Source of the DNA: Methanothrix sp.
Lineage (GTDB): Archaea; Halobacteriota; Methanosarcinia; Methanotrichales; Methanotrichaceae
Reading direction: 5' to 3'
Length of the DNA stretch: 64,000 bases
NCBI RefSeq assembly: GCF_030055635.1
Contig: NZ_JASFYM010000005.1
Span: forward strand, 1-64,000
Position 1 is the first letter of the stretch. Every line of letters begins with the position of its first letter. The notes beneath the pieces are model-generated. The model saw nothing but the letters and a program-made list of their open reading frames with translations, had not been told where the DNA came from and searched no databases. Both the position numbers and the translations under genes were made by a program. Below, piece after piece: positions 1 to 64,000 of the stretch.

Positions 1-202
1 CGAGAGCTTGATTTTTCTTGCGGTTTGCTGATAGCTGATGCGCCATCTCATAGTATGTCAGATTGTAGCGGTCGTCCTCCCATGCCTCCTTCTTCGCTGC
101 CAGAGCATCGTTGTAGAGCTGCCTGCATGTCTCCAGCGTGTCCTCTAGCTTTTTGATCTGATCCTCAGTCGGATACAGCCGGAACTTGTAGGCAGATCTC
201 AT
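1..202 (-). CDS. tnpB: TnpB-type protein of an IS200/IS605 element, N-terminal part (runs off the window)
   Basis: The first 67 residues can be read. They begin MRSAYKFRLYPT, followed by a QIKKLEDTLETCRQLYNDAL stretch, which is the typical N-terminus of TnpB/OrfB proteins of IS200/IS605 elements (RNA-guided nucleases, ancestors of Cas12). The catalytic RuvC part and zinc ribbon lie outside the window, so completeness cannot be judged. The start is the ATG at 200-202. Upstream (239-282) lies a perfect CTCCGG/CCGGAG hairpin and a sequence found again at other loci, which I take as the left end of the element. No TnpA is visible on this side. Confidence 0.85.
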   Translation of the reverse strand, partial: MRSAYKFRLYPTEDQIKKLEDTLETCRQLYNDALAAKKEAWEDDRYNLTYYEMAHQLSANRKKNQAL

Positions 203-238
203 CTCGATCGTTGCTTCTCTATATTGCGTACGGGCTTA

Positions 239-282
239 CTCCGGCCTGAAGACCGGAGTTTGCGCCCTGTTACTCTCTATCA
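239..282 (-). repeat. Left-end hairpin and subterminal sequence of the IS200/IS605-type element
   Basis: A perfect inverted repeat CTCCGG (239-244) and CCGGAG (253-258) with an 8-nt loop is followed by TGCGCCCTGTTACTCTCTAT (261-280). Elements of this family have no terminal inverted repeats but carry subterminal hairpins recognised by TnpA, so I read this as the left end. The stop codon of the neighbouring mrp gene lies inside the conserved block. Related copies lie at 3528-3549, 11832-11861 and 58511-58555. Confidence 0.6.
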
Positions 283-1100
283 AGCGCACGGGCTATCTTG
301 GATGCGATCGAATCCATCGATCTGAACCCGGGGGAGCGCATCTCAGTCCCATCAAGATATCTGTACAGCATGCTAAGCTCCGGGTCCACAGGAACAGATC
401 CCAGGAACTCAACACCCATATCTCTGGCAGAGAGCTCACCATTTCCAGATCCGAATGCATCTATCCTCCCCCCGCAGTGCGGGCACACGAGACCGCTCAT
501 GTTCTCGACCATGCCTATTATGCGCACATTCATCTTCCTGAACATGTCGACAGATTTCTGCGTATCTAGAATGGCGACCTCCTGGGGTGTTGTGACGACC
601 ACAACTCCATCCAGATCCGGTATCAGCTGAACCAGGCTTATGGGCTCGTCGCTTGTTCCAGGCGGAAGATCCACGATCAGGTAGTCAAGATCCCCCCAGC
701 AGACATCAGAGATGAACTGCTTTATTGCAGCCATCTTCATCGGCCCACGCCACACAACCGAGGTCCCGGATGTCGGAAGTATCAGAGCCATCGACACGAC
801 CTTGATGCTGCCAACGGTCGCAGGATGTATTCCATCAGGTCCAACTGTTAGATGGTCCTCCTCTATTCCCAGCAGCTTTGGTATGTTCGGTCCCGTTATA
901 TCCGCATCGAGCAAGCCGACAGTGTAACCCCTCTTCGCCAGCCAGATCGCGAGATACGCTGCCACAGTGCTTTTGCCCACACCCCCCTTGCCGCTTCCCA
1001 CAAGCATCTTTCTTCTTATCCTCATCATGCGCTTCACTTCATCTGTGCAGGACCCGCGCGCATCACACCTGTCGCATGCCTTATCGCATTTGTCTTGCAT
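270..1100 (-). CDS. mrp: Mrp/NBP35-type P-loop ATPase, iron-sulfur cluster carrier
   Basis: 276 aa. The N-terminus holds a cysteine cluster (C5, C9, C12, C18) like that of NBP35-type proteins. It is followed by the deviant Walker A motif GKGGVGKST near residue 37 and a CPHCGG pair near residue 205 that binds the bridging cluster. Proteins of this family assemble and hand over 4Fe-4S clusters in the cytosol, a heavy demand in methanogens. The gene stands alone; the last codons and stop overlap the left end of the adjacent IS200/IS605-type element, so the C-terminus may have been altered by the insertion. Start ATG at 1098-1100. Confidence 0.93.
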   Translation of the reverse strand: MQDKCDKACDRCDARGSCTDEVKRMMRIRRKMLVGSGKGGVGKSTVAAYLAIWLAKRGYTVGLLDADITGPNIPKLLGIEEDHLTVGPDGIHPATVGSIKVVSMALILPTSGTSVVWRGPMKMAAIKQFISDVCWGDLDYLIVDLPPGTSDEPISLVQLIPDLDGVVVVTTPQEVAILDTQKSVDMFRKMNVRIIGMVENMSGLVCPHCGGRIDAFGSGNGELSARDMGVEFLGSVPVDPELSMLYRYLDGTEMRSPGFRSMDSIASKIARALDRE

Positions 1101-1412
1101 GTCTCAGCCCTCTAAGCGGTGCTTCAAATACAGATGTGATCCGGATAAATCCCTTTGGATCATCGGTGCGCGCAGCGGAGGAGTGTTTGCCGTATTGTTT
1201 AAAAGCCCTGATCGCAGATCCTGCTCATTTTGTCTGAGGTTTGATGTGCGATGGCCTCTCTGCGCAAAAGCACTTGAATTAACTCAACGCAATATGCATC
1301 GAAAAGATATATTCATTTTTAAAATAATTTTTATAAAATATAATGGTGCATGCATCTTTACAATAGAAATGCGATGGTGATCGCCCTCTCTTTGTCACAC
1401 CCCTAGAGAGGC
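1101..1412. other. Intergenic region, promoter-like AT-rich tract
   Basis: 312 bp between the starts of mrp and the end of the CobT-like gene. No convincing gene is seen. The part from about 1275 to 1365 is very AT-rich, with several TATA-like tracts, unlike the rest of the window. Confidence 0.4.
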
Positions 1413-2468
1413 TCATGCCTTGGATGCGCACCCTGGAAGCTCCACCGTCATTAGCACCCTGTCGGTCTCCTCGACCAGCCTCTCCTGCGTTACGCCGAGG
1501 ATGCCCGCTAGGAGCGCTGCCCCTCCTGCGCCGACCCCCTCCTTCACGAAGCCCCTCGTGAACGCCTGGATCACGGGGATTCTGGATCTCTCAAGGCCGG
1601 GATCCACGACATAGTACGGCCATCCTGAATCCTCGACGATATCCCTGAAGCTGGCGCTTGGGTCGTCTGCAACATACTTCGTCGTGGCTATCGAGAAATC
1701 GCCCTCGATCCCAAGCCGCCTGGCCAGAAGCAGCACCGCAGCGAGCTGGGTTCCACCTGAGAGAACTACCCGCGTGGATGAGCCGATGCCTCTGAGAAGG
1801 CCTAAAGCGCATGGGATCATCGGATCTCCGAACTCCACGATCGCCCGCATGATGTCATCTCTGAATCCCCCTGGCTCTGCACCGCATCTCCTAAGGGCTT
1901 CCCTGACGATCTGCATCTTGAGCTCGATCGGATTCGCATCGAAGCTGCTGCTCACGCTCCCGTCGTATCCTATGGCGCGCAGCACTGCGAGAGCTGTGGT
2001 CGTGCCTCCGGCTATGGACTCTCCGATGAATATGCAGTCCGAGAGGGCCGATACCTTTCTTCCTAGCAGCGCGGCCCTCTCCATTATAAGAGGAGCCTCA
2101 GGCACGCCTGGAGCGTATCGTATATCTCCGCCCGCCGCGCCACCAAGCTCGACATACGGAACAGCGGGCTTCTTATCCAGACCGCTGGCAACGAAGAGCG
2201 CCGGCACACCGGTCATGCTCAGCGCAGCCCTTGTGATTATGCCTGGCGTCGGGCATCCGCCTGGCGTCTCCGGAAGCCCTGGCATTGTGACGATCCTGTT
2301 GAACTCGACAAGCTCAGCATCCGCGCCTGGTGTGTAGAAGGTGAGCTCAGGCGTTACGCCGGCTGCGCTCACTCCTGGGATCTTTCCCACATGCGTGTTT
2401 GAGATTATGCACATGAAGAGAGGCCGCGATGGCCTGAAGTCGAAATCCGGGTGTATCCATCTTGACAT
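1413..2468 (-). CDS. CobT-like nicotinate-nucleotide phosphoribosyltransferase family protein (UPF0284)
   Basis: 351 aa. The sequence is rich in glycine loops (GGCPTPG, GESIAGGTTTALAVLRAIGYDG, LSGGTQLAAVL) and matches the archaeal TIGR00303/UPF0284 family, distantly related to CobT, which activates the lower ligand base of cobamides. Methanogens need cobamides for methyl transfer, so a role in cobamide synthesis is a reasonable inference, but the archaeal activity is not certain. A TATA-like TTAATATATG at about 2490-2500 on the minus strand lies about 27 bp before the ATG at 2466-2468, suggesting a leaderless transcript. Confidence 0.85.
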   Translation of the reverse strand: MSRWIHPDFDFRPSRPLFMCIISNTHVGKIPGVSAAGVTPELTFYTPGADAELVEFNRIVTMPGLPETPGGCPTPGIITRAALSMTGVPALFVASGLDKKPAVPYVELGGAAGGDIRYAPGVPEAPLIMERAALLGRKVSALSDCIFIGESIAGGTTTALAVLRAIGYDGSVSSSFDANPIELKMQIVREALRRCGAEPGGFRDDIMRAIVEFGDPMIPCALGLLRGIGSSTRVVLSGGTQLAAVLLLARRLGIEGDFSIATTKYVADDPSASFRDIVEDSGWPYYVVDPGLERSRIPVIQAFTRGFVKEGVGAGGAALLAGILGVTQERLVEETDRVLMTVELPGCASKA

Positions 2469-2725
2469 GAGTATACAGTCTGTTTGGGCATATATTAAAT
2501 CAACGGTGGATTATTTAAATCAAATTTATTTGATCGCTGCTCAAGAGCAGCTTATCAAGAAGCGCCCATCTCGGGAACCATTTCCTCAGTATCCTATTCG
2601 GAGAGCTGGGTGCCTTCAGGAAGCTGTGGGTGCACACCCCGACCCGTCCATCTGATTTAACGGATGATTTGCGTTCTGCCTGAGACAGGCAGGTTTATAG
2701 GTGCATGCATAAGAGAATGGCATCG

Positions 2726-3514
2726 ATGACAGAGCCCTTTGTCGAGACCGAGACGTGCAGAACAAAGTGCAGGTGGGTTGCTAAGGTATTTGGAGAATTC
2801 AACAGGCCCAGGACGACTGTGAGATCTCTCTTCTATTATGCTCTTCGCAGAGTTGAACCCGACTACCCGATATGCGGAGGGTTTGTGGGCGAGATACGGG
2901 TGACGAGGCAGTTTGATGAGAGCGATGCCAGCCGTCTGGTCAAGTGGGCCACGCTCGCATCTGAGCTGGGGTACATTCCACGGGATGCGCTTCTGAAAGA
3001 GGTACCAGGCATACATGTGCTCGCTCCCGATTACAGACCATCAGGAGCACATGCTGAGCTCTGGATAGATCGGTCTGCGCTCAACCCGCTGATCTGGCCG
3101 GTCTGCAACAGGTATGGAATAACCCTTGTATCGGTGAGCGGAGCACGGCTGGATGATGCCCTGCGGGATCCGCGCACTGGAGCAAGAGGGGGGGAGGCGC
3201 TTCTTCTCTGCATGGCAGATCTGAGCCCATCGGGTCTATCCTTCGTCCGCGCTCTGGAGGATGCTGTCTCCGGTTCAGGTATACGGTTGACACACATGGC
3301 CCTGACCCCAGAGCAGGTCGCGAGGCTGCACATCCCGATGGTCAGGGCTGATAAGAAAGCTGCCGACAAGCAGTACAGAGATCTTCTCAGGAGCGCCGGC
3401 CTCGATGGCAGGATGATGGCAGAGCTAGATGCGCTCGAGGCCTGCTACCCTGGAGGAATAGCTGGTTTTCTGGAGGGCCTGATCCGGGAGCATGTGATTA
3501 GCGCGCATATGTGA
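2726..3514 (+). CDS. Protein with Toprim-like domain related to topoisomerase VI A / Spo11
   Basis: About 262 aa, soluble. The central part reads AELWIDRSAL, then VCNRYGITLVSVSGA, then LLLCMADLSPSG, then a run ending in HMALTPEQV. This order resembles the Toprim half of the topoisomerase VI A/Spo11 superfamily, where a Glu strand is followed by a DxDPSG strand. Here the acidic positions are partly changed (WID, ADLSPSG), so catalysis is uncertain. Topo VI A has a catalytic tyrosine in its CAP domain; FYYALRR near the N-terminus is the only similar spot. TTTATA at 2694-2699 favours the ATG at 2726; ATGs at 2705 and 2717 are alternatives. Confidence 0.65.
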   Translation: MTEPFVETETCRTKCRWVAKVFGEFNRPRTTVRSLFYYALRRVEPDYPICGGFVGEIRVTRQFDESDASRLVKWATLASELGYIPRDALLKEVPGIHVLAPDYRPSGAHAELWIDRSALNPLIWPVCNRYGITLVSVSGARLDDALRDPRTGARGGEALLLCMADLSPSGLSFVRALEDAVSGSGIRLTHMALTPEQVARLHIPMVRADKKAADKQYRDLLRSAGLDGRMMAELDALEACYPGGIAGFLEGLIREHVISAHM

Positions 3515-3527
3515 TCCTCAGTTACAC

Positions 3528-3549
3528 TGCGCCCTGTTACTCTCTATCA
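3528..3549 (-). repeat. Solitary copy of the IS200/IS605 left-end sequence
   Basis: The 22-bp sequence is identical to 261-282, but without the hairpin. It lies between the convergent ends of two genes and includes the stop of the nuclease-like gene, the same relation to a gene end as at mrp. Confidence 0.5.
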
Positions 3550-3951
3550 CCACGAGGCTGGATCGAACTCGTTATCATCATCGTGCAGATTCGCGAATCC
3601 CGCCTCCACGATGATTCTGTTGAAGAGCCTTCTCAGATCCGGAGTCCCATCCGGGTTGGACAGGTATACGAGACACTCTGTTGTTCCACCGGGCTGGTAG
3701 CCTGTTACATTATCGATATCAAGAAAGACCTGCACGTTCAGAAGCCTCTCCATGGTGAACTCCTTTGAATGGACGCCATCTGCTGTGTAGACATCCGGCG
3801 CACGCACATCGGCGAGATGAACAAGGCCGAAACCATCCACCATGAACGTATCACCGCTCGATATGCTGCTCACCCTTCCGCTGGCCTCAAGAGGATGCGC
3901 AGCCGCCTGTGCGACCAGGAGCATCATGACGCATGGAATTAAGCATCTCAT
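3547..3951 (-). CDS. Secreted staphylococcal-nuclease-like (SNase) domain protein
   Basis: 134 aa with a clear signal peptide (MRCLIPCVMMLLVAQAAA, cleavage probably after AAA/AHP). The rest follows the SNase OB-fold pattern: SGRVSSISSGDTFMVDG, then LADVRAPD with the position-35-like Arg, then HSKEFTMERL with a position-43-like Glu. The third catalytic Arg of active thermonucleases (in GRxLAYV) appears to be missing: the matching place reads GTTECLVYLSN. It may therefore bind nucleic acid or another ligand rather than cut. It ends in acidic DDDNEFDPASW. It has no close operon partner. Confidence 0.7.
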   Translation of the reverse strand: MRCLIPCVMMLLVAQAAAHPLEASGRVSSISSGDTFMVDGFGLVHLADVRAPDVYTADGVHSKEFTMERLLNVQVFLDIDNVTGYQPGGTTECLVYLSNPDGTPDLRRLFNRIIVEAGFANLHDDDNEFDPASW

Positions 3952-4649
3952 GAAAGGGGATTATCAGGATGACGATAAAAGCGTCTCGCATGAGATGTGA
4001 TGCGCAGATCGGAGATGCTGGATCGGATCTCATGGTGCCCAGAGAACGTGGCTGGTGAAGCCACCTAAAAATGCATCAGAATTCGACTACAGCAGCGCCC
4101 CATGCAAATACACCATGTGACCAGCGAGAACGTCTGTATAATAAGACTGTCTCGAAGACGATCTCGAGAAGAGGCTTCAAGGTATGAAAGCGCGGCTCGG
4201 TCCCGGGTACTTCGCGAACACGACCCCACATTCTCCCGCGAAGCCCTTGCCTGAACCGATCAGCAGGCTGCAGACCCGAAAAACAGACAGGCATGAATAC
4301 TATATTATAGTATCTATTATAATTATTTCTAATACTTATCTGAGATTCGTACTCATTTATCCACAAAAATTTACAAAAGATAACCTGCTCCAGGCTGGAT
4401 CTCGAATCTGCGATTTCCTGCATGCGAGCTCTGAATGGGGATACACATAAGGAGGCAAAAGGTTATGGAATCTTCCCGCAGCGGATGCTTTACACAGCTA
4501 ACGCATTTTTATCTGGCGTTCGCATCGTTTTCGTCCAAGCCGAATCATCAGCAGGAGGTCTTGCCAGACCAGGCGATGAGGTTCCGCTTTGCATGACTTA
4601 TCGATCTGAATAGTTCTTCCAGAGCCTCATCATACAGAAGGTGGTTGTG
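3952..4649. other. Gene-poor intergenic stretch
   Basis: About 700 bp without a convincing coding region. Open frames here lack coding character and start signals. An AT-rich segment at 4290-4380 resembles promoter DNA. Nothing else was recognised. Confidence 0.4.
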
Positions 4650-4736
4650 ATGAAGATCGCCATTATTGGTGCGGCCATGCTCCTGGGCATGTCCATGCTT
4701 CTGGTTTACATATGCCTGAGCTGCCTGTATTCCTGA
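4650..4736 (+). CDS. Possible 28-residue membrane peptide
   Basis: The frame reads MKIAIIGAAMLLGMSMLLVY followed by ICLSCLYS and a TGA. It is one continuous hydrophobic segment with a basic N-terminus, as expected of a single transmembrane span. AGGTGG at 4639-4644 lies 5 nt before the ATG, which is good ribosome-binding spacing. No family is known to me. It could be a true small membrane protein or chance; the combination of RBS and hydrophobicity makes it worth recording. Confidence 0.4.
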   Translation: MKIAIIGAAMLLGMSMLLVYICLSCLYS

Positions 4737-4953
4737 AAGCCTGAGCAGCCTTATACCTTAACTGCACGGAGTGAGGCCAGCAGCTTCTGAAGGACATTGG
4801 ATGGGATGTTTTGTTCGCCCTTTCCATCTGATAACTTGCTCGGAGAGATAGCGGTACTGCTATGCGCTCGCGTGGATTGAATGCGTGCTCTCAGCAACAG
4901 CCTTGCATGACCTCCGAGTTGATGGATGCACAAGAGCGGTTTTTGTTTTCCTG

Positions 4954-5070
4954 TGCTGTGTTGGATAAGTCATGAAAATCCGCAAGCAGAAGACGATTTT
5001 AGGAATACATGGAGAATAGACTGGAATCGATATCTTGAGACGTCATCACGGGAGGTTATCCAACACAGCA
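4954..5070. mobile_element. 117-bp MITE-like element with 15-bp perfect inverted ends and 8-bp target duplication
   Basis: The ends TGCTGTGTTGGATAA (4954-4968) and its exact complement (5056-5070) enclose 87 bp. Both sides are flanked by the identical octamer TTTTCCTG (4946-4953 and 5071-5078). Inside, an ATG just after the left end opens a short frame (MKIRKQKTILGIHGE, stop), which suggests an internally deleted derivative of a full insertion sequence. Size and duplication length match the other small elements of this window, though the end sequence is only loosely similar. Confidence 0.85.
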
Positions 5071-5248
5071 TTTTCCTGCTGAATTCGTTCCCGGGGTATT
5101 CTGCGAGGCTGTTCGGTGATTCGAGAACGCGACATTCTTCATTGCGGCGTGGCCGAGGTTACACTTAATGCAGATATAATGCTATACAAAAAATTATTAT
5201 ACATCAAACTACAGAGATCATGATGTCGGACGCGAAGAGGTCTCCTGA

Positions 5249-5542
5249 ATGAGGAAATCCGCTATTGTTCTTGTCATCATGGTGGTAATCATATGTCTTT
5301 ACATCTGGGCACAAAGTAATGAAAAATTGAATACAGTTCTGCCTGTTGAGCGCCTTCTTGAGATCTCAAAGGGTGCTCTATCACATATCATGAGCCTGGC
5401 ATGCGACCTTCTCTTAGAGCTCGCGAGAAGAGCAGGAGAGGCAATATCAGCGATCTCTCTGGATATCTTCAAAATTTTGGCCAAAATTGCATCAGACCTA
5501 GACACAAGGTTCCAATCCGTGCTTCACAGACCCATAATTTGA
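5249..5542 (+). CDS. Small membrane-anchored protein of unknown function
   Basis: 97 aa. Residues 3-22 (KSAIVLVIMVVIICLYIWAQ) form one membrane span or uncleaved signal anchor; the rest is predicted to be helical and amphipathic (LEISKGALSHIMSLACDLLLELARRAGEAISAISLDIFKILAKIAS), possibly lying on the membrane or forming a coiled coil. GAGGT at about 5238 precedes the ATG by about 7 nt. I do not recognise a family. It stands alone downstream of the 117-bp element. Confidence 0.55.
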   Translation: MRKSAIVLVIMVVIICLYIWAQSNEKLNTVLPVERLLEISKGALSHIMSLACDLLLELARRAGEAISAISLDIFKILAKIASDLDTRFQSVLHRPII

Positions 5543-5671
5543 TGATGGTATCATGTGGTCGGAGTGGCGATCTCTGGTATCCCCAGGCAATCGACTTCGT
5601 ATCTTTCTGCGGTCTTGGCCGGTCCGTCAAACCCCAGGGATGAGGATTATAAAGAAGGGGGATAGATCCGC

Positions 5672-5890
5672 CCGTCCGGGAGTAGCAGTAACAGCGGTGA
5701 CGAGCGGTTAAGCTAGTAGTAGCTGTACAGATATGAAGCCGTTAGCCATGCAGTGCGAAAGTATTCGGTGGCACCCTGAAATCAAATGCAGAGGGGCCTG
5801 AGATTCCATCGCCGTCGAGTACAGCCCCTTTGCGCATCGAGCCGCCACACCCTGGCGAAGTGCTGAGGAAACAGCCACCTCTGCTGATGA
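5672..5890 (+). ncRNA. Candidate structured non-coding RNA
   Basis: The stretch between the small membrane protein and cdc48 lacks a convincing gene but can form several helices: AGCTA 5711-5715 with TAGCT 5720-5724; GTGC 5753-5756 with GCAC 5771-5774; GGGGC 5793-5797 with GCCCC 5824-5828; and, at long range, GCAGAGG 5788-5794 with CCTCTGC 5878-5884. The last two share two bases, so they could be alternatives. A TATA-like TTATAAAG at about 5648-5655 lies about 25 bp before the start given. It does not show the conserved parts of RNase P or SRP RNA. Strand is assumed from the TATA box. Confidence 0.35.
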
Positions 5891-5897
5891 AATCCAC

Positions 5898-8075
<2,178 letters not shown>

Positions 8076-8083
8076 TCACGGAT

Positions 8084-8707
8084 TCAAATGCTCCAGGAGC
8101 CATTCTCGAAGCGCACCAGCCCTCTCGACTCAAGCCTTGCGAGCGACTCTCTCACGAGCGGTGCTGGCATCTTTAGCCGTTCGGCGAGCTTCTCCTCTGT
8201 GGAGCTGCCTGACAGGAGAGAGAAGAGCAGCTCCGCCTCGATCTCATCGGTCGCACACTCCTCTATCGCTCTCATCGCCCTCTGGCGCAGCTCCAGCTCC
8301 CTGTTTGCCACATCTGCCATCATCATTCTGAGCCTGTCCATCTCGGCCGCGAGCGCCGAGAGCTCCTTGTGTATCGCTCTGAGATCGCGGCAGTCCGACT
8401 CCCTCTCCACTGATGGACCGGAGAGCGCATACGCTCTAACCCCATATGAGTGCGACGCCAGCGCAACCTCCAGAACGAGATTTCTCGCCAGCCGGAAATA
8501 CTTGCGCCTCCTATCATCCCTGTAGCACTCGATCAGCCCGGCTGCCTCCAGAACACCAAGATGATCTATCACAGCCTTCGGTCCGACATCGAGCCTCTTG
8601 GCTATCTCGTTGAAGTAGAATGGCCGGAACGAGAGGAGCTGAAGTATGCGCCTCCTGTTCTCATTCCCCAGAACATCAAGCAGCTCGACCGGATCCAAGC
8701 CGAACAC
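8084..8707 (-). CDS. ArsR-like winged-helix regulator, first gene of the cdc48 operon
   Basis: 207 aa. Residues 5-75 form a winged helix of the ArsR type: LLDVLGNENRRRILQLL, FNEIAKRLDVGPKAVIDHLGVLEAAGLI, then a wing ending KYFRL. A helical region with heptad-like leucines follows (about 105-150), and a second helix-turn-helix-like segment (TEEKLAERLKMPAPLVRESLARLESRGLV) ends the protein. The start is a GTG at 8705-8707, because an upstream ATG in frame is followed by a stop. The gene is led by a TATA box and a palindrome (separate entry), so autoregulation is plausible. Confidence 0.85.
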   Translation of the reverse strand: MFGLDPVELLDVLGNENRRRILQLLSFRPFYFNEIAKRLDVGPKAVIDHLGVLEAAGLIECYRDDRRRKYFRLARNLVLEVALASHSYGVRAYALSGPSVERESDCRDLRAIHKELSALAAEMDRLRMMMADVANRELELRQRAMRAIEECATDEIEAELLFSLLSGSSTEEKLAERLKMPAPLVRESLARLESRGLVRFENGSWSI

Positions 8708-8731
8708 CCTACCGCGAAATCATAACTGATG

Positions 8732-8758
8732 GTTAGTAACAAAAAGTTAGATATAAGT
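8732..8758 (-). promoter_or_regulatory. Promoter with palindromic operator candidate for the arsR-like/cdc48 operon
   Basis: On the minus strand a TATA-like ACTTATATCT (8749-8758) is followed by the palindrome GTTACTAAC (8732-8740). With the usual spacing, transcription would start near 8727, so the palindrome lies between TATA box and start, a typical repressor site in archaea. The operator role is inferred. Confidence 0.5.
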
Positions 8759-9127
8759 GTTTTGGTTGACCGGTATCACGGAGATCGATTGCATATAGCA
8801 CTGCAGGATTATGACATCGAGGGCTGCGGTCCATTTCGAGCCATGTTATTACCAACATGCCACTCGCTGATCCCGGTCCACAATCGGTATTACATCAGAG
8901 GCTCGTCTGGTCGAATCGTCGGAGAGGAGAACCTGATGGATCCAGCCATCTGCTGTTTACTTCGCCTCATTCTGAAAGGTTATCGATCCGCTGAATCACA
9001 GGAAGGAGCCACATCAGAGAAACTCCTGTGTGCTCCTGAGTGTGGAGTCCTGAGCCAAAGGCTTATTTATGGACGCATCCGATTCTGTGGCCGGCAGTGA
9101 CAATTCTCTGGAATCGGCAGATGTGGT
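8759..9127. other. Intergenic region without recognisable gene
   Basis: About 370 bp between the divergent regulator and tiaS. One frame stays open for part of it but has no start signal and no coding character. I see nothing else. Confidence 0.35.
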
Positions 9128-9133
9128 TTGGAG

Positions 9134-10387
9134 ATGCTTATAATAGGTATAGATGACACGGACTCCGAGAGGGGCTTCTGCACGACATATCTCGCCGCGG
9201 TTCTCATAGAAAGGCTCAGGGCGAGCGGGCATCATGTTTGCACACCAAAGCTTGTGCGCCTCAATCCGTGTGCGAGATACAAGACCAGGGGAAATGCAGC
9301 CATCGCCATACCCGTGGAGGCAGAGGACCCTGAGAGGATCGGGCAGATCGCCCTGGACACTCTCCTGGAGCTCTCGGATCTCTCTGGAACAAACACGAAC
9401 CCTGGGCTCGTGATTGCAGAGAGGGTCACTGAAGAGATGAGGCGTTTCTACAGAAGGGCGGTCACGGAGATCCTGGAGATCGAGGAGGCGAAGGGGATAC
9501 TTACATCCGAGGGCATATGGCATCGCGGCTTCAAGAATCAGAGGGGTCTCATAGGCGCGCTCGCAGCCGTCGGATCCGAGTTCGATGACTCCACATACGA
9601 GCTAATAGCCTACAGGCGTAGAGAGCTCTGGGGGACGCCGAGAATCCTCGATGAGGGTTCGATATGGGAGGCGGATAGAGCGACGTATCCTGCAACCTGG
9701 GATACTGTGGACTACTCGAACAGGCGCATAGTCTTCTCCCCTCACTCGCCCGATCCGGTGCTCTTCGGGATTCGCGGTGACGATCCCGATGCGATAAGAA
9801 GAGCTTTCAGCATGATAAGATCCGAGGCGCCTGAGAGGTCTGTGATGTACGTCACAAACCAGGGGACGGATGCGCACATCATAGATATGAGGGGCCGCGA
9901 TGCATGTCTCCGTGATGACAGGAGCTACAGGCTGCGCGGCAGTGTTGCCGGGGAGCCGCGAGCGATCGAGGGCGGGCACGTCTTCTTCCCCCTTGATCTG
10001 GGTGAGCGGAAAATTGAGTGCGCCGCGTTCGAGCCGACGAAATGCTTCAGAAAGATCGTCAGATCGCTGATTCCTGGAGATCTGATAGAGGTCTACGGCT
10101 CCATGAAGTCCGGCACGCTTAACCTGGAGAAGATCGATATAATCTCTCTGGAGAAGCAAAGGAGATCGAGGCCGCCACTTTGCGCATGCGGCAGGCGCAT
10201 GGAGTCTGCCGGAGCCGGCCAGGGATACAGGTGCAGGAGGTGCAGGACGAGATCCATGGAGCCTGAGGTCGTGGATCTCCCAAGGGATATCGAGGAGGGT
10301 CTCTACGAGGTCCCGCCGTCTGCAAGAAGACATCTCGCCAAGCCGCTCGTGAGGATGCGCGACCCGAGAGCTCATCCGAGCAGGTAA
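9134..10387 (+). CDS. tiaS: tRNA(Ile2) 2-agmatinylcytidine synthetase TiaS
   Basis: About 417 aa. TiaS attaches agmatine to C34 of tRNA-Ile(CAU) using ATP, so that the tRNA reads AUA. Typical signs are the N-terminal IGIDDTDSERGFCTTYL, the GNAAIAI segment, GIWHRGFKNQRGLIGALAA, and a middle part with VTNQGTDAH. An OB-fold domain (EVYGSMKSGTLNLEKIDII) and a C-terminal zinc ribbon (CACGRR and CRRC) follow, all in the family order. The ATG at 9134 fits homologues best; a TTG at 9128 is in frame and possible. The gene is monocistronic, with a MITE-like repeat just downstream. Confidence 0.94.
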   Translation: MLIIGIDDTDSERGFCTTYLAAVLIERLRASGHHVCTPKLVRLNPCARYKTRGNAAIAIPVEAEDPERIGQIALDTLLELSDLSGTNTNPGLVIAERVTEEMRRFYRRAVTEILEIEEAKGILTSEGIWHRGFKNQRGLIGALAAVGSEFDDSTYELIAYRRRELWGTPRILDEGSIWEADRATYPATWDTVDYSNRRIVFSPHSPDPVLFGIRGDDPDAIRRAFSMIRSEAPERSVMYVTNQGTDAHIIDMRGRDACLRDDRSYRLRGSVAGEPRAIEGGHVFFPLDLGERKIECAAFEPTKCFRKIVRSLIPGDLIEVYGSMKSGTLNLEKIDIISLEKQRRSRPPLCACGRRMESAGAGQGYRCRRCRTRSMEPEVVDLPRDIEEGLYEVPPSARRHLAKPLVRMRDPRAHPSR

Positions 10388-10435
10388 TCACTCCTCAGCG
10401 CGACTTTCTTTGTCTTCATAGAAACTCCTGGGCGC

Positions 10436-10538
10436 GGTCGTGTGCTCGAATAGCTGAGCAGGCTGTCAGGAATCGGTGCATACCGGCATAATGCACAGAA
10501 CCGCATGCATCTGGACTCAATGGCACAAGTACGCGAGC
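10436..10538. mobile_element. MITE-like element, copy A
   Basis: The left end GGTCGTGTGCTCGAATAGCT and right end (CTCAATGGCACAAGTACGCG, reverse orientation) are imperfect inverted repeats shared with the other copies. The inside shares GGCTGTCAGGAATC and ACCGGCATAATGC with copies B and G. No clear target duplication remains, so it seems old. Confidence 0.65.
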
Positions 10539-10671
10539 ATGGATGCATGGGTGGCGGCAACTCCGTTCATCAGCCCCGTGTATTTGACGGGTCAATCGCT
10601 TCTGGCTGGAAGGAGTTTGCCATTCGTGCCCCCTGCAGCTCTACGATATGGTGAGCTTGAGACCACCCAGA

Positions 10672-11634
10672 TCATATCGCTCCGAACTCAGGAAAGTCAT
10701 AGATCTGGGTTATCTCGTAGCCTCTGGATTTCAGCCTGGCGCAGAGAAGCTCAGCTCGTTCCAGCACGATTTTGACCATGTGAAGACGCACAGGGAGCGA
10801 TGAGATTGTGCTCTGGCTTATCCCCCTCTGCCTGAGCACGTCGCTGTACTCATCGCTGCCCATCTCGACAAAGCATGCCCGTCCGGAGAGCTGTATACCC
10901 GCAACATCCCTCATGCTCTCATACGGATCGTAGACCGCAACTGAGACCCTGCTGTTCAGCATTATGTTCGCGAACTTCTCCCCTCCCTCGCTCAGAAAGT
11001 AGATTGCGCCATTCCTGTAGAGGTACTCAAGAGGCGTCGCCCTGACCCTTGAACCATAACCTGTTGCAAGTGTGCATGTGCTGTGAGATGCCAGAAACGC
11101 ATCTATCAGCCTCCGGAGTTCGTTTATTGGCATTCTGGGCGAGATCATGTCTCTCGCTCTCTTTATCTCCAGCCCGAACTCGACAACCTCCTCCCTGACC
11201 AGCGTGTCTATGTCCTGGAAGAGAAAGCCCTTCCTCTTGCAGAACGACTCCATTCCAAGGAGATCGTTCGAGCTGAGCCTCTCGATGCACATCCTCCCGC
11301 CGAGGGCCCTCGAGAGAAATACGCTGTCTCCGATCATCTTTTTTAGACTTTCCAGGTTTGTCTCCCCATCCTTCCTGTCTATGGATGTGGTGAAGAGCGC
11401 GATTCTCTTTTCGCGCAACCAGCTCAGGTTCTCCCTCACAAAGTTCCACAGGTTCGGGCTGACAACACCCTTGTACACGGGCGCGCCCAGAACGAAGAGA
11501 TCGAACCTCCTGTGCTCCGGCTGGATCTCGCCGACCCTAACAGCATCAGAGGGGCCGAGTATCAGCGAGAGCGTCCGTGCGACCTCCTCGGTCGAGCCGT
11601 ATCTGCTATCATAAACTACAAGAGTCCGGATCAT
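10672..11634 (-). CDS. Fusion of a flavodoxin domain and a pyridoxamine-phosphate-oxidase-like FMN-binding domain
   Basis: 320 aa. Residues 1-160 form a flavodoxin (VVYDSRYGSTEEVARTL is the FMN phosphate loop; FVLGAPVYKGVVSP follows). Residues from about 175 to 320 form a split-barrel, PNPOx-like domain (LRRLIDAFLASHSTCTLATGYGSRVRATPLEYLYRNGAIYFLSEGG). Both fold types bind FMN, so the protein may carry two flavins and move electrons between them; substrate unknown. On the minus strand GTTAAAAAGC (about 11661-11670) lies about 28 bp before the ATG at 11632-11634, suggesting a leaderless start. An in-frame ATG at 11667 is less likely. Confidence 0.85.
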   Translation of the reverse strand: MIRTLVVYDSRYGSTEEVARTLSLILGPSDAVRVGEIQPEHRRFDLFVLGAPVYKGVVSPNLWNFVRENLSWLREKRIALFTTSIDRKDGETNLESLKKMIGDSVFLSRALGGRMCIERLSSNDLLGMESFCKRKGFLFQDIDTLVREEVVEFGLEIKRARDMISPRMPINELRRLIDAFLASHSTCTLATGYGSRVRATPLEYLYRNGAIYFLSEGGEKFANIMLNSRVSVAVYDPYESMRDVAGIQLSGRACFVEMGSDEYSDVLRQRGISQSTISSLPVRLHMVKIVLERAELLCARLKSRGYEITQIYDFPEFGAI

Positions 11635-11831
11635 CCCATGAAGTATTGATCTGTCGCTTTTTAACACCTTCCTTGCGTGCGATAGAACAGGATACGAATA
11701 TTCTCACCATCATGAGGGTCCCTGAATTACTGATCAAACGAAATCGCTACCATCCAAACCGGTCACTCATAAGATACCCTGCTGAGAATGCGATTTACCC
11801 AAAAGTATTGAGCATGTTCGATAAAGAGCAG

Positions 11832-11861
11832 CAGGGCCAAACTCCGGTCTTCAGGCCGGAG
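11832..11861 (+). repeat. Solitary left-end hairpin of the IS200/IS605-type element (PATE-like)
   Basis: CAGGGCCAAACTCCGGTCTT followed by CAGGCCGGAG is almost identical to the element left end at 239-270, on the other strand. No transposase is nearby. It lies just past the end of the thermosome gene. Confidence 0.6.
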
Positions 11862-11897
11862 ATAAGGTCAACAAAAATAAGTGGATGTGAGGTGGTC

Positions 11898-13568
11898 TCA
11901 CATCATCCCAGGTGGAAATCCTCCCATTCCACCCATTCCACCCATTCCGCCCTGCTGCATCTGGCCCTCCTTCTCCTCGCCCTCCTCCTTCTTCTTGGCG
12001 GCGATCACATCGTCTATTCTGAGTATGAGGTTTGCTGCATCTGTTGCGGAGTATATCGCCTGGACCTTGACCCTGAGGGGCTCGACGACCCCGATATCCC
12101 ACATGTCCACGATCTCTCCGGTGTATGCGTTGAGCCCGTATGTGCTGCCGAACTTTTCGTGCTTGCTTCTCAGAGCGACCATCTTGTCTATCGGATTAAA
12201 CCCGGCGTTCTCTGCGAGCGTCTTTGGCACAACCTCTATCGCCTCGGCGAACTTCTCGACCGCGAGCTGCTCTCGGCCCTTCAGGGAGGCAGCATACTGT
12301 CTCAGCCTTATGCTCACAGCAGTCTCGGGTGCGCCGCCTCCGGCCAGCAGCTTGCCGCTCTCGATCGCTGTGGCAACGGCGTGGAGAGCATCATCCAGCG
12401 CCCTCTCAAGGCTGTCGACGACCTGCTGTGTTCCACCGCGGAGTATCAGTGACAGGTATCCGGGATTCCTGCATCCTGTGACAAAGGTCATGGGTCCTGC
12501 GCCCACAATCCTCTCCTCGACGAGAGCCGCCTCGCCGAGATCCTCGGGCTTCAGCTCATCAAGATTCGTTATGAGCCTGCCTCCTGTGGCGCGCGATAGC
12601 TTCTCAAGATCGCTCTTTCTCATCCTCCGGTACGCCATGATACCCGCTTTGGCAAGGAAGTGCTGTGCTAGATCGTCGATGCCCTTCTGGCAGAAGACCA
12701 CATTGGCGCCGCTTCTTATCACCTTATCCACGACCTTCCTGATCTCCTCCTTCTCATGATCCATGAAGAGCTGGAACTGATCGCCAGATGTGATCGAAAT
12801 CTCTGCCTTCGTCTCTGTGTCCCTTCTCTCGATCGGGACGTTCAGCAGCGCGATCCTCGCATTCTCCACCCTTGTCGGCATGTTCTGGTGGACCCTCTCC
12901 TTGTCTATGATCACACCCTGGACGAGCTCAGAGTCCTCGATCCCGCCGCCAACTCTCTTCTCGACCATCACATTGTCAAGATCGACAACGGTCTTCCCGT
13001 TGAACTTGTCAACTGTGGAGAGCACGAGATCGACAGCGTACCTGGCGACCTTGTGGCTCGGTGTCTCGGCGAGCTTTCCGGTCATCGCGGTTATGGCAAC
13101 CTTCTCCAGAAGCTCCCTGTCCTTCTCCGAGACGTCTCTTGCTATGCTGTTCAGAAACTCCACAGCCTTTCCTGCTGCCAGGCTGTAGCCTCGTGCGATC
13201 ACCGTGGGATGCAGACCCTTCTCCATGAGCTCCCTTGCATGCTTCAGCAGCTCGCCTATCAGTATGGCCACTGTTGTGGTGCCATCTCCGACCTCCTTGT
13301 CCTGGGTCTTAGATGCCTCCACGACCATCTTGGCAGCTGGATGCTGGACCTCCATCTCCCTGAGTATTGTGACCCCATCATTGGTTATCGTGACATCCCC
13401 AAGCGCATCAACAAGAAGCTTGTCCATGCCCTTCGGCCCCAGGGTTGTCTTCACGGCATTTGCGACCGCACGTGCGGCCATTATGTTGTTCTCAATCGCC
13501 TCCCTGCCAGACTCCCTCTGGGTGCCCTCCTTGAGTATGATTACCGGTACTCCTCCTAACGCAGCCAT
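11898..13568 (-). CDS. ths: Thermosome subunit (group II chaperonin)
   Basis: 556 aa, the normal length. It forms the double-ring ATP-dependent folding chamber of the archaeal cytosol. Seen are the N-terminal [40 protein letters not shown], the ATP-site motif GDGTTT near 95, and GGGAPE near 410, all hallmarks of the family, and a Gly/Met-rich C-terminal tail ([15 protein letters not shown]). Only this one subunit lies here; others may exist elsewhere. Start ATG at 13566-13568. It is preceded by a fragment of a DNA-binding transposase-like gene. Confidence 0.97.
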
Positions 13569-13672
13569 AAGCTCGCCTCCACTATCGCAGGATCACAGTA
13601 TTTGATCTTCTATAAAAGAATTTCCAAGCGGCTTTGCTTTGTGGAGTCCCGAAATTATTTCGCGTCTCATCT

Positions 13673-13696
13673 AACTCCGGCGTCACAGTCCGGAAT
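13673..13696 (+). repeat. Possible decayed IS200/IS605 left-end hairpin
   Basis: AACTCCGG, ten bases, then CCGGA resembles the left-end hairpin AACTCCGG...CCGGAG seen at 11842-11861, with a changed loop. It is close to the transposase-like fragment that follows. Confidence 0.35.
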
Positions 13697-13730
13697 ATGA
13701 AGCCAACCGGGCGAAGGTTCCTAGGTTCTT

Positions 13731-13832
13731 AGTCAAGACCGCAAAGGTGTGGCCACGAAAGGGATTGCGCGGGAGCTGAGGGTATCACAAAGAATGGTTC
13801 AGCAATCCAGGCAGTATCGTCGAAAGCCATAA
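13731..13832 (+). pseudogene. Fragment of a helix-turn-helix transposase or resolvase-like gene
   Basis: A 33-codon frame reads SQDRKGVATKGIARELRVSQ, then RMVQQSRQYRRKP and a stop. IARELRVSQRMVQQ has the shape of a helix-turn-helix as in IS630- or IS481-type transposases. There is no start codon and a stop lies just upstream, so this is a leftover piece. It sits between the thermosome and a secreted protein gene, in a repeat-rich spot. Confidence 0.45.
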
Positions 13833-13869
13833 GTATTAATGGTGCAAAACCTTCTGTGTGAGTGGGGTT

Positions 13870-14253
13870 ATGATAAAAAGATGCATGCTTGTAGCTTTGA
13901 CGTTGGCGATTTTAGCTCTGCCGTGCCTGGCGGAGGAGATAAAACTGGAGTACGACTGGCTGTCTCCCTGGTACAACCCGTTTCTGACGCACAGCTACCG
14001 CTGGGAGTACAGCTGGGTTTATCCGGTAGACCGTTTGCCTTACAGTCCATATTACAGATACAGCCCCTGGACATACTACCCAGTGTATGGCTACCCTGCC
14101 TACTCGTATCTCGTTAAGACGACATTTGATCCAGCAGACTTCGGCATCGATCCATGGTGGGACGTAAACGTTTACGGGCTCAGGGGCATGACGTTCTACT
14201 ACACGACACCACCGACGTTCTTCTATTCGCGCGGCGGATACACGATGCGGTGA
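13870..14253 (+). CDS. Secreted tyrosine- and tryptophan-rich protein of unknown function
   Basis: 127 aa. A signal peptide (MIKRCMLVALTLAILALPCLA) leads to a mature part unusually rich in Tyr, Trp, Pro and Phe, with short repeating patterns such as YSPYYRYSPWTYYPVYGYPAYSY. Low charge and high aromatic content suggest a structural, self-associating or surface-bound protein, perhaps in the cell sheath; this is inference. The ATG at 13870 follows GTGGGGTT; an upstream in-frame GTG at 13858 is less likely because the signal peptide starts at MIKR. No operon partner. Confidence 0.7.
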   Translation: MIKRCMLVALTLAILALPCLAEEIKLEYDWLSPWYNPFLTHSYRWEYSWVYPVDRLPYSPYYRYSPWTYYPVYGYPAYSYLVKTTFDPADFGIDPWWDVNVYGLRGMTFYYTTPPTFFYSRGGYTMR

Positions 14254-14408
14254 ATCCTGAAGAGATAGCGATCGATCTGCTGTGCCAGCCGCAGTGTTAG
14301 CAGGCGGTGGGATCCAAGATGCCTCCGGCAGCAATCCTCGTGGCTTTTCAGGCCCGGCGGGGAGCTCGTATCACTATGAGTGCACCATCATCGCGTTACC
14401 CATTCGTC

Positions 14409-14522
14409 GGTCGTCTGCCAGAATAGCTGAACAGGCTCTCAGGGGTCAGCGTGCACCTGCATAATGCTGCACCAGCCCCACGTGATTGCATATCTCTGAT
14501 TTCATGATACGAGTGCACGACT
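14409..14522. mobile_element. MITE-like element, copy B, with intact 8-bp target duplication
   Basis: The 114-bp element starts GGTCGTCTGCCAGAATAGCT and its right end reads, in reverse, AGTCGTGCACTCGTATCATG. CATTCGTC stands directly on both sides (14401-14408 and 14523-14530), a perfect target-site duplication. The inside shares GAACAGGCTCTCAGGGGTCA and CATAATGCTGCA with copies A and G. Confidence 0.85.
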
Positions 14523-14673
14523 CATTCGTCGAATCGAATGGTAGAAGTATCATGAGGCTCCCAGATCCGGCAGGAAGTTCATGCAGCGGCTGAAAATATT
14601 ATTAATATTATTATCATTTGATTTAACTTTCGATGGAAAACTATATATCCTTATTACTGAAGTAAATTTATTC

Positions 14674-15357
14674 GTGGAAGCAAAAGACGCTCTTGAGGAA
14701 GTATCGCCGGAGGGTCTCGGCCAGGCCCTTCGAAGGCTGAGAAGGATGCTGCAGGCTGCTCACAGAAGCTCGATAGATGTCAAGAACAGCTATGACTTCT
14801 ACGTCCTGGCATTCAAGGAGATGAGCAAGGACAACTACGCGGATGCTTTCCTATACTACGACAGGGCGAAGTATGAGCTGACCAGCGCGATCAACGAGGC
14901 AAAGCACAACATACGCGGACTGCGCATTCACAGCTCCAGGACTGTATCTTTCTTCTTCAAGCTCTACGGCCTTTACGCGGTGCTCTACGGAGTGCTCTCT
15001 GCCATGATCTTCGGAGCGCTGATATACGGCTACTCTGATATCAGGATTCTGGGGGTACCGCTGTGGAGCTCCTTCTTTGCCGGACTCGGCTCGTCTTCCC
15101 AGATACTCACAGGGGTTGTGGACGATCTCCGGAGAGAGGGAATGGTGGTCAGGTACAAGCGGATCTGGTACACGACGATACCGCTTCTCAGCATGATATT
15201 CGGCTACATGGCGTACCTGCTCTTCAGCAGCGGCCTCATCGCATTCAATGTTAAATCCGATGACACCGTCTTCTCGACAATGCTAGTATGCTTCCTCACG
15301 GGATTCATGACCAACTGGCTGATCAACAGGCTCTCGAGCCTGTCCGAGAACATGTGA
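14674..15357 (+). CDS. Multi-span membrane protein of unknown function
   Basis: About 227 aa. A soluble helical N-terminal part (EEVSPEGLGQALRRLRRMLQAAHRSSIDVKNSYDFYVLAFKEMSKDNYADAFLYYDRA) is followed by four probable membrane spans (near LYGLYAVLYGVLSAMIFGALIYG, VPLWSSFFAGLGSSSQILTGVV, TTIPLLSMIFGYMAYLLFSSGLIAF and STMLVCFLTGFMTNWLI). No family is recognised. CTATATATCC at 14641-14650 is a strong TATA box 28 bp before the GTG at 14674, so I take that GTG as a leaderless start rather than the ATG at 14581. Confidence 0.7.
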   Translation: MEAKDALEEVSPEGLGQALRRLRRMLQAAHRSSIDVKNSYDFYVLAFKEMSKDNYADAFLYYDRAKYELTSAINEAKHNIRGLRIHSSRTVSFFFKLYGLYAVLYGVLSAMIFGALIYGYSDIRILGVPLWSSFFAGLGSSSQILTGVVDDLRREGMVVRYKRIWYTTIPLLSMIFGYMAYLLFSSGLIAFNVKSDDTVFSTMLVCFLTGFMTNWLINRLSSLSENM

Positions 15358-15544
15358 TATACATAAATAAAATATAAATACAATGTATATCATTTAACCT
15401 AAAATAAATTATTATGATTGTTGAACTTGTCTCGTGGTTTTGTGCCTGAATTGATGGTCTTTCGTGAGCTTGAATCATTGAGACCTGCAACCATCATCCA
15501 TCCGGCTGATTCTGAGTCTCGTTCTTGGATGCCGATTCCACCAT

Positions 15545-15658
15545 AAGCATTCAGTAATCCAAGCTCCCAACACGATGAGCAGCCTGTTAGGGGTCGGTAT
15601 TCACTGACATCATGATGTGCGGCATGTGGTTGGTCCTGATGATACGGATGCATGATCC
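15545..15658. mobile_element. Decayed MITE-like element, copy C
   Basis: GATGAGCAGCCTGTTAGGGG TCGG near 15573 matches the inner conserved block of copies A and B, and the right end GATACGGATGCATGATCC matches the copy B right end. The left end is worn and its limit approximate; no target duplication is seen. Confidence 0.5.
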
Positions 15659-15823
15659 GGTCGATAACAGCTCACAAACCACCATCTGAGATATCGAAGC
15701 TGGTGAGCGGTGATCAAAAAGGAGCATGGCCGAATGCCAATTGTCCAGGGAGCACAGAGCAACGGCATCCACAAGGCATGGCTGATGGCAAGCTTTAAAG
15801 CCTGGAGGGTATGATTAGAGGCC

Positions 15824-16465
15824 ATGCGCATAATAGCGATATCGGCTCTGCTCATGCTTTTTGTGCTCGCCGGGGCCGCTAATGCTGGCTGCCCCACAGG
15901 GACAGGCGGCGTGAACTGGCTTGGTGGTTATGATATAGGATCAGACACAGGCACACCAGTCGGCTTTGAGAGGCCGAACATGGGCATGCCGAAACCCGTA
16001 ACAAAGCCAGACATGTCGATGCCTGAGCCAGGTCCGGTCAAGACGACCAGCGCGACGGGCAATGCTTCTGCGGCAAATGAGAGCAACACGACCGCAGAGA
16101 GCACCAGTGCTGTGGAACAGCGGGCGCAGATCAACCTGAGCGGGAGCTGGAGCATGAACCTCTCCGACGGCAGACATGTGGAGCTTCTGCTGTATCCTGT
16201 TGGCACGGTCTTTTACGGTACAGGCAGCCTGTTTGAGGGGAACTCGACGATCCCGCTCAAGGCCAGGGGCTCGGTAGGAGAGGATGTGCGCCTCGACCTG
16301 ATCCAGGTGTTCGACGGCGAGAAGTACAGGGAGAATGTGCTCTACAAGCTGACCCTGGTGCAGGAGAACAACACGATCACAGGAAGCTATAGCAGGTTCG
16401 GCACCAATGGAGATGCAGCTCTTGTGACCGGCACCGGCACCGTCATGGACGTAGTGCACTCGTGA
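15824..16465 (+). CDS. Secreted protein, paralogue of the protein at 57589-58275
   Basis: 213 aa. A signal peptide (MRIIAISALLMLFVLAGAANA) is followed by a Pro/Met-rich linker (about 35-70), a Ser/Thr/Asn-rich stretch with NxS/T sites, and a beta-rich domain from about residue 105: LSGSWSMNLSDGRHVELLLY, FYGTGSLFEG, VLYKLTLVQENNTITGSYSRFG. The same domain pattern (WSLSLSSGEQITMAL, GSYSEDTITGTYSVYS) occurs in the protein near 58 kb. It acts outside the cell; function unknown. It ends 2 bp from the convergent gpmI gene. Confidence 0.75.
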   Translation: MRIIAISALLMLFVLAGAANAGCPTGTGGVNWLGGYDIGSDTGTPVGFERPNMGMPKPVTKPDMSMPEPGPVKTTSATGNASAANESNTTAESTSAVEQRAQINLSGSWSMNLSDGRHVELLLYPVGTVFYGTGSLFEGNSTIPLKARGSVGEDVRLDLIQVFDGEKYRENVLYKLTLVQENNTITGSYSRFGTNGDAALVTGTGTVMDVVHS

Positions 16466-16467
16466 TA

Positions 16468-17997
16468 TCAATCCATTTGATCGACCCTTTTTATTAGCGA
16501 TCTGCCGCTCATCGAGCTGGGCTTCTCTATGCCAAGCAGCTCGAGCATCGTGGGCGCGACATCCGCGAGGATCCCGTCATCCCTGAGCCCACTGACATCA
16601 TCGCAGCCGGCCAGGATGAAGGGCACCCTGTTGGTCGTGTGCGCTGTGTGCGGCTCTCCTGTGCTTTTCTCCAGCATCTTCTCCGCGTTCCCGTGATCTG
16701 AGGTTATGAGAGCAACCCCGCCTCTGGAGAGAACCTCATCGACGACAGTGCCGACGCCGCGATCGACAGCCTCAACGGCACGCACAGCCGCCTCGTATAT
16801 ACCGGTGTGCCCGACCATGTCAGGGTTGGCGTAGTTCATGATCACAACATCATATCCCCCTGACCTGATGCGCTCCACAACCGTGGACGTGACCTCCGGC
16901 GCAGACATCTCTGGCTTCAGATCATACGTCGGTATCTTAGGAGATGGTATCAGGATTCTGTCCTCGCCGGTAAACGGCTCTTCTCTCCCTCCATTGAAGA
17001 AGTATGTGACATGCGCGTACTTCTCCGTCTCTGCTATCCTGAGCTGTCTGAGGCCGGCCCTGCTCAGGACCTCGCCGAGAGTCTCCTTCAGGTACTCAGG
17101 AGGAAATGCGACCGGAGCGTCGATGCTCTCATCGTACTGTGTCATGCAGACGAAAAACGGTCTGAGATACATGCGTTTGAACTCCCTGAAATCCGGCTGC
17201 ACAAAAGCTCTGGTTATCTGGCGGGCGCGATCGGGCCTGAAGTTGAAGAAGATCATGCTGTCCCCCTCCCGGACGAGCCCCTGCGGATCGATCACGGTTG
17301 GTTTGAGAAACTCATCGGTCTCGCCCCGCTCATAGCCCATGCGAACCGCCTCCTCTGCGGTGGCTGCCTGGATCCCCACACCCTCGGTCATGGCCCTGTA
17401 CGCAGCCTCGGTCCGATCCCATCGCTTATCCCTGTCCATCGCATAGTAGCGCCCGGATATGGTGGCGATTCTCCCGATGCCGATCCGGGCGAGCTTCTCC
17501 TCGAGCTGTGATACGTAGATCTGAGCGCTCCTCGGTGGAACGTCCCTGCCATCGAGTATGGGGTGCACATAAACCCTCTCGACCCCGAGCTCCTTTGCCA
17601 TGTCTAGGAGCGCGAAGAGGTGTGTGATGTGGCTGTGAACGCCGCCATCCGAGAGCAGGCCCATCAGGTGCAGGTTTCTCCCCGAGTCCCTCGCAGTCAC
17701 CATCGCATCGACGAGCTGCCTCACATCCCTCAGCCTGTTCTGCTCGATGGCTAGGCTTATGCGCGTGTAATCCTGGTAGACTATTCTTCCTGCGCCCAGG
17801 TTCAGGTGACCCACCTCAGAGTTTCCCATCTGCCCTCTGGGGAGCCCCACATCGAGCCCTGATGCGCCAAGGGATGTGTGAGGGTAGAGGGATTTGAGCC
17901 TGTCCAGGTTTGGCTTATGGGCGCCTGCAACTGCATTTCCCTCTTTCTCCTCGGAGAGCCCATAGCCGTCCATTATTATAAGAACCACCGGCCTCAT
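16468..17997 (-). CDS. gpmI: 2,3-bisphosphoglycerate-independent phosphoglycerate mutase
   Basis: 509 aa, the length of the bacterial-type two-metal enzyme that interconverts 3- and 2-phosphoglycerate in gluconeogenesis and glycolysis. MDGYGLSEEKEGNAV holds the first metal ligand; GQMGNSEVGHLNLGAGR carries the catalytic Ser near 62; HPILDGRDVPP, NYANPDMVGHTG and TSDHGNAEKM supply the other ligands. It is not the shorter archaeal ApgM type. A second, unrelated phosphoglycerate mutase (gpmA) lies at 39736-40392. The gene is divergent from guaAA. Confidence 0.97.
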   Translation of the reverse strand: MRPVVLIIMDGYGLSEEKEGNAVAGAHKPNLDRLKSLYPHTSLGASGLDVGLPRGQMGNSEVGHLNLGAGRIVYQDYTRISLAIEQNRLRDVRQLVDAMVTARDSGRNLHLMGLLSDGGVHSHITHLFALLDMAKELGVERVYVHPILDGRDVPPRSAQIYVSQLEEKLARIGIGRIATISGRYYAMDRDKRWDRTEAAYRAMTEGVGIQAATAEEAVRMGYERGETDEFLKPTVIDPQGLVREGDSMIFFNFRPDRARQITRAFVQPDFREFKRMYLRPFFVCMTQYDESIDAPVAFPPEYLKETLGEVLSRAGLRQLRIAETEKYAHVTYFFNGGREEPFTGEDRILIPSPKIPTYDLKPEMSAPEVTSTVVERIRSGGYDVVIMNYANPDMVGHTGIYEAAVRAVEAVDRGVGTVVDEVLSRGGVALITSDHGNAEKMLEKSTGEPHTAHTTNRVPFILAGCDDVSGLRDDGILADVAPTMLELLGIEKPSSMSGRSLIKRVDQMD

Positions 17998-18105
17998 GAT
18001 GCCAGCTGGGTTGTTCCCAGGCTTTTTAGTGGTTGCGGGCGGGATATGGGCGTACTCTACAGTTCAGCACAAAGGTTATCTTCAAAACCTCCGAGTAAAT
18101 CCCGG

Positions 18106-18651
18106 ATGAAGATACTCGTGGTCAACAACTACGGACAGTTCAATCATCTCATACACAGAAGCATAAGAGATAAGGTTGAGACCAGGATTGTATCAAACGA
18201 GACGCCTGTTGAGGATATCGTTGCAGATGGCCTGATCCTCGGCGGAGGTCCGTCGATGGAGAGAGCGGGTAGGTGCTCAGAGTACCTGCGAACGCTCGAT
18301 ATTCCTGTTCTCGGCATATGTCTCGGGCTTCAGATAATGGCTGCGACTTTCGGGGGCAAAGTCGAGACCGGCAGGGTCGGCGGGTATGCGAACGTCGAGA
18401 TCGAGGTCCTTGAGGAGGATGGTATTCTGAAAGGATTGCCACGCAGGTTCATGGCATGGGCCTCGCATGCGGATCAGGTGACCATCTGCCCAGAAGAATT
18501 CAGAGTTATCGCGCGCTCGTCGATCTGCGAGATCGAGGCGATCTGCCACGAGAGCAGGCCGCTTTACGGCGTCCAGTGGCATCCGGAGGTCGCACACACA
18601 GAGCACGGGGAGAAGGTCTTCGATAACTTCCTGGAGATATGCAGGAGATGA
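18106..18651 (+). CDS. guaAA: GMP synthase glutamine amidotransferase subunit
   Basis: 181 aa. This subunit releases ammonia from glutamine for the amination of XMP to GMP by a separate synthetase subunit, the split arrangement usual in archaea. Class I amidotransferase signs are GGGPS near 47, the nucleophile Cys in GICLGLQIM near 78, and the His-Glu pair in GVQWHPEVAHTE near 163. The start is the ATG at 18106 (MKILVVNNYGQFNHLI), not the far upstream in-frame ATG, which would run into gpmI. The stop overlaps the next start by 4 bp (ATGA), so the two are translationally coupled. Confidence 0.95.
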   Translation: MKILVVNNYGQFNHLIHRSIRDKVETRIVSNETPVEDIVADGLILGGGPSMERAGRCSEYLRTLDIPVLGICLGLQIMAATFGGKVETGRVGGYANVEIEVLEEDGILKGLPRRFMAWASHADQVTICPEEFRVIARSSICEIEAICHESRPLYGVQWHPEVAHTEHGEKVFDNFLEICRR

Positions 18652-19247
18652 GTGATCTGGAGAGGGCCGAGAGGATATCACTCGAGGAGCTGGCTGAGAG
18701 GATAAAAACGATGGGGTTCAGGTGCCAGCGCTGCGGTGACTGCTGCACCGGCCCGGATGCTGAGGTCCTGGTCTTCCCCTCAGAGGTGAGAAGGGTAATC
18801 GCTCACACAGACCAGCCATGGCTGGAGGTGGTCGAGCCCCCGAAGACCGGCGTCTGGGACAGCGATGGAAACTTCCACACGCTCGAGTGGATGCTGAGGC
18901 GCTCAGGGAACAGATGCGCGTACTACGATGCTGCATCAGGATCGTGCAGGATATACCCAGCACGCCCTGATATCTGCAGGACGTATCCGTTCTATCTCGA
19001 CGGCGATGAGCTGCGTGTGTCAGAGTGCAGGGGCCTGGGGATGGAGATGGATGATGAAGAGGCGCTGCACATCGCCCATGAGCTGAAGAGGCGTCTCATT
19101 TCAGAGATAATGGAGGAGAGGGAGGTCAGATCGAGGTTCTCAGGATTTGCAGCTGCGGACCGACCGGAAAGACCGACAGGCGTGTGCATAGTCCACGATG
19201 GAGAGGGGGCTCACAGGGTTCCGCTCCGTAGAGGCTGGACAGAGTGA
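18648..19247 (+). CDS. YkgJ-family cysteine-cluster protein (metal-binding)
   Basis: 199 aa. The family's cysteine pattern is clear: FRCQRCGDCCTGP near the N-terminus, then CAYYD, SCRIYPARPDICRTYPFYLDG and SECRGLG. Proteins of this type are thought to bind iron or zinc; their job is not established. The start ATG overlaps the guaAA stop (ATGA); an ATG 9 bp upstream is also in frame. The C-terminal half is helical and basic. The link to GMP synthesis is probably only one of joint expression. Confidence 0.85.
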   Translation: MSDLERAERISLEELAERIKTMGFRCQRCGDCCTGPDAEVLVFPSEVRRVIAHTDQPWLEVVEPPKTGVWDSDGNFHTLEWMLRRSGNRCAYYDAASGSCRIYPARPDICRTYPFYLDGDELRVSECRGLGMEMDDEEALHIAHELKRRLISEIMEEREVRSRFSGFAAADRPERPTGVCIVHDGEGAHRVPLRRGWTE

Positions 19248-19389
19248 GGAAAGAGACCAGAGGCGTTGGATCGAATGATGCAGCTCATGCCAATTTCACG
19301 GACGTTCTCCGTCCAGAACCTGTGGTACACAACCCATCACAGCAGGAACCGAAGGATTTATTTACCGATAGTGGATCAAGTTGGATAGT

Positions 19390-19463
19390 GGGCTCGTGGT
19401 CTAGCTGGTTATGACGTCGCCTTGACATGGCGGAGGTCATGCGTTCGAATCGCATCGAGCCCA
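19390..19463 (+). tRNA. tRNA-Val (GAC)
   Basis: Acceptor GGGCTCG pairs with CGAGCCC; the anticodon stem CGCC/GGCG frames the loop TTGACAT, anticodon GAC; the T loop is TTCGAAT. Discriminator A at 19463. No CCA is encoded. A TATA-like GATTTATTTA at about 19354-19363 lies 27-36 bp upstream. Two bases separate it from tRNA-Phe. Confidence 0.97.
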
Positions 19464-19465
19464 TC

Positions 19466-19538
<73 letters not shown>

Positions 19539-19779
19539 TCGTGTTCATGGTTTTTGGTTTGATCTTTGTTCTCGCCGAGAGTGGCATTTGATGGCACCGC
19601 ACTTTCTGGTTCACATCCGACTGCCGATCCCAAATGTAGGGAAATATCCCACAACCACCATCATCGGATAACTATTTATGATGTGGGGTGAACATTACAG
19701 GGCTGTTGCCGTATGCTTTATGCGCGCAGCTCAAAGCATATCAGACCGATGGTATCATGAGAGGGTGTGGTAGATCGCG

Positions 19780-21810
19780 ATGAGGCTCATGCTATGTGCA
19801 ATCATGCTGCTTCTCGTCCTTCCGTCTGAGGGGCGCGTGATAAGGGTTGATGATGACGGAGACGCTGATTTCGCAAGCATCCAGGCGGCCCTTGCCATGG
19901 CAGAGGATGGCGATGTGATAGAGGTGCTGAGCGGTGTTTACGCGGAGAGCGTGAACATAACAAAGTCCATCAGTGTACGCGGAATCGACTCCGGAGAGGG
20001 CCTTCCTCTCCTGAACGGAGGCGGCCGGGATGGTTTTGTTGTCTCCTCGAATGGCGTTAATGTGAGCGGATTCATCATAACGAACGCGAGCGGGTGGGGA
20101 GCCGCTGGCATAAGAGTTCTCTCAGAGGACGCCCTCATATCCGGATGCAATGTTAGCGATTCGTTCACCGGAGTTCTCCTCCTCGGCGGTAATGGGTCTG
20201 CTGTTGATAACAACATAACAGGATGCCACTTCGCCGGAATCGTGGCCGCATCCTCTTATAATGCTTTGAGAATGAACAGGGTGCATGAGAACAACAATGC
20301 CGGCATACTTATTCTGAGTTCGAGCGGGAATCTCGTGGACGGCAATGATGCTAGCTACAACCTCGGAAGCGGGATAAAGGCCTACAGATCAAGCGATTGC
20401 GTCATAAGAAACAACACTGCATATACGAACGACTACGGCATAGTGCTATCCGAGTCTCATGGATGCGCTGTTGATGGCAACATCCTCGAGGACAACGATT
20501 ACGGCATATATCCATACCTCTCCTCCAGGAACACCATATCCAGAAACACCGCAAGGACGAACGACTACGCTGTGTACCTCTACAGCTCGTGGAACAACAG
20601 CATAACCGAGAACGACCTCAGGATGAACGATGCCTACGGGATTCTGATATACTATTCTGATAATAATACGATCTCATCGAATGATTTGAGATCGAACGAG
20701 ATCGGCGGGCTGAGCTTGAGGGGCTCAAGGAACAATACCATAAGCGGGAATGATATGGGCGGCAGCCCGCATTCGCTCCACATGGAGGACTCTGAGCACA
20801 ATATCGCAGAAGGAAACAGGATAAGCGGTGGCGAGACAGGAGTCATCCTTGAGAGGTCCATGAACAACACCCTCGCCGGAAACACGATCTCTGATATGCT
20901 CATAGGGATGTCGATCTCATCGGGCCGTGGGAATCTCGTTGCCGGGAATAACCTCACAGGATGCAGACTTGGAGTAGAGGCGAACGCCTCCCCAAGCACA
21001 GGCATATCAGCGAATACCATCGAGAGAGGCGATCTGTGCGTTCATCTCATCCGCTCCCCGGACTCCATGCTCAAGGGCAACACCCTCAGGCAGAGCAGCT
21101 CCGGTGTGATCGTCGAGGCGTCTGATGGTTTTGCGGCGATCGGGAACTCGTTCGATGGGGTGCCCAGAGCAATTCACATAACCGCATCCTCCGGATTCAG
21201 GATGTCCAACAGCAGCATAACCGGAGCCGATACCGCAATTCTCGTGAACGCCTCGAAGACTGGCGTTGTGGATGGCAACCGCATAGACAACGCAGCTGAG
21301 GGCATAAGGCTCCAGGCGGCATATGAAACAGAGATCTCCGGAAACCACGTCACAGGCGCGAGGAGCGGGATTCGCCTGGAAAATTCGAATGGAAACAAGA
21401 TCGAGAGGAACAACATCTCTAGATGCAACAGCGGAATTGTGCTCTCACGCTCCTGGAAGAACGTTCTGAGGATGAACATCATATCGCACAACAGCAACGG
21501 GCTGGCGCTAGATGAGGGCATGTACCCCATGGAGTCGAGCGAGAACCAGATCTACCTCAACAGCTTCGTTCAGAACAGAAACGATGTTGTTTCGTACATC
21601 TCGAGCAATTCCTGGAGCTCCCCCACAAGCATCCGGTACAGCTACCGAGGCAGGAGCTTCGAGAGCAGGATGGGCAACTACTGGCACGGCTGGGATGGGG
21701 AGGACAGGAACAGCGATGGGATACTGGACAGGGGCAAGAGCGTTGGCCTGGAGGACGATCCGTATCCGCTAGCTGAGCCTCCGGAGAGGTACACATTGAT
21801 GGGGTATTGA
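19780..21810 (+). CDS. Secreted NosD-like right-handed beta-helix protein
   Basis: 676 aa. Signal peptide MRLMLCAIMLLLVLPSEG, then IRVDDDGDADFASIQAALAMAEDGDVIEVLSGVYAE, the usual opening of pectate-lyase-like surface proteins of methanogens. The body has more than ten repeats of 22-24 residues with patterns such as NTISGNDMGG, NSITENDLRMNDAYGI and NTLAGNTISD, typical of NosD/CASH beta-helices. No membrane anchor is seen at the C-terminus, which ends with a DRNSDGILDRGKS acidic, dockerin-like calcium-binding look. It probably sits at or outside the cell wall. Function is unknown. Confidence 0.9.
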   Translation: MRLMLCAIMLLLVLPSEGRVIRVDDDGDADFASIQAALAMAEDGDVIEVLSGVYAESVNITKSISVRGIDSGEGLPLLNGGGRDGFVVSSNGVNVSGFIITNASGWGAAGIRVLSEDALISGCNVSDSFTGVLLLGGNGSAVDNNITGCHFAGIVAASSYNALRMNRVHENNNAGILILSSSGNLVDGNDASYNLGSGIKAYRSSDCVIRNNTAYTNDYGIVLSESHGCAVDGNILEDNDYGIYPYLSSRNTISRNTARTNDYAVYLYSSWNNSITENDLRMNDAYGILIYYSDNNTISSNDLRSNEIGGLSLRGSRNNTISGNDMGGSPHSLHMEDSEHNIAEGNRISGGETGVILERSMNNTLAGNTISDMLIGMSISSGRGNLVAGNNLTGCRLGVEANASPSTGISANTIERGDLCVHLIRSPDSMLKGNTLRQSSSGVIVEASDGFAAIGNSFDGVPRAIHITASSGFRMSNSSITGADTAILVNASKTGVVDGNRIDNAAEGIRLQAAYETEISGNHVTGARSGIRLENSNGNKIERNNISRCNSGIVLSRSWKNVLRMNIISHNSNGLALDEGMYPMESSENQIYLNSFVQNRNDVVSYISSNSWSSPTSIRYSYRGRSFESRMGNYWHGWDGEDRNSDGILDRGKSVGLEDDPYPLAEPPERYTLMGY

Positions 21811-21863
21811 ATGTACTCATCACATCTTCGACGCATCTGTTGAGGCTTGAGAAGAATCCCCAC

Positions 21864-22445
21864 TCACGGGAAAGAGGCGGCCAGATGCTCCTCTAGCCGC
21901 TTCATGGCCGCGATCTCCCTAGGTCCTCCACACCTCTGCACTATTCTCCTGAGCTTTCTTATCTCCTCGAGGTAGGAATCCACACGTAGCGCGTTGTACC
22001 TTGTAGCTGCAATTGCAGCCTCGATCACGCATGATACACCGCGGTTGATGGCGCGAAAATCCTTTCTGATGACCTCTCCCCTGACGAACTCGAGCTCTGG
22101 CATGATTATGTCTGTCCTGTAGGGGCTGCACCGGAAGAGCGCCCATGACTCGGCGTCCCTTAAAGTCAGCACTCCATCTCTTCTTAGAAAGCACCCCTCT
22201 CCTAGATCAGACATAGCGGCCTCCACGAATATCATCGGGTCATGGGTTACGTTTGCCACAAGCTGGCCGGTGGCGAGGACGTTCTCATATGTGTGCGTCC
22301 CGAGAAACAGACGGACCGTTATGCTTTCTCCTCTTATTATCCCTATGGGTGCTGCATTCGGCACGCCGTCACGCTCGGTTGTGACTATGACCTCGTTTAT
22401 GCCTGGAAGTATGCCAAGCTCATCAAGAATAGCATCTGTATCCAT
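21864..22445 (-). CDS. DUF447 family protein (FMN-binding-like)
   Basis: 193 aa. The sequence GINEVIVTTERDGVPNAAPIGIIRGESITVRLFLGTHTYENVLATGQLVANVTHDP matches the archaeal DUF447 family, which has a split-barrel fold related to flavin reductases. A helical C-terminus follows (INRGVSCVIEAAIAATRYNAL). It is the last gene of the marker 9 operon, 9 bp after the CitG-like gene. Relatives of DUF447 and of CitG-like genes occur in tetrahydromethanopterin gene sets of methylotrophs, as I recall, so a cofactor role is possible but unproven. Confidence 0.8.
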   Translation of the reverse strand: MDTDAILDELGILPGINEVIVTTERDGVPNAAPIGIIRGESITVRLFLGTHTYENVLATGQLVANVTHDPMIFVEAAMSDLGEGCFLRRDGVLTLRDAESWALFRCSPYRTDIIMPELEFVRGEVIRKDFRAINRGVSCVIEAAIAATRYNALRVDSYLEEIRKLRRIVQRCGGPREIAAMKRLEEHLAASFP

Positions 22446-22454
22446 TGTATCTCC

Positions 22455-23321
22455 TCAGAACCTCAGGCCCCTCATCAGCGCGATAAATAAAGATGATGCT
22501 ATCAGGTCAGCTGTGGAGCCAGGGTTGATGTCCCTCGAGATCAGCACCCTGTCCATCTCCATGGCGCTCGAGATGACATCATGAGATCTAAGAGCGGCGC
22601 CTGCCATCCTGGAGACCTCCAGAGCGACATCGATCCCGAATTTGGAAGCCACAAGGCTGTCCGGCTCTTCTGAGAGCGCGGTCATGTAAGTGAGAACAAC
22701 ACCTCTGTTCAGCCCGTGCCTAGGAATCATCTCGCAGAGAGCATCCGCGAGCTCGAAGCTCCTCGAGAATCCGGTGGCCCACTCCCTAGCTATCAGATCG
22801 TGCCCTTGGGAGATGCGCATGAGATCTATAAGCCGCATGCCTCTCGCTGCGATCTCATCAACAGCTTTCGGATCCTTCAGGCTCATCTCATTAACATCAG
22901 CCGCCCTGGCACCTGCGAGCTCGAACGCTCTGTAAAAGCAGATCGAATCCTCCACAGTGGTCGATTCCACAACTCTGAGTATCTCCGATCTTAGCGGTCC
23001 GGGCCTGGATGCTGCAGATGCGAGCGGTATGAGCAGGACAATCTCACCGAAGTGCGTGTTCCCCTTCAGCCCCCACTCGCGCCATGCGGAGACCGTATCT
23101 AAAATAAGCTTGCCTATATCCGAGGCGCCAGATGCAGCCTTCCTGAATGAAGGGTATGATAACACCGCGCTCGCGACGAAGTGGCTGAAGCTCACGTCCT
23201 CGTAATCATGGCACCTGTCGACATTTCCGGGCTTCGGGCTCGAGGAGAGCTCCAGCAGCATGGCCATCTGGGCCAGCTGGGCGATCCTGTCCGGATCCAT
23301 GATGTTCATCTCAATCTTCAT
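22455..23321 (-). CDS. CitG-like triphosphoribosyl-dephospho-CoA synthase family protein
   Basis: About 288 aa. The CitG/MdcB signature is present: SSPKPGNVDRCHDYEDVSFSHFVASA near residue 25, GLKGNTHFGEIVLLIPLA near 85, and DVNEMSLKDP. Bacterial CitG makes the prosthetic group of citrate lyase, which this organism is not expected to have, so the archaeal protein probably joins an adenosine or nucleotide compound to a pentose phosphate in cofactor synthesis (inference). It starts just after the marker 9 stop and is followed by DUF447, all on one strand. ATGs at 23321, 23309 and 23300 are all possible starts. Confidence 0.8.
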   Translation of the reverse strand: MKIEMNIMDPDRIAQLAQMAMLLELSSSPKPGNVDRCHDYEDVSFSHFVASAVLSYPSFRKAASGASDIGKLILDTVSAWREWGLKGNTHFGEIVLLIPLASAASRPGPLRSEILRVVESTTVEDSICFYRAFELAGARAADVNEMSLKDPKAVDEIAARGMRLIDLMRISQGHDLIAREWATGFSRSFELADALCEMIPRHGLNRGVVLTYMTALSEEPDSLVASKFGIDVALEVSRMAGAALRSHDVISSAMEMDRVLISRDINPGSTADLIASSLFIALMRGLRF

Positions 23322-23357
23322 CTCATTACACGGTAGCTGAGGGCTGCACACGTGCAT

Positions 23358-24311
23358 TCAACGCAGCAGCCCCTCAGCGACCCCTCTCTTCAGGATCATG
23401 TACTCCTTCGGCGTCAGCCCTGCTCTTCTGAGGGCCGCGTCCCTCATGTAGCAGGGTTTTGTTATCTTGCAGCACCATATCAGGCTGCCGAAGCACGTCC
23501 CATCTCCCTTTTCGAGAGGAGTTCCTCTCGCAAGATCGAGCTTCCGCCGCACGAACTCCTCTGGCGTTATTCCAAGCCTCTTCAGGGCGCCATGAACAGG
23601 GCATGGCTTGACCGGAGGGCAGCAGAACGCAAGGCCTCGCAGGTCGCCGCCGGCGCATATGTGCTTCGGGGCATTGTACCATCCTGTGATATCCTCAAAC
23701 TTCCTGAGGGCGGAGGATAGCCATCTCGCAAACTCCTCGTCTGTGGTTTTGCTGAGCGAGATCACATCCGCGCCCATTGAGAGCAGGCGCTTCGCATCTT
23801 CGAAGGATCTAACATCAGAGAGGGCCATTATTCCTGGACCTCTGGCATCTGAGATGCTCCTCAGAATCGATGTTGCATATCCATCACAGCCTCTCAGATC
23901 GAGGTGGATCAGATCCAGCCCTGCGGATCTCAGACTCTTGATCGCACCAGGGTTAGATTTGGGGAGCACAGCCGACGGAGAGATGCGAAGAGAGGTTGCG
24001 GCGCCGGCGGATTTGATCAGCCTCAGCAGGCCGCATGTTCTTATGAGATCCATGGCATCCCTATCAGAGAGATCGATCTCGATGATGGCATGCATCCTGG
24101 CTGCGATCCTTGAGGCCTCCATGAGCCCCTCAGGGGATGCTGATCTGAATGACAGCACAGCCGGCACACCTGCATCTCTGACGAGCGCCTCGATGTCATC
24201 TCTCTCCTCTACGCCCTCAAGGACTGCAAGACCCACATCCGGCGGGCAAGCGTTTCCATGGCATACCATGGCCACAGGGCTCTTCAGAGATGCATACCCT
24301 ATTTTCAGCAT
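23358..24311 (-). CDS. Methanogenesis marker protein 9
   Basis: 317 aa. The first 235 residues look like a TIM barrel of the dihydroorotate-dehydrogenase kind (LDLIHLDLRGCDGYATSI, IMALSDVRSFEDAKRLLSMGADVISLS). The C-terminal 80 residues hold a dense cysteine region (CAGG, FCCPPVKPCPVHGALKRLG, GTCFGSLIWCCKITKPC), which fits the marker 9 family found only in methanogens. The paired CCxxxxPC motifs probably bind iron-sulfur clusters. It leads an operon with a CitG-like gene and DUF447. Its true role is not known to me. Confidence 0.85.
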   Translation of the reverse strand: MLKIGYASLKSPVAMVCHGNACPPDVGLAVLEGVEERDDIEALVRDAGVPAVLSFRSASPEGLMEASRIAARMHAIIEIDLSDRDAMDLIRTCGLLRLIKSAGAATSLRISPSAVLPKSNPGAIKSLRSAGLDLIHLDLRGCDGYATSILRSISDARGPGIMALSDVRSFEDAKRLLSMGADVISLSKTTDEEFARWLSSALRKFEDITGWYNAPKHICAGGDLRGLAFCCPPVKPCPVHGALKRLGITPEEFVRRKLDLARGTPLEKGDGTCFGSLIWCCKITKPCYMRDAALRRAGLTPKEYMILKRGVAEGLLR

Positions 24312-24980
24312 CGATATCCTCGAATATGACCAGGGATATCAGCCTTTCGATGAATCATCTATTAACCCGAAGAATCAGATGCGCATTTTGCGGGCTCAAT
24401 AGATCGCTCTTGGGATCGAGGCACTGAATGAGAAATCTGGTTGCGCACTCGAACAGCTGAACGATTCTGCGTATTCGTGAGCCATGAACAGGATATCCAT
24501 GAGTCCGGCTGGACTGAGTGCTGCGGATTTACCATGAGAGCACGACATGGAAGGGTTGACCTTCCTTGTCGGGGTGTTTGGACGAAACCAACCCGCATCT
24601 CAAACGCTCTCATCCTTTTGGCACGCCTCTAATGTCGCATGCAGCGTTTCAATGATCCGAATACATGACCAGAAACCGGAGATATTTGTATAATGGATCA
24701 CAGATCCTGTGATATCACATGCTTTCGACCTCAACGATACCGGTAGACGATCCTTCATGCTTATCTGCCAGACCGCTGGATCCATGGAGAGACCGGAGCG
24801 CAAAAACGACCTCGCGAACATCTCGGGTTCAGCGGTTCGCATGATGCCACACGGGCTCTTCGGACGATCGATGTCTGGCGATCCTCTCGGCATTATGACC
24901 AGACACAGAATCAACCTCAGATGGGGATCCTGAATGTACACAGAACATGGCAATCTTTTGTATCTTGAGCATCATTTGTC
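24312..24980. other. Gene-poor intergenic stretch
   Basis: About 670 bp holding MITE copy D and no convincing gene. Open frames at 24600-24953 have no good start signal and no recognisable family. Confidence 0.4.
24439..24670. mobile_element. MITE-like element, copy D (longer variant)
   Basis: The left end GGTTGCGCACTCGAACAGCT and the right end (reverse: GGTCATGTATTCGGATCATT) match the family. The first 90 bp resemble copy E closely (GAACGATTCTGCGTATTCG, GGACTGAGTGCTGCGGATTT). At 232 bp it is twice the usual size. The flanks AGAAATCT and AGAAACCG agree in 6 of 8 bases, perhaps a worn duplication. Confidence 0.6.
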
Positions 24981-25005
24981 AGATAACATTATAAAAATTA
25001 TCTGT
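24979..25005 (+). promoter_or_regulatory. TATA box inside an inverted repeat, upstream of the giant surface protein
   Basis: CAGATAA and TTATCTG form a 7-bp inverted repeat around CATTATAAAAA. A TATA box framed by an inverted repeat is a plausible place for repression. The leader to the ATG at 25165 would be about 140 nt long. Confidence 0.45.
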
Positions 25006-25114
25006 CAATGTTTACAGAGTTCGGAAAGGGTTAAATGCTGATCATTGCCAGTTCTATTTGCATGGGGATGTAATTTCATAGTGTTTGTGTGATATGATTA
25101 TCTAAAAACGGTAA

Positions 25115-25136
25115 ATCTGCCTGTAACAGGGCAGAT
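25115..25136 (+). promoter_or_regulatory. Leader hairpin before the giant surface protein
   Basis: ATCTGC, CTG, TAA, CAG, G, GCAGAT folds into a 9-bp stem with one bulged G. It ends about 10 nt before the AGGAGGTG ribosome-binding site (25147-25154), so it could influence translation. Confidence 0.4.
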
Positions 25137-25164
25137 GATGCAACTCAGGAGGTGGGGTGACATC

Positions 25165-28100
25165 ATGTGTGTCTACAGGGCCAGATCTGAAAATAAAACA
25201 TTATTTAAAAAATTAATTTTTGATAGTTCTTGTCTGTATCTTTATGCGTGTTTTAAGACCATTCATATAATTACTATCATCATAGTCGCATGTCTCTGTG
25301 TTGCATTACATTTATCTTCAGGATCATCAGCCGGAAATACTTCATCTGTTTATACAGTTGACAGTATAGCTCAGGATTTATACGAACCTCTCGGAGGCAG
25401 CGCTGAGCTGACGGTCATTGTGGAGCCGGATTCTAGAAGAACCATAGGCGATGTGGTCGTCTTCTCTGTGAGGCTTGAGCTGTGTGAGGATGTTAATGAA
25501 CTTTCAATCAAAGATCTCCTCCCCTCGGGTCTCAATTACATCAAATGTGTGGGTGACATCCCCTCGCCGGCGCGCCCTGACAGCAGGACTCTGATATGGA
25601 ATCTTGGGGATAAGGAACGGGGTGAGGTCGTCTTTGAGGTTCATGCGGTTGTCAGGAACACCATCACAAACCAGAATGGCACGGTGCTTCTGAACAGAGT
25701 TGAGGCCACGTGGAAGGACTCGATGGGGACGATATGCTCAACAAACACTACCGCATCGATCACCATCACAGAGCCCGACATGAAGATCACCCTGAGCTCG
25801 AACAGAACGAACGTTCATGCGGGATACATCATCGAGCAGGTCGTGACCCTGAGGAACACGGGATCAAGTGATGCGTATGATGTCAACCTGACAGTGATGA
25901 TTGCGGAGGGGCTTGAGTTGCAGAGCACGAATCCTGAGGTGGCCGTTAACGGGAGAAGCATATCATGCACCTATGACATAATTCCCGCTGGGGCTGCTGA
26001 AACCCTGCGACTTGTTCTCAGGGTGAGAAACACGGTGGTATCAGGGGAGAGTTTGAGCACCGGAGCCTCTGTGACCTGGACGAGCCAGCCTGGGGAGGAT
26101 CCCAATGAGCGGTGGGGTGGCGGGACGAGTCTCAATAACTATGATGAAACTGCATCTGCGAAGATCACGGTATCAGGAGACGTTAGCATATCCAAGACGC
26201 CGGATACGAACAGGAGCTGTGCCATTGGAGACTCTGTGACGTACAAGATCCACCTGAACCTCCCGGGAGCCATCCTCAGGGATGTGGTCATCACGGATAT
26301 GCTCCCCTCTGGCACAACCTACGATCCGTCTAGCCTGAGGACCGGTGGATTCACTCCGAATGACATCCAGATACATGATAACAACACGCTTGTCCTCTAC
26401 TTCGGCGATCTGAACAACACGGAAGATAACGATATGGACATCTGGTACAGCGTGATCGTCGCGAACCGGAGGGAGAACAGAAACGGTGTTTTCCTCATCC
26501 CAGGAGCAGCCAGGATAACATGGAAGAGCTACGATGGCTCATCGAGACAGAGAACCGACAGCAGGGCAGGGAGCATAGAGGTCGTGGAGCCGCTGCTTGC
26601 CGTGGAGAAGCACGCTCCATCATATGCGATCGTGGGAGATGCAGTGACGTTCACGCTGTCGATATCTCACGATACAACGAGCAGATCTGATGCGTATGAT
26701 GCTCTCCTCGTTGATACCATACCCGAGGGTGCGAGACTCGCCGGTATCAACACGAGCCGGCCGGTGGGCTTCGAGCAGGTAGGCAGAGATCTGGTGTGGT
26801 CCCTTCAGAGATTGGGGATAGGTGAATCCCTCACAGTAACATACACGATTCTTGTGGGCACCACAGGCAGCATTGGAGGTGCTGCAAGGCTCTACTGGTC
26901 GAGCAGGGAGGGGGACGACCCGAACGAGAGATCAGGGCGCTGGAACGATCTCGACTCCTACAACAGAACCGCAGAGGCTTATGTTGCTGTGGAGAACATG
27001 AGCATAAGATGCGAGCCTGAGGGGCCTGTGAGGAGGAGCTTTGGGGAGGAACTCGTGATTCGCTTTTACGGTGAGCTTCCCTCCCTCAGGGATGCGTGGA
27101 TGAACCTGAGTCTTCGGGGCTTGAAGCACAATGCATCCAGCCTGATGATGAGCTTCGATCCGCTGGAGGAGGTCATCCGCGAGGATCAGATGTGCTGGTA
27201 CCTCGGGGATATCCGGGCCATGACTGTGGAGCTCTTATTGAGATCAACCGTCGATGATCATGAGCCCGGGGCGGTCCTGGAGCTGAGCTGGCTCTCGAAT
27301 AACGTTAGAAGATCCATATCAGTGGCGACAGGGCCGGTGGAGATCGCCGAGCCAGAGCTGGCCGTGACGAAGACGCCGGCTCTGAAGAGCCTGGCGAGAG
27401 GCGGTACAGTGAGGTGCTCTGTGAGGATCGACCACTCGCCGGAGAGCAGATGCGACGCCTGGAATGTGGTTCTGAGGGAGAGCATTCCTCCTGGAGTGGG
27501 GATCCTGCCGGATAGCGTGAGAACGTTTCCAGATAGGGGGAATGTTGAGATCGGTGTGGACTCACTTCTGTGGAGGATCGGAAGGCTGGAGCCCGGAGAG
27601 AGCGCATCGCTGGAGTACGACGCTGTGGCGCTCTCCGACGGTCACTTTATTTCAGAGTCGAGACTCGCATGGTCGAGCGCTGAAAGCGGAGGGCGTAATT
27701 ACAGCGCATCTGCATCATCCGAGCTCATCGTCGGATCATCATACCTGAGCGTGGATGCGCCGGAGACTGCATGCGGTTTTGTGAACTACACGGTCCACTA
27801 CAGAAACATCGGTGAGAGGGATATCAGGGGTGCTGTTCTCAAGGCACGATATGATCCGCATCTCCAGTTCGTATCATCAAGCCCGCTGCCGTGCACCCCT
27901 GACGGAAGCATCTGGTCAGGGTGTGCGCTTCCGGATGTGCTTCATCCCGGAGATGAGGGCGTCATAAGAATCGTCACCAAAGCTGGAAGGGCTGCGAACG
28001 GGACATCTGTGGAGACCTCATTTACAATGTCGTTCGAGGGGCATGATGAGAATGCATCCGCCAGAACGGTTCTGATCTCCCCGCAGCTCTCCATCAATGC

Positions 28101-30018
28101 AACAGGATCTCCCCAGCGCGTTAGAAGTGGTGAAACTCTGATCTACACAGTCAGGTACAGAAATACAGGAGCCACGAAGGCGACTAACGTAACCCTCAGA
28201 GCCCTGCTATCCTCCAACGTGCGCATCATCAGCGCTATCCCCATGCCGGTCGCCTCCACGGGCGGAGAGAGCCTCTGGTCAGAGAGCACTCTGATGCCTG
28301 GAGATGAGAGAACGATAAGCATCAGCGCTCTCGTGGAGGGAGAAGATGTGGTTAGGGCAATCTTCACCCTGGAGAGCTCAGAGTCGCTGCCGGTATCTGC
28401 AGAGGTATCCACGTATGTTCATGCCCCAAAGAAAGAGATCTCTGTCACAAAACGGTCGTCGTGCACAGAGTGCAGGCGCGGCGAGAAGATAGAGTATGAG
28501 ATCAGGGTTTGCAACCCGTCTGATGCAGATCTCAGTGACATCACTGTGAAGGATATCCCGGATCCGGGATTCATAATACAGAATGCAGATCCTGCACCTG
28601 CTCCAGATGGCATGTGGCATATCGACCGTCTCCGTGCTGGTGAGTGCACTGCGATAAGAATCAGCGGGATCCTTCCCAGGAGCGAGATGCACTTCGATAT
28701 GGCAGGGAGTGTTGTGGGGATGGGGTTCACCAGGACATACAGGGAGTGCACGTCTGGCTTCGAGGGGGCTGCGCTGCGCAACTGCGTACAGGCCTTCTCC
28801 GGGAATCTCTCTGCGGGTGACTGCGTCACAGTGTGGATTGCAGCCGAGAGCGGAGCAGAGCTCCGGATGAGAGAGCACGGCAGCGGATCCCTACGCTCGC
28901 AGGAGGGGATGTCCATAAGCACAGAAAACCAATCCATCAGGATCTCGAGATCCCAGGCATCGGAGAGCGGTATGTACGAAGGCGATGTCTACAGAAGGGC
29001 TGTTGCGCTTGTCTCTCCATGGAGCGATTACTTCGAGATCTCGAACAGAGCCACACACGGGGGCATGAGGTCGTTCTCCAGGGCTGACAGGGAGATCAGC
29101 AGCATCGCTGCCATTGCAGATTCCAACGGCACTGTGGTCTCTCTTGAGAGGGATCTCACCGGATCCGGCAGCATTCTCGCGGAGAAGCTCTCGAACATCA
29201 CAGGGGCGCTGAGTGCGCATGATCATCACTCTGGCATATCGAACATATCAGTGCGGTTTGAGGAGCACGGGGAGTACGGGAGCTACGTTCATTCCTACCT
29301 AGGGAACGGCACGCTTGTATCCGCCCTGAGTTATGGATCGCTGTCGCTTCACACCTCTGGCTCCGGAATATACATCTCGGAGGGATCGATTAGCTGCGGA
29401 TCCATCAAAGAGAGATTGAGCGCTGAGGGCAGCTCTGGATGGCGCTCTGGTGCCTGGATCAGGGGTTTGCAGAGCATAAGTGAGGAGTACTCCGGATCGA
29501 GGATCGAGAAGGACACTGTGCTCACATCCAGAGGGCTTGAGACAAGCGTGAACTTCTCCGGAATGGCATTCACCGACACACACCTCATGGAATCTCATCT
29601 GAGCGATATCTACATCGGAAACTACACGATGCGGAGAAGCATCAGCCTGCCTGCCTCGCACAGATACGGAACGCCGCACATCAGCATCTCCGCGGACGCA
29701 TACATGGAGAGATCTGACGTCATGCGTCTCACCTTGAAAATACAGAACGACGGGATCAGGGATCTCTCTCCTGTGCACATCACAGCCGCGGTTCCGAATG
29801 GATCGAGGGTTCTGGGCGTGTATCCGGTGCCTGAGATCAGAAACGATCTGCTGATGTGGAGGCTGGATGTGCTGAGAGCCGGTGACTCTCTCGTTATAAC
29901 TCTGAGGCTTGATGTGAGGGATGCCCTGCGCAGAGACATTCCTGTCAGGGCTGCAGGTGGATTTGATGGGCGATGGGTTTATGCTATGAACAGAACATCC
30001 TTGCAGTGCTGCAGTTAG
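25165..30018 (+). CDS. Giant secreted surface protein with DUF11-type repeats
   Basis: About 1617 aa. A basic N-terminus and hydrophobic stretch (HIITIIIVACLCVALHLSSGSSA, ending near residue 50) form a long signal. Then follow about seven beta-sandwich repeats of the DUF11 type, marked by ITEPDMKITLSSNRTNVHAG, VTLRNTGSSDAYDVNLTV, ITDMLPSGTTYDPSSL and IPEGARLAGI. From about residue 1200 a different, Ser- and His-rich part occurs, and a final DUF11-like unit closes the protein. No C-terminal membrane anchor is visible. The start at 25165 is set by AGGAGGTG at 25147-25154. Its end overlaps the convergent endoQ gene by 4 bp. Confidence 0.88.
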   Translation: MCVYRARSENKTLFKKLIFDSSCLYLYACFKTIHIITIIIVACLCVALHLSSGSSAGNTSSVYTVDSIAQDLYEPLGGSAELTVIVEPDSRRTIGDVVVFSVRLELCEDVNELSIKDLLPSGLNYIKCVGDIPSPARPDSRTLIWNLGDKERGEVVFEVHAVVRNTITNQNGTVLLNRVEATWKDSMGTICSTNTTASITITEPDMKITLSSNRTNVHAGYIIEQVVTLRNTGSSDAYDVNLTVMIAEGLELQSTNPEVAVNGRSISCTYDIIPAGAAETLRLVLRVRNTVVSGESLSTGASVTWTSQPGEDPNERWGGGTSLNNYDETASAKITVSGDVSISKTPDTNRSCAIGDSVTYKIHLNLPGAILRDVVITDMLPSGTTYDPSSLRTGGFTPNDIQIHDNNTLVLYFGDLNNTEDNDMDIWYSVIVANRRENRNGVFLIPGAARITWKSYDGSSRQRTDSRAGSIEVVEPLLAVEKHAPSYAIVGDAVTFTLSISHDTTSRSDAYDALLVDTIPEGARLAGINTSRPVGFEQVGRDLVWSLQRLGIGESLTVTYTILVGTTGSIGGAARLYWSSREGDDPNERSGRWNDLDSYNRTAEAYVAVENMSIRCEPEGPVRRSFGEELVIRFYGELPSLRDAWMNLSLRGLKHNASSLMMSFDPLEEVIREDQMCWYLGDIRAMTVELLLRSTVDDHEPGAVLELSWLSNNVRRSISVATGPVEIAEPELAVTKTPALKSLARGGTVRCSVRIDHSPESRCDAWNVVLRESIPPGVGILPDSVRTFPDRGNVEIGVDSLLWRIGRLEPGESASLEYDAVALSDGHFISESRLAWSSAESGGRNYSASASSELIVGSSYLSVDAPETACGFVNYTVHYRNIGERDIRGAVLKARYDPHLQFVSSSPLPCTPDGSIWSGCALPDVLHPGDEGVIRIVTKAGRAANGTSVETSFTMSFEGHDENASARTVLISPQLSINATGSPQRVRSGETLIYTVRYRNTGATKATNVTLRALLSSNVRIISAIPMPVASTGGESLWSESTLMPGDERTISISALVEGEDVVRAIFTLESSESLPVSAEVSTYVHAPKKEISVTKRSSCTECRRGEKIEYEIRVCNPSDADLSDITVKDIPDPGFIIQNADPAPAPDGMWHIDRLRAGECTAIRISGILPRSEMHFDMAGSVVGMGFTRTYRECTSGFEGAALRNCVQAFSGNLSAGDCVTVWIAAESGAELRMREHGSGSLRSQEGMSISTENQSIRISRSQASESGMYEGDVYRRAVALVSPWSDYFEISNRATHGGMRSFSRADREISSIAAIADSNGTVVSLERDLTGSGSILAEKLSNITGALSAHDHHSGISNISVRFEEHGEYGSYVHSYLGNGTLVSALSYGSLSLHTSGSGIYISEGSISCGSIKERLSAEGSSGWRSGAWIRGLQSISEEYSGSRIEKDTVLTSRGLETSVNFSGMAFTDTHLMESHLSDIYIGNYTMRRSISLPASHRYGTPHISISADAYMERSDVMRLTLKIQNDGIRDLSPVHITAAVPNGSRVLGVYPVPEIRNDLLMWRLDVLRAGDSLVITLRLDVRDALRRDIPVRAAGGFDGRWVYAMNRTSLQCCS

Positions 30019-31226
30019 AAATCCAGAAGCGATCTCTGGGATGGGGTTGACGGCTTGGATCTGGCTCCGGGAGGGGGGAGGGAAATCCTCCCGTACCTTC
30101 CGCCGCCACCTGGCGTCACCACGACATCTCCTGATCGGAATGCCTCTATCGCCCTTGCAACCCTCTCATCCGTGTTCAGCTCAGATATCTCCGCGTGCAG
30201 GAGCACCTCTATCTCTGTCCTCTCTGATACAAGATCGCTCCATATCCTTCTCACGCCTCTTGTGAACACACTCCTGTGGCCGAGTGCCATCGCGATTATC
30301 TCAGCCAGCGGGATTATGTGGATGTACGGAGGCCTGTGATCCGGATGCACCGGATGCGGCAGATCAGCTAAAATCTCAACCCTGTCCCTGACGCCGAGCT
30401 TGATCGATCCGCCACATCCGCAGCGCCCCAGATGCTCGTCCATCTCCTGCATCGTGTACTGCTTGTAGCAGCTCGTGCATGCGGTTCTGTTGTACTTTCC
30501 CTCCTCAGGGTAGAATCCGACGTTTAGAATTGGCCTGCGTCCCGATCTGCGCTCTATCGCGAGCCGGATCTCTTTAAAGCTGATATCCATGAGATCGAAC
30601 TGGTTGAACTCCCTTCCGAGCTTGTTGGACCATGGTGAATGGCCGTCTGAATTCGATAAAAAGGTCTTGTCCCTCAGCTCGCTTATTCGATCCGCGTAGT
30701 CCGAGTCAGCGCTGAGGCCGAGCTCTATGAAGGAAACATCATCAGCTCGATCTCCGTAACATTCTTTAAGAGATCTGTAATGCGCGAAGATCCCTGTCCA
30801 GGGCGTGAACGCGTGGCTCGGCCCTATGATGCAATCCGCGTCGATGCACGCATCAGCGATCTCAGCTCCATTCAGGAGGACTCTTGGCCTGCCGTCGGTG
30901 TCCATGTTGCTCGAGCTCTTCCGGAAGATCTCCCTCAGCTCCTCAGCCTTTGAGAGATCGGGGATGAGAATCAGATGGTGAACGCCCTTCAAATCCTCAA
31001 CCTCGGCTGTCACGACGAATCCGGTCGTGCTGTTATGCCAGAGAATCCCGTCCCTCTCTGGAAGCCTCCTGAGATTCTCAAGCCATTCCGGATGGAGAGC
31101 GTCGCCTGTGCCAACGATGTGTATGCCCTTTCTGCGCGCCTCAGCCGCGATGGTGTCCAGATCCATCATCTCAGATGTGGCAGCTGAGTACCTTGAGTGG
31201 ATGTGGAGATCTGCATTCACATTCAT
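30015..31226 (-). CDS. endoQ: Endonuclease Q, PHP-domain DNA repair enzyme with PCNA-binding tail
   Basis: 403 aa. The PHP metal motifs are DLHIHSRYS near 7, GTGDALHPEW near 40, PSHAFTPW near 140 and NSDGHSPW near 192. A zinc-binding region follows near 250 (CTSCYKQY and CGCGG). Archaeal EndoQ cuts 5' of uracil, hypoxanthine and abasic sites in DNA. The last residues, QRSLLDF, are a PIP box, as described for EndoQ and PCNA in Thermococcales. This supports the naming and suggests recruitment to the sliding clamp. ATG at 31224-31226. Confidence 0.88.
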   Translation of the reverse strand: MNVNADLHIHSRYSAATSEMMDLDTIAAEARRKGIHIVGTGDALHPEWLENLRRLPERDGILWHNSTTGFVVTAEVEDLKGVHHLILIPDLSKAEELREIFRKSSSNMDTDGRPRVLLNGAEIADACIDADCIIGPSHAFTPWTGIFAHYRSLKECYGDRADDVSFIELGLSADSDYADRISELRDKTFLSNSDGHSPWSNKLGREFNQFDLMDISFKEIRLAIERRSGRRPILNVGFYPEEGKYNRTACTSCYKQYTMQEMDEHLGRCGCGGSIKLGVRDRVEILADLPHPVHPDHRPPYIHIIPLAEIIAMALGHRSVFTRGVRRIWSDLVSERTEIEVLLHAEISELNTDERVARAIEAFRSGDVVVTPGGGGRYGRISLPPPGARSKPSTPSQRSLLDF

Positions 31227-31318
31227 TTATTTTTATGATTTTCATTTTAAGCCTGTATTGGGCATCTCATGTGTCCTTTCAGCATTGCATTGGATTTAAT
31301 GGATCTCTGCTGCAGTGC

Positions 31319-31870
31319 TCACAGTGGGTTCGTTGATTCCTCTGTCATGTCTATCTGCGGCAGCCTCTGCATATCTATCTCTATCCTTATCACATCCTGA
31401 TCTGCCTCGAGGGATCTTACAATCACATGAAATATGTATCGCTGTGTTCGTCTCCCCTCAGGAATCACGATCCTGTGCACCTTTCGCAGCTTGCTCACGC
31501 TCGCAGCGTATACCGCCGGGCCGCTCTGCAGAAACAGCAGCCCTGGAAGGTTCAGAGAGTCGTGACCGAACGAAGGATACCGCTCCTTGACCCGCTCCTC
31601 GAGCACCGTGCGCGGTATATCCACAGCGCCCATCTCGCTCTCCACCCTTATTCCGTTCTCATCTGCACGTATCGATCTTATGTGGTATCTGAGGGCGCTG
31701 ATCAGATAGCTGGTCCCCCTACCCTGCTGGTCTGCCGGAACTATCGACTCGAGCATGTCCATGAAAGGCCGTATGAGGGGGCTTGTGCCCGCAAAGAATG
31801 CACCTGCAAGGTTGGAGACCTCGGTTTTGGCATCCCTCAGGTCGTTCTTATCTATTATGAGTGTTACCAT
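31319..31870 (-). CDS. Conserved-looking protein of unknown function
   Basis: 183 aa, soluble, mixed alpha/beta. It starts VTLIIDKNDLRDAKTEVSNLAG and has a Pro/Gly-rich middle (LNLPGLLFLQSGPAVYAA) and a beta-strand C-terminal part (YIFHVIVRSLEADQDVIRIEIDMQRLPQ). I recognise no family. Codon and base use match the neighbours, and the frame is free of competing genes. It is separate from endoQ by about 90 bp on the same strand. ATGs at 31876 and 31870 are both possible. Confidence 0.65.
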   Translation of the reverse strand: MVTLIIDKNDLRDAKTEVSNLAGAFFAGTSPLIRPFMDMLESIVPADQQGRGTSYLISALRYHIRSIRADENGIRVESEMGAVDIPRTVLEERVKERYPSFGHDSLNLPGLLFLQSGPAVYAASVSKLRKVHRIVIPEGRRTQRYIFHVIVRSLEADQDVIRIEIDMQRLPQIDMTEESTNPL

Positions 31871-32235
31871 AAGCATTCTTCCGCTATCCTACAAGATATA
31901 ACCACCGCATCCCTGAGAAACACCAATGCCATCATGCATTTCCGGAGCCTGAAGGTCGTACTGTTCCAAATTCATCTGCAGCTTCCAGAGATATTTTGAT
32001 ACACTTACCCCTTTGCTTCCAGTGTGAACTTGAACTTACGTCATCTTGTTAATTGCAAAAAACAAAATTAGATTATATACTTATATTTACAGAGTTCAGA
32101 ATTTTCGATATCTGTAGATCGCATACATATTCAACACACCAACGCTTCCTGTGGAGCTTCATACGAGGAGATATGGAAAATCTGACCCTAGGGAGCAGCT
32201 TGCCACCGGCATCTATTTTTGATAGGAGCGATTCT
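31871..32235. other. Promoter region of the marker 2/marker 4 operon
   Basis: About 365 bp without a gene. AT-rich DNA at 32050-32090 contains the TATA-like TTATATACTTATA, about 150 bp before the probable start of marker 2. Confidence 0.4.
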
Positions 32236-33201
32236 GTGGTAGCAATGACACTGGAGTCTCTGGTATCGGAGCTCAGGAGCTTCGTGGGCATAACCAGGAA
32301 GCGAAGCATTGGCGATATGCTCAGGTACTTTCCATCCATCTCTGATAAGGTGATAGCGGATTTCGGCGAGGATGCTGCAGTCATAGACAATGGCGATGAG
32401 GTTCTTCTCCTTGCAGCAGACGGGATATGGTCGGTGCTGATGGATGCAGATCCCGAATGGGCCGGATACTGCGCAGTTCTGGTGAACGTTCATGACATAG
32501 CTGCCATGGGGGGCACACCGATCGCCATGGTGGATGTTCTTTCCGTCAACTCTCCTGAGGTCGCGGATGCTGTCCTGCGTGGGGTCGAGAAGGGGATCGA
32601 GAAGTTTGGTGTACCGATAGTCGGAGGACATCTTCATCCGGACACGCCATACAGCGCACTCGACGTGGCCATCCTCGGAAAGGCGAGGAAGGACGGGGTG
32701 ATACTGAGCAGCACCGCGGAGCCTGGCGACTCTGTTGTGGTAGGGGTCGATCTCGACGGGAGAGTTCACCCGAGCTTCAGGATCAACTTCGACTCAACCA
32801 GCCAAAAGGGCAGGGAGACTCTTACGCGCCAGATCTCTTCCATGCGTGTGCTCGGGGAGAGAAGACTCGTCACGGCCGGCAAGGACATCAGCAATCCTGG
32901 GATGCTCGGGACCCTCGGAATGCTGCTCGAGACCAGCGGGGTCGGCGCGGAGGTTGAGATCGACTCGATACCGGTGCCTGAATCGCTGAACCTCGCGGAC
33001 TGGCTGAAGATGTACCCTGGCATGGGTTTTGTCGTGACGACTCGAAATCCAGATGAGGTCGTGGATGTATTCAGGAGACACGGGCTGTGTGCTGCGAGGA
33101 TCGGCAGGGTGATCGAGGAGAGAAGGCTTGAGATTGTTGGTGGTAAAGAAAGAGCGGTTCTCTTCGACTTCGGGAGAGATCGCGTTACAGGCATAAACTG
33201 A
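32236..33201 (+). CDS. Methanogenesis marker protein 2 (PurM/HypE-like)
   Basis: About 321 aa. The AIR-synthase/HypE fold is evident: DFGEDAAVIDNGDEVLLLAADGIWS near 45, VNVHDIAAMGGTPIAMVDVLS near 85, IVGGHLHPDTPYSALDV near 125, and a C-terminal half with GTLGMLLETSGVGAEVEID. This ATP-binding family is related to HypE and ThiL; the methanogen-specific member is named marker 2. AGGAG at 32224-32228 lies 7 nt before the GTG at 32236, which I choose; an ATG at 32245 and one at 32173 are also in frame. It is followed 8 bp later by marker 4. Confidence 0.88.
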   Translation: MVAMTLESLVSELRSFVGITRKRSIGDMLRYFPSISDKVIADFGEDAAVIDNGDEVLLLAADGIWSVLMDADPEWAGYCAVLVNVHDIAAMGGTPIAMVDVLSVNSPEVADAVLRGVEKGIEKFGVPIVGGHLHPDTPYSALDVAILGKARKDGVILSSTAEPGDSVVVGVDLDGRVHPSFRINFDSTSQKGRETLTRQISSMRVLGERRLVTAGKDISNPGMLGTLGMLLETSGVGAEVEIDSIPVPESLNLADWLKMYPGMGFVVTTRNPDEVVDVFRRHGLCAARIGRVIEERRLEIVGGKERAVLFDFGRDRVTGIN

Positions 33202-33209
33202 GGGGCAAC

Positions 33210-34007
33210 ATGGATCGCGGATTCATAGATCTCCTGAGGGAAAAAGCGCGCAGCCGCAGGGCCAGGATCGGGATAGGGCTGGTGAACCCCGGCAGGGATG
33301 TTCTCGAGAGCCTCATTTCAGCGGGAGGATACGCTGAGATCGTCGCTGTGGGCAATGCTGCCCCTGAGGGCATCGAGCTGATCCGCTCTGACTCACCTGA
33401 GGATGATCTGATCCGTCTTCTGATGAGATCGGAGATCGACGGGGCGGTGAGGGGCAACATATCCGCCACAAGGACGATGAGGGCCCTCTCGAGGGTCGGG
33501 ATAGATGTCATGAGGATGGCCCTGCTGGAGCTCGGTGGGTGGGCCTTCTTCCTAGCTCCGGTCGGCATCGATGAGGGCGATACCCTGCAGGAGAAGCTGG
33601 AGCTTGCCATGCGCGGGGCATCTTTTCTTAAAACGATGGGCGTGGAGCCGAGGGTGTCGGTTCTCTCAGGCGGCAGGCTGGAGGATGTCGGCAGGAGCAG
33701 CAAAGTGGACACAAGCCTGGCGCACGGCGAGTTCGTGGCAGCGCGGCTCAGGGAGGGAGGAGTCAACGCAGTCCACAGGGGCATACTGATAGAGTCGGCG
33801 CGCGGAGATGATCTCGTGCTTGCGCCTGATGGCGTATCGGGCAACCTTCTCTTCAGAACGATGCTGCTGATATGCGGTGCAGCCGCACTGGGCGCGCCGG
33901 TGCTCACGGATCAGATCATCTTCGTCGACTCCACACGGGCCAGATCCGAGTTCACAGGGCCGGTGATTCTGGCAGGCGCCCTGGTATCGATGAGAGAAGG
34001 GAGATGA
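33210..34007 (+). CDS. mtxX: Methanogenesis marker protein 4 (MtxX-like)
   Basis: 265 aa. The sequence (GIGLVNPGRDVLESLISAGGYAEIVAVGN, IDGAVRGNISATRTMRAL, ELGGWAFFLAPVGIDEGDTLQEKLELAMRGASFLKTMGVEPRVSVLSGGRLEDVGR) fits the marker 4 family, related to phosphate acetyltransferases and called MtxX in some genomes. The role is not established; a link to methyltransfer has only been suggested by name. It directly follows marker 2 and probably shares its transcript. ATG at 33210. Confidence 0.86.
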   Translation: MDRGFIDLLREKARSRRARIGIGLVNPGRDVLESLISAGGYAEIVAVGNAAPEGIELIRSDSPEDDLIRLLMRSEIDGAVRGNISATRTMRALSRVGIDVMRMALLELGGWAFFLAPVGIDEGDTLQEKLELAMRGASFLKTMGVEPRVSVLSGGRLEDVGRSSKVDTSLAHGEFVAARLREGGVNAVHRGILIESARGDDLVLAPDGVSGNLLFRTMLLICGAAALGAPVLTDQIIFVDSTRARSEFTGPVILAGALVSMREGR

Positions 34008-34172
34008 AAATCCGCCCTGCATCTGTTACACAGGAGCCCCAGCGCAACTTCCAGAAAATTTGATGACTTAGTGCATTTGGCGTTTTGATATCAGCAGCTT
34101 GCGGATCGATTCATGATGGACGTTAGCCTACGGATGGGGTGGTTCAACTCAAAAGCATAAAAATGGCGCTTA

Positions 34173-34475
34173 TCACGCCTTTGATCGCGCCCAGGACTCG
34201 ATGTTATCGATGAGGTTGAACTCAATGACCTTCTTCGCGTCAAGCAGCATCTTTGCGATCTCCTTGAGCGAGAAGCGCCTCTCCCTTCCGCCCCTGTCCC
34301 TGACGCTGATCTCCTCACCCGGAGACTGCGAGTCGATGTGGATGAGCATCTCGCCGAGACGGGAGCATGCATTCTTCAGATAGCGCACGGTGTAATCCAT
34401 CAGCGGCTCTCTATCTGAAAGGTTCTTGTTGACCTCTTTTATTGACCAGCACATCGTGAGGATATCCGAGTACAT
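34173..34475 (-). CDS. Small helical protein of unknown function
   Basis: 100 aa. MYSDILTMCWSIKEVNKNLS opens a mostly helical, soluble protein with a basic middle (VRDRGGRERRFSLKEIAKMLLDAKKVIEFN). No family is recognised. The ATG at 34473-34475 follows a GGTG about 5 nt before; the longer in-frame start would run into tRNA-Trp and is rejected. It lies just downstream of the tRNA-Lys/tRNA-Trp transcript on the same strand. Confidence 0.6.
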   Translation of the reverse strand: MYSDILTMCWSIKEVNKNLSDREPLMDYTVRYLKNACSRLGEMLIHIDSQSPGEEISVRDRGGRERRFSLKEIAKMLLDAKKVIEFNLIDNIESWARSKA

Positions 34476-34530
34476 CTCAGCACCACTTGGAGAATGTGCA
34501 GCATCGTATTTAACAGTGCCGTCAGAAAGG

Positions 34531-34712
34531 TGGGGCTGGTGCGATTCGAACGCACGATCGACGGGTCTCTCCGATTCTGAGAACACATGATCATCTCAGT
34601 GCTCCAACGGATCATCAACGCCATCCCCGTCGGGATGGCTCAGCAGACCCGTTGCTCATCATCCAATCATACCGCTGGAGCCCGTCGCCCTACCTGGCTA
34701 GGCCACAGCCCC
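34531..34712 (-). tRNA. tRNA-Trp (CCA) with a 108-nt intron
   Basis: On the minus strand acceptor GGGGCTG (34712-34706) pairs with CAGCCCC (34538-34532); discriminator A at 34531. The anticodon arm is ACGGG, loop CT-CCA-G|A, CCCGT, interrupted at the usual site after position 37. The intron is 34567-34674. CTCC and GGAG form the central helix of a bulge-helix-bulge motif, with bulges AGC and AGA cut after the second base. The exons join to CTCCAGACCCGT. Tryptophan tRNA introns of this kind are known in Euryarchaeota. Confidence 0.95.
34567..34674 (-). ncRNA. Box C/D guide RNA within the tRNA-Trp intron
   Basis: Box C ATGATGA, D' CTGA, C' TTGATGA and D CTGA occur in that order. The guide before D' (ACGGGTCTG) pairs with CAGACCCGT of the spliced tRNA across the exon joint; the fifth base upstream of D' faces C39. 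The guide before D (TGGAGC, then A) pairs with GCTCCA; its fifth base faces C34. These are the two positions methylated through the same kind of intron in other Euryarchaeota. The joint-spanning guide also supports the predicted splice sites. Confidence 0.88.
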
Positions 34713-34716
34713 TTAG

Positions 34717-34790
34717 CGGGCCGAGAGGGATTTGAACCCCCGACCTAAAGGTTAAGAGCCTTTCGCTCTACCTGACTAAGCTACCGGCCC
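34717..34790 (-). tRNA. tRNA-Lys (CTT)
   Basis: Acceptor GGGCCGG (34790-34784) pairs with TCGGCCC (one G-U); anticodon stem AAAGG/CCTTT with loop CTCTTAA gives CTT; T arm GGGGGTTCAAATCCCTC. Discriminator G at 34717, no encoded CCA. tRNA-Trp starts 4 bp after it, so both come from one promoter. Confidence 0.96.
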
Positions 34791-34810
34791 GCGTCGGTAA
34801 TATGACAAAG

Positions 34811-34822
34811 CTATTTATAAGC
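34811..34822 (-). promoter_or_regulatory. TATA box of the tRNA-Lys/tRNA-Trp transcript
   Basis: GCTTATAAATAG on the minus strand lies about 26 bp before the tRNA-Lys start, the expected archaeal spacing, and closely matches the TATA consensus. Confidence 0.75.
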
Positions 34823-34919
34823 GTTTCGATGCCTCCAGCGTGAACGACCGCATCCAGGCGGGCTTTAAGGACGCCGATTTCTGGGATCTTCCCATTCGGT
34901 CGTGGGTCGTGCGGGGGAT

Positions 34920-35030
34920 AACGGGGTACTCGAATAGCTGAACGATTCTGCTGTATTCGAGAGCCATGAACAAGATATTCGTGAGGATGGACTGAGTGCT
35001 GCGGATTTTCAATGATGCAAGTACACAACC
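34920..35030. mobile_element. MITE-like element, copy E
   Basis: The left end (TACTCGAATAGCTGAACG) and right end (reverse GGTTGTGTACTTGCATCATT) fit the family, and the first 90 bp resemble copy D. Copy G follows directly, separated by 8 bp. The left limit is approximate. Confidence 0.6.
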
Positions 35031-35038
35031 TGATTCTC

Positions 35039-35155
35039 GGTTGTATACTCGTATCGCTGAATTAAGAGGGATTCGACCTCTTGGGGGTTCATGCAGCATT
35101 AGTGCCGGTGAGCGCTGGTTCCTGACAGCTTGTTCAGCTATTCAAGTACACAACC
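35039..35155. mobile_element. MITE-like element, copy G, with 8-bp target duplication
   Basis: The 117-bp element has ends GGTTGTATACTCGTATCGCT and, in reverse, GGTTGTGTACTTGAATAGCT. TGATTCTC stands directly on both sides (35031-35038 and 35156-35163). On the minus strand its inside (AAGCTGTCAGGAACCAG, CCGGCACTAATGCTGCA) matches copies A and B. It seems to have jumped in right beside copy E. Confidence 0.85.
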
Positions 35156-35320
35156 TGATTCTCATGTATTATCAGTAAGCCCACCCTTAACCGCACATGA
35201 GTCTGGTACACTGCACAGCCGTACCAGTCTCCGCAGGTGGACAGAAAACTATTTGATGCTGGAAACAATAAGGTTCGAGAATATCGTCCTTGTTCTGAGA
35301 ACTTACGGGGGCTGTATCCG

Positions 35321-36388
35321 ATGCAGGACCTGGCAGCCAGAAAGGTTAGCAAGATAGACCTCGACCCGATGGAGCTTATCGAGAGGTATGAGCCACGCGG
35401 TGTACCAGAGAAGGCCAGGATAACGGTCATAGATTACGATGAGATCCAGTTCCAGGAGGAAGAGGTCAAGAGCGTCGAGGAGTGTGCGCCATACAGATAC
35501 AAGCCCACAGTCACATGGATCAAGGTGAATGGAGTTCGCGACACCGAGACCATGGAGAAGCTCGGCAAGATATTCGATATACATCCGCTCACGATCGAGG
35601 ATATCATAACAGGCCAGCGCCCCAAGATGGAGGATTTCGGTGACTACATCTTCATAGTGCTCCGCGTCTTTTACTACGACAGGATAGCGAACGAGATAAC
35701 ATCCGAGCAGTTCAGCCTGATATTCAGCTCCAATTTTGTGATAACCTTTGAGGAGAGCGGAGGGGATGTGTTCAAGCTCATCAAGGAGAGGATAAAGAAC
35801 GAAAAGGGGAAGATAAGAAGGAGAGGCACCGACTACCTCGCGTATGTGCTCCTTGATGCGATTGTTGACAATTACTTTTACATACTGGAGCGCCTTGGCG
35901 ACAGGATAGAGATGCTCGAGTCAGTGCTTGTGGAGGAGCCCTCTGAGGAGAACCTGAGGGAGATCTACGAGCTCAAGAGCTCGATGATATTCCTCAGAAA
36001 ATCAGTCTGGCCGCTCAGGGAGGTTATAACCAGGCTCGAGCGGGGCGAGTCTCCATTAATCCATGAGAACACCATAATATACCTTAGAGATGTTTACGAC
36101 CACACGATACAGGTCATAGATAACATAGAGATAATGCGTGATATGCTATCAGAGATGATCTCCATCCATCTCTCAAGCGCAAGCAATGAGCTCAACAACA
36201 TAATAAAAATTCTTACATCAATAACAATAATATTCATGCTGCCAACACTGATAGCCAGCATTTACGGTATGAACTTCAGGTACATGCCGGAGCTCGAGTG
36301 GCGGTACGGCTACTTCGCCACGCTGATCCTCATGGCATCGGTCGTTGTGACCACGGTCTTATACTTCAAGAGGAAAAACTGGCTTTGA
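35321..36388 (+). CDS. corA: CorA-family magnesium/divalent metal transporter
   Basis: 355 aa. A long soluble N-terminal domain (with HPLTIEDIITGQRPKMEDFGDYIFIVLRVFYYD, typical of CorA) and a long helix lead to two membrane spans at the C-terminus; the first ends with the hallmark YGMNF, and the protein closes YFKRKNWL. CorA pentamers admit Mg2+ or related ions through the membrane. I start at the ATG at 35321; an in-frame start at 35237 would add 28 residues of no clear kind. The gene is single, downstream of two MITE-like elements. Confidence 0.95.
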   Translation: MQDLAARKVSKIDLDPMELIERYEPRGVPEKARITVIDYDEIQFQEEEVKSVEECAPYRYKPTVTWIKVNGVRDTETMEKLGKIFDIHPLTIEDIITGQRPKMEDFGDYIFIVLRVFYYDRIANEITSEQFSLIFSSNFVITFEESGGDVFKLIKERIKNEKGKIRRRGTDYLAYVLLDAIVDNYFYILERLGDRIEMLESVLVEEPSEENLREIYELKSSMIFLRKSVWPLREVITRLERGESPLIHENTIIYLRDVYDHTIQVIDNIEIMRDMLSEMISIHLSSASNELNNIIKILTSITIIFMLPTLIASIYGMNFRYMPELEWRYGYFATLILMASVVVTTVLYFKRKNWL

Positions 36389-36683
36389 TACCCCAAAACC
36401 TCATCGGCAGTCGACTGGTGCTGTCCTGCAGAACTTGCGGGTTCCAGGATCCCTGTCATCTCGGGAGCTGCGGGCTGTTCTGATGCTGACCTGTATCTAG
36501 AGACCATCACAGTGTGAGTAAGTTGTGCAGGCAGTGCTGCTGAGGTCCCTCAAGGCTATCTGTTTTGCCTACGTGCTGAATATCCCTGGCTGCAAAGCGG
36601 TCCTGCCGCGGCCAGCTCAATGGTGCATCTGCGCGGATCTCAGGCACATCTATATATCTCATGATCCCATCTCACTCGTAAAG

Positions 36684-37130
36684 ATGTGCAGAAAACTGTG
36701 GGGTATTGCAATGTGGAAGAAGATGCTTATGGTAATTCTCGTGAGTTCGATCGTTCTCGGCTCGGCTGGTGCGGTCTGGATGAACTATGCTCCCAGCGCA
36801 GGGGAGGTCGTGGCACAGTTCAGCAAGCCTGTATACACCATCAACCTGACAGGGCAGCCCATCCTGGGATACCATCCCCTCCTGGGGCAGAGCTTCTGGT
36901 TCGAGCCCCTCCCAATTGCCGGAAAGCCAGCTGCCACATCAGAGAAGATCGCACCGGTTGTGCTCGGCAGCGTCCCTGCGCCGCATTACATCACAGACTT
37001 CGGCCAGAACTGGGAGAGGAACATGAAATTCGCACAGACGAGGTCGTCGTTCAGGATAGCAGCAAACAACACCCTCGGATCCATCGGACCGAGCTGGAAC
37101 ATCTTCGATACAGGATGGATCGTGATTTGA
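36684..37130 (+). CDS. Small secreted protein of unknown function
   Basis: 148 aa. A signal peptide (WKKMLMVILVSSIVLGSAGA) precedes a mature domain with aromatic residues and prolines (PLLGQSFWFEPLPIAGKPA, HYITDFGQNWERNMKFAQ). No family is recognised. TATATATC at 36651-36658 lies about 30 bp before the ATG at 36684; an ATG at 36711 directly before WKK would give a better-shaped signal peptide and is a fair alternative. Confidence 0.65.
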   Translation: MCRKLWGIAMWKKMLMVILVSSIVLGSAGAVWMNYAPSAGEVVAQFSKPVYTINLTGQPILGYHPLLGQSFWFEPLPIAGKPAATSEKIAPVVLGSVPAPHYITDFGQNWERNMKFAQTRSSFRIAANNTLGSIGPSWNIFDTGWIVI

Positions 37131-37284
37131 GGTTGTGATAAATCTATTTGCATGACGAGCTCTGGCATCGTGCATGTCAGATGCGAGTTTCTGGTTCGAC
37201 GAGATCTGAATGCACTCAGTGCGGGTGACCATCGCACTGGGCGCATCCAATACATTTAACTATCTTAAGAGGGAGTTATTATCT

Positions 37285-38382
37285 GTGCGATCCATCCAGA
37301 AGACCGGCGTAAAGGGCTTGGGCGGAAAGACTGAGAGAAACCGTATCACCGGCGCGAGGTTTTTGCTTCTTAGACCTGCTGGGTACCCCCTGAAGAGCAC
37401 GTTCCAGGAGTCTCCTGTCGTATCGGATCCGGTGCTCTTCGAGAGGTACGCGAAGGAGCAGTGGTACGGCGAGCTTGTCAGGGCCGGGGCGTACCTTTTC
37501 GACAGGCGGCTCTATCCAGACTTCGCATTCAAGGTCGTGAAGGTGTACCCCAGAGAGGCGGTGATTGGGGCAGATACAACGATAGTTGTGGAGAAACGGA
37601 TAGAGCCCACAGCTGTGGTGGAGCCCGCCTCATTCGATGATGTTGTCGGTCAGCTCGATGCGAAGAGAAAGGTCAAGGTTATAAAGAGATACCTTGAGGA
37701 GCCTGAGAGGTTCGGCAGCTGGGCCCCGCGCAATATCCTCTTCTACGGCGCATCAGGTACAGGCAAGACGATGATAGCCAGAGCGCTTGCCACCGAGGCA
37801 AATGTCCCCATGCTGCCGGTGAAATCGACATCGCTGATCGGGGAGTTTGTGGGCGAGGGGGCAAGGCAGATCCACAACCTCTATGATCGCGCTGAGCAGC
37901 TCGCGCCATGTATCATATTCATAGATGAGATCGACGCCATAGCACTGGACAGGCGCTACCAGGATCTCAGGGGCGATGTCTCAGAGATAGTGAACGCCCT
38001 GCTCACAGAGATGGATGGCATATCATCCAGACGCGGCGTCTGCACGATAGCTGCGACTAACAAGGTCGAGCTCCTCGATCCCTCAATAAGATCGAGATTC
38101 GAGGAGGAGATCGAGTTCAAGCTTCCCTCGTATGAGGAGAGGCTGGAGATACTCAGGAGGAACGCCAGCAGGATGCCGCTGGAGGTCAGGGGAGATCTCG
38201 CAGAGATCGCGAAGCTGACGGAGGGCTTCTCTGGAAGAGACCTCGTGGAAAAGATCCTGAAGGTGGCGCTCCATCATGCGATCATCGAGGACTCCAGATT
38301 TGTGGAGCGGCGTCATTTGATGGATGCGCTCCAGCGCATCAAGCGCGATGTTAAAGAGCCTCCGGGAGAGATGTTCATCTGA
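37285..38382 (+). CDS. Single-domain AAA ATPase
   Basis: 365 aa. After an N-terminal domain of about 130 residues comes one AAA module: FDDVVGQLDAKRKVKVI, Walker A GASGTGKT (not the usual GPPGTGKT), Walker B FIDEIDAIALDRR, sensor AATNKVELLD, and SRFEEEIEFKLPS in place of the usual GRFDR. It resembles Cdc48/katanin-like archaeal ATPases of unknown target. The GTG at 37285 follows a GGGAG about 9 nt before. The ACT-domain gene follows 13 bp later, so the two form an operon. Confidence 0.85.
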   Translation: MRSIQKTGVKGLGGKTERNRITGARFLLLRPAGYPLKSTFQESPVVSDPVLFERYAKEQWYGELVRAGAYLFDRRLYPDFAFKVVKVYPREAVIGADTTIVVEKRIEPTAVVEPASFDDVVGQLDAKRKVKVIKRYLEEPERFGSWAPRNILFYGASGTGKTMIARALATEANVPMLPVKSTSLIGEFVGEGARQIHNLYDRAEQLAPCIIFIDEIDAIALDRRYQDLRGDVSEIVNALLTEMDGISSRRGVCTIAATNKVELLDPSIRSRFEEEIEFKLPSYEERLEILRRNASRMPLEVRGDLAEIAKLTEGFSGRDLVEKILKVALHHAIIEDSRFVERRHLMDALQRIKRDVKEPPGEMFI

Positions 38383-38395
38383 GGAGGCGCCTTCC

Positions 38396-38899
38396 ATGTG
38401 GCAGCAGATCCTGAGCAAGTTCAGGCGCTATCCTGCTCAAGAGAAGGTCGTCCGGCTGATCCTGTCAAGGGGGTTCCAGATAAATGAGCGCGGCAGGGTC
38501 GCTTCCGGCTCGATAGAGATTCCTCACGCGCAGATAGCCAAAGAGCTCGATGTTGATAGAAGAGTGGTCGACACCACAGCGATGGCCATTCGCGATGATC
38601 CCGAGCTCTGGAAGGTATTCAAAAACGTGAGATCTGTGCCTTTCCTGGCGGATGTCGCTCCTGTGCTCGGGCTCGGCGTGATCGAGATCACGCCTGTCGA
38701 TGCGAGGCAGACCGGCCTTCTGGGGAACGTTGCCATAGCTGTGGCGAAGCATGGATTGAGCATACGCCAGGCGGTATCTGACGATCCCTTCTTTGTGGAG
38801 GATCCGAAGCTCACAATCATCACAGAGGGAAAGATCCCCGGCGAGCTCGTCACGCTTCTGAAGGAGATAGAGGGGGTCAAGAAGGTCACGGTAGAGTGA
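38396..38899 (+). CDS. Regulatory protein with helix-turn-helix and ACT domain
   Basis: 167 aa. The N-terminal half contains an HTH (IPHAQIAKELDVDRRVVDTTAMAIRDDPELWKVF). The C-terminal half is an ACT domain (GLGVIEITPVDARQTGLLGNVAIAVAKHGLSIRQAVSDDPF ... TEGKIPGELVTLLKEIEGVKKVTVE), which usually senses an amino acid. It probably controls amino acid metabolism; ligand unknown. GAGGAG at 38381-38386 precedes the ATG at 38396 with good spacing. Confidence 0.88.
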   Translation: MWQQILSKFRRYPAQEKVVRLILSRGFQINERGRVASGSIEIPHAQIAKELDVDRRVVDTTAMAIRDDPELWKVFKNVRSVPFLADVAPVLGLGVIEITPVDARQTGLLGNVAIAVAKHGLSIRQAVSDDPFFVEDPKLTIITEGKIPGELVTLLKEIEGVKKVTVE

Positions 38900-39062
38900 T
38901 CTCATCTCTTATGGTGTGACAATCTCCCCGTCTACGCATGCACAGGCACGATCCCCAGATGCCGGGGAAACTCTGCAGCGAAGCTCTTCCCGCGCCTGCA
39001 TGAATTCTGATCTTTTTGTTGTATTGTGACATTACCAGACCGCGGAGCCATAGTCACTGGAG

Positions 39063-39554
39063 TTACATTTGATGCTTTGGCTGCGTATCATTGGAAATCC
39101 CGGGCTCTGCAGGAGGCTGATCCCCAGGCCCGCTGGGTGGAGCAGCTGGTGGCGGAGACCCCGGGCTCTGACCGACGACGAGCAGTGGTGATACCATCTG
39201 GAGTTCGCGCATGAACCCATATTCTGTGTATGATATTGAGGATATCACATCATAGTATCCAGGCTGCTCTGCCATCACCGGATACGAGACCGTCTCCGGC
39301 TGGCCCGGATAGAGCGTGACCATGTACATTCCCGGGCCCGAAGTCCTCAATCCATATGGAATCAATGGCACCACGCTTGCATGTGTCGCGTTGTCCCCAA
39401 CATACATCAGGTTGAGTGTGACCATTGCTGTATCGCCCACGCCGATGCTTCCTCTATCAAGCCACTGGCTCGCAGTGAGCTCTGCCACTGCCAGCCCTGT
39501 GCACAAGCCCACTCCCAGCAGAAGCAGGAGCACAAATCCTACTCGCTTCATCAC
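39063..39554 (-). CDS. Secreted protein with one CARDB-like beta domain
   Basis: 163 aa. The signal peptide (KRVGFVLLLLLGVGLCTGLAVA) is followed by a short beta-sandwich (LDRGSIGVGDTAMVTLNLMYVGDNATHASVVPLIPYGLRT) like the CARDB/COG1361 modules used in archaeal surface proteins, then a Pro/Gly-rich tail (PGSPPPAAPPSGPGDQPPAEP). No anchor is visible. The neighbours do not suggest a function. Confidence 0.7.
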   Translation of the reverse strand: MMKRVGFVLLLLLGVGLCTGLAVAELTASQWLDRGSIGVGDTAMVTLNLMYVGDNATHASVVPLIPYGLRTSGPGMYMVTLYPGQPETVSYPVMAEQPGYYDVISSISYTEYGFMRELQMVSPLLVVGQSPGSPPPAAPPSGPGDQPPAEPGISNDTQPKHQM

Positions 39555-39735
39555 CCTGATCTCTGACGATGCTGAATTTAAACGTACCTCTTATACGAGG
39601 GTAATATGAGGTCTACAACAGCTCATTGAGCGGTGAGATGCACCGGAATGCGCCTCGTGATCTGCATCCTGGGGATCAGCACCGCTCGACCTGGCGCTCC
39701 ATGATGGACAGTTGGACCAGACAGCTGGCCTTGTG

Positions 39736-40392
39736 CTACAGCCAGTACCTCCTGATGGGCTCGAGCCGGTCGCTGAGCTCGTAGACCACTGGCCTTCCCC
39801 TGGGAACCACCAGACCTTCTGTCGGGATTCCCTCTAAGTAGTTCATGAAAGCGCGGATGACATTCGCGTGCGTCGTCACTATGACCCTTCTCCCAGAGAG
39901 GATCTCAGGAGCTATCTCGCAAGTCCAGAGGATCAGAAGACGCTCCTGGACATCCCTTATCGATTCTCCTGCTGGGGGATTATCCAGATCTCTGTACCTT
40001 CTGTCAAACCGCGGATGTCTGGGATCGTCCTCTGGCAGAGCTGGCGGCCGGATATCAAAGCTGTGCCTGTACCGCTTCAGCTCATCGGGAACATCTTCTA
40101 TGACCTGACCCTCGAGCTCACCGTAGTGCCGCTCATTCAGCATCCAGGATTTCCTGACGGGTATCCAGAGCAGATCCATCTCATCCAGTACCGCGCAGAG
40201 CGTCTTTATTGCGCGCCTGAGCATCGAGACGAAGGCGATGTCGAAGGTGTATCCCTCCCTTCGCAGGATCCTGCCCGCATTCCTCGCCTCCATCACTCCC
40301 TGCGCCGTGAGATCCGGATCCGACCAGCCGGTGAACCTCCTCTCAGCATTGTAGCTGCTCTGGCCGTGCCTGAGCAGGACCAGTTTGTACAT
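39736..40392 (-). CDS. gpmA: 2,3-bisphosphoglycerate-dependent phosphoglycerate mutase
   Basis: 218 aa, histidine phosphatase superfamily. The phosphohistidine motif LVLLRHGQSSYN is followed by RFTGWSDPDLTAQG, the acid residue in NERHYGELEG, and the second His in VTTHANVIRAFMNYLEG. These are the typical features of the cofactor-dependent enzyme of glycolysis. A cofactor-independent GpmI is coded at 16468-17997, so both types are present. I start at MYKLVLLRHG; an ATG 18 bp upstream is in frame. The gene is divergent from DUF1614. Confidence 0.93.
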   Translation of the reverse strand: MYKLVLLRHGQSSYNAERRFTGWSDPDLTAQGVMEARNAGRILRREGYTFDIAFVSMLRRAIKTLCAVLDEMDLLWIPVRKSWMLNERHYGELEGQVIEDVPDELKRYRHSFDIRPPALPEDDPRHPRFDRRYRDLDNPPAGESIRDVQERLLILWTCEIAPEILSGRRVIVTTHANVIRAFMNYLEGIPTEGLVVPRGRPVVYELSDRLEPIRRYWL

Positions 40393-40443
40393 GCGATCAA
40401 CCACAGGCAAAGATTGTTATATAAAGATGTCAGAGAGGGATAC

Positions 40444-41151
40444 ATGAACGGCCGGCTGTTCTATGCTCCTCTGACACTTCTCTTCATGGCTGTTCTGGCG
40501 CTGCTCGTATTCCTGGTCGTATCCCTCCTGTTCGTCGGCGCGCTTCAGACAGCCTTTATACGCTTGGGGTTCTCATGGCATGATGCGCTTCTTCTGCTCC
40601 TCGCCTCACTGATCGGAAGCAGCATCAACATTCCCTTTAGAGAGATAAGATCAGAGATACCCGTGACGAGGACAGCATATATCAGGGTCTTCGGGGTGAA
40701 CTACAGGATCCCAATCTATGAGACCGTTTACAACAGCACCACAGTGGCTCTGAATGTGGGTGGCGCGATGATCCCCATCCTTGTATCTGCGTATCTGCTT
40801 CTGGTGTTTTCTCACGCGCTGGCCTATGCAGCAGCTGCCACTGCTATTGTGACGCTTGCTGTGCACAGGATCGCCAGACCTGTCCCCGGCCTGGGCATAG
40901 TGACGCCTGCCCTTCTCCCGCCGCTCATAGCAGCACTCTCATCACTGGCTGTGATCATGATCGCAGGAGGACCCAGAGAGCTTGAGTTCGTCACAGCATA
41001 CGTCAGCGGGACGCTGGGAACGCTCATCGGCGCCGATATCCTCAACCTCAACAGGATTCAGCGCCTCGGCGCTCCGGTGGTCTCGATCGGCGGCGCTGGG
41101 ACATTCGATGGCGTGTTTCTCACAGGCATCATCGCTGTGCTGCTCGTCTAG
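40444..41151 (+). CDS. DUF1614 integral membrane protein
   Basis: 235 aa with about seven predicted membrane spans. The DUF1614 pattern is visible: LIGSSINIPFREI, YETVYNSTTVALNVGGAMIPILVSAYLL, PGLGIVTPALLPPLIAALSSLAVI, and GADILNLNRIQRLGAPVVSIGGAGTFDGVFLTGIIAVLL. The conserved NVGG, PALLPP and GGAGTFDG loops suggest a transporter or enzyme in the membrane, but its function is unknown. The end overlaps the convergent flavoprotein gene by 23 bp. The ATG at 40444 gives the natural hydrophobic N-terminus. Confidence 0.88.
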   Translation: MNGRLFYAPLTLLFMAVLALLVFLVVSLLFVGALQTAFIRLGFSWHDALLLLLASLIGSSINIPFREIRSEIPVTRTAYIRVFGVNYRIPIYETVYNSTTVALNVGGAMIPILVSAYLLLVFSHALAYAAAATAIVTLAVHRIARPVPGLGIVTPALLPPLIAALSSLAVIMIAGGPRELEFVTAYVSGTLGTLIGADILNLNRIQRLGAPVVSIGGAGTFDGVFLTGIIAVLLV

Positions 41152-41740
41152 CTGATATCTCTTCAAAATCCCTCAGGAGAGACGCGAACCTGCGCACGGT
41201 CTTTCTGAGGGATCTGAACCCCTCCTCGTCCTTCTGCACGTCCTCGAGAGTATCCCTCGACCAGAATGTGGCGCCGAGGTTCGCCCCGAATGATCCCCCG
41301 CCCACGGGAATTACACCGTTCAGGATGTAGAATGTGATGATCTGGTATATCGCCGCCTCCTGGCCGCCTATTCTGTCACCGCCCACTGCTATCGCCATGC
41401 CAACCTTTCCCCTGAAGAAGTCGAAGTCAGCTGCAACCAGCGCCCTGCATCTGTCCATGACCGCCTTTGTCTGGGCGCTAACGCCGCCGTTGTACACCGG
41501 GGTTGCGAATATCAGTCCCCTCGCATTTTTGAGAAGAGGATACAGCTCGTACATGTCGTCCTTTATCGCGCATGTCTTGTTTTTGAGACAGTAGTCGCAG
41601 TGCCTGCAGAACCCGATGTTCTTCCCTCTAACAGAGAACAGCTCTGTCTCGAATCCGCTCTCCCTGAGCATCTCCAGCGCCCTGGAGAGGACATGCTCCG
41701 TGGCCCTGTTGCGCGGGCTGCCTGATATTCCGAGAATCAT
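41129..41740 (-). CDS. Iron-sulfur flavoprotein (Isf family)
   Basis: 203 aa. The flavodoxin-like fold begins ILGISGSPRNRATEHVL. The compact motif CRHCDYCLKNKTC (Cx2Cx2Cx5C) near residue 42 is the 4Fe-4S site of methanogen Isf; PVYNGGVSAQTKAVMDRC lies next to FMN. The proteins transfer electrons, for instance in defence against oxygen. The start is the ATG for MILGIS; an upstream in-frame ATG exists 21 bp earlier. Confidence 0.92.
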   Translation of the reverse strand: MILGISGSPRNRATEHVLSRALEMLRESGFETELFSVRGKNIGFCRHCDYCLKNKTCAIKDDMYELYPLLKNARGLIFATPVYNGGVSAQTKAVMDRCRALVAADFDFFRGKVGMAIAVGGDRIGGQEAAIYQIITFYILNGVIPVGGGSFGANLGATFWSRDTLEDVQKDEEGFRSLRKTVRRFASLLRDFEEISARRAAQR

Positions 41741-42024
41741 GGATTTTACAGAGTACCGCATTGTACTTCAAACTGTGGGGCGACAGAGAGCATGTGCGAT
41801 GGCGGATCACGTGCCATGGTACAGATCACCGGACGATCCCCTGTGAACCGGAAGATCGCTGGCGTAAATGCATCGTGAATCCTGTGCGGTCGCACCGTCG
41901 ATCTCATCGGCACAGGTGCGCAGCGAGATACCTGCTCAACCAAAAAGATCATATCCATCCTCGACTACTATTGATATTCTGTTAACGCTGTTGTATTCCA
42001 GTTTACAAGAGGCGATCTGTTTCG

Positions 42025-42396
42025 ATGCCGAGTGGTCGATATACCAGGATCGAGATAACGCCTGAGGCTTACATGGGGCTTGAGGCGGAGGCCATACTCC
42101 AGCGAAAGACCCTCAAGAGGCTGGCCTCTGAGTTGATTCTTCAGGGTATCTCTCCGAAGGCTCTGAGATTTGTCCATGATGAGTCGGATACAGCAGGCAA
42201 TCCCATGACCAAGGGCAGCATCTCGAGAAGAACGCGGCTTTCAGATGATAAAGAGGCTCTGGAGAAGATAAAGCAGCTCTGGAAACTTGATCCAAGACCA
42301 TCTGTAAAGGAGATCGCGAGCCTGGTGGGGTACTCGCAGACGGCAGTCAAAAATCAGATAAGGAGGATGCAGAACAGCGGAGAGCTCGCGCCATAA
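42025..42396 (+). CDS. Small DNA-binding protein with ribbon-helix-helix-like N-terminus and winged-helix C-terminus
   Basis: 123 aa. The first 45 residues (RYTRIEITPEAYMGLEAEAILQRKTLKRLASELIL) look like a ribbon-helix-helix domain; residues 80-120 (KLDPRPSVKEIASLVGYSQTAVKNQIRRMQNSGEL) form a helix-turn-helix. The combination suggests a local transcription regulator. No partner gene is adjacent, so the target is unknown. ATG at 42025; an AT-rich promoter-like zone lies upstream near 41965-42000. Confidence 0.7.
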   Translation: MPSGRYTRIEITPEAYMGLEAEAILQRKTLKRLASELILQGISPKALRFVHDESDTAGNPMTKGSISRRTRLSDDKEALEKIKQLWKLDPRPSVKEIASLVGYSQTAVKNQIRRMQNSGELAP

Positions 42397-42621
42397 TCTT
42401 CGCCTAGAGAATATACGACATCCCGATGTGTTCACCATTTTATTTGACCAAGGGGCATCCATACCAGGTATGGGGAGATCGATCTCTTTTGTGAGTGCTG
42501 GAGCTGGGAATAACTCGCTCATTCATACAGGGCGGCATGGGGCTCTGGATCGGGAGAGAACGTGTAACATGTTGGTGCATGCGCGTTCAGCCGGTGTATG
42601 GTAATCGGAGCTATCGCGCCA

Positions 42622-42736
42622 GGTCGTGTGCTTGAATCACTGAATGGAACTTTAGGAATCAGCACTCACTAGCACATCAGATCACAAATTCTGCGATGTC
42701 ACCTGCTGCTGGTTTCAATGATCTAATTACACGACC
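42622..42736. mobile_element. MITE-like element, copy F, with intact 8-bp target duplication
   Basis: The 115-bp element begins GGTCGTGTGCTTGAATCACT and its right end reads in reverse GGTCGTGTAATTAGATCATT. The octamer TCGCGCCA flanks it on both sides (42614-42621 and 42737-42744). No protein is coded inside. Confidence 0.87.
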
Positions 42737-42819
42737 TCGCGCCATAGCTCACACGAGATTTCGGTTGAATTCGATACGATCAGACGATCCCAGCGCAGGT
42801 ATTGATAATGGGGAACGCT

Positions 42820-43068
42820 TCAGGAACACTCTCCTTTAGTTCGCTTTAAGCCGACCGAGATCATCCAGAGGCCCGCAAGCACAGCGATGCCAAAGAATCC
42901 GATGGCAACCATCTCCCAGCCCTGTGGCACATTCGAGAGAAGCACAACGCCCACAGTCACGGATCCGAGACCTATGCTCACAGAGCCCATGCGGTTGTTT
43001 ATGACGCTTATCAGTATGCCAGCCCCGATCAGAGCTGCCGCGATATCCAGGAGCAAAGGAGGAAGCAT
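42820..43068 (-). CDS. Small membrane protein, three predicted spans
   Basis: 82 aa: LPPLLLDIAAALIGAGILISVI, SVSIGLGSVTVGVVLLSNV and VAIGFFGIAVLAGLWMISVGL are three hydrophobic segments with short loops. No family is recognised. CTATAAGTAG (about 43093-43102, minus strand) lies about 29 bp before the ATG at 43066-43068, suggesting a leaderless start; an in-frame ATG at 43077 is the alternative. It stands alone between two MITE copies. Confidence 0.6.
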   Translation of the reverse strand: MLPPLLLDIAAALIGAGILISVINNRMGSVSIGLGSVTVGVVLLSNVPQGWEMVAIGFFGIAVLAGLWMISVGLKRTKGECS

Positions 43069-43142
43069 GCACACCATATGGTATGCATACTACTTATAGG
43101 TTGCAGTTGCAAGGAATCCTGAGAGACAGTGCGCCAGATGTG

Positions 43143-43247
43143 GGTTGTTCGATTGAATCACAGAACAGCCATTCAGGAATCTGCTCCACTGGTTTGCCTC
43201 CTGTGAGGTCAAACACTGCTTATCTCAACAGCACGATCGTCCGATCC
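43143..43247. mobile_element. Decayed MITE-like element, copy H
   Basis: GGTTGTTCGATTGAATCACA, then GAACAGCCATTCAGGAATCTG resemble the left half of copies A, B and F. A possible right end lies at about 43247, but no target duplication is seen, so limits are approximate. Confidence 0.4.
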
Positions 43248-43344
43248 CGGCTCACGTGGTTCTGTAATACTACAATCAAAATCTTTATTACCAAGTAAGA
43301 TGACGTAGCATTGGCATGCGACTTGACCTCCTTTACCTGATGTC

Positions 43345-43715
43345 TCAGGTTTTCCCGATATGCTGGATAAAGGCTCGAGCGATGCCATCTGGCGCTTGCA
43401 TTGGGGCAGGCGCCTCCTCTCCTAATACCCATAGCACAGGCGTCTGGCATGGGATAAATGAGGCGATGAAGAGCACTTCGATTATAGTTATCCGCATAAG
43501 CTCTGTATAACCTACTGCTCCGAGAAACCGCTGTATCCATGATTTAGCATAGCTCAGGTCGATGTCACCATCCCGCACATCGTGACGCAGACTCAAAGTC
43601 GATATGGTAGTTCGCTATCGCATTGAGAAAAACAAGCAGCGCCTTTACGCGGTCATCCTTCTCATCGCGCAGCCTTACCGGCATCTCCTCTGCATTCTGT
43701 ATCTCTAACGCCTTT
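43345..43715 (-). pseudogene. Possible broken gene
   Basis: On the minus strand a frame reading LEIQNAEEMPVRLRDEKDDR, then VKALLVFLNAIANYHIDFES is followed, after a shift of frame near 43600, by DIDLSYAKSWIQRFLGAVGY and TELMRITIIEVLFIASF. Each half has protein-like composition but neither has a good start. This looks like a decayed gene with a frameshift. No family is recognised. Confidence 0.3.
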
Positions 43716-43902
43716 CATATGACCAGTCCATTCAGGATACTAGATGATTCCTATTAACCTCCTGTTAAATGATCTTGGCATGTCTCTGCATGCTTTTATC
43801 AAAGAAGTTTTATACCAAAATACTGGGTTTTTTAGGAATCCTCACTAGTATTATATTAAGTTTAGAGTAATTCTACCATATCCACATGTATGTCAAGCAG
43901 CA

Positions 43903-45048
43903 TCAATCGCTCACGAACTTGTCTTTCGAAGCGCTGCACTGAGGGCACTTCCAGTCTGCTGGCAGCTCATCGAATGGCGTCCCTGGATGGATACCCCGGC
44001 TCGGATCTCCGACCGCTGGATCGTACTCATAGCCGCAGACCGTGCATCTGTATTTCGGAGATGATGCGCCTACGCCCACAAGCGTCAGCGCGCCGCCACT
44101 CTCCGTGACCTGTCCTGTTGTGTACCGGGATTGCTCAGATACAGCAGCGATGATGGTCTCCGCGAACTCCTCTGACGAACCGGGATCTCTGCCTGTTATT
44201 ATCGATCCGTCTCTAACAACAGGCGCATCTGTGTAGTTCACGTTCTTCTGGATCAGATATGTGCTGTCCGCACAGGTCGCGTTCCTGTTTGTCAGCAACC
44301 CTGCGCTCGCCAGTATGTTCGGAGCCAGACAGATCGCGGCCACGATCATCCCCCTGTCGTATGCGCTCCTCGCAAGGTTCACGTAATCGCTGTCCTGATG
44401 CAGCTTCAGCTCCTCAATGCCGATCCCCCCAACGAACACCACAGCTCTGTACTTTGAGATATTCACGCTTCTCACATCGACATCTACGGACACGCTCTCA
44501 CCGCCCATGGAGGTGGCGGTGGTGACTCCCTTCGAGGCCACATCCACATCCAGACCGCTCCTCTCGAAGGCCTCCCTCGGGATGTTCAGCTCCCTCTCCT
44601 GGTAGTTTTTAGGGGCCACAACCATCAGGACGCTGCCGCTGAGATTTCTGGAGAACCCAGTTGCATTGCTCGGTATTTGCGAGCTAAACAGCGGAGATAT
44701 GTGGTCAGTCTGAGCAGGGCCAGTCTCTTCACTGCTCTCTTCACCGGCGTATTCGGTCTCATCTTCTGTAAAATCTTCGCATGGAACGAGCACGAAGTTT
44801 CCGGCGAAGGTGAGCATACCGAGAGTGTAGCATGTTGGGCAGTACCAGTCCGGATTGTTCGGGTCCAGGCTCATTATGCTTCCCAGAGTCGTCTGATAAT
44901 ACTGAGATCCGGCCGGCACGCTGATTTCGAGCGAATAAACATCACCACATACAGGGCACATCCAGCATGATGTCGTGCTGGAAATCTGTCCGGATGCAGA
45001 TACGATGAGAGCTGCCATGAAGGCCATACAGAGAAGAACGTGTCTCAT
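43903..45048 (-). CDS. Secreted fusion of a rubredoxin-like domain, a DJ-1/PfpI domain and a C-terminal rubredoxin
   Basis: 381 aa. A signal peptide ([20 protein letters not shown]) precedes two CxxC pairs ([10 protein letters not shown] and [10 protein letters not shown]) that look like a rubredoxin-type metal site (about 32-75). After an acidic linker a DJ-1/PfpI domain (about 125-305) contains [21 protein letters not shown] and the nucleophile-elbow Cys in [16 protein letters not shown]. The last 50 residues are a full rubredoxin: [17 protein letters not shown] ... [23 protein letters not shown]. The ATG at 45046-45048 follows GGAGGATC. Rubredoxins are normally cytosolic, so this extracytoplasmic fusion is unusual. 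Confidence 0.88.
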
Positions 45049-45486
45049 GTGAGATCCTCCTGAGGGAGCAGCGGGATCCAAATCAGCGAAAGTTCGAACG
45101 GATTCGATCCTGTCTCCGCGCACGCCCTGTGCCAGGCGGTTCAGAGCCGCAGCCACTTCTGCACTGCAATACATGTGATGCAACTTCCTGGAGTAACAGG
45201 GCTTATGAGTTCTTTAAAGATCAAGCTACATATACTTTTTTGGATTTTGTATCTTGCTCGGGCGGTTGTGAGGTAACCGCAGAGAAACGTGCCGAAAAGG
45301 TGCGAATCATGTGGTTGAACTCTCGGGAGGCGAGGATGAATATCCTCCCAGTCAAACAGACCCTGCCTATCGGTTGCCAATCCGCTGAGCTCAAGGACGA
45401 GCCGGTGTTAGCTGTTGGGTAAGCAGGCCATTATGAAAAAAAAGCCCCATGATTCAAAGGATCCGTCACAGCAGCCTGGAGCGCCT
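45049..45486. other. Intergenic region, possible transposon remnant
   Basis: About 440 bp without a clear gene. A perfect hairpin GAGGAT-GAAT-ATCCTC occurs near 45338-45353. The frame ending LPIGCQSAELKDEPVLAVG (stop at 45420-45422) resembles the C-terminal tail of some TnpB genes, but this is weak. Confidence 0.25.
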
Positions 45487-46098
45487 CTAAGCAGCTCTTT
45501 TTCTCATGATGCTCTCCGCGCTCCTGAGATCCTCTGGTGTGTTGACGTTGAAGAAGCTCAGGAGATCTGGATCCACGCCCCTGAACATTTCAGCATCCAC
45601 AAATCTGATATCGAGCCCTGATAGTGCGGCTGATATCCTGCCCTCTCCCCTTGTGATTGCGTCTCTGCAGGCCTCCTCGAACCGCCCCGCAAGGTAAACT
45701 GCATGCAGCCTCTCAGGAAGTGCATTCAGGAGAGGAACTGCGCCGTCACGTCCTTCAGCGAGCGAGAAGAGGCCGTCTATTATATCAGGATTTAGAAAGG
45801 GCATATCGCAGCCTGCTGCGAACGCGTATCGCCCCCGTACAGCATCCATTCCGGCCTGGAGGCCTGCGAGCGGCCCCACGCCATGCGTACGATCGATCGT
45901 CACCCTGCACCGGGAAATCACGCCCTCAAGCCGCCTCGCCTGTGCGTCATCTCTCAAGACGACAACAACCTCATCGACCGCATCGAATATTCTCTCAATC
46001 ACATGCCATATCAGGGGCCTGCCGCAGAGCATGACGGATGCCTTCTCTGCGCCCATCCGTCTGCCCTCTCCGCCTGCAAGTATAACAGCAGACCTCAT
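45487..46098 (-). CDS. mobA: Molybdenum cofactor guanylyltransferase
   Basis: 203 aa. MobA joins GMP to molybdopterin to form the dinucleotide cofactor, needed for example by formylmethanofuran dehydrogenase. The nucleotidyltransferase signature LAGGEGRRMGAEKASVML is at the N-terminus; GVGPLAGLQAGMDAVRGRYAFAAGCDMPFL contains the metal-binding Asp; the C-terminus FFNVNTPEDL is typical. It is the last gene of the glyA operon and its ATG overlaps the stop of DUF2121 by 4 bp. Confidence 0.92.
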   Translation of the reverse strand: MRSAVILAGGEGRRMGAEKASVMLCGRPLIWHVIERIFDAVDEVVVVLRDDAQARRLEGVISRCRVTIDRTHGVGPLAGLQAGMDAVRGRYAFAAGCDMPFLNPDIIDGLFSLAEGRDGAVPLLNALPERLHAVYLAGRFEEACRDAITRGEGRISAALSGLDIRFVDAEMFRGVDPDLLSFFNVNTPEDLRSAESIMRKRAA

Positions 46099-46673
46099 GA
46101 CCTCCAGCCCATCTTCTCGCAGTCTCTCGAGAATGTCTGCATGAGAATGGATGCAGGGTCTTTATGAGACGCCGTCACCCTCAGAATCGTGTGCTCCCTG
46201 CTCATGGTCGCGGTTCCCGCGCTGACCTCCTTCATCACTCCTGCGATCGCATCAGCACTGATCTTCCCAAGACTCTGGAGCGCCCTTCCAGCGGCATCTC
46301 TTGTGTGCCTGTTTCCGAGGATGATGAGCGAGACGCCGCCTCTTCCGGAGATCCTGGCGTTACCGTCGATCACATCCACGATGAGATACGCTCCTGATGT
46401 CACATACACCCTTCTGCGCTTGCTGCTGGACACGGAGACCTCAGTCACCTCGCCAACAAGCACATCCCCATCACGCCAGACCTTCTCCCTGCCATCGGAG
46501 ATGTATATCGTCGCAGAGAGCTCCTCAGCTCTCCTGAGCAGATCCTCATCGTCATGTATCTTTCCAGAGTACAGCTCCTCCTCAAGCGTCCTGCAATCAC
46601 CGGCGAACGCTATGCTCCTCCTGTCGCCTGCGATCACAGCCTCCCTGCCGGAGAACGCGATGACCAGGCTCAT
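46095..46673 (-). CDS. DUF2121 protein (proteasome-like fold suspected)
   Basis: 192 aa. [23 protein letters not shown] at the start resembles the opening strands of Ntn-hydrolase or proteasome-like proteins, and matches the DUF2121 family, found in methanogens. The middle is beta-rich ([44 protein letters not shown]). The function is unknown. It overlaps folD and mobA by 4 bp each, so it is tightly coupled in the glyA-folD-DUF2121-mobA operon. Confidence 0.8.
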
Positions 46674-47512
46674 GATCTCCGCCTCTCGAGCGAGAGCTCT
46701 GCAGCCATAACAGTCTGACTCATGAGCATCGCGACGGTGAGCGGTCCAACGCCTCCTGGCACCGGTGTTATGCCAGCAGCCTTCTCCTTGACGGCATCGA
46801 AATCGACGTCTCCCACCGTCTTGCCGTCCACCTTATTTATACCCACATCGAAGACGTATGCTCCATCCCTGACCATATCCGCCTTTATGAGCCTGGGGAC
46901 GCCTGCAGCTACGACGAGTATCTCAGCGTCTCTGGTGTGTTCTTTCAGATCCTTCGTGTAGACGTGACAGACCTGGACTGTGGCATTTCTGTTCAGCAGC
47001 ATGGCTGCGAGCGGCTTCCCCACCACATTGCTGTGACCCACGATAACAGCCTCTGCGCCCTCGATCCTCACTCCCAGACGCTCGAGCGCGTAGATTATCC
47101 CCTTTGGGGTGCATGGAACAAGACGCTCCGCGCCGAGAAGGAGAGCGCCCATGTTCTCCGGATGGAATCCATCCGCATCCTTCTCCGGATCTATCGCCAT
47201 CATGGCCTTCCTCGGGTCGAGGTGTCCGGGCAGCGGCAGCTGGAGGAGTATAGCATGCACATCCTCTTTCCTGTTCAGCTCCCGGATCGTCTTTATGAGG
47301 GTGACCTCGTCTGTATCTACCGGAAGCACCACGTTCTCCGATCTTATGCCAACACGCCCGCATGCAGCGTGCTTAATTCTGAGGTACATCTGAGATGCAG
47401 GGTTATCCCCTACCAGTATCGTGGCCAGGCCCGGATTGAGGCCGAGCCTCTCGACCCTTTCCCTCACCTCTGACTCGATCTCTGACGCGAGCGCCTTTCC
47501 ATCTATTATCAA
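46670..47512 (-). CDS. folD: Methylenetetrahydrofolate dehydrogenase/cyclohydrolase
   Basis: 280 aa. FolD oxidises methylene-THF and hydrolyses methenyl-THF. The signatures are [14 protein letters not shown] with the catalytic Lys, [23 protein letters not shown], and [15 protein letters not shown], followed by the NADP-binding [17 protein letters not shown] and [16 protein letters not shown]. It sits 12 bp after glyA. Most methanogens use tetrahydromethanopterin only; folate-type FolD beside GlyA is known from Methanosarcina and points to a small THF pathway for biosynthesis, probably gained from bacteria. Confidence 0.96.
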
Positions 47513-47524
47513 GAGATCACCCCA

Positions 47525-48769
47525 TCATCCGAGCTCAGGATAAAGCGGGAACCTCTCGCAGAGAGCCCTGACCCTGGAGCGGACCGAGTCTATGGTGGCA
47601 GGGTTTCTTATGTCCCGGATGACCTCTGTTATTAGGTCCGCTATCTCCCTCATCTCGTTCTCCTTCATGCCTCTGGTCGTGACCGCAGGCGTGCCGATCC
47701 TGATCCCGCTTGTCACGAACGGAGTCCTCGGATCGAAGGGTATCATGTTCTTGTTCAGAGCGATGCCAGCGCTCTCCAGGGCCTCGTCTGCCTCCTTTCC
47801 GGTTATGTTCTCCTTCAGAAGCTTGACGAGCATGAGGTGGTTGTCTGTGCCGCCGGACACGAGATCGAAGCCGTTCTCGATGAGCCTGCCCGCAAGAGCC
47901 GCCGCGTTTCTCACTATCTGCTCCTGATACCTCTTGAATTCGGGGGTCATCGCCTCCCTGAATGCGACGGCCTTCGCAGCTATCGTGTGCATCATCGGTC
48001 CGCCCTGTATTCCCGGAAAAACCGCCCTGTCTATCGCCTGGGCCAGCTCCTCCCTGCACATTATCACGCCGCCCCTCGGCCCGCGGAGGGTCTTGTGTGT
48101 TGTGGTCGTCACGATATCCGCATATGGAATCGGGCTCGGATGGACGCCAGCAGCGACCAGACCCGCGATGTGGGCTATGTCCGCCATCAGCAGCGCTCCG
48201 ACCTCATCGGCGATCTCACGCATGGCCCTGAAATCTATGATCCTCGGATACGCAGAGGCGCCGCACACTATCATCCTGGGTTTGCATTCCCTGGCTATCT
48301 CCAGGATCTCGCTGTAGTCAAGCATCTCCGTCTTCCTGCTGACTCCGTAGGGAACCACACGGTAGAGCTTTCCCGAGAAGTTGACAGGGGATCCGTGAGA
48401 AAGGTGACCACCATGATCCAGGTTCATGCCCATTATGGTGTCCCCGGGCCTGAGTGTGGCGAAGTACGCGGCCATGTTCGCCTGCGAGCCGCTGTGCGGC
48501 TGTACATTGACGTGCTCAGCTCCGAAGAGCTTCCTGCACCTCTCCCTTGCGAGGTTCTCGGCCTCGTCCATGAATGCGCAGCCGCGGTAGTACCTCTTTC
48601 CCGGATAGCCCTCAGCGTACTTATTGGTCATCACGCAGCCCTGTGCCTCCATCACCGCAGGGCTTGTGAAGTTCTCCGCAGCGACAAGAACCAGGGTGCT
48701 TCTCTGCCGCTCCAGCTCCTTGCGTATTACCGCTGATATCTCCGGGTCGACATGATCTAAGAGGCTCAA
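47525..48769 (-). CDS. glyA: Serine hydroxymethyltransferase
   Basis: 414 aa, bacterial-like length. It converts serine to glycine while loading C1 on a pterin. Seen are the N-terminal [49 protein letters not shown], and the PLP-lysine motif [17 protein letters not shown] near residue 222. Because folD follows directly, THF is the likely C1 carrier. It heads the operon; the next 245 bp upstream hold no gene. ATG at 48767-48769. Confidence 0.97.
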
Positions 48770-49014
48770 ATCGAATCACCATTATGGTTTTGATGGCCAA
48801 ATACGCTATGCAGATATAAGTCTATCTAGTCTCCGGTCACAAATGGTGGTTGGGTTGAAGAATTCATGCATTACATCTGAGACTAAAGAGTGTGGCTCAT
48901 ATCGGCAGAGTATCACGCGTCTGATACGAGCGGTCAAATGACACAGATTCGCCAGGCGTCACGTTTCCTAGACGATACGGCTCAGTGCAGAACCGGAGCT
49001 TAGAACCGCTCCAC

Positions 49015-50166
49015 TTACCGGATCACGAGCTCTTTCCCGAAGGAGGTCAGGTTCTCGCAGCCGTTTGCCCTGACAACAACAAGATCCTCCAGCCTGACGC
49101 CGCCGGTATCCGGGTAGTAAAGCCCGGGCTCAACGGTGACGGCATTGCCTGATCTGAGAACCCCTCCGTGCTCGCTGAGGGATGGACTCTCATGTATCGA
49201 CAGCCCGACGCCATGGCCTGTTGAGTGTATGAATCCAGCATCCTCGCGCTCTGTGTATCCGAAATCATCGAATGTCCTGCACACAGCCTCGTGCACATCA
49301 GCTCCGCTCACACCATCCTTTATGCACCTCAGCCCAGCCTCCTGAGCTGCTCTCACCGCCTGATACATCTCCACGATCTCCGCTGACGGCTCGCCGCGGA
49401 CGACCGTGCGGGTCATGTCCGCGAAGTACCTGCTGATCTTCGATCGCGGGAATATGTCTATGACTATCGGCATATCTGCAGGAAGCGGTCCGCTGCCCCT
49501 TGAGTGAGGATTTGAGCTCATGAGACCGCCGCAGACTATGGTGTCCAGGGTCTCGTATCCGAGCTCTGCAAGCCTGAGATCGATGGCGCCCCTCACTCTC
49601 TCAGAGGTGAGAGGCGCGCCATCTAAAACAAGAATGCAATCGGATGGTTCCGATTTTTTTATGAGATTTATTGCAACTTCCATTGCGGATTCGCATGCCC
49701 TCTGGGCATCTGCGATCGCGGATATCTCCTCTGGCGTTTTGACAGCGCGGATGTGCTCGAACGGTCTCTCCAGGAGAACAATATCGAACCGCTCAGAGAG
49801 GCCTCTGTAAATTCCCGCGGGGGCATTTGAAGGCATGCCCAATCGCGAGATCCTGCGCTCCGAGACGAACTCCTCGAGGACCTTCATGTATGCTTTCTCG
49901 ACACTCCCGAGCTCCTCGATCTTTGACTTCAGGGAGTAATCGCCTGTCGTCTCCACCACATCCGCCTTTGATTCTGCTGAGGCCCTCGATCTCTCCATGC
50001 TGGATACTAGCAGATGAATCATGTCTGTGATCAGCACAGCGAACCTGTCGCTGGAAAGAAACCTCGATGCATAGTAGATATCGGCATCGCAGATGCTGTC
50101 TCCCACGAGAAGCAGCCCGTCAACCCCAAGAGCTCTGACAGCACCGACGATGGCATCTCTAGACAT
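49015..50166 (-). CDS. M24-family metallopeptidase (Xaa-Pro aminopeptidase/prolidase type)
   Basis: 383 aa. The N-terminal creatinase-like domain (1-150) is followed by the pita-bread domain. Its five metal ligands appear in order: IVIDIFPRS (Asp), FADMTRTVV (Asp), HSTGHGVGLSIHE (His), TVEPGLYYP (Glu) and GVRLEDLV (Glu). It releases amino acids next to proline from peptides in the cytosol. The start ATG overlaps the GGGP synthase stop by 8 bp, so the gene belongs to that transcript. Confidence 0.93.
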   Translation of the reverse strand: MSRDAIVGAVRALGVDGLLLVGDSICDADIYYASRFLSSDRFAVLITDMIHLLVSSMERSRASAESKADVVETTGDYSLKSKIEELGSVEKAYMKVLEEFVSERRISRLGMPSNAPAGIYRGLSERFDIVLLERPFEHIRAVKTPEEISAIADAQRACESAMEVAINLIKKSEPSDCILVLDGAPLTSERVRGAIDLRLAELGYETLDTIVCGGLMSSNPHSRGSGPLPADMPIVIDIFPRSKISRYFADMTRTVVRGEPSAEIVEMYQAVRAAQEAGLRCIKDGVSGADVHEAVCRTFDDFGYTEREDAGFIHSTGHGVGLSIHESPSLSEHGGVLRSGNAVTVEPGLYYPDTGGVRLEDLVVVRANGCENLTSFGKELVIR

Positions 50167-50926
50167 GTATTGCAGTTACGATGTTCTTCACAAACCCGAA
50201 AACATCCCCTGACTGCTCGACGCCCGTGCCGGTGACTATCAGATCCGCGCCCGCAGCCACGAGCTTCCTGGCGCTCTCCGCGTCGCGTATCCCGCCGCCA
50301 ACAACAAGAATTGCATCGCCTATCGCATCCCTGACCGCAGAGACCATGTTCGCGGGCACGGGCGAATCTGCGCCAGAGCCTGCCTCTAAGTATATTAACC
50401 GCATCCCGAGGTACCGCCCCGCGAGGGCATACGCAGCCGCGATCTCAGGCTTTCTGCGCGGAACGAGCTTGGCATCACCGACCCATCCGACCGTACCCCC
50501 GGGCTCCACCACTATGTATCCCATGGGTATCGCCTCGAGTCCGTATCTGGAGACGATCGGTGCGCCGAGCGCCTGGTTCTCTATAAGATAATTCGTGGAC
50601 CTCGAGTTCAGAAGGCTCATGAAGAAGACAGCGTCAGCGGTATCGCAAAGGCCTGCGGCACTGCTCGGAAAGAGTATCACCGGCAGATCCACAGATCTTT
50701 TTATGGCGCGCACAGTGCTGTCGAGAACGGAGCCTGTGGCACCGACAGATCCGCCGACCATAACAGCTGCTGTGCCAGCATCCGCTGCAGATCTCGCCAT
50801 CTGCGCAGCACGCTCCGGATCCTGCGATGCCGGATCTATCAGGGTCAGGTGTGCAGAGCCATGCGACTCCACCGCATCCCAGAGCTCCGACTCCACAGGA
50901 CCTATCTCGACCCGCTTTCTGAGCAT
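50159..50926 (-). CDS. Geranylgeranylglyceryl phosphate synthase
   Basis: 255 aa. This TIM-barrel enzyme makes the first ether bond of archaeal membrane lipids from sn-glycerol-1-phosphate and geranylgeranyl diphosphate. Family motifs are HLTLIDPASQDPERAAQMA, VMVGGSVGATG, ILFPSSAAGLCDTADAVFFMSLLNSRSTNYLI, YLEAGSGAD and VVGGGIRDAESARKLVAAGAD. The start is the ATG at 50924-50926 (MLRKRVEIG), 8 nt after the L40e stop; longer frames run back through L40e. It shares a transcript with L40e and the M24 peptidase. Confidence 0.96.
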   Translation of the reverse strand: MLRKRVEIGPVESELWDAVESHGSAHLTLIDPASQDPERAAQMARSAADAGTAAVMVGGSVGATGSVLDSTVRAIKRSVDLPVILFPSSAAGLCDTADAVFFMSLLNSRSTNYLIENQALGAPIVSRYGLEAIPMGYIVVEPGGTVGWVGDAKLVPRRKPEIAAAYALAGRYLGMRLIYLEAGSGADSPVPANMVSAVRDAIGDAILVVGGGIRDAESARKLVAAGADLIVTGTGVEQSGDVFGFVKNIVTAIHV

Positions 50927-50934
50927 AGACCCGT

Positions 50935-51081
50935 TTATCCTCTGCTCTCCTTGGACTTCATCCTGAGGCCCTTGTACCTGCATTTACGACAGCGTGTCGC
51001 CCTGACCGGGTTGCGCGCGTTGCAGCGCATGCATATCTTGACGTTCAGAACTCGATTTTCTGCCTCTGGAAATCTGGCCAT
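50935..51081 (-). CDS. rpl40e: Ribosomal protein L40e
   Basis: 48 aa. The sequence [20 protein letters not shown] is followed by [20 protein letters not shown] and a basic tail, which is the archaeal L40e with its two CxxC zinc ligands (CMRC and CRKC). It is a part of the large ribosomal subunit. The ATG is at 51079-51081 and the TAA at 50935-50937. It lies 33 bp after the tRNA-Ser gene and 8 bp before GGGP synthase, on the same strand. Confidence 0.95.
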
Positions 51082-51131
51082 GATGGTTACTCTCCCCGAT
51101 GAAGGATATCATTTTGGCGCCGGGGTTGGGA

Positions 51132-51161
51132 TTTTCATGGTGGACTCAGCGTCCGCGCCAT
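51132..51161 (-). other. 30-nt intron in the T loop of tRNA-Ser
   Basis: TTCA of the T loop pairs with TGAA at the intron end to form the central 4-bp helix. The bulges are AAA and AAT, cut after the second base, and TGG/CCA plus GGAC/GTCC continue the stem inside the intron. Splicing yields the standard T loop TTCAAAT between TTGGG and CCCAA. The intron lies between positions 59 and 60. Confidence 0.85.
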
Positions 51162-51212
51162 TTTGAACCCAAGCGTCCCTGGAAGGGACAACAGGTCTCG
51201 AGCCTGCCGCGT

Positions 51213-51245
51213 ATGGACCTCTGCCGCTGGAGCACGGCCCAGAGC
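51213..51245 (-). other. 33-nt intron in the D arm of tRNA-Ser
   Basis: GGAC (exon 1, D loop) pairs with GTCC at the intron end, forming the 4-bp central helix. The bulges are AAG and ATA, each cut after the second base. CTCTG and CAGAG form a 5-bp inner helix. Splicing leaves A21 followed by ACGCG, the normal shape apart from an A12-C23 mismatch. The intron lies between positions 21 and 22. Confidence 0.8.
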
Positions 51246-51292
51246 TTGTCCGCTCTGCCACCCCGGCACGACTTCAAGCTGAGAGATCTGAT

Positions 51293-51303
51293 GGTTTATA
51301 TCT
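51293..51303 (-). promoter_or_regulatory. TATA box of tRNA-Ser / L40e transcript
   Basis: CAGATATAAAC on the minus strand is a good TATA match 26-36 bp before the tRNA start. The genes for L40e, GGGP synthase and M24 peptidase follow with no gap over 35 bp, so all could start here. Confidence 0.65.
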
Positions 51304-51586
51304 GTTGCCCCAGTGCATCACTCAGGAGCAGGAGGTCTCAGCTCCAAATTGAAGAAGGCGCTTCAGCAGCACCCACAGTGATGCCCCTCAATGCGCATCC
51401 ATGTGAATTAGCGGATTGGTGATAATGGCGAAAAATGAAAGCTTCACCGATACCGAAAATCCGGATCAATCCGGCTTTCCGGTAATTCGCGGAGATGAGC
51501 CGACCCTCAATACCGTACACATCCATGGAATTTATGGGGGACCGGGACAGCGGGACTCAGAGCGGAATACGGATGAAATGCATCAC

Positions 51587-52417
51587 CTACCGCCTGATAA
51601 TCCTCCTCAGCCCATCTCTCCTCAGCATCACGTAAAGCGCCGCAGCGATCACAGGCACCAGCAGCATAATCGAAACATTCGGGAGATGGCGCACCCGGAC
51701 CACAGTCGCCAGCTCTGTGCTGATCTCTGTGAATCCAGATGTGTAGTTCACCCTGCACACCACAGGCTGCTCTACATCCAGTCTGGGGATCTCAATCCTC
51801 TTCGATCTCCCGGGAGGTATTTCGCCGAGCTCGATTCCGGATCTCCTCAGAACCAGAGGGGATTCGATTCGCGCACTCACATTCTTCGCTGTCCTGTCGC
51901 CCAGATTTCGGATCTCCAGAGAGGATTCGCTTGGGAACATGGAGAGAACCGGACCTGATACGACCTTCGCCTCAACAGGGAAAACATCTGTGGAGTTCTC
52001 GTAAAGGAAATACACCTCCGGAGACGCCCCTCCGGACTTCTCAACGCCGGAGAGCCACATGTAGCTCAGCATGATATCCACCGGATAGACGCCGATATCC
52101 TCGCTCGCGAGTGCATCAATCTCCACTGTCATCTCAGACCCGGAACGCAGAGAGCCAAGATGCAGCGGCTCGCTCAGAACCCTCAGCCTGTCATCGTGGC
52201 TGACCGCCCTCAATACCAGGCATAAAGCATCCGAGCTGTTGAATGTGTAGAGCGTCTCCTCCGTGGCATTCGTCTGAGCATTCCTGATGCTAAGAACCAT
52301 GCTGCAGATCCTTCCGGCGTCAAGCTCTGAGCTCACGCTCTCCACTGCGAGGTCAGGCCTCGCAAATGCTGTGAGAGATACGAGCAGAACAACCAGAATC
52401 AGGATGAATGTTCTCAT
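51587..52417 (-). CDS. Surface protein with beta-sandwich domains and C-terminal membrane anchor
   Basis: 276 aa. Signal peptide MRTFILILVVLLVSLTAFA; two beta-rich parts of the kind seen in COG1361 S-layer-like proteins (RPDLAVESVSSELDAGRICSMVLSI; SSLEIRNLGDRTAKNVSARIESPLVLRRSGIELGEIPPGRSKRIEIPRL); one membrane span near the end (VSIMLLVPVIAAALYVML) and a basic tail RRDGLRRIIRR. It should be anchored in the membrane with its body outside. The ATG at 52415-52417 gives the signal peptide. It follows wecB on the same strand by 43 bp. Confidence 0.8.
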   Translation of the reverse strand: MRTFILILVVLLVSLTAFARPDLAVESVSSELDAGRICSMVLSIRNAQTNATEETLYTFNSSDALCLVLRAVSHDDRLRVLSEPLHLGSLRSGSEMTVEIDALASEDIGVYPVDIMLSYMWLSGVEKSGGASPEVYFLYENSTDVFPVEAKVVSGPVLSMFPSESSLEIRNLGDRTAKNVSARIESPLVLRRSGIELGEIPPGRSKRIEIPRLDVEQPVVCRVNYTSGFTEISTELATVVRVRHLPNVSIMLLVPVIAAALYVMLRRDGLRRIIRR

Positions 52418-52460
52418 CAGACACGTCCACTCCCTTTGAAGCTCTGGATCTTGTGGTGAT

Positions 52461-53546
52461 CTAGCGAGCAGGACCGCGGCGTGAGCCCATAAAGCTCTCC
52501 ATTGCATCCACAATCCTCCGGCTCGCATCTCCGTCTCCGAAAACGTGGGTCTGCGAGCGGGTCGGTACAAATCCCCTTGCATGCCTCACTATGCTCTCCC
52601 TGGAGGCTCCGGCGAGGACGTTCCAGCCATCGTCCACGGTCTCCACCCACTCGGTGCGATCTCTGAGCGTAACACATGGCACTCTGAGTATATACGCCTC
52701 CTTCTGCACACCACCCGAGTCTGTGAGTATCCTCAGCGCGTTCCTCTCGAGCTGGAGCATATCCAGATATCCCACCGGTTTTATCACCTTTATGCTCTCC
52801 CTCAGCGGATCCCAGAGACCGAGATCCCTGAGCCTTCTCTCAGTTCTGGGATGACAGGGAAATACCAGGCAGCTTCCGATGTCCTTGAACGCCCCGATGA
52901 TCTCCCTGAGCCTCATCTCATCATCGGTGTTCTCCGCACGGTGGAGCGTAGCCAGGATGTACTCCTTGGGCCTGAGTTCCAGCCTCTCAAGAACCGTCGA
53001 GCGCTTTGATACGTCCATGCAGAGGTTCATCGCATCAACCATAACATCTCCTGTCAGGTACACGCCATCAACAATCCCCTCACGCCGGAGGTTATCCACA
53101 GCAGTCCTTGTGGGGCAGCTAAGGATGTCGGAGCAGTGGTCGACGAGCACGCGGTTGATCTCCTCCGGCATCCTGCGATCGTATGAGCGGAGTCCAGCCT
53201 CCACATGAACCAGGGTGATGTGAAGCTTTGCAGCAGCCAGCGCTCCAGCAAGCGTTGTGTTCGTATCCCCAAAGACCACAACCGCATCTGGATCCTCCCT
53301 CACTAGAACATCCTCGATGCGGGCCAGCATCTCGCCAGTCTGCCTGCCGTGGCTGCCGGACCCCACTCCAAGATGGTGGTCCGGCTCAGGGATCCCGATC
53401 TCGTCGAAGAATATCCTGTCCATCTCGTAGTCGTAGTGCTGGCCTGTGTGAACTATCACCTCATGAAATCTCTCCCTCAGAGCCCTGGAAAGGGGCGCGA
53501 GCTTTACAAAATTCGGTCTCGCCCCGACAACAGATGCTACCTTCAT
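52461..53546 (-). CDS. wecB: UDP-N-acetylglucosamine 2-epimerase
   Basis: 361 aa. The enzyme turns UDP-GlcNAc into UDP-ManNAc for surface polysaccharides or glycoproteins. Clear motifs are VASVVGARPNFVKLAPL, VHTGQHYDYEMDRIFF, VFGDTNTTLAGALAA, HVEAGLRSYDRRMPEEINRVLVDHCSD, and near the end TDSGGVQKEAYILRVPCVTLRDRTEW. The ATG at 53544-53546 starts the conserved MKVASVVGAR. It fits with the rich set of NxS/T-bearing secreted proteins here. Confidence 0.97.
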   Translation of the reverse strand: MKVASVVGARPNFVKLAPLSRALRERFHEVIVHTGQHYDYEMDRIFFDEIGIPEPDHHLGVGSGSHGRQTGEMLARIEDVLVREDPDAVVVFGDTNTTLAGALAAAKLHITLVHVEAGLRSYDRRMPEEINRVLVDHCSDILSCPTRTAVDNLRREGIVDGVYLTGDVMVDAMNLCMDVSKRSTVLERLELRPKEYILATLHRAENTDDEMRLREIIGAFKDIGSCLVFPCHPRTERRLRDLGLWDPLRESIKVIKPVGYLDMLQLERNALRILTDSGGVQKEAYILRVPCVTLRDRTEWVETVDDGWNVLAGASRESIVRHARGFVPTRSQTHVFGDGDASRRIVDAMESFMGSRRGPAR

Positions 53547-53704
53547 TCCTGTACCTCTCACCTCATGAGACCATCCATGCATCTATATCTGTCGATGCAC
53601 ATCCTGCTGGAGATCCTCCACATGCTACCCAAAAGTGTGCATCCTGGCTGTTCTCTCAAAAGCTTTAAGTGGTGTAAGCTCCAAAACAGAGCCTGGGATG
53701 CTCT

Positions 53705-54217
53705 GTGAACGGGAAAAGAACTAGGATCATTAACGATCCATCTGATCTGGTCCCTCTGCTTCAGGTTTTTGGCTCTGAATCTCACAAAAGGGTTTTCGAT
53801 AAGCTCTGTGATCAGTGGCTCACTGAGAGGGAGCTTGTTGAGATCTTCGGAGACAACGAGAGCGTCAGCCAGTCCATAGAGCTTCTCCGGAAGAGCGGCC
53901 TGATAGAGACGAAGTGGAGGGTGCCGGAGCCTGGGAAGAGCCCTGAGAAGGAGTATCACTCGGCATTCTCGAGGGTGCAGGCTAACTTTTTCTCGTCCAT
54001 GGAGGATCTCAGCGATCTCATCAGGGTAACATTCATGTCTGATGAGGAGCTCAGGGACATAACAGAAAAGCTCAGGGAGAAGGTCCGTTCAGGCGTGACG
54101 TCGATATCAACGCTCTCGCGGGATCTCGGAAAGAGTCAGGTGTACCTGAAAGCAGCTGCCAAACGTGCAAAGGGGCTGACGGTGAGAGGTCAGAGGATAG
54201 AGCTCTCTGAGGAATGA
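53705..54217 (+). CDS. Winged-helix transcription regulator, ArsR-like
   Basis: 170 aa. LLQVFGSESHKRVFDKLCDQWLTERELVEIFGDNESVSQSIELLRKSGLIETKW is a winged helix; the rest is helical (FSSMEDLSDLIRVTFMSDEELRDITEKLREKV). This arrangement occurs in methanogen regulators of unknown targets. The start is a GTG at 53705. The next two genes on the strand follow by 37 bp and by a 4-bp overlap, making a probable three-gene unit. Confidence 0.8.
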   Translation: MNGKRTRIINDPSDLVPLLQVFGSESHKRVFDKLCDQWLTERELVEIFGDNESVSQSIELLRKSGLIETKWRVPEPGKSPEKEYHSAFSRVQANFFSSMEDLSDLIRVTFMSDEELRDITEKLREKVRSGVTSISTLSRDLGKSQVYLKAAAKRAKGLTVRGQRIELSEE

Positions 54218-54254
54218 TCCCAGACGCAGGTCTTTCATCTGGAGATGAATTCAG

Positions 54255-55049
54255 ATGCCAAATGTTCTCCAGTCCAGACGGGACAGCTCCAGGTTCCAGA
54301 TACTTGTGGAGATCGCGGCACATCAGCCGAACGTCAGGCAGAAGGAGGTGGCCGACAAGCTCGGCGTGACACCGCAGGCTGTCTCTGAGTACATAAAGGA
54401 GCTCGTCGCAGACGGCCTCGTCGAGACAGACGGCAGGATGCGCTACAGGATAACGAAGAGAGGAGTTGAGTGGCTCCTGGAGAGCGCAGCTGAGCTCAAG
54501 CGCTATGCCAGGGTCGTGATGGAGGAGATCATCAACCACGTCTCTGTATGGCCTGCGATCGCGAGGGACGATATCTCAGAGGGGGAGCGTGTGACCCTTG
54601 TGATGGAGGATGGTCTCCTGTACGCCACACATTATCGCCCCAATATTGAAGCCAGCGGCATAGCGATCTCCGATGCTTCCAGGGGAGAGGATGTCGGGGT
54701 CTCTGATCTGAGAGGTCTAATAAGCCTCGAGGAGGGCAGGATAAAGATCTGCAAGGTTCCAAGGGTTCAGCTTGGCGGAAGCAGGCGTGTCGATCTCAAG
54801 ACTCTCGCTGGGTTGATCCCAGAGAAGGGTCTTGTGGGGGCGCTGGGGATAGAGGCTCTCATATCCCTGAGAAAGGTCGGAAGGGAGCCGGATGTCTTCT
54901 TCGGCTCGAAGGAGGCGGTGGTCGAGGCCGCCTACCATGGAGTCTCCTCAGTAATAGTGAGCGTCGATGAGCAGATCCCGGGGATCCTGAACAGGCTGGA
55001 GTCAGAAGGTATTAAGTATGAGCTCGTCGACCTCACCCTGACAGGATGA
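54255..55049 (+). CDS. MarR-like winged-helix regulator with C-terminal ligand-type domain
   Basis: 264 aa. FQILVEIAAHQPNVRQKEVADKLGVTPQAVSEYIKELVADGLVETDGRMRYRITKRGVEWLL is a standard winged helix. Residues 90-264 form an alpha/beta domain (GERVTLVMEDGLLYATHY, DVGVSDLRGLISLEEGRIKICKVPRVQLGGSRRVDLKTLAGLI) that may bind a small molecule. It overlaps the helicase start by 4 bp (ATGA), so both are translated together; perhaps it regulates this operon. Confidence 0.82.
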   Translation: MPNVLQSRRDSSRFQILVEIAAHQPNVRQKEVADKLGVTPQAVSEYIKELVADGLVETDGRMRYRITKRGVEWLLESAAELKRYARVVMEEIINHVSVWPAIARDDISEGERVTLVMEDGLLYATHYRPNIEASGIAISDASRGEDVGVSDLRGLISLEEGRIKICKVPRVQLGGSRRVDLKTLAGLIPEKGLVGALGIEALISLRKVGREPDVFFGSKEAVVEAAYHGVSSVIVSVDEQIPGILNRLESEGIKYELVDLTLTG

Positions 55050-57487
55050 GCTTGAACGTTCTGGTGCAGGCTGAAAAATCCAGGATTCTTCTGCTGCCAA
55101 TAAAGGATGACAGGGTTGTCTTCGAGGGGTATCTGCGCATAAAGGATACCCCGAGCGGACCGAGACCATACAAGTTTCTTGTGAAGAAAGATACCGAGAG
55201 GTATCTCCCCCCAGACGATTCTGTGAAGCTGCTCCGGAAGGCGAGGGGCATCTTTGTGGTCGATGGAGACGGACCCCTGGAGCAGAGGTTCGTCGAGCTT
55301 CTGAATGCATACCAGCTCAAGCACCGCAGGGTCTCTGTATGCCAGCACTGTCTTGGAAGAAGAAGGGTCACGCTTCTCGGAGAGGACTCTGTGAGTTACA
55401 GGGGCTCCAGAATATGCTACAGATGCGCGGTCGATGAGATAAACCGGGAGGCTGAGTTCCGGGGGATCGGGAGATCCGGGAGAAGGTATCTTGCGGGAAT
55501 ACTTGCGAGGAGGCGGGACCTGGATGAGGTTATGGATCTTCTCAACCTCCAGAGGATAGACCCGGACCTCACGCGGTTCGATGTCATACCCGCCTCTGAG
55601 GAGGTCGCATCTCTGAGCCTTGATGAGATCCAGATCCCCGCAGAGCTCAGGGATCATCTGAAGAGACGGCTCAGCAATCTGCTGCCCGTCCAGGCGATGG
55701 CTGTGAGAAGGGGGCTCCTCGAGGGAAGAAGCCTTCTTGTTGTATCGGCGACAGCTACAGGAAAGAGCCTGATCGGGGAGATCGCTGGCATCAGGAACCT
55801 GATCGAGGGAAGGGGAAAGCTCCTTTTTCTCGTCCCGCTGGTCGCCCTGGCCAACCAGAAGTTCGAGCAGCTCTCCGGTTATTCTGAGCTGGGGTTCAGG
55901 ACATCAATAAAGGTGGGCGTGAGCCGCATACGTCTTGGAAGGAATTTCAGCCTGCCGACGGATCTTGACGCAGATATCATCGTCGGAACATATGAGGGCA
56001 TCGACCAGGTTCTCCGGAGCGGCAGGAGCCTTGGCAGGATAGGGACGGTGGTCATAGACGAGGTCCACATGCTCGAGGATCCCGAGCGCGGCCACAGGCT
56101 CGCAGGAATGATCGCAAGGCTCAGGTTCGTCGCTCCCCGGGCGCAGTTCATCTACCTCTCAGCGACCGTCGGAAATCCGGCAGCTCTCGCAAAGAGGCTC
56201 GGCGCGGAGCTGGTCGAGTACGAGATAAGGCCCGTGCCCATAGAGAGGCACCTGATCTTCACGTCGCCAGTGGATAAGCTGCATCTGATAAGAAAACTTG
56301 TGGGCGCCGGGGCGTCTGTGAGGTCTTCAACGGGATACAAAGGGCAGACGATAATATTCACGAACTCCAGGAAGAAGTGCTTCTCGCTCGCACAGTCGAT
56401 TCCAGGAGCCGTCGCGTATCATGCGGGTCTTCAGTACCATGAGCGGAAGAGGATTGAGGAGCTCTTCGCTCAGGGGAAGATCAATGCGGTCGTCACGACA
56501 TCTGCGCTGGCAGCAGGTGTGGATTTTCCTGCATCCCAGGTGATATTCGAGACGCTTGCTATGGGCATCGAATGGCTCACCGTCCATGAGTTCAACCAGA
56601 TGCTGGGCAGGGCAGGCAGGCCCGGGTACCATGACAGGGGTCTCGTGTACATACTCGCAGAGCCCGGGAGGCATTACAGCGGAACCGAGAGCGAGGATGA
56701 GGTCGCCCTGAGGCTTCTCAGCAGCTCTGTTGAGGACGTCTCCCCAAATTACGAGGAGCAGCAGCAGCTCGAGGAGGTTCTCGCAAACACAGCTGTCGCC
56801 AGGTCCATGGACGAGCTGAGGGAGCTGCACAGGCTCACGATCGGTCTCGACGATCTCTATAGATCCCTAGATCTCCTTCGCGAGAGGGATCTCGTGAGGG
56901 GCATATCCCCAACAAGGCTCGGCAGGGTGGTGGCAGCGCACTTCCTGAGCCCGGAGCAGGCGGATCTTGTTGTAAAAGGCATGGAAGCAGGAAAATCCCC
57001 TCTGGAGATCTCTGTCGATCTCGAGCAGTTCGATGCCCTCTTCCTTAGGGCGGCAGACCAGATATCATTCAGGATAAGAATGCCTGTGGCCCAGAGGGTC
57101 TTCCAGGGATCGTTCTTCGATCTGATCTCCAGCCCGGATCTCCTCAGGCTCGACCGGAGCATACAGGAGGAGTGCCTCAGGTTCGCGAGGGATTTCATGC
57201 GATGCAACTGCAGGGAGGCGCCGTACTGCGGATGTGTGGAGCGGGCAGTCTCGATGAGGATTCTGGAGATGAGATCTGAAGGAAAGGATCCGAAGGAGAT
57301 CCTGGACGCCTTAAGCGACGATTACGGGATCTACGGATACGAGGGGGATCTGATAAACTACCTGGACCAGATCGTCAGGTACCTGGAGGCCATAGAGTCG
57401 ATGGCCAGAGTCCTGGGGAGATCGGAGATTGCAGAGGAGGCTGCCAGATCGAAGAGGCGAATCGAGGAGGGGAGTGCGGAAGGGTGA
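55046..57487 (+). CDS. Superfamily II DEAD/DEAH-type helicase (COG1202 type)
   Basis: 813 aa. An N-terminal DUF5814-like part (1-200) contains a zinc site (CQHCLG and CYRC). The helicase core has Q-like LLPVQAMAV, Walker A SATATGKS near 235, DEVH near 345, SATVGN, FTNSRKKC and GRAGRPGYHDRG. The C-terminal part has a winged-helix-like region and cysteines (CNCREAPYCGC), possibly a cluster or zinc site. The layout resembles Hel308/Ski2-like helicases of archaea; the substrate is unknown. ATG at 55046. Confidence 0.9.
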   Translation: MSLNVLVQAEKSRILLLPIKDDRVVFEGYLRIKDTPSGPRPYKFLVKKDTERYLPPDDSVKLLRKARGIFVVDGDGPLEQRFVELLNAYQLKHRRVSVCQHCLGRRRVTLLGEDSVSYRGSRICYRCAVDEINREAEFRGIGRSGRRYLAGILARRRDLDEVMDLLNLQRIDPDLTRFDVIPASEEVASLSLDEIQIPAELRDHLKRRLSNLLPVQAMAVRRGLLEGRSLLVVSATATGKSLIGEIAGIRNLIEGRGKLLFLVPLVALANQKFEQLSGYSELGFRTSIKVGVSRIRLGRNFSLPTDLDADIIVGTYEGIDQVLRSGRSLGRIGTVVIDEVHMLEDPERGHRLAGMIARLRFVAPRAQFIYLSATVGNPAALAKRLGAELVEYEIRPVPIERHLIFTSPVDKLHLIRKLVGAGASVRSSTGYKGQTIIFTNSRKKCFSLAQSIPGAVAYHAGLQYHERKRIEELFAQGKINAVVTTSALAAGVDFPASQVIFETLAMGIEWLTVHEFNQMLGRAGRPGYHDRGLVYILAEPGRHYSGTESEDEVALRLLSSSVEDVSPNYEEQQQLEEVLANTAVARSMDELRELHRLTIGLDDLYRSLDLLRERDLVRGISPTRLGRVVAAHFLSPEQADLVVKGMEAGKSPLEISVDLEQFDALFLRAADQISFRIRMPVAQRVFQGSFFDLISSPDLLRLDRSIQEECLRFARDFMRCNCREAPYCGCVERAVSMRILEMRSEGKDPKEILDALSDDYGIYGYEGDLINYLDQIVRYLEAIESMARVLGRSEIAEEAARSKRRIEEGSAEG

Positions 57488-57588
57488 GAGAGAAGAAACG
57501 GCAACCATGGCCTTCAGAAAAGCGGGCAGAGCTACATAGTGAATGAAGGTAAAAAATGGTGGGGCGGTGCCCCGCAGCCTGAATCTCC

Positions 57589-58275
57589 TTACGACAGACC
57601 GGCGCCCATGCCTATTCCTGGCGGTATTATGCTGGCAGGCGATGAGAAGATCTCCTCCTTCTTCTCGGTCACATCGAAGAACTTCCTCGTGCTCAGCTGT
57701 GTCGGCTTTGTTGCTGTGGTCTGCTCCGTCTCTGTCACATTCGTCTGAGCAGCCGGCGCAGGCGGTGCAGCCTCAGCGATGACCGCAGGCGTGTATACAG
57801 ATGTGTCCGGATTTATCCACATCGCCGTGAACTTTCCGTTATCTACAGGACCCGTCGGGCTGTACACGCTGTAGGTGCCTGTAATGGTATCCTCTGAATA
57901 GCTGCCCTTCAGCACGATGGGCACCAGAGTCCTGCCCTTCAGCGCTGTCATAACAAGATCCACGCTGCTGCCGTTCACGGTTCCAACAACAACGCCGTTC
58001 CACGGCTCAGCGCCCTCGTACTTTGCAGAGCCGAAGAGCTCAGACCCGCTCTGGTTCAGCGCCATTGTTATCTGCTCCCCGCTGCTCAGGCTCAGGGACC
58101 AGATGTACTGGAGGCTCAGCGGAGCCGCCTCAGCAGTCACATTCGATGTCGCATTCGCATCCAGTGTCACATTATCCATGCTCATGGTGGCATTCCCCGC
58201 CTCCACGGCCTGATCCTCGCACATCCCAGCACCGATGATGAGCGCGAACAGCACGCCTATTGATAGAAACCTCAT
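57589..58275 (-). CDS. Secreted, probably lipid-anchored protein, paralogue of the protein at 15824-16465
   Basis: 228 aa. MRFLSIGVLFALIIGAGMCE ends in a lipobox-like GAGMC, so a lipid anchor at the Cys is possible. A Thr/Asn-rich stretch with several NxS/T sites leads to a beta domain (LQYIWSLSLSSGEQITMALN, GSAKYEG, VLKGSYSEDTITGTYSVYS) shared with the protein near 16 kb. A linker with Ala/Pro/Thr and a hydrophobic end (SSPASIIPPGIGMGAGLS) follow. Function unknown. Confidence 0.75.
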   Translation of the reverse strand: MRFLSIGVLFALIIGAGMCEDQAVEAGNATMSMDNVTLDANATSNVTAEAAPLSLQYIWSLSLSSGEQITMALNQSGSELFGSAKYEGAEPWNGVVVGTVNGSSVDLVMTALKGRTLVPIVLKGSYSEDTITGTYSVYSPTGPVDNGKFTAMWINPDTSVYTPAVIAEAAPPAPAAQTNVTETEQTTATKPTQLSTRKFFDVTEKKEEIFSSPASIIPPGIGMGAGLS

Positions 58276-58510
58276 CAGCAAGATACAACCTCCTCGAATT
58301 CGTCACTTGCCTATGTCCATGGCAGAGGGATCTGATCGCATAATAAGCTTTTCGTCGTAGATCGGGTAGGGAAAATGACGGAATCATCAGAGTGCTCGTG
58401 AGATCGATTCGTCTTTAGTCGAAATTGAGCCTGCCGGGGTATCCCGCCTGTGTCACCGGGGATCTGCAGCGGCTCTGGATGCTCCTGGCGACCTGAGCAT
58501 GTGTGATCTC

Positions 58511-58555
58511 ATCTACAGCCTGAAGACTGGAGTTTGCGCCCTGCTGCTCTCTATC
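58511..58555 (-). repeat. Decayed left-end hairpin of the IS200/IS605-type element
   Basis: The stretch matches 239-282 with a few changes (CTCCAG and CTGTAG replace the perfect stem; CAGCAGGGCGCAAACTCC is kept). No transposase gene is near. It is upstream of arsM. Confidence 0.55.
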
Positions 58556-58654
58556 ATGATGCAGAGTGGCTGCTTTATATCCCAGTACCTTCAACAGAAA
58601 GTACTGCCACTTTCGTGGCCCGTTAGGGTGCACGCCCCAAAAGTGGTGTCGGAA

Positions 58655-59443
58655 ATGATTGACATGCTCAGAGAAAGAGAGATCAAGAAGGCCGTGAGGG
58701 ATGGGTACTCACGGATCGCGAAACAGGCATCGTGCTGCTCGAGCTCCTGCTGTGGAACAGGATCCGCAGCGGAGATAAGCAGGAGGATCGGATACACGGA
58801 TGAGGAGATGCTCGCTGCGCCGCAGGAATCGAACCTGGGCCTCGGATGCGGGAACCCTGTGGCCATAGCCTCCCTGAAGAGGGGCGAATACGTGCTCGAT
58901 ATGGGCTCAGGTGCTGGCTTCGACTGTTTCCTGGCGGCAAGAGCCGTTGGTCCCGAGGGAATGGTCATAGGGGTGGACATGACCAGCGAGATGGTGGAAA
59001 GGGCAAGGGAAAACGCGCGGAAGGGCGGATACAGGAACGTGGACTTCAGGCAGGGAGAGCTGGAGAACCTGCCGGTCGCTGATGAATACGTCGATGTCGT
59101 CATATCCAACTGCGTGATAAACCTTGTTCCGGATAAGCGCAGAGCCTTCAGGGAGGCCTTCAGGGTCCTGAAGCCGGGAGGCAGGATGGTTGTATCAGAT
59201 GTTGTGCTTAAAAAAGAGATTCCGGAGACGGTGAGAAGATCCAGGGAGGCCTACATAGGATGCCTCGCAGGCGCGGTGACTGTGGAGGAGTACATCGATG
59301 CGATACGATCTGCCGGATTTGAGGATGTATCGATCCTCGGGGAGTCTCCATTCCCGGTCGAGTGCCTGCCTGCTGGCACCAGCAGCGCCGATCTCTCAGA
59401 GTCGGTGTGCAGCCTGAAGATATCCGCAAGAAAACCAGTTTGA
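58655..59443 (+). CDS. arsM: Arsenite S-adenosylmethyltransferase
   Basis: 262 aa. SAM-dependent methyltransferase with the motif VLDMGSGAGFDCFLAA near 85. The cysteines expected for As(III) binding occur: the cluster SCCSSSCCG near 27, SNCVINLVPDKRRAF near 150 and YIGCLAGAVTVEEY near 200. ArsM methylates arsenite to volatile or less toxic forms. The ATG at 58655 gives the typical N-terminus; an ATG at 58664 is close. It has no ars neighbours in the window. Confidence 0.92.
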   Translation: MIDMLREREIKKAVRDGYSRIAKQASCCSSSCCGTGSAAEISRRIGYTDEEMLAAPQESNLGLGCGNPVAIASLKRGEYVLDMGSGAGFDCFLAARAVGPEGMVIGVDMTSEMVERARENARKGGYRNVDFRQGELENLPVADEYVDVVISNCVINLVPDKRRAFREAFRVLKPGGRMVVSDVVLKKEIPETVRRSREAYIGCLAGAVTVEEYIDAIRSAGFEDVSILGESPFPVECLPAGTSSADLSESVCSLKISARKPV

Positions 59444-59549
59444 TGCGGCCACGGGATGCGTCGCCACATGGCGGGCGTGCTGGAATGTCTGAGATCGTGA
59501 AAAGCACCATCCTGTGGCCGGGCTCATCCAGCGGATGCATCCGCTGCTC

Positions 59550-60212
59550 TCATTCCTCCTGGACGAACTGCACGCCGACGCGGCGCATCTTGTTCAGGCG
59601 CGCGATGTTGAGCAGAAGCGGCGTGAGCCCCTCGACCTGATGCGATACGCTCAGCGGGCCGGCATCAAGCGGCCTCAGATCGCGAATCCTTCTGCACATC
59701 TCTGCCACAACATCCTTCGCATCTTTATCATCACCGCATATCGGCACATCGAACCGGAGGATCTTCTCAGCGTCCATGAGAGACTTGGCCGGTATAGTGT
59801 GAAACGCAGAGACGACCCTCACGCTCTCCGGCAGTGATCTCTTTACAAGAAACGCTGCACATCCCTCTGGAGGCGGCCTGTACTCGAAGTGGTTCGTGCG
59901 TGCCATGGGTACCACAGGCGATATCACGATCTGGTCCGAATAACAATCCCTGAGTTCAGATGTCACCATGCTCAGGCTCTCTGGAGGAACACAGAGAACG
60001 ACGACGTCTGCATCCCTGATTGCGTTTGCGTTATCTGCTCCATGCATCGCCGTTTCGATTCCCAGAGATCGCATGTATTTGCTGAGCTCTGCCGCGCTCT
60101 CCTGGGCCCGCTCCGCCTTTCTGGACCCGATGATCACATCATAATGCGGGGCCCAGCGAACCGCAAACCCATTACCGATATCCCCTGTACCACCAACTAG
60201 AGCAACCCTCAT
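59550..60212 (-). CDS. fno: F420H2:NADP oxidoreductase
   Basis: 220 aa. The enzyme transfers hydride between F420H2 and NADP+, supplying NADPH for synthesis. The N-terminal dinucleotide fold begins VALVGGTGDIGNGFAVRWA, with NADP-specific SRKAERAQE; VLCVPPESL and VSAFHTIPAKSLMDAE are family-specific. The C-terminus (DAGPLSVSHQVEGLTPLLLNIARLNK) forms the F420 site. The gene is single; ATG at 60210-60212. Confidence 0.95.
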   Translation of the reverse strand: MRVALVGGTGDIGNGFAVRWAPHYDVIIGSRKAERAQESAAELSKYMRSLGIETAMHGADNANAIRDADVVVLCVPPESLSMVTSELRDCYSDQIVISPVVPMARTNHFEYRPPPEGCAAFLVKRSLPESVRVVSAFHTIPAKSLMDAEKILRFDVPICGDDKDAKDVVAEMCRRIRDLRPLDAGPLSVSHQVEGLTPLLLNIARLNKMRRVGVQFVQEE

Positions 60213-60333
60213 GGGCTAGAGGCTGCATATACATGATATTTATTCTTTTCTGAAAAAGAAAGTTGGTATTAATGATGATAGTAGGGTGGCAGGCAAAGGA
60301 TGATAGTAGCAAAATACAATAGTAGTATAAATA

Positions 60334-60663
60334 TTAGTGCATAATGATTGTTCTCAGAATCCACGACGCCACCGCGTATACTGCCATGCCCAGTGCTATC
60401 GACAGCCAGACGCCGAGGCGTTCAAAGGTGAACAGCACGGTCAGGACATAGGCAATCCAGGCAGGCGTGAAAAGCAGAAGGCCTCTCGCATACTCACAGA
60501 GATCAGCGCTGCTCCCCTCCATGGATATCAGTATGAATGTGAGGGCTGTGAGCACGGGAAACGTGGCGATGAAGGCTGAGAGCGTCCCGCGGCCTGAGCT
60601 GCCGAGATGAACGACGAGCGCTGTGATGGCCCCACCAAGCACGAAGTAGATCAGCAGACGCAT
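60334..60663 (-). CDS. Small membrane protein, DUF3147/GlpM-like
   Basis: 109 aa with four hydrophobic spans (LLIYFVLGGAITALVVHLG, TLSAFIATFPVLTALTFILI, ARGLLLFTPAWIAYVLTVLF, LGVWLSIALGMAVYAVASWIL). The arrangement resembles DUF3147/GlpM-like proteins, with the helix-break FPVLTALT. The function is unknown. It is flanked by AT-rich intergenic DNA on both sides. Confidence 0.65.
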   Translation of the reverse strand: MRLLIYFVLGGAITALVVHLGSSGRGTLSAFIATFPVLTALTFILISMEGSSADLCEYARGLLLFTPAWIAYVLTVLFTFERLGVWLSIALGMAVYAVASWILRTIIMH

Positions 60664-60928
60664 GTGACCTCTTTAAGAAGAAGGGATGGCACGAGATGCG
60701 AAAGGGAGTAGCAATGAAGGGGGTAATTAAACGCGACCTCGTGCCACATGTACATATGCCTGCAATGCTCTCGAAGCATTACAGTTATCATTATCATATA
60801 CCTTCTTCCTTATTAACTTTTAGGTTCTCAATTATGGGCTGAAGATCTTCCTGCCAGATTTCGTGTTTTCCGGATTGGATCCGGTCGATTGCCAGGAAAG
60901 ATCTGGTGCTGGATTCTCAAACATCCCA

Positions 60929-61984
60929 TCAGGCGAGCAGAGAAACCAGATCCCTCAAAGTAGCATCGGTCTTTATACCAACTCCCGTGAAGTGCGTCCT
61001 GGAAGCCCTGTAGCCATGCTCCAGCAGATCTGATATGACGGATTCGACCTTCGACGGTGTGATTCTCAGCCTCCTGCAGATCTTATGATGATCGTAGTAA
61101 AACGGCACATCAACCTCCTCAGAGCATAGTAATACTAATCTGTGGGCCCTGCTCTCAGGATCGAGTCTGTTCAGAGCTGCTTTTAGGGTATCCTTATTGT
61201 GAAGCGGGCCAAGCCAGAGAGGCCCTGCAGTGCAGGTCCTTCCTCCACAGAAGCTGCACGTGCCAGAGGATGTGCAGCCCATTCCCATCCTCAAACTCCA
61301 GCCTCCGCAACCGAAGCAGTGCTCGACGTATCCCATGGACTCTAGTGCCTCATCAGCCTCGCGCGCGCCCTTCTTTATTCGCAGATGCAGGCGAACGTAG
61401 TGCTCCGTGGCGTATGATAGCAGAGGTATCCCCCGTCTGTCAGCCCTCGCCAGCTCTCTTATCACAGCTCCCATCAGGATCCGCACGCCCATCTCCCTGT
61501 GGTACTCTGTGTTCAGAGGGACCGCGAGATACTTCCTGATGCCGCTCCGGAGATGCGCCCCGCAGAGTGGAGCGGTATCCGTGGCCGTTATGAACAGATA
61601 CGATCTCGCGGAGGATGCTGCAGGAGCCAGAAACTGCGCGGGGGAGCCGAATGGATCGAGATCGATCGCCTCGAACCGTCTCCTGCTCATGATAGCACTG
61701 GCGCTCTCGCAGGTCACCTCGCAGTCTGAGATATCATTCAGAGCAAGGTTCTCCCGGATGCGCTGGCATGCTGAAGGGCTGATGTCGTTCATCACAACCC
61801 GCTCGACGCCCGCCTCCTTTCTTACCCTGATGCCGCGTATGCCGCTGGCAGAGAACGCATCCAGGTACTCCTTTATTCCGAGCTCTGAGGCCATCGCGAC
61901 GCAGATATCTCTGTTGGTTCTCATTCTGGGATTGTAGAAGACCCCGTCTGTGTCCACCCTGACCGAGCCCTCCACTGCGATCAT
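60929..61984 (-). CDS. trm1: tRNA (guanine26-N2)-dimethyltransferase
   Basis: 351 aa. Trm1 methylates G26 of tRNAs using SAM. Motifs: VFYNPRMRTNRD near 15, FSASGIRGIRVRKEAGVERVVMND near 45, AIDLDPFGSPAQFLAPA near 105 (catalytic motif), CGAHLRSGIRKY, and a zinc-like C-terminal set (CFGCGGW, CSFCGGRTC). It is the last gene of a unit with the zinc-ribbon protein and the HDAC-type enzyme; the gap to the latter is 15 bp. The spliced tRNA-Ser of this window carries G26. Confidence 0.96.
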   Translation of the reverse strand: MIAVEGSVRVDTDGVFYNPRMRTNRDICVAMASELGIKEYLDAFSASGIRGIRVRKEAGVERVVMNDISPSACQRIRENLALNDISDCEVTCESASAIMSRRRFEAIDLDPFGSPAQFLAPAASSARSYLFITATDTAPLCGAHLRSGIRKYLAVPLNTEYHREMGVRILMGAVIRELARADRRGIPLLSYATEHYVRLHLRIKKGAREADEALESMGYVEHCFGCGGWSLRMGMGCTSSGTCSFCGGRTCTAGPLWLGPLHNKDTLKAALNRLDPESRAHRLVLLCSEEVDVPFYYDHHKICRRLRITPSKVESVISDLLEHGYRASRTHFTGVGIKTDATLRDLVSLLA

Positions 61985-61999
61985 TGAGTGGCCTCGCGT

Positions 62000-63112
62000 T
62001 TAGAATATGTCGCCGTGTATGATCGTCAGCCTTCTCTTCAGGTTTGCCACGGTCTCGATCAGCTCCCTTGGGACATCCCTCTTCGTCTTGGGCCGATCCG
62101 GAAGGGAGAGCGGGGGTCGCCCTATCATTTTCATTATCGCATCGACCCACCACTTCGGGAGCTCCTCCGGCATCTCCTGTCCCCGCAGGGTCTGGAATGC
62201 AAGCGTCCATGCGAGCGGCACAACCTCCAGGTTGTAGCCGCCACCGCCCAGTGCGAGCATCCTCCCATTCGCGTACTCATCTGTGAGCTCCTTTATCCTG
62301 CGAACGAGATAGCCGTAGCCTTCAAGCGTGAGATCGAGGCTCGCAAGGGGATCGGCATAGTGCGTATCGACGCCGAGCTGCGCGACAACCGCGTCAGGCC
62401 TGAACCATCTGAACAGCGCTGGGATGACGGACTCGAAGGCGTACCTGTAGCACTCATCCTCCGCATTCATCGGCATCGGTATGTTCGCTGAGTAGCCGTA
62501 TCCTTCACCGCTTCCGATCTCGTCCACGAATCCTGTTCCTGGGAAGAGGTACTTTCCGGACTCATGAATGGATATCGTCAGTACTGACGGATCCTCGTAG
62601 AAGATGTACTGCACGCCATCGCCATGATGAGCATCGATATCTATGTATAGAACCCTCTTGAAGCGCTTCCTAAGTGCGCGAATTCCGAGGGCGCAATCGT
62701 TGAACACGCAGAATCCAGACGCTCTCGCAGGGAATGCGTGATGGAGACCGCCGGCGAGGTTGAATGCCACACATGGCTCTGAAGCAACACGCTTTGCGGC
62801 CTCGATGCTGGCTCCGGCGATCAGCGCGCTGGCGTCGTAAATTCCTGGAAAAATCGGGGTGTCAGGCTCGTCCAGGCCGAGAGCCGGATCCGGCCTCTCA
62901 TCCTTCACCGCCTGGATGTACCCTGGATCGTGGACCATGAGGAGGTCGCTCTCGCTCGCGTAGTACGGCTCCTGAACTTCTGTATCGTATCCGAGAAAGA
63001 ACCCGTACTCCTCGATCATCCTGTAGGTGAGCATGATCCGCGCTGGCTGCAGCGGGTGTTCTGGGCCGAAGCTGTAGCCCATGAACATATCTGTATAGTA
63101 TAGATAGATCAT
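62000..63112 (-). CDS. Histone deacetylase superfamily protein (AcuC/HDAC-like)
   Basis: 370 aa. Class I HDAC-type motifs are clear: [22 protein letters not shown] at the start, [22 protein letters not shown] with the catalytic His pair, [39 protein letters not shown] with zinc ligands, [17 protein letters not shown] and [10 protein letters not shown]. The substrate may be an acetylated protein (for example chromatin proteins or acetyl-CoA synthetase) or an acetylpolyamine. It overlaps the zinc-ribbon start gene by 4 bp. Confidence 0.94.
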
Positions 63113-63303
63113 TTATAGCCCTTTTCCACCAGACCTTCGCTCCAGTAGTTATCACATCTGGGGCAATAGTATATAGTTTCAACGATTATCTTCTTCCAGC
63201 TCTGGGCATCGAGAGCCCGCCGCAGCTCCTTGGGCAGGCACTCGTTCCCGCACTTCGGGCAGAACGGGACGAACTGGTCGAGAACGCTCTGGTCTTCCTC
63301 CAA
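63109..63303 (-). CDS. Small zinc-ribbon protein
   Basis: 64 aa. Two CxxC pairs, FCPKCGNE near 14 and [10 protein letters not shown] near 47, separated by a helix, form a zinc ribbon. It is the first gene of the HDAC-Trm1 unit and its stop overlaps the HDAC start by 4 bp (ATGA), indicating joint translation. It may be a helper or a nucleic acid-binding piece for these enzymes; function unknown. Confidence 0.82.
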
Positions 63304-63454
63304 CTCTGCGACCTCCTTCGCGCCGGGAATCCTGAGGTATGCGAAGATCCGCTGGGATATAAGCTATGCGCATATCATGGATCCAATCAGGATACCTGGA
63401 GCCCTCGATCTTCTGGATCCAGACATTCGGTAAAGCGCAAAGCGGTCACAAACC

Positions 63455-63465
63455 TTTTTATATAT
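63455..63465 (+). promoter_or_regulatory. TATA box of the spt5-rpl11 operon
   Basis: TTTTTATATAT is a strong TATA box about 27 bp before the spt5 ATG at 63487, so the messenger is probably leaderless. Confidence 0.65.
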
Positions 63466-63486
63466 GGTTTATCCTCTAGACTGAGG

Positions 63487-63948
63487 ATGTCCGAGACCAG
63501 CATATACGTAGTCAAGACAACAGCAAATCAGGAGCGAGCAGTCGCGAACCTGGTCGCCCAGATAGCGAGAAAGGACAAGCTGGACATACGGGCGATACTC
63601 GTTCCTGATGTGCTGAAGGGCTACGTACTGGTGGAGGCTTCGGCCCCAGAGATAGTGGAGCAGGCTATCCAGGGGGTTCCACATGCGCGCTCTGTGATAA
63701 AAGGCGCATCCAGCTTCGCAGAGATAGAGCACTTCCTGACGCCAAAGCCTGCGGTCGTTGGCATAAGTGAGGGCGCCATTGTGGAGCTGATCTCCGGTCC
63801 GTTCAAGGGCGAGATGGCAAGGGTGAAGCGGGTCGACTCAGCCAAAGAGGAGATAACCGTGGAGCTCTTCGAGGCCATGGTGCCCATACCCATAACGGTC
63901 AGAGGAGATCACGTAAGAGTCCTTAGCAAAGAAGAGGCTCAGAGGTGA
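63487..63948 (+). CDS. spt5: Transcription elongation factor Spt5 (NusG homologue)
   Basis: 153 aa. The NGN domain ([25 protein letters not shown] ... [16 protein letters not shown] ... [14 protein letters not shown]) and one KOW domain ([35 protein letters not shown]) are both complete. Spt5 binds the RNA polymerase clamp and keeps it processive. secE, often found just upstream in archaea, is not seen here. rpl11 follows after 6 bp. Confidence 0.97.
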
Positions 63949-63954
63949 ACAATA

Positions 63955-64000
63955 TTGGCTAATGTCGTCGAGGCGCTGGTATCAGGTGGCAAGGCAACTG
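63955..64000 (+). CDS. rpl11: Ribosomal protein L11, N-terminal part (runs off the window)
   Basis: From the TTG at 63955 the frame reads MANVVEALVSGGKAT, matching the start of archaeal L11 (usually MAxVVEVLVPGGKAT). L11 forms the base of the ribosomal stalk and commonly follows spt5 in archaea. Only 15 residues are visible. Confidence 0.88.
   Translation, partial: MANVVEALVSGGKAT

Follow-up and report, generated by a model that had tools for sequence, protein, structure and literature searches.

The minus strand of the window (the whole 64,000-nucleotide stretch that was analysed, from Methanothrix sp.) raises the question of whether two short inserts in a serine tRNA gene are introns located outside the anticodon loop and, if so, whether the splicing endonuclease of this organism would be expected to remove them. 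Reading from 51267 to 51115, the locus consists of GCCGGGGTGGCAGAGCGGACAA, a 33-nt insert, ACGCGGCAGGCTCGAGACCTGTTGTCCCTTCCAGGGACGCTTGGGTTCAAA, a 30-nt insert and TCCCAACCCCGGCGCCA. The sequence and coordinates of this tRNA-Ser(CGA) gene and its two inserts were verified, and its features are as follows.

51115–51267, minus strand: tRNA-Ser(CGA) precursor with two inserts and an encoded CCA (51115–51117).
51246–51267, minus strand: exon 1, consisting of the 5′ strand of the acceptor stem, the 5′ strand of the D stem and the D loop to A21; it ends at the point where intronless orthologues continue.
51213–51245, minus strand: intron 1, 33 nt, in the D loop (about 21/22), absent in orthologues of families f2, f6 and f7; its motif has the central helix GGAC/GTCC, bulges AAG and ATA and the inner helix CTCTG/CAGAG, with no adjacent outer helix.
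51162–51212, minus strand: exon 2, consisting of the remaining D stem, the anticodon arm, the long variable arm, the 5′ strand of the T stem and the T loop to A59.
51198–51200, minus strand: anticodon CGA.
51132–51161, minus strand: intron 2, 30 nt, in the T loop at 59/60, absent in all complete Methanosarcinaceae copies; its motif has the central helix TTCA/TGAA, bulges AAA and AAT, the T stem GGG/CCC as outer helix and the inner helix TGG/CCA.
51115–51131, minus strand: exon 3, consisting of U60 of the T loop, the 3′ strands of the T and acceptor stems, G73 and CCA.
51296–51301, minus strand: TATA box with the sequence ATATAA, at -34 relative to G1 and conserved across Methanotrichaceae.
50935–51081, minus strand: rpl40e, the gene for ribosomal protein L40e; in nearly all family members it lies immediately downstream.

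Removal of both inserts leaves 87 nt plus the encoded CCA. The resulting 90-nt product is a class II serine tRNA, as the first-pass annotation had claimed, with a long variable arm, the anticodon CGA and a tRNA-Ser(CGA) call by ARAGORN. The coordinates, insert lengths, bulges and central helices given in that annotation are all correct. In the D stem of the mature tRNA, A12 faces C23 in a mismatch, so that two of the three pairs form. C23 (window position 51211) is conserved in families f1, f4, f6 and f7 and in most of f3, with or without the intron, and is replaced by U23 in f2, f5 and genus g38. C-to-U editing or a tolerated A·C pair is possible. The idea that C23 is kept to pair with G18 in the precursor, making the mismatch a splicing constraint, was ruled out because the intronless f6 and f7 orthologues also contain C23.

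The warning that standard tRNA finders may miss the gene was borne out. Neither ARAGORN nor Rfam recognizes a tRNA in the unspliced precursor, and ARAGORN finds none when a single insert is removed; tRNA-Ser(CGA) is called only once both inserts are excised. A tRNA-Gly call obtained from the precursor by ARAGORN with introns allowed lies on the opposite strand and is an artefact. Because plain finders miss the gene, tRNA-Ser(CGA) may be listed as missing in annotations of Methanothrix genomes. To control for chance, all excisions that combine two 3-nt bulges with a central helix of 4 bp and an inner helix of 3 bp or more were enumerated. With one or two such cuts, 29 products can be formed from the precursor, and Ser(CGA) is called for two of them, the proposed pair and one artefact. 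In the latter (precursor positions 15–39 and 107–136), part of the acceptor stem is lost and conservation is absent. Applied to 378 further 153-nt segments of the window, the same enumeration yielded 4,345 excision products and no tRNA by ARAGORN.

The positions of the cuts are fixed by orthologues that lack the inserts. At the D junction, intronless orthologues have the predicted sequence exactly (GGACTAACGCG). These orthologues, from 43 genomes of two other families (f6 and f7), read TGGCAGAGCGGACTAACGCG, which is letter for letter the predicted GGACTA^ACGCG of Methanosarcinaceae and part of Methanotrichaceae, cut after the second bulge base; the genus of the window differs by one loop base (GGACAA^ACGCG). 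Likewise, the sequence in orthologues that lack the T insert is GGGTTCAAATCCC or GGGTTCGAATCCC, identical to the predicted T loop. Predicted excision thus restores the mature tRNA of intronless orthologues, in agreement with the earlier proposal that cutting after the second bulge base regenerates A21 and a canonical T loop. Of all the evidence, this match is the strongest single item.

Both inserts contain the bulge-helix-bulge (BHB) arrangement of a 4-bp central helix and two 3-nt bulges, with variation across the family in the fourth pair of the T insert. In the D inserts, all four pairs of the central helix form in 78 of 78 distinct sequences and inner pairs 1–3 in at least 77; inner pair 4 forms in 57, through several Watson–Crick types (shuffled mean 25, maximum 39). 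The central helix of the T insert has three pairs in all 37 distinct inserts, and its fourth is A-U in the genus of the window and A·G in most of the family. The predicted BHB registers are strongly preferred over shifted ones: 329 of 390 D-insert pairs form in the true register and at most 220 in slid registers, with corresponding values of 165 of 185 and at most 110 for the T inserts (37 distinct sequences). The T motif, which has both an outer helix (the T stem) and an inner helix, is nearly canonical. The D motif has an inner helix, but no outer helix adjoins its 3′ bulge because C16 faces C23 (or U23), which makes it a relaxed, HBh′-like motif by the definition quoted in PMC7714728.

Folding energies do not favour the BHB fold in the genus of the window, so it is comparison and not energy that underpins the BHB reading. 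The free-energy minimum is -71.5 kcal/mol, versus -64.1 kcal/mol for the BHB-constrained fold (gap 7.4), and contains a CAGAGC/GCUCUG hairpin in place of the D-insert BHB. The gap was 0–2.4 kcal/mol for those Methanosarcinaceae sequences that were tested.

A single splicing-endonuclease gene was found in the genome. It encodes a 360-residue chain with two PF01974 and two PF02778 domains (N-terminal and catalytic), and this chain accounts for the only PF01974 matches in the genome; a separate β-subunit gene is absent. The best PDB match is the Archaeoglobus fulgidus α′2 enzyme (2gjw, E = 3.7e-42). Alignment with the wild-type A. fulgidus protein is ungapped after the FYG motif, the site at which 3p1y has an insertion. 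The 3p1y entry is presumably a construct with the crenarchaeal loop inserted. The first-pass annotation had suggested determining the subunit type, and the enzyme is predicted to be a fused α′2 endonuclease, encoded by one gene and lacking the crenarchaeal-specific loop. The same chain is matched once in 60 of the 61 genomes that were searched. An RtcB gene is also present in the genome. In another genome of the genus, assembled as a single contig (G001:C1:737598-738677), the alignment of the endonuclease gene contains one in-frame TGA, from a sequencing error or another cause.

Whether such an enzyme would cut both motifs is disputed in the literature. Reviews tie non-canonical tRNA introns to (αβ)2 or ε2 endonucleases and to a special loop in them, and describe euryarchaeal α4 and α′2 enzymes as narrow and limited to canonical motifs (PMC4090602, PMC6379350). 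The A. fulgidus enzyme is called narrow elsewhere as well (PMC12397907). The earlier suggestion that the locus implies a broad-range endonuclease holds in part: relaxed cutting is granted to α′2 enzymes by some authors (PMC8707768), but the T motif is nearly canonical and others consider the enzyme narrow (PMC6379350). The locus tests this dispute, given the disagreement and a D motif without an adjacent outer helix.

Among the alternatives considered, the one that survives best concerns the D intron alone. On this view, removal of that intron would require either a helper or the setting of a complete tRNA, with α′2 EndA by itself unable to cut the isolated motif. The missing outer helix at C16/C23 points this way, as does the α′2 EndA of A. 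fulgidus, rated narrow and reported to cut a relaxed motif only in full-length pre-tRNA (PMC6379350). However, homodimeric enzymes are stated to cut BHL-like motifs without a tRNA body (PMC8707768), and D introns occur alone in Methanosarcinaceae, so that their removal is in general independent of the T intron; a need for a helper or for the whole tRNA is considered unlikely. A broader proposal is held tentatively, at less than even confidence: an α′2 enzyme without the crenarchaeal or ARMAN loop may remove two non-anticodon introns, one of them from a relaxed motif and with the D intron occurring class-wide.

The double-intron organization extends well beyond the window. The 153-nt locus is 98–100% identical in five genomes of the same genus and about 76–84% identical in about 25 family members. 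Records with both inserts are named Methanothrix or Methanosaeta (Methanotrichaceae), and records with the D insert only are from Methanolobus, Methanohalophilus, Methanococcoides, Methanosalsum, Methanohalobium and an ANME-3 genome. In 73 named records with the D insert, the T insert is present in 37 and absent in 34, and two are cut off by contig ends. Its presence splits by family: all complete Methanotrichaceae copies that were parsed have the T insert (37 distinct sequences), and all complete Methanosarcinaceae copies lack it. The exact D-insert pattern matches 122 of 238 genomes of the class, and the intronless-D pattern matches 45 genomes in the class-wide scan, with no overlap between the two sets. 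Family f2 lacks both inserts and has one immediately on the 3′ side of the anticodon, in keeping with a canonical 37/38 intron. In genus g18 (inferred to be Methanosarcina), no genome matched the D-intron pattern or the intronless one, and the Ser(CGA) gene was not identified. Judged from these sequence patterns, the D-loop intron is shared across the class Methanosarcinia and absent in several families, and the T-loop intron is a Methanotrichaceae-specific addition. One gene thereby offers a clean series of gains and losses, in which copies are intronless, have the D intron alone, have D and T together or have an intron in the anticodon loop alone.

A search for another complete tRNA-Ser(CGA) gene, which had been proposed as a check, found none in the genome (33 contigs, 99.75% complete). 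Apart from Ala(TGC), every other expected anticodon was represented in the census, which was based on Rfam and ARAGORN hits; since the Ala(TGC) tRNA was also missed, the search of this draft is not fully exhaustive. Almost all members of the family have a conserved TATA box between -32 and -36, rpl40e directly follows the tRNA at 39 loci, and the exons are nearly invariant across the family as the inserts vary with compensatory changes. The sole copy, the conserved promoter, the rpl40e synteny and the constant exons with changing inserts argue against a pseudogene, that is, an unused tRNA-Ser broken by two insertions, with UCG read through wobble by tRNA-Ser(UGA). The genome does contain tRNA-Ser(UGA), and there are euryarchaea, namely Methanococcales, that have no tRNA with a CNN anticodon at all (PMC6000648). 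Nevertheless, with the T insert in every complete Methanotrichaceae copy parsed, a pseudogene is very improbable and was ruled out by conservation, intronless orthologues and the promoter.

Retention of the inserts, to give a tRNA with expanded D and T loops or another structured RNA, would suit the stable folding of the precursor on its own (z = -2.37) but is scarcely credible and was ruled out on the same three grounds. The T loop and the D–T contacts needed for tRNA shape would be destroyed, the insert-free orthologues equal the spliced form exactly, the bulges and central helices fit the splicing motif at both sites in nearly all species, and no Rfam family is matched.

The best explanation as a whole, with a probability of about 0.95, is that the locus is the sole tRNA-Ser(CGA) gene of the genome and contains two non-anticodon BHB introns predicted to be spliced by the α′2 endonuclease and RtcB. 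The gene is real and conserved, and its transcript is almost certainly spliced, as read from the sequence. The double-intron tRNA-Ser(CGA) first proposed in the annotation is upheld by junction-matching intronless orthologues, conservation, compensatory changes, the promoter and the lack of a second Ser(CGA) hit. The analysis established the gene anatomy, the junctions from intronless orthologues, the conservation and the presence of the enzyme genes. Transcription would start from the gene's own TATA-box promoter and yield a two-intron precursor. The single fused α′2 endonuclease would cut each intron within its two 3-nt bulges, and RtcB would join the exons into the class II serine tRNA; any order of the two excision events is conjectural. 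If an ordinary α′2 enzyme does act at both sites, neither enzyme architecture nor the loop sets the sites of tRNA introns, and the co-evolution account needs revision. A conserved, sole-copy tRNA that needs two such excisions makes the dispute directly testable.

Other tRNA genes of the genome also contain introns. By ARAGORN, about a dozen contain introns that look canonical, which exceeds the figure of roughly 8% given for Euryarchaeota (PMC4090602). The tRNA-Trp gene at 34529–34712 of the window (minus strand) has a large 37/38 intron containing the C/D box guide RNA sR3, and tRNA-Trp introns nesting a box C/D RNA are already known (PMC4090602). In the Ser inserts, no Rfam match and nothing resembling a guide RNA was found, and a hidden guide as in tRNA-Trp was therefore rejected. 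The tRNA-Arg(CCT) gene (G000:C10:64541-64664) has a D-loop insert of about 47–52 nt, whose bounds are approximate because of GGA repeats at both ends. This insert is common to the genus and three other genomes of the family (G014, G011 and G010) and absent in most relatives; the intronless form reads CCAGGATATGG.

The literature search found no paper reporting this tRNA-Ser(CGA) gene; primary archaeal-intron papers were outside its scope. tRNAscan-SE 2.0 counted 673 non-canonical introns across 217 archaeal genomes, and the gene may already be in that table, uncommented (PMC8450103). D-arm sites and 59/60 are known for non-canonical introns, mainly in Crenarchaeota, at positions including 20/21, 22/23 and 59/60 (PMC4090602). 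The Ser introns resemble those of Thermoproteales and other Crenarchaeota in being short, outside 37/38, of BHB type and more than one per gene, with 59/60 a listed site (PMC4090602). Unlike the crenarchaeal cases, they belong to Methanosarcinia methanogens with a fused α′2 enzyme, not (αβ)2, and neither lies at the canonical site. A Thermoproteales-type burst of introns was not seen, as non-canonical inserts occur only in Ser(CGA) and Arg(CCT) among the tRNAs examined and the enzyme is of α′2 type. The canonical 37/38 introns of the same genome, such as that of tRNA-Trp with sR3 inside, are presumably cut by the same enzyme but differ from the Ser inserts in position. The only euryarchaea for which PMC4033280 lists multiple introns are Methanopyrus and Methanothermobacter, in agreement with the rarity stated in the first-pass annotation. 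In Methanosarcinia, the D insert in fact occurs throughout the class. Methanopyrus kandleri and Methanothermobacter share with this locus euryarchaeal tRNA genes with more than one intron. They belong to a different lineage; here the pair is family-wide and the D intron class-wide. The M. kandleri enzyme is (αβ)2 with a constrained-broad range (PMC6379350), whereas that of Methanothrix is α′2. The kind of intron, a non-canonical archaeal tRNA intron, is thus already known; its taxonomic home is unexpected, and it occurs with an enzyme regarded as narrow.
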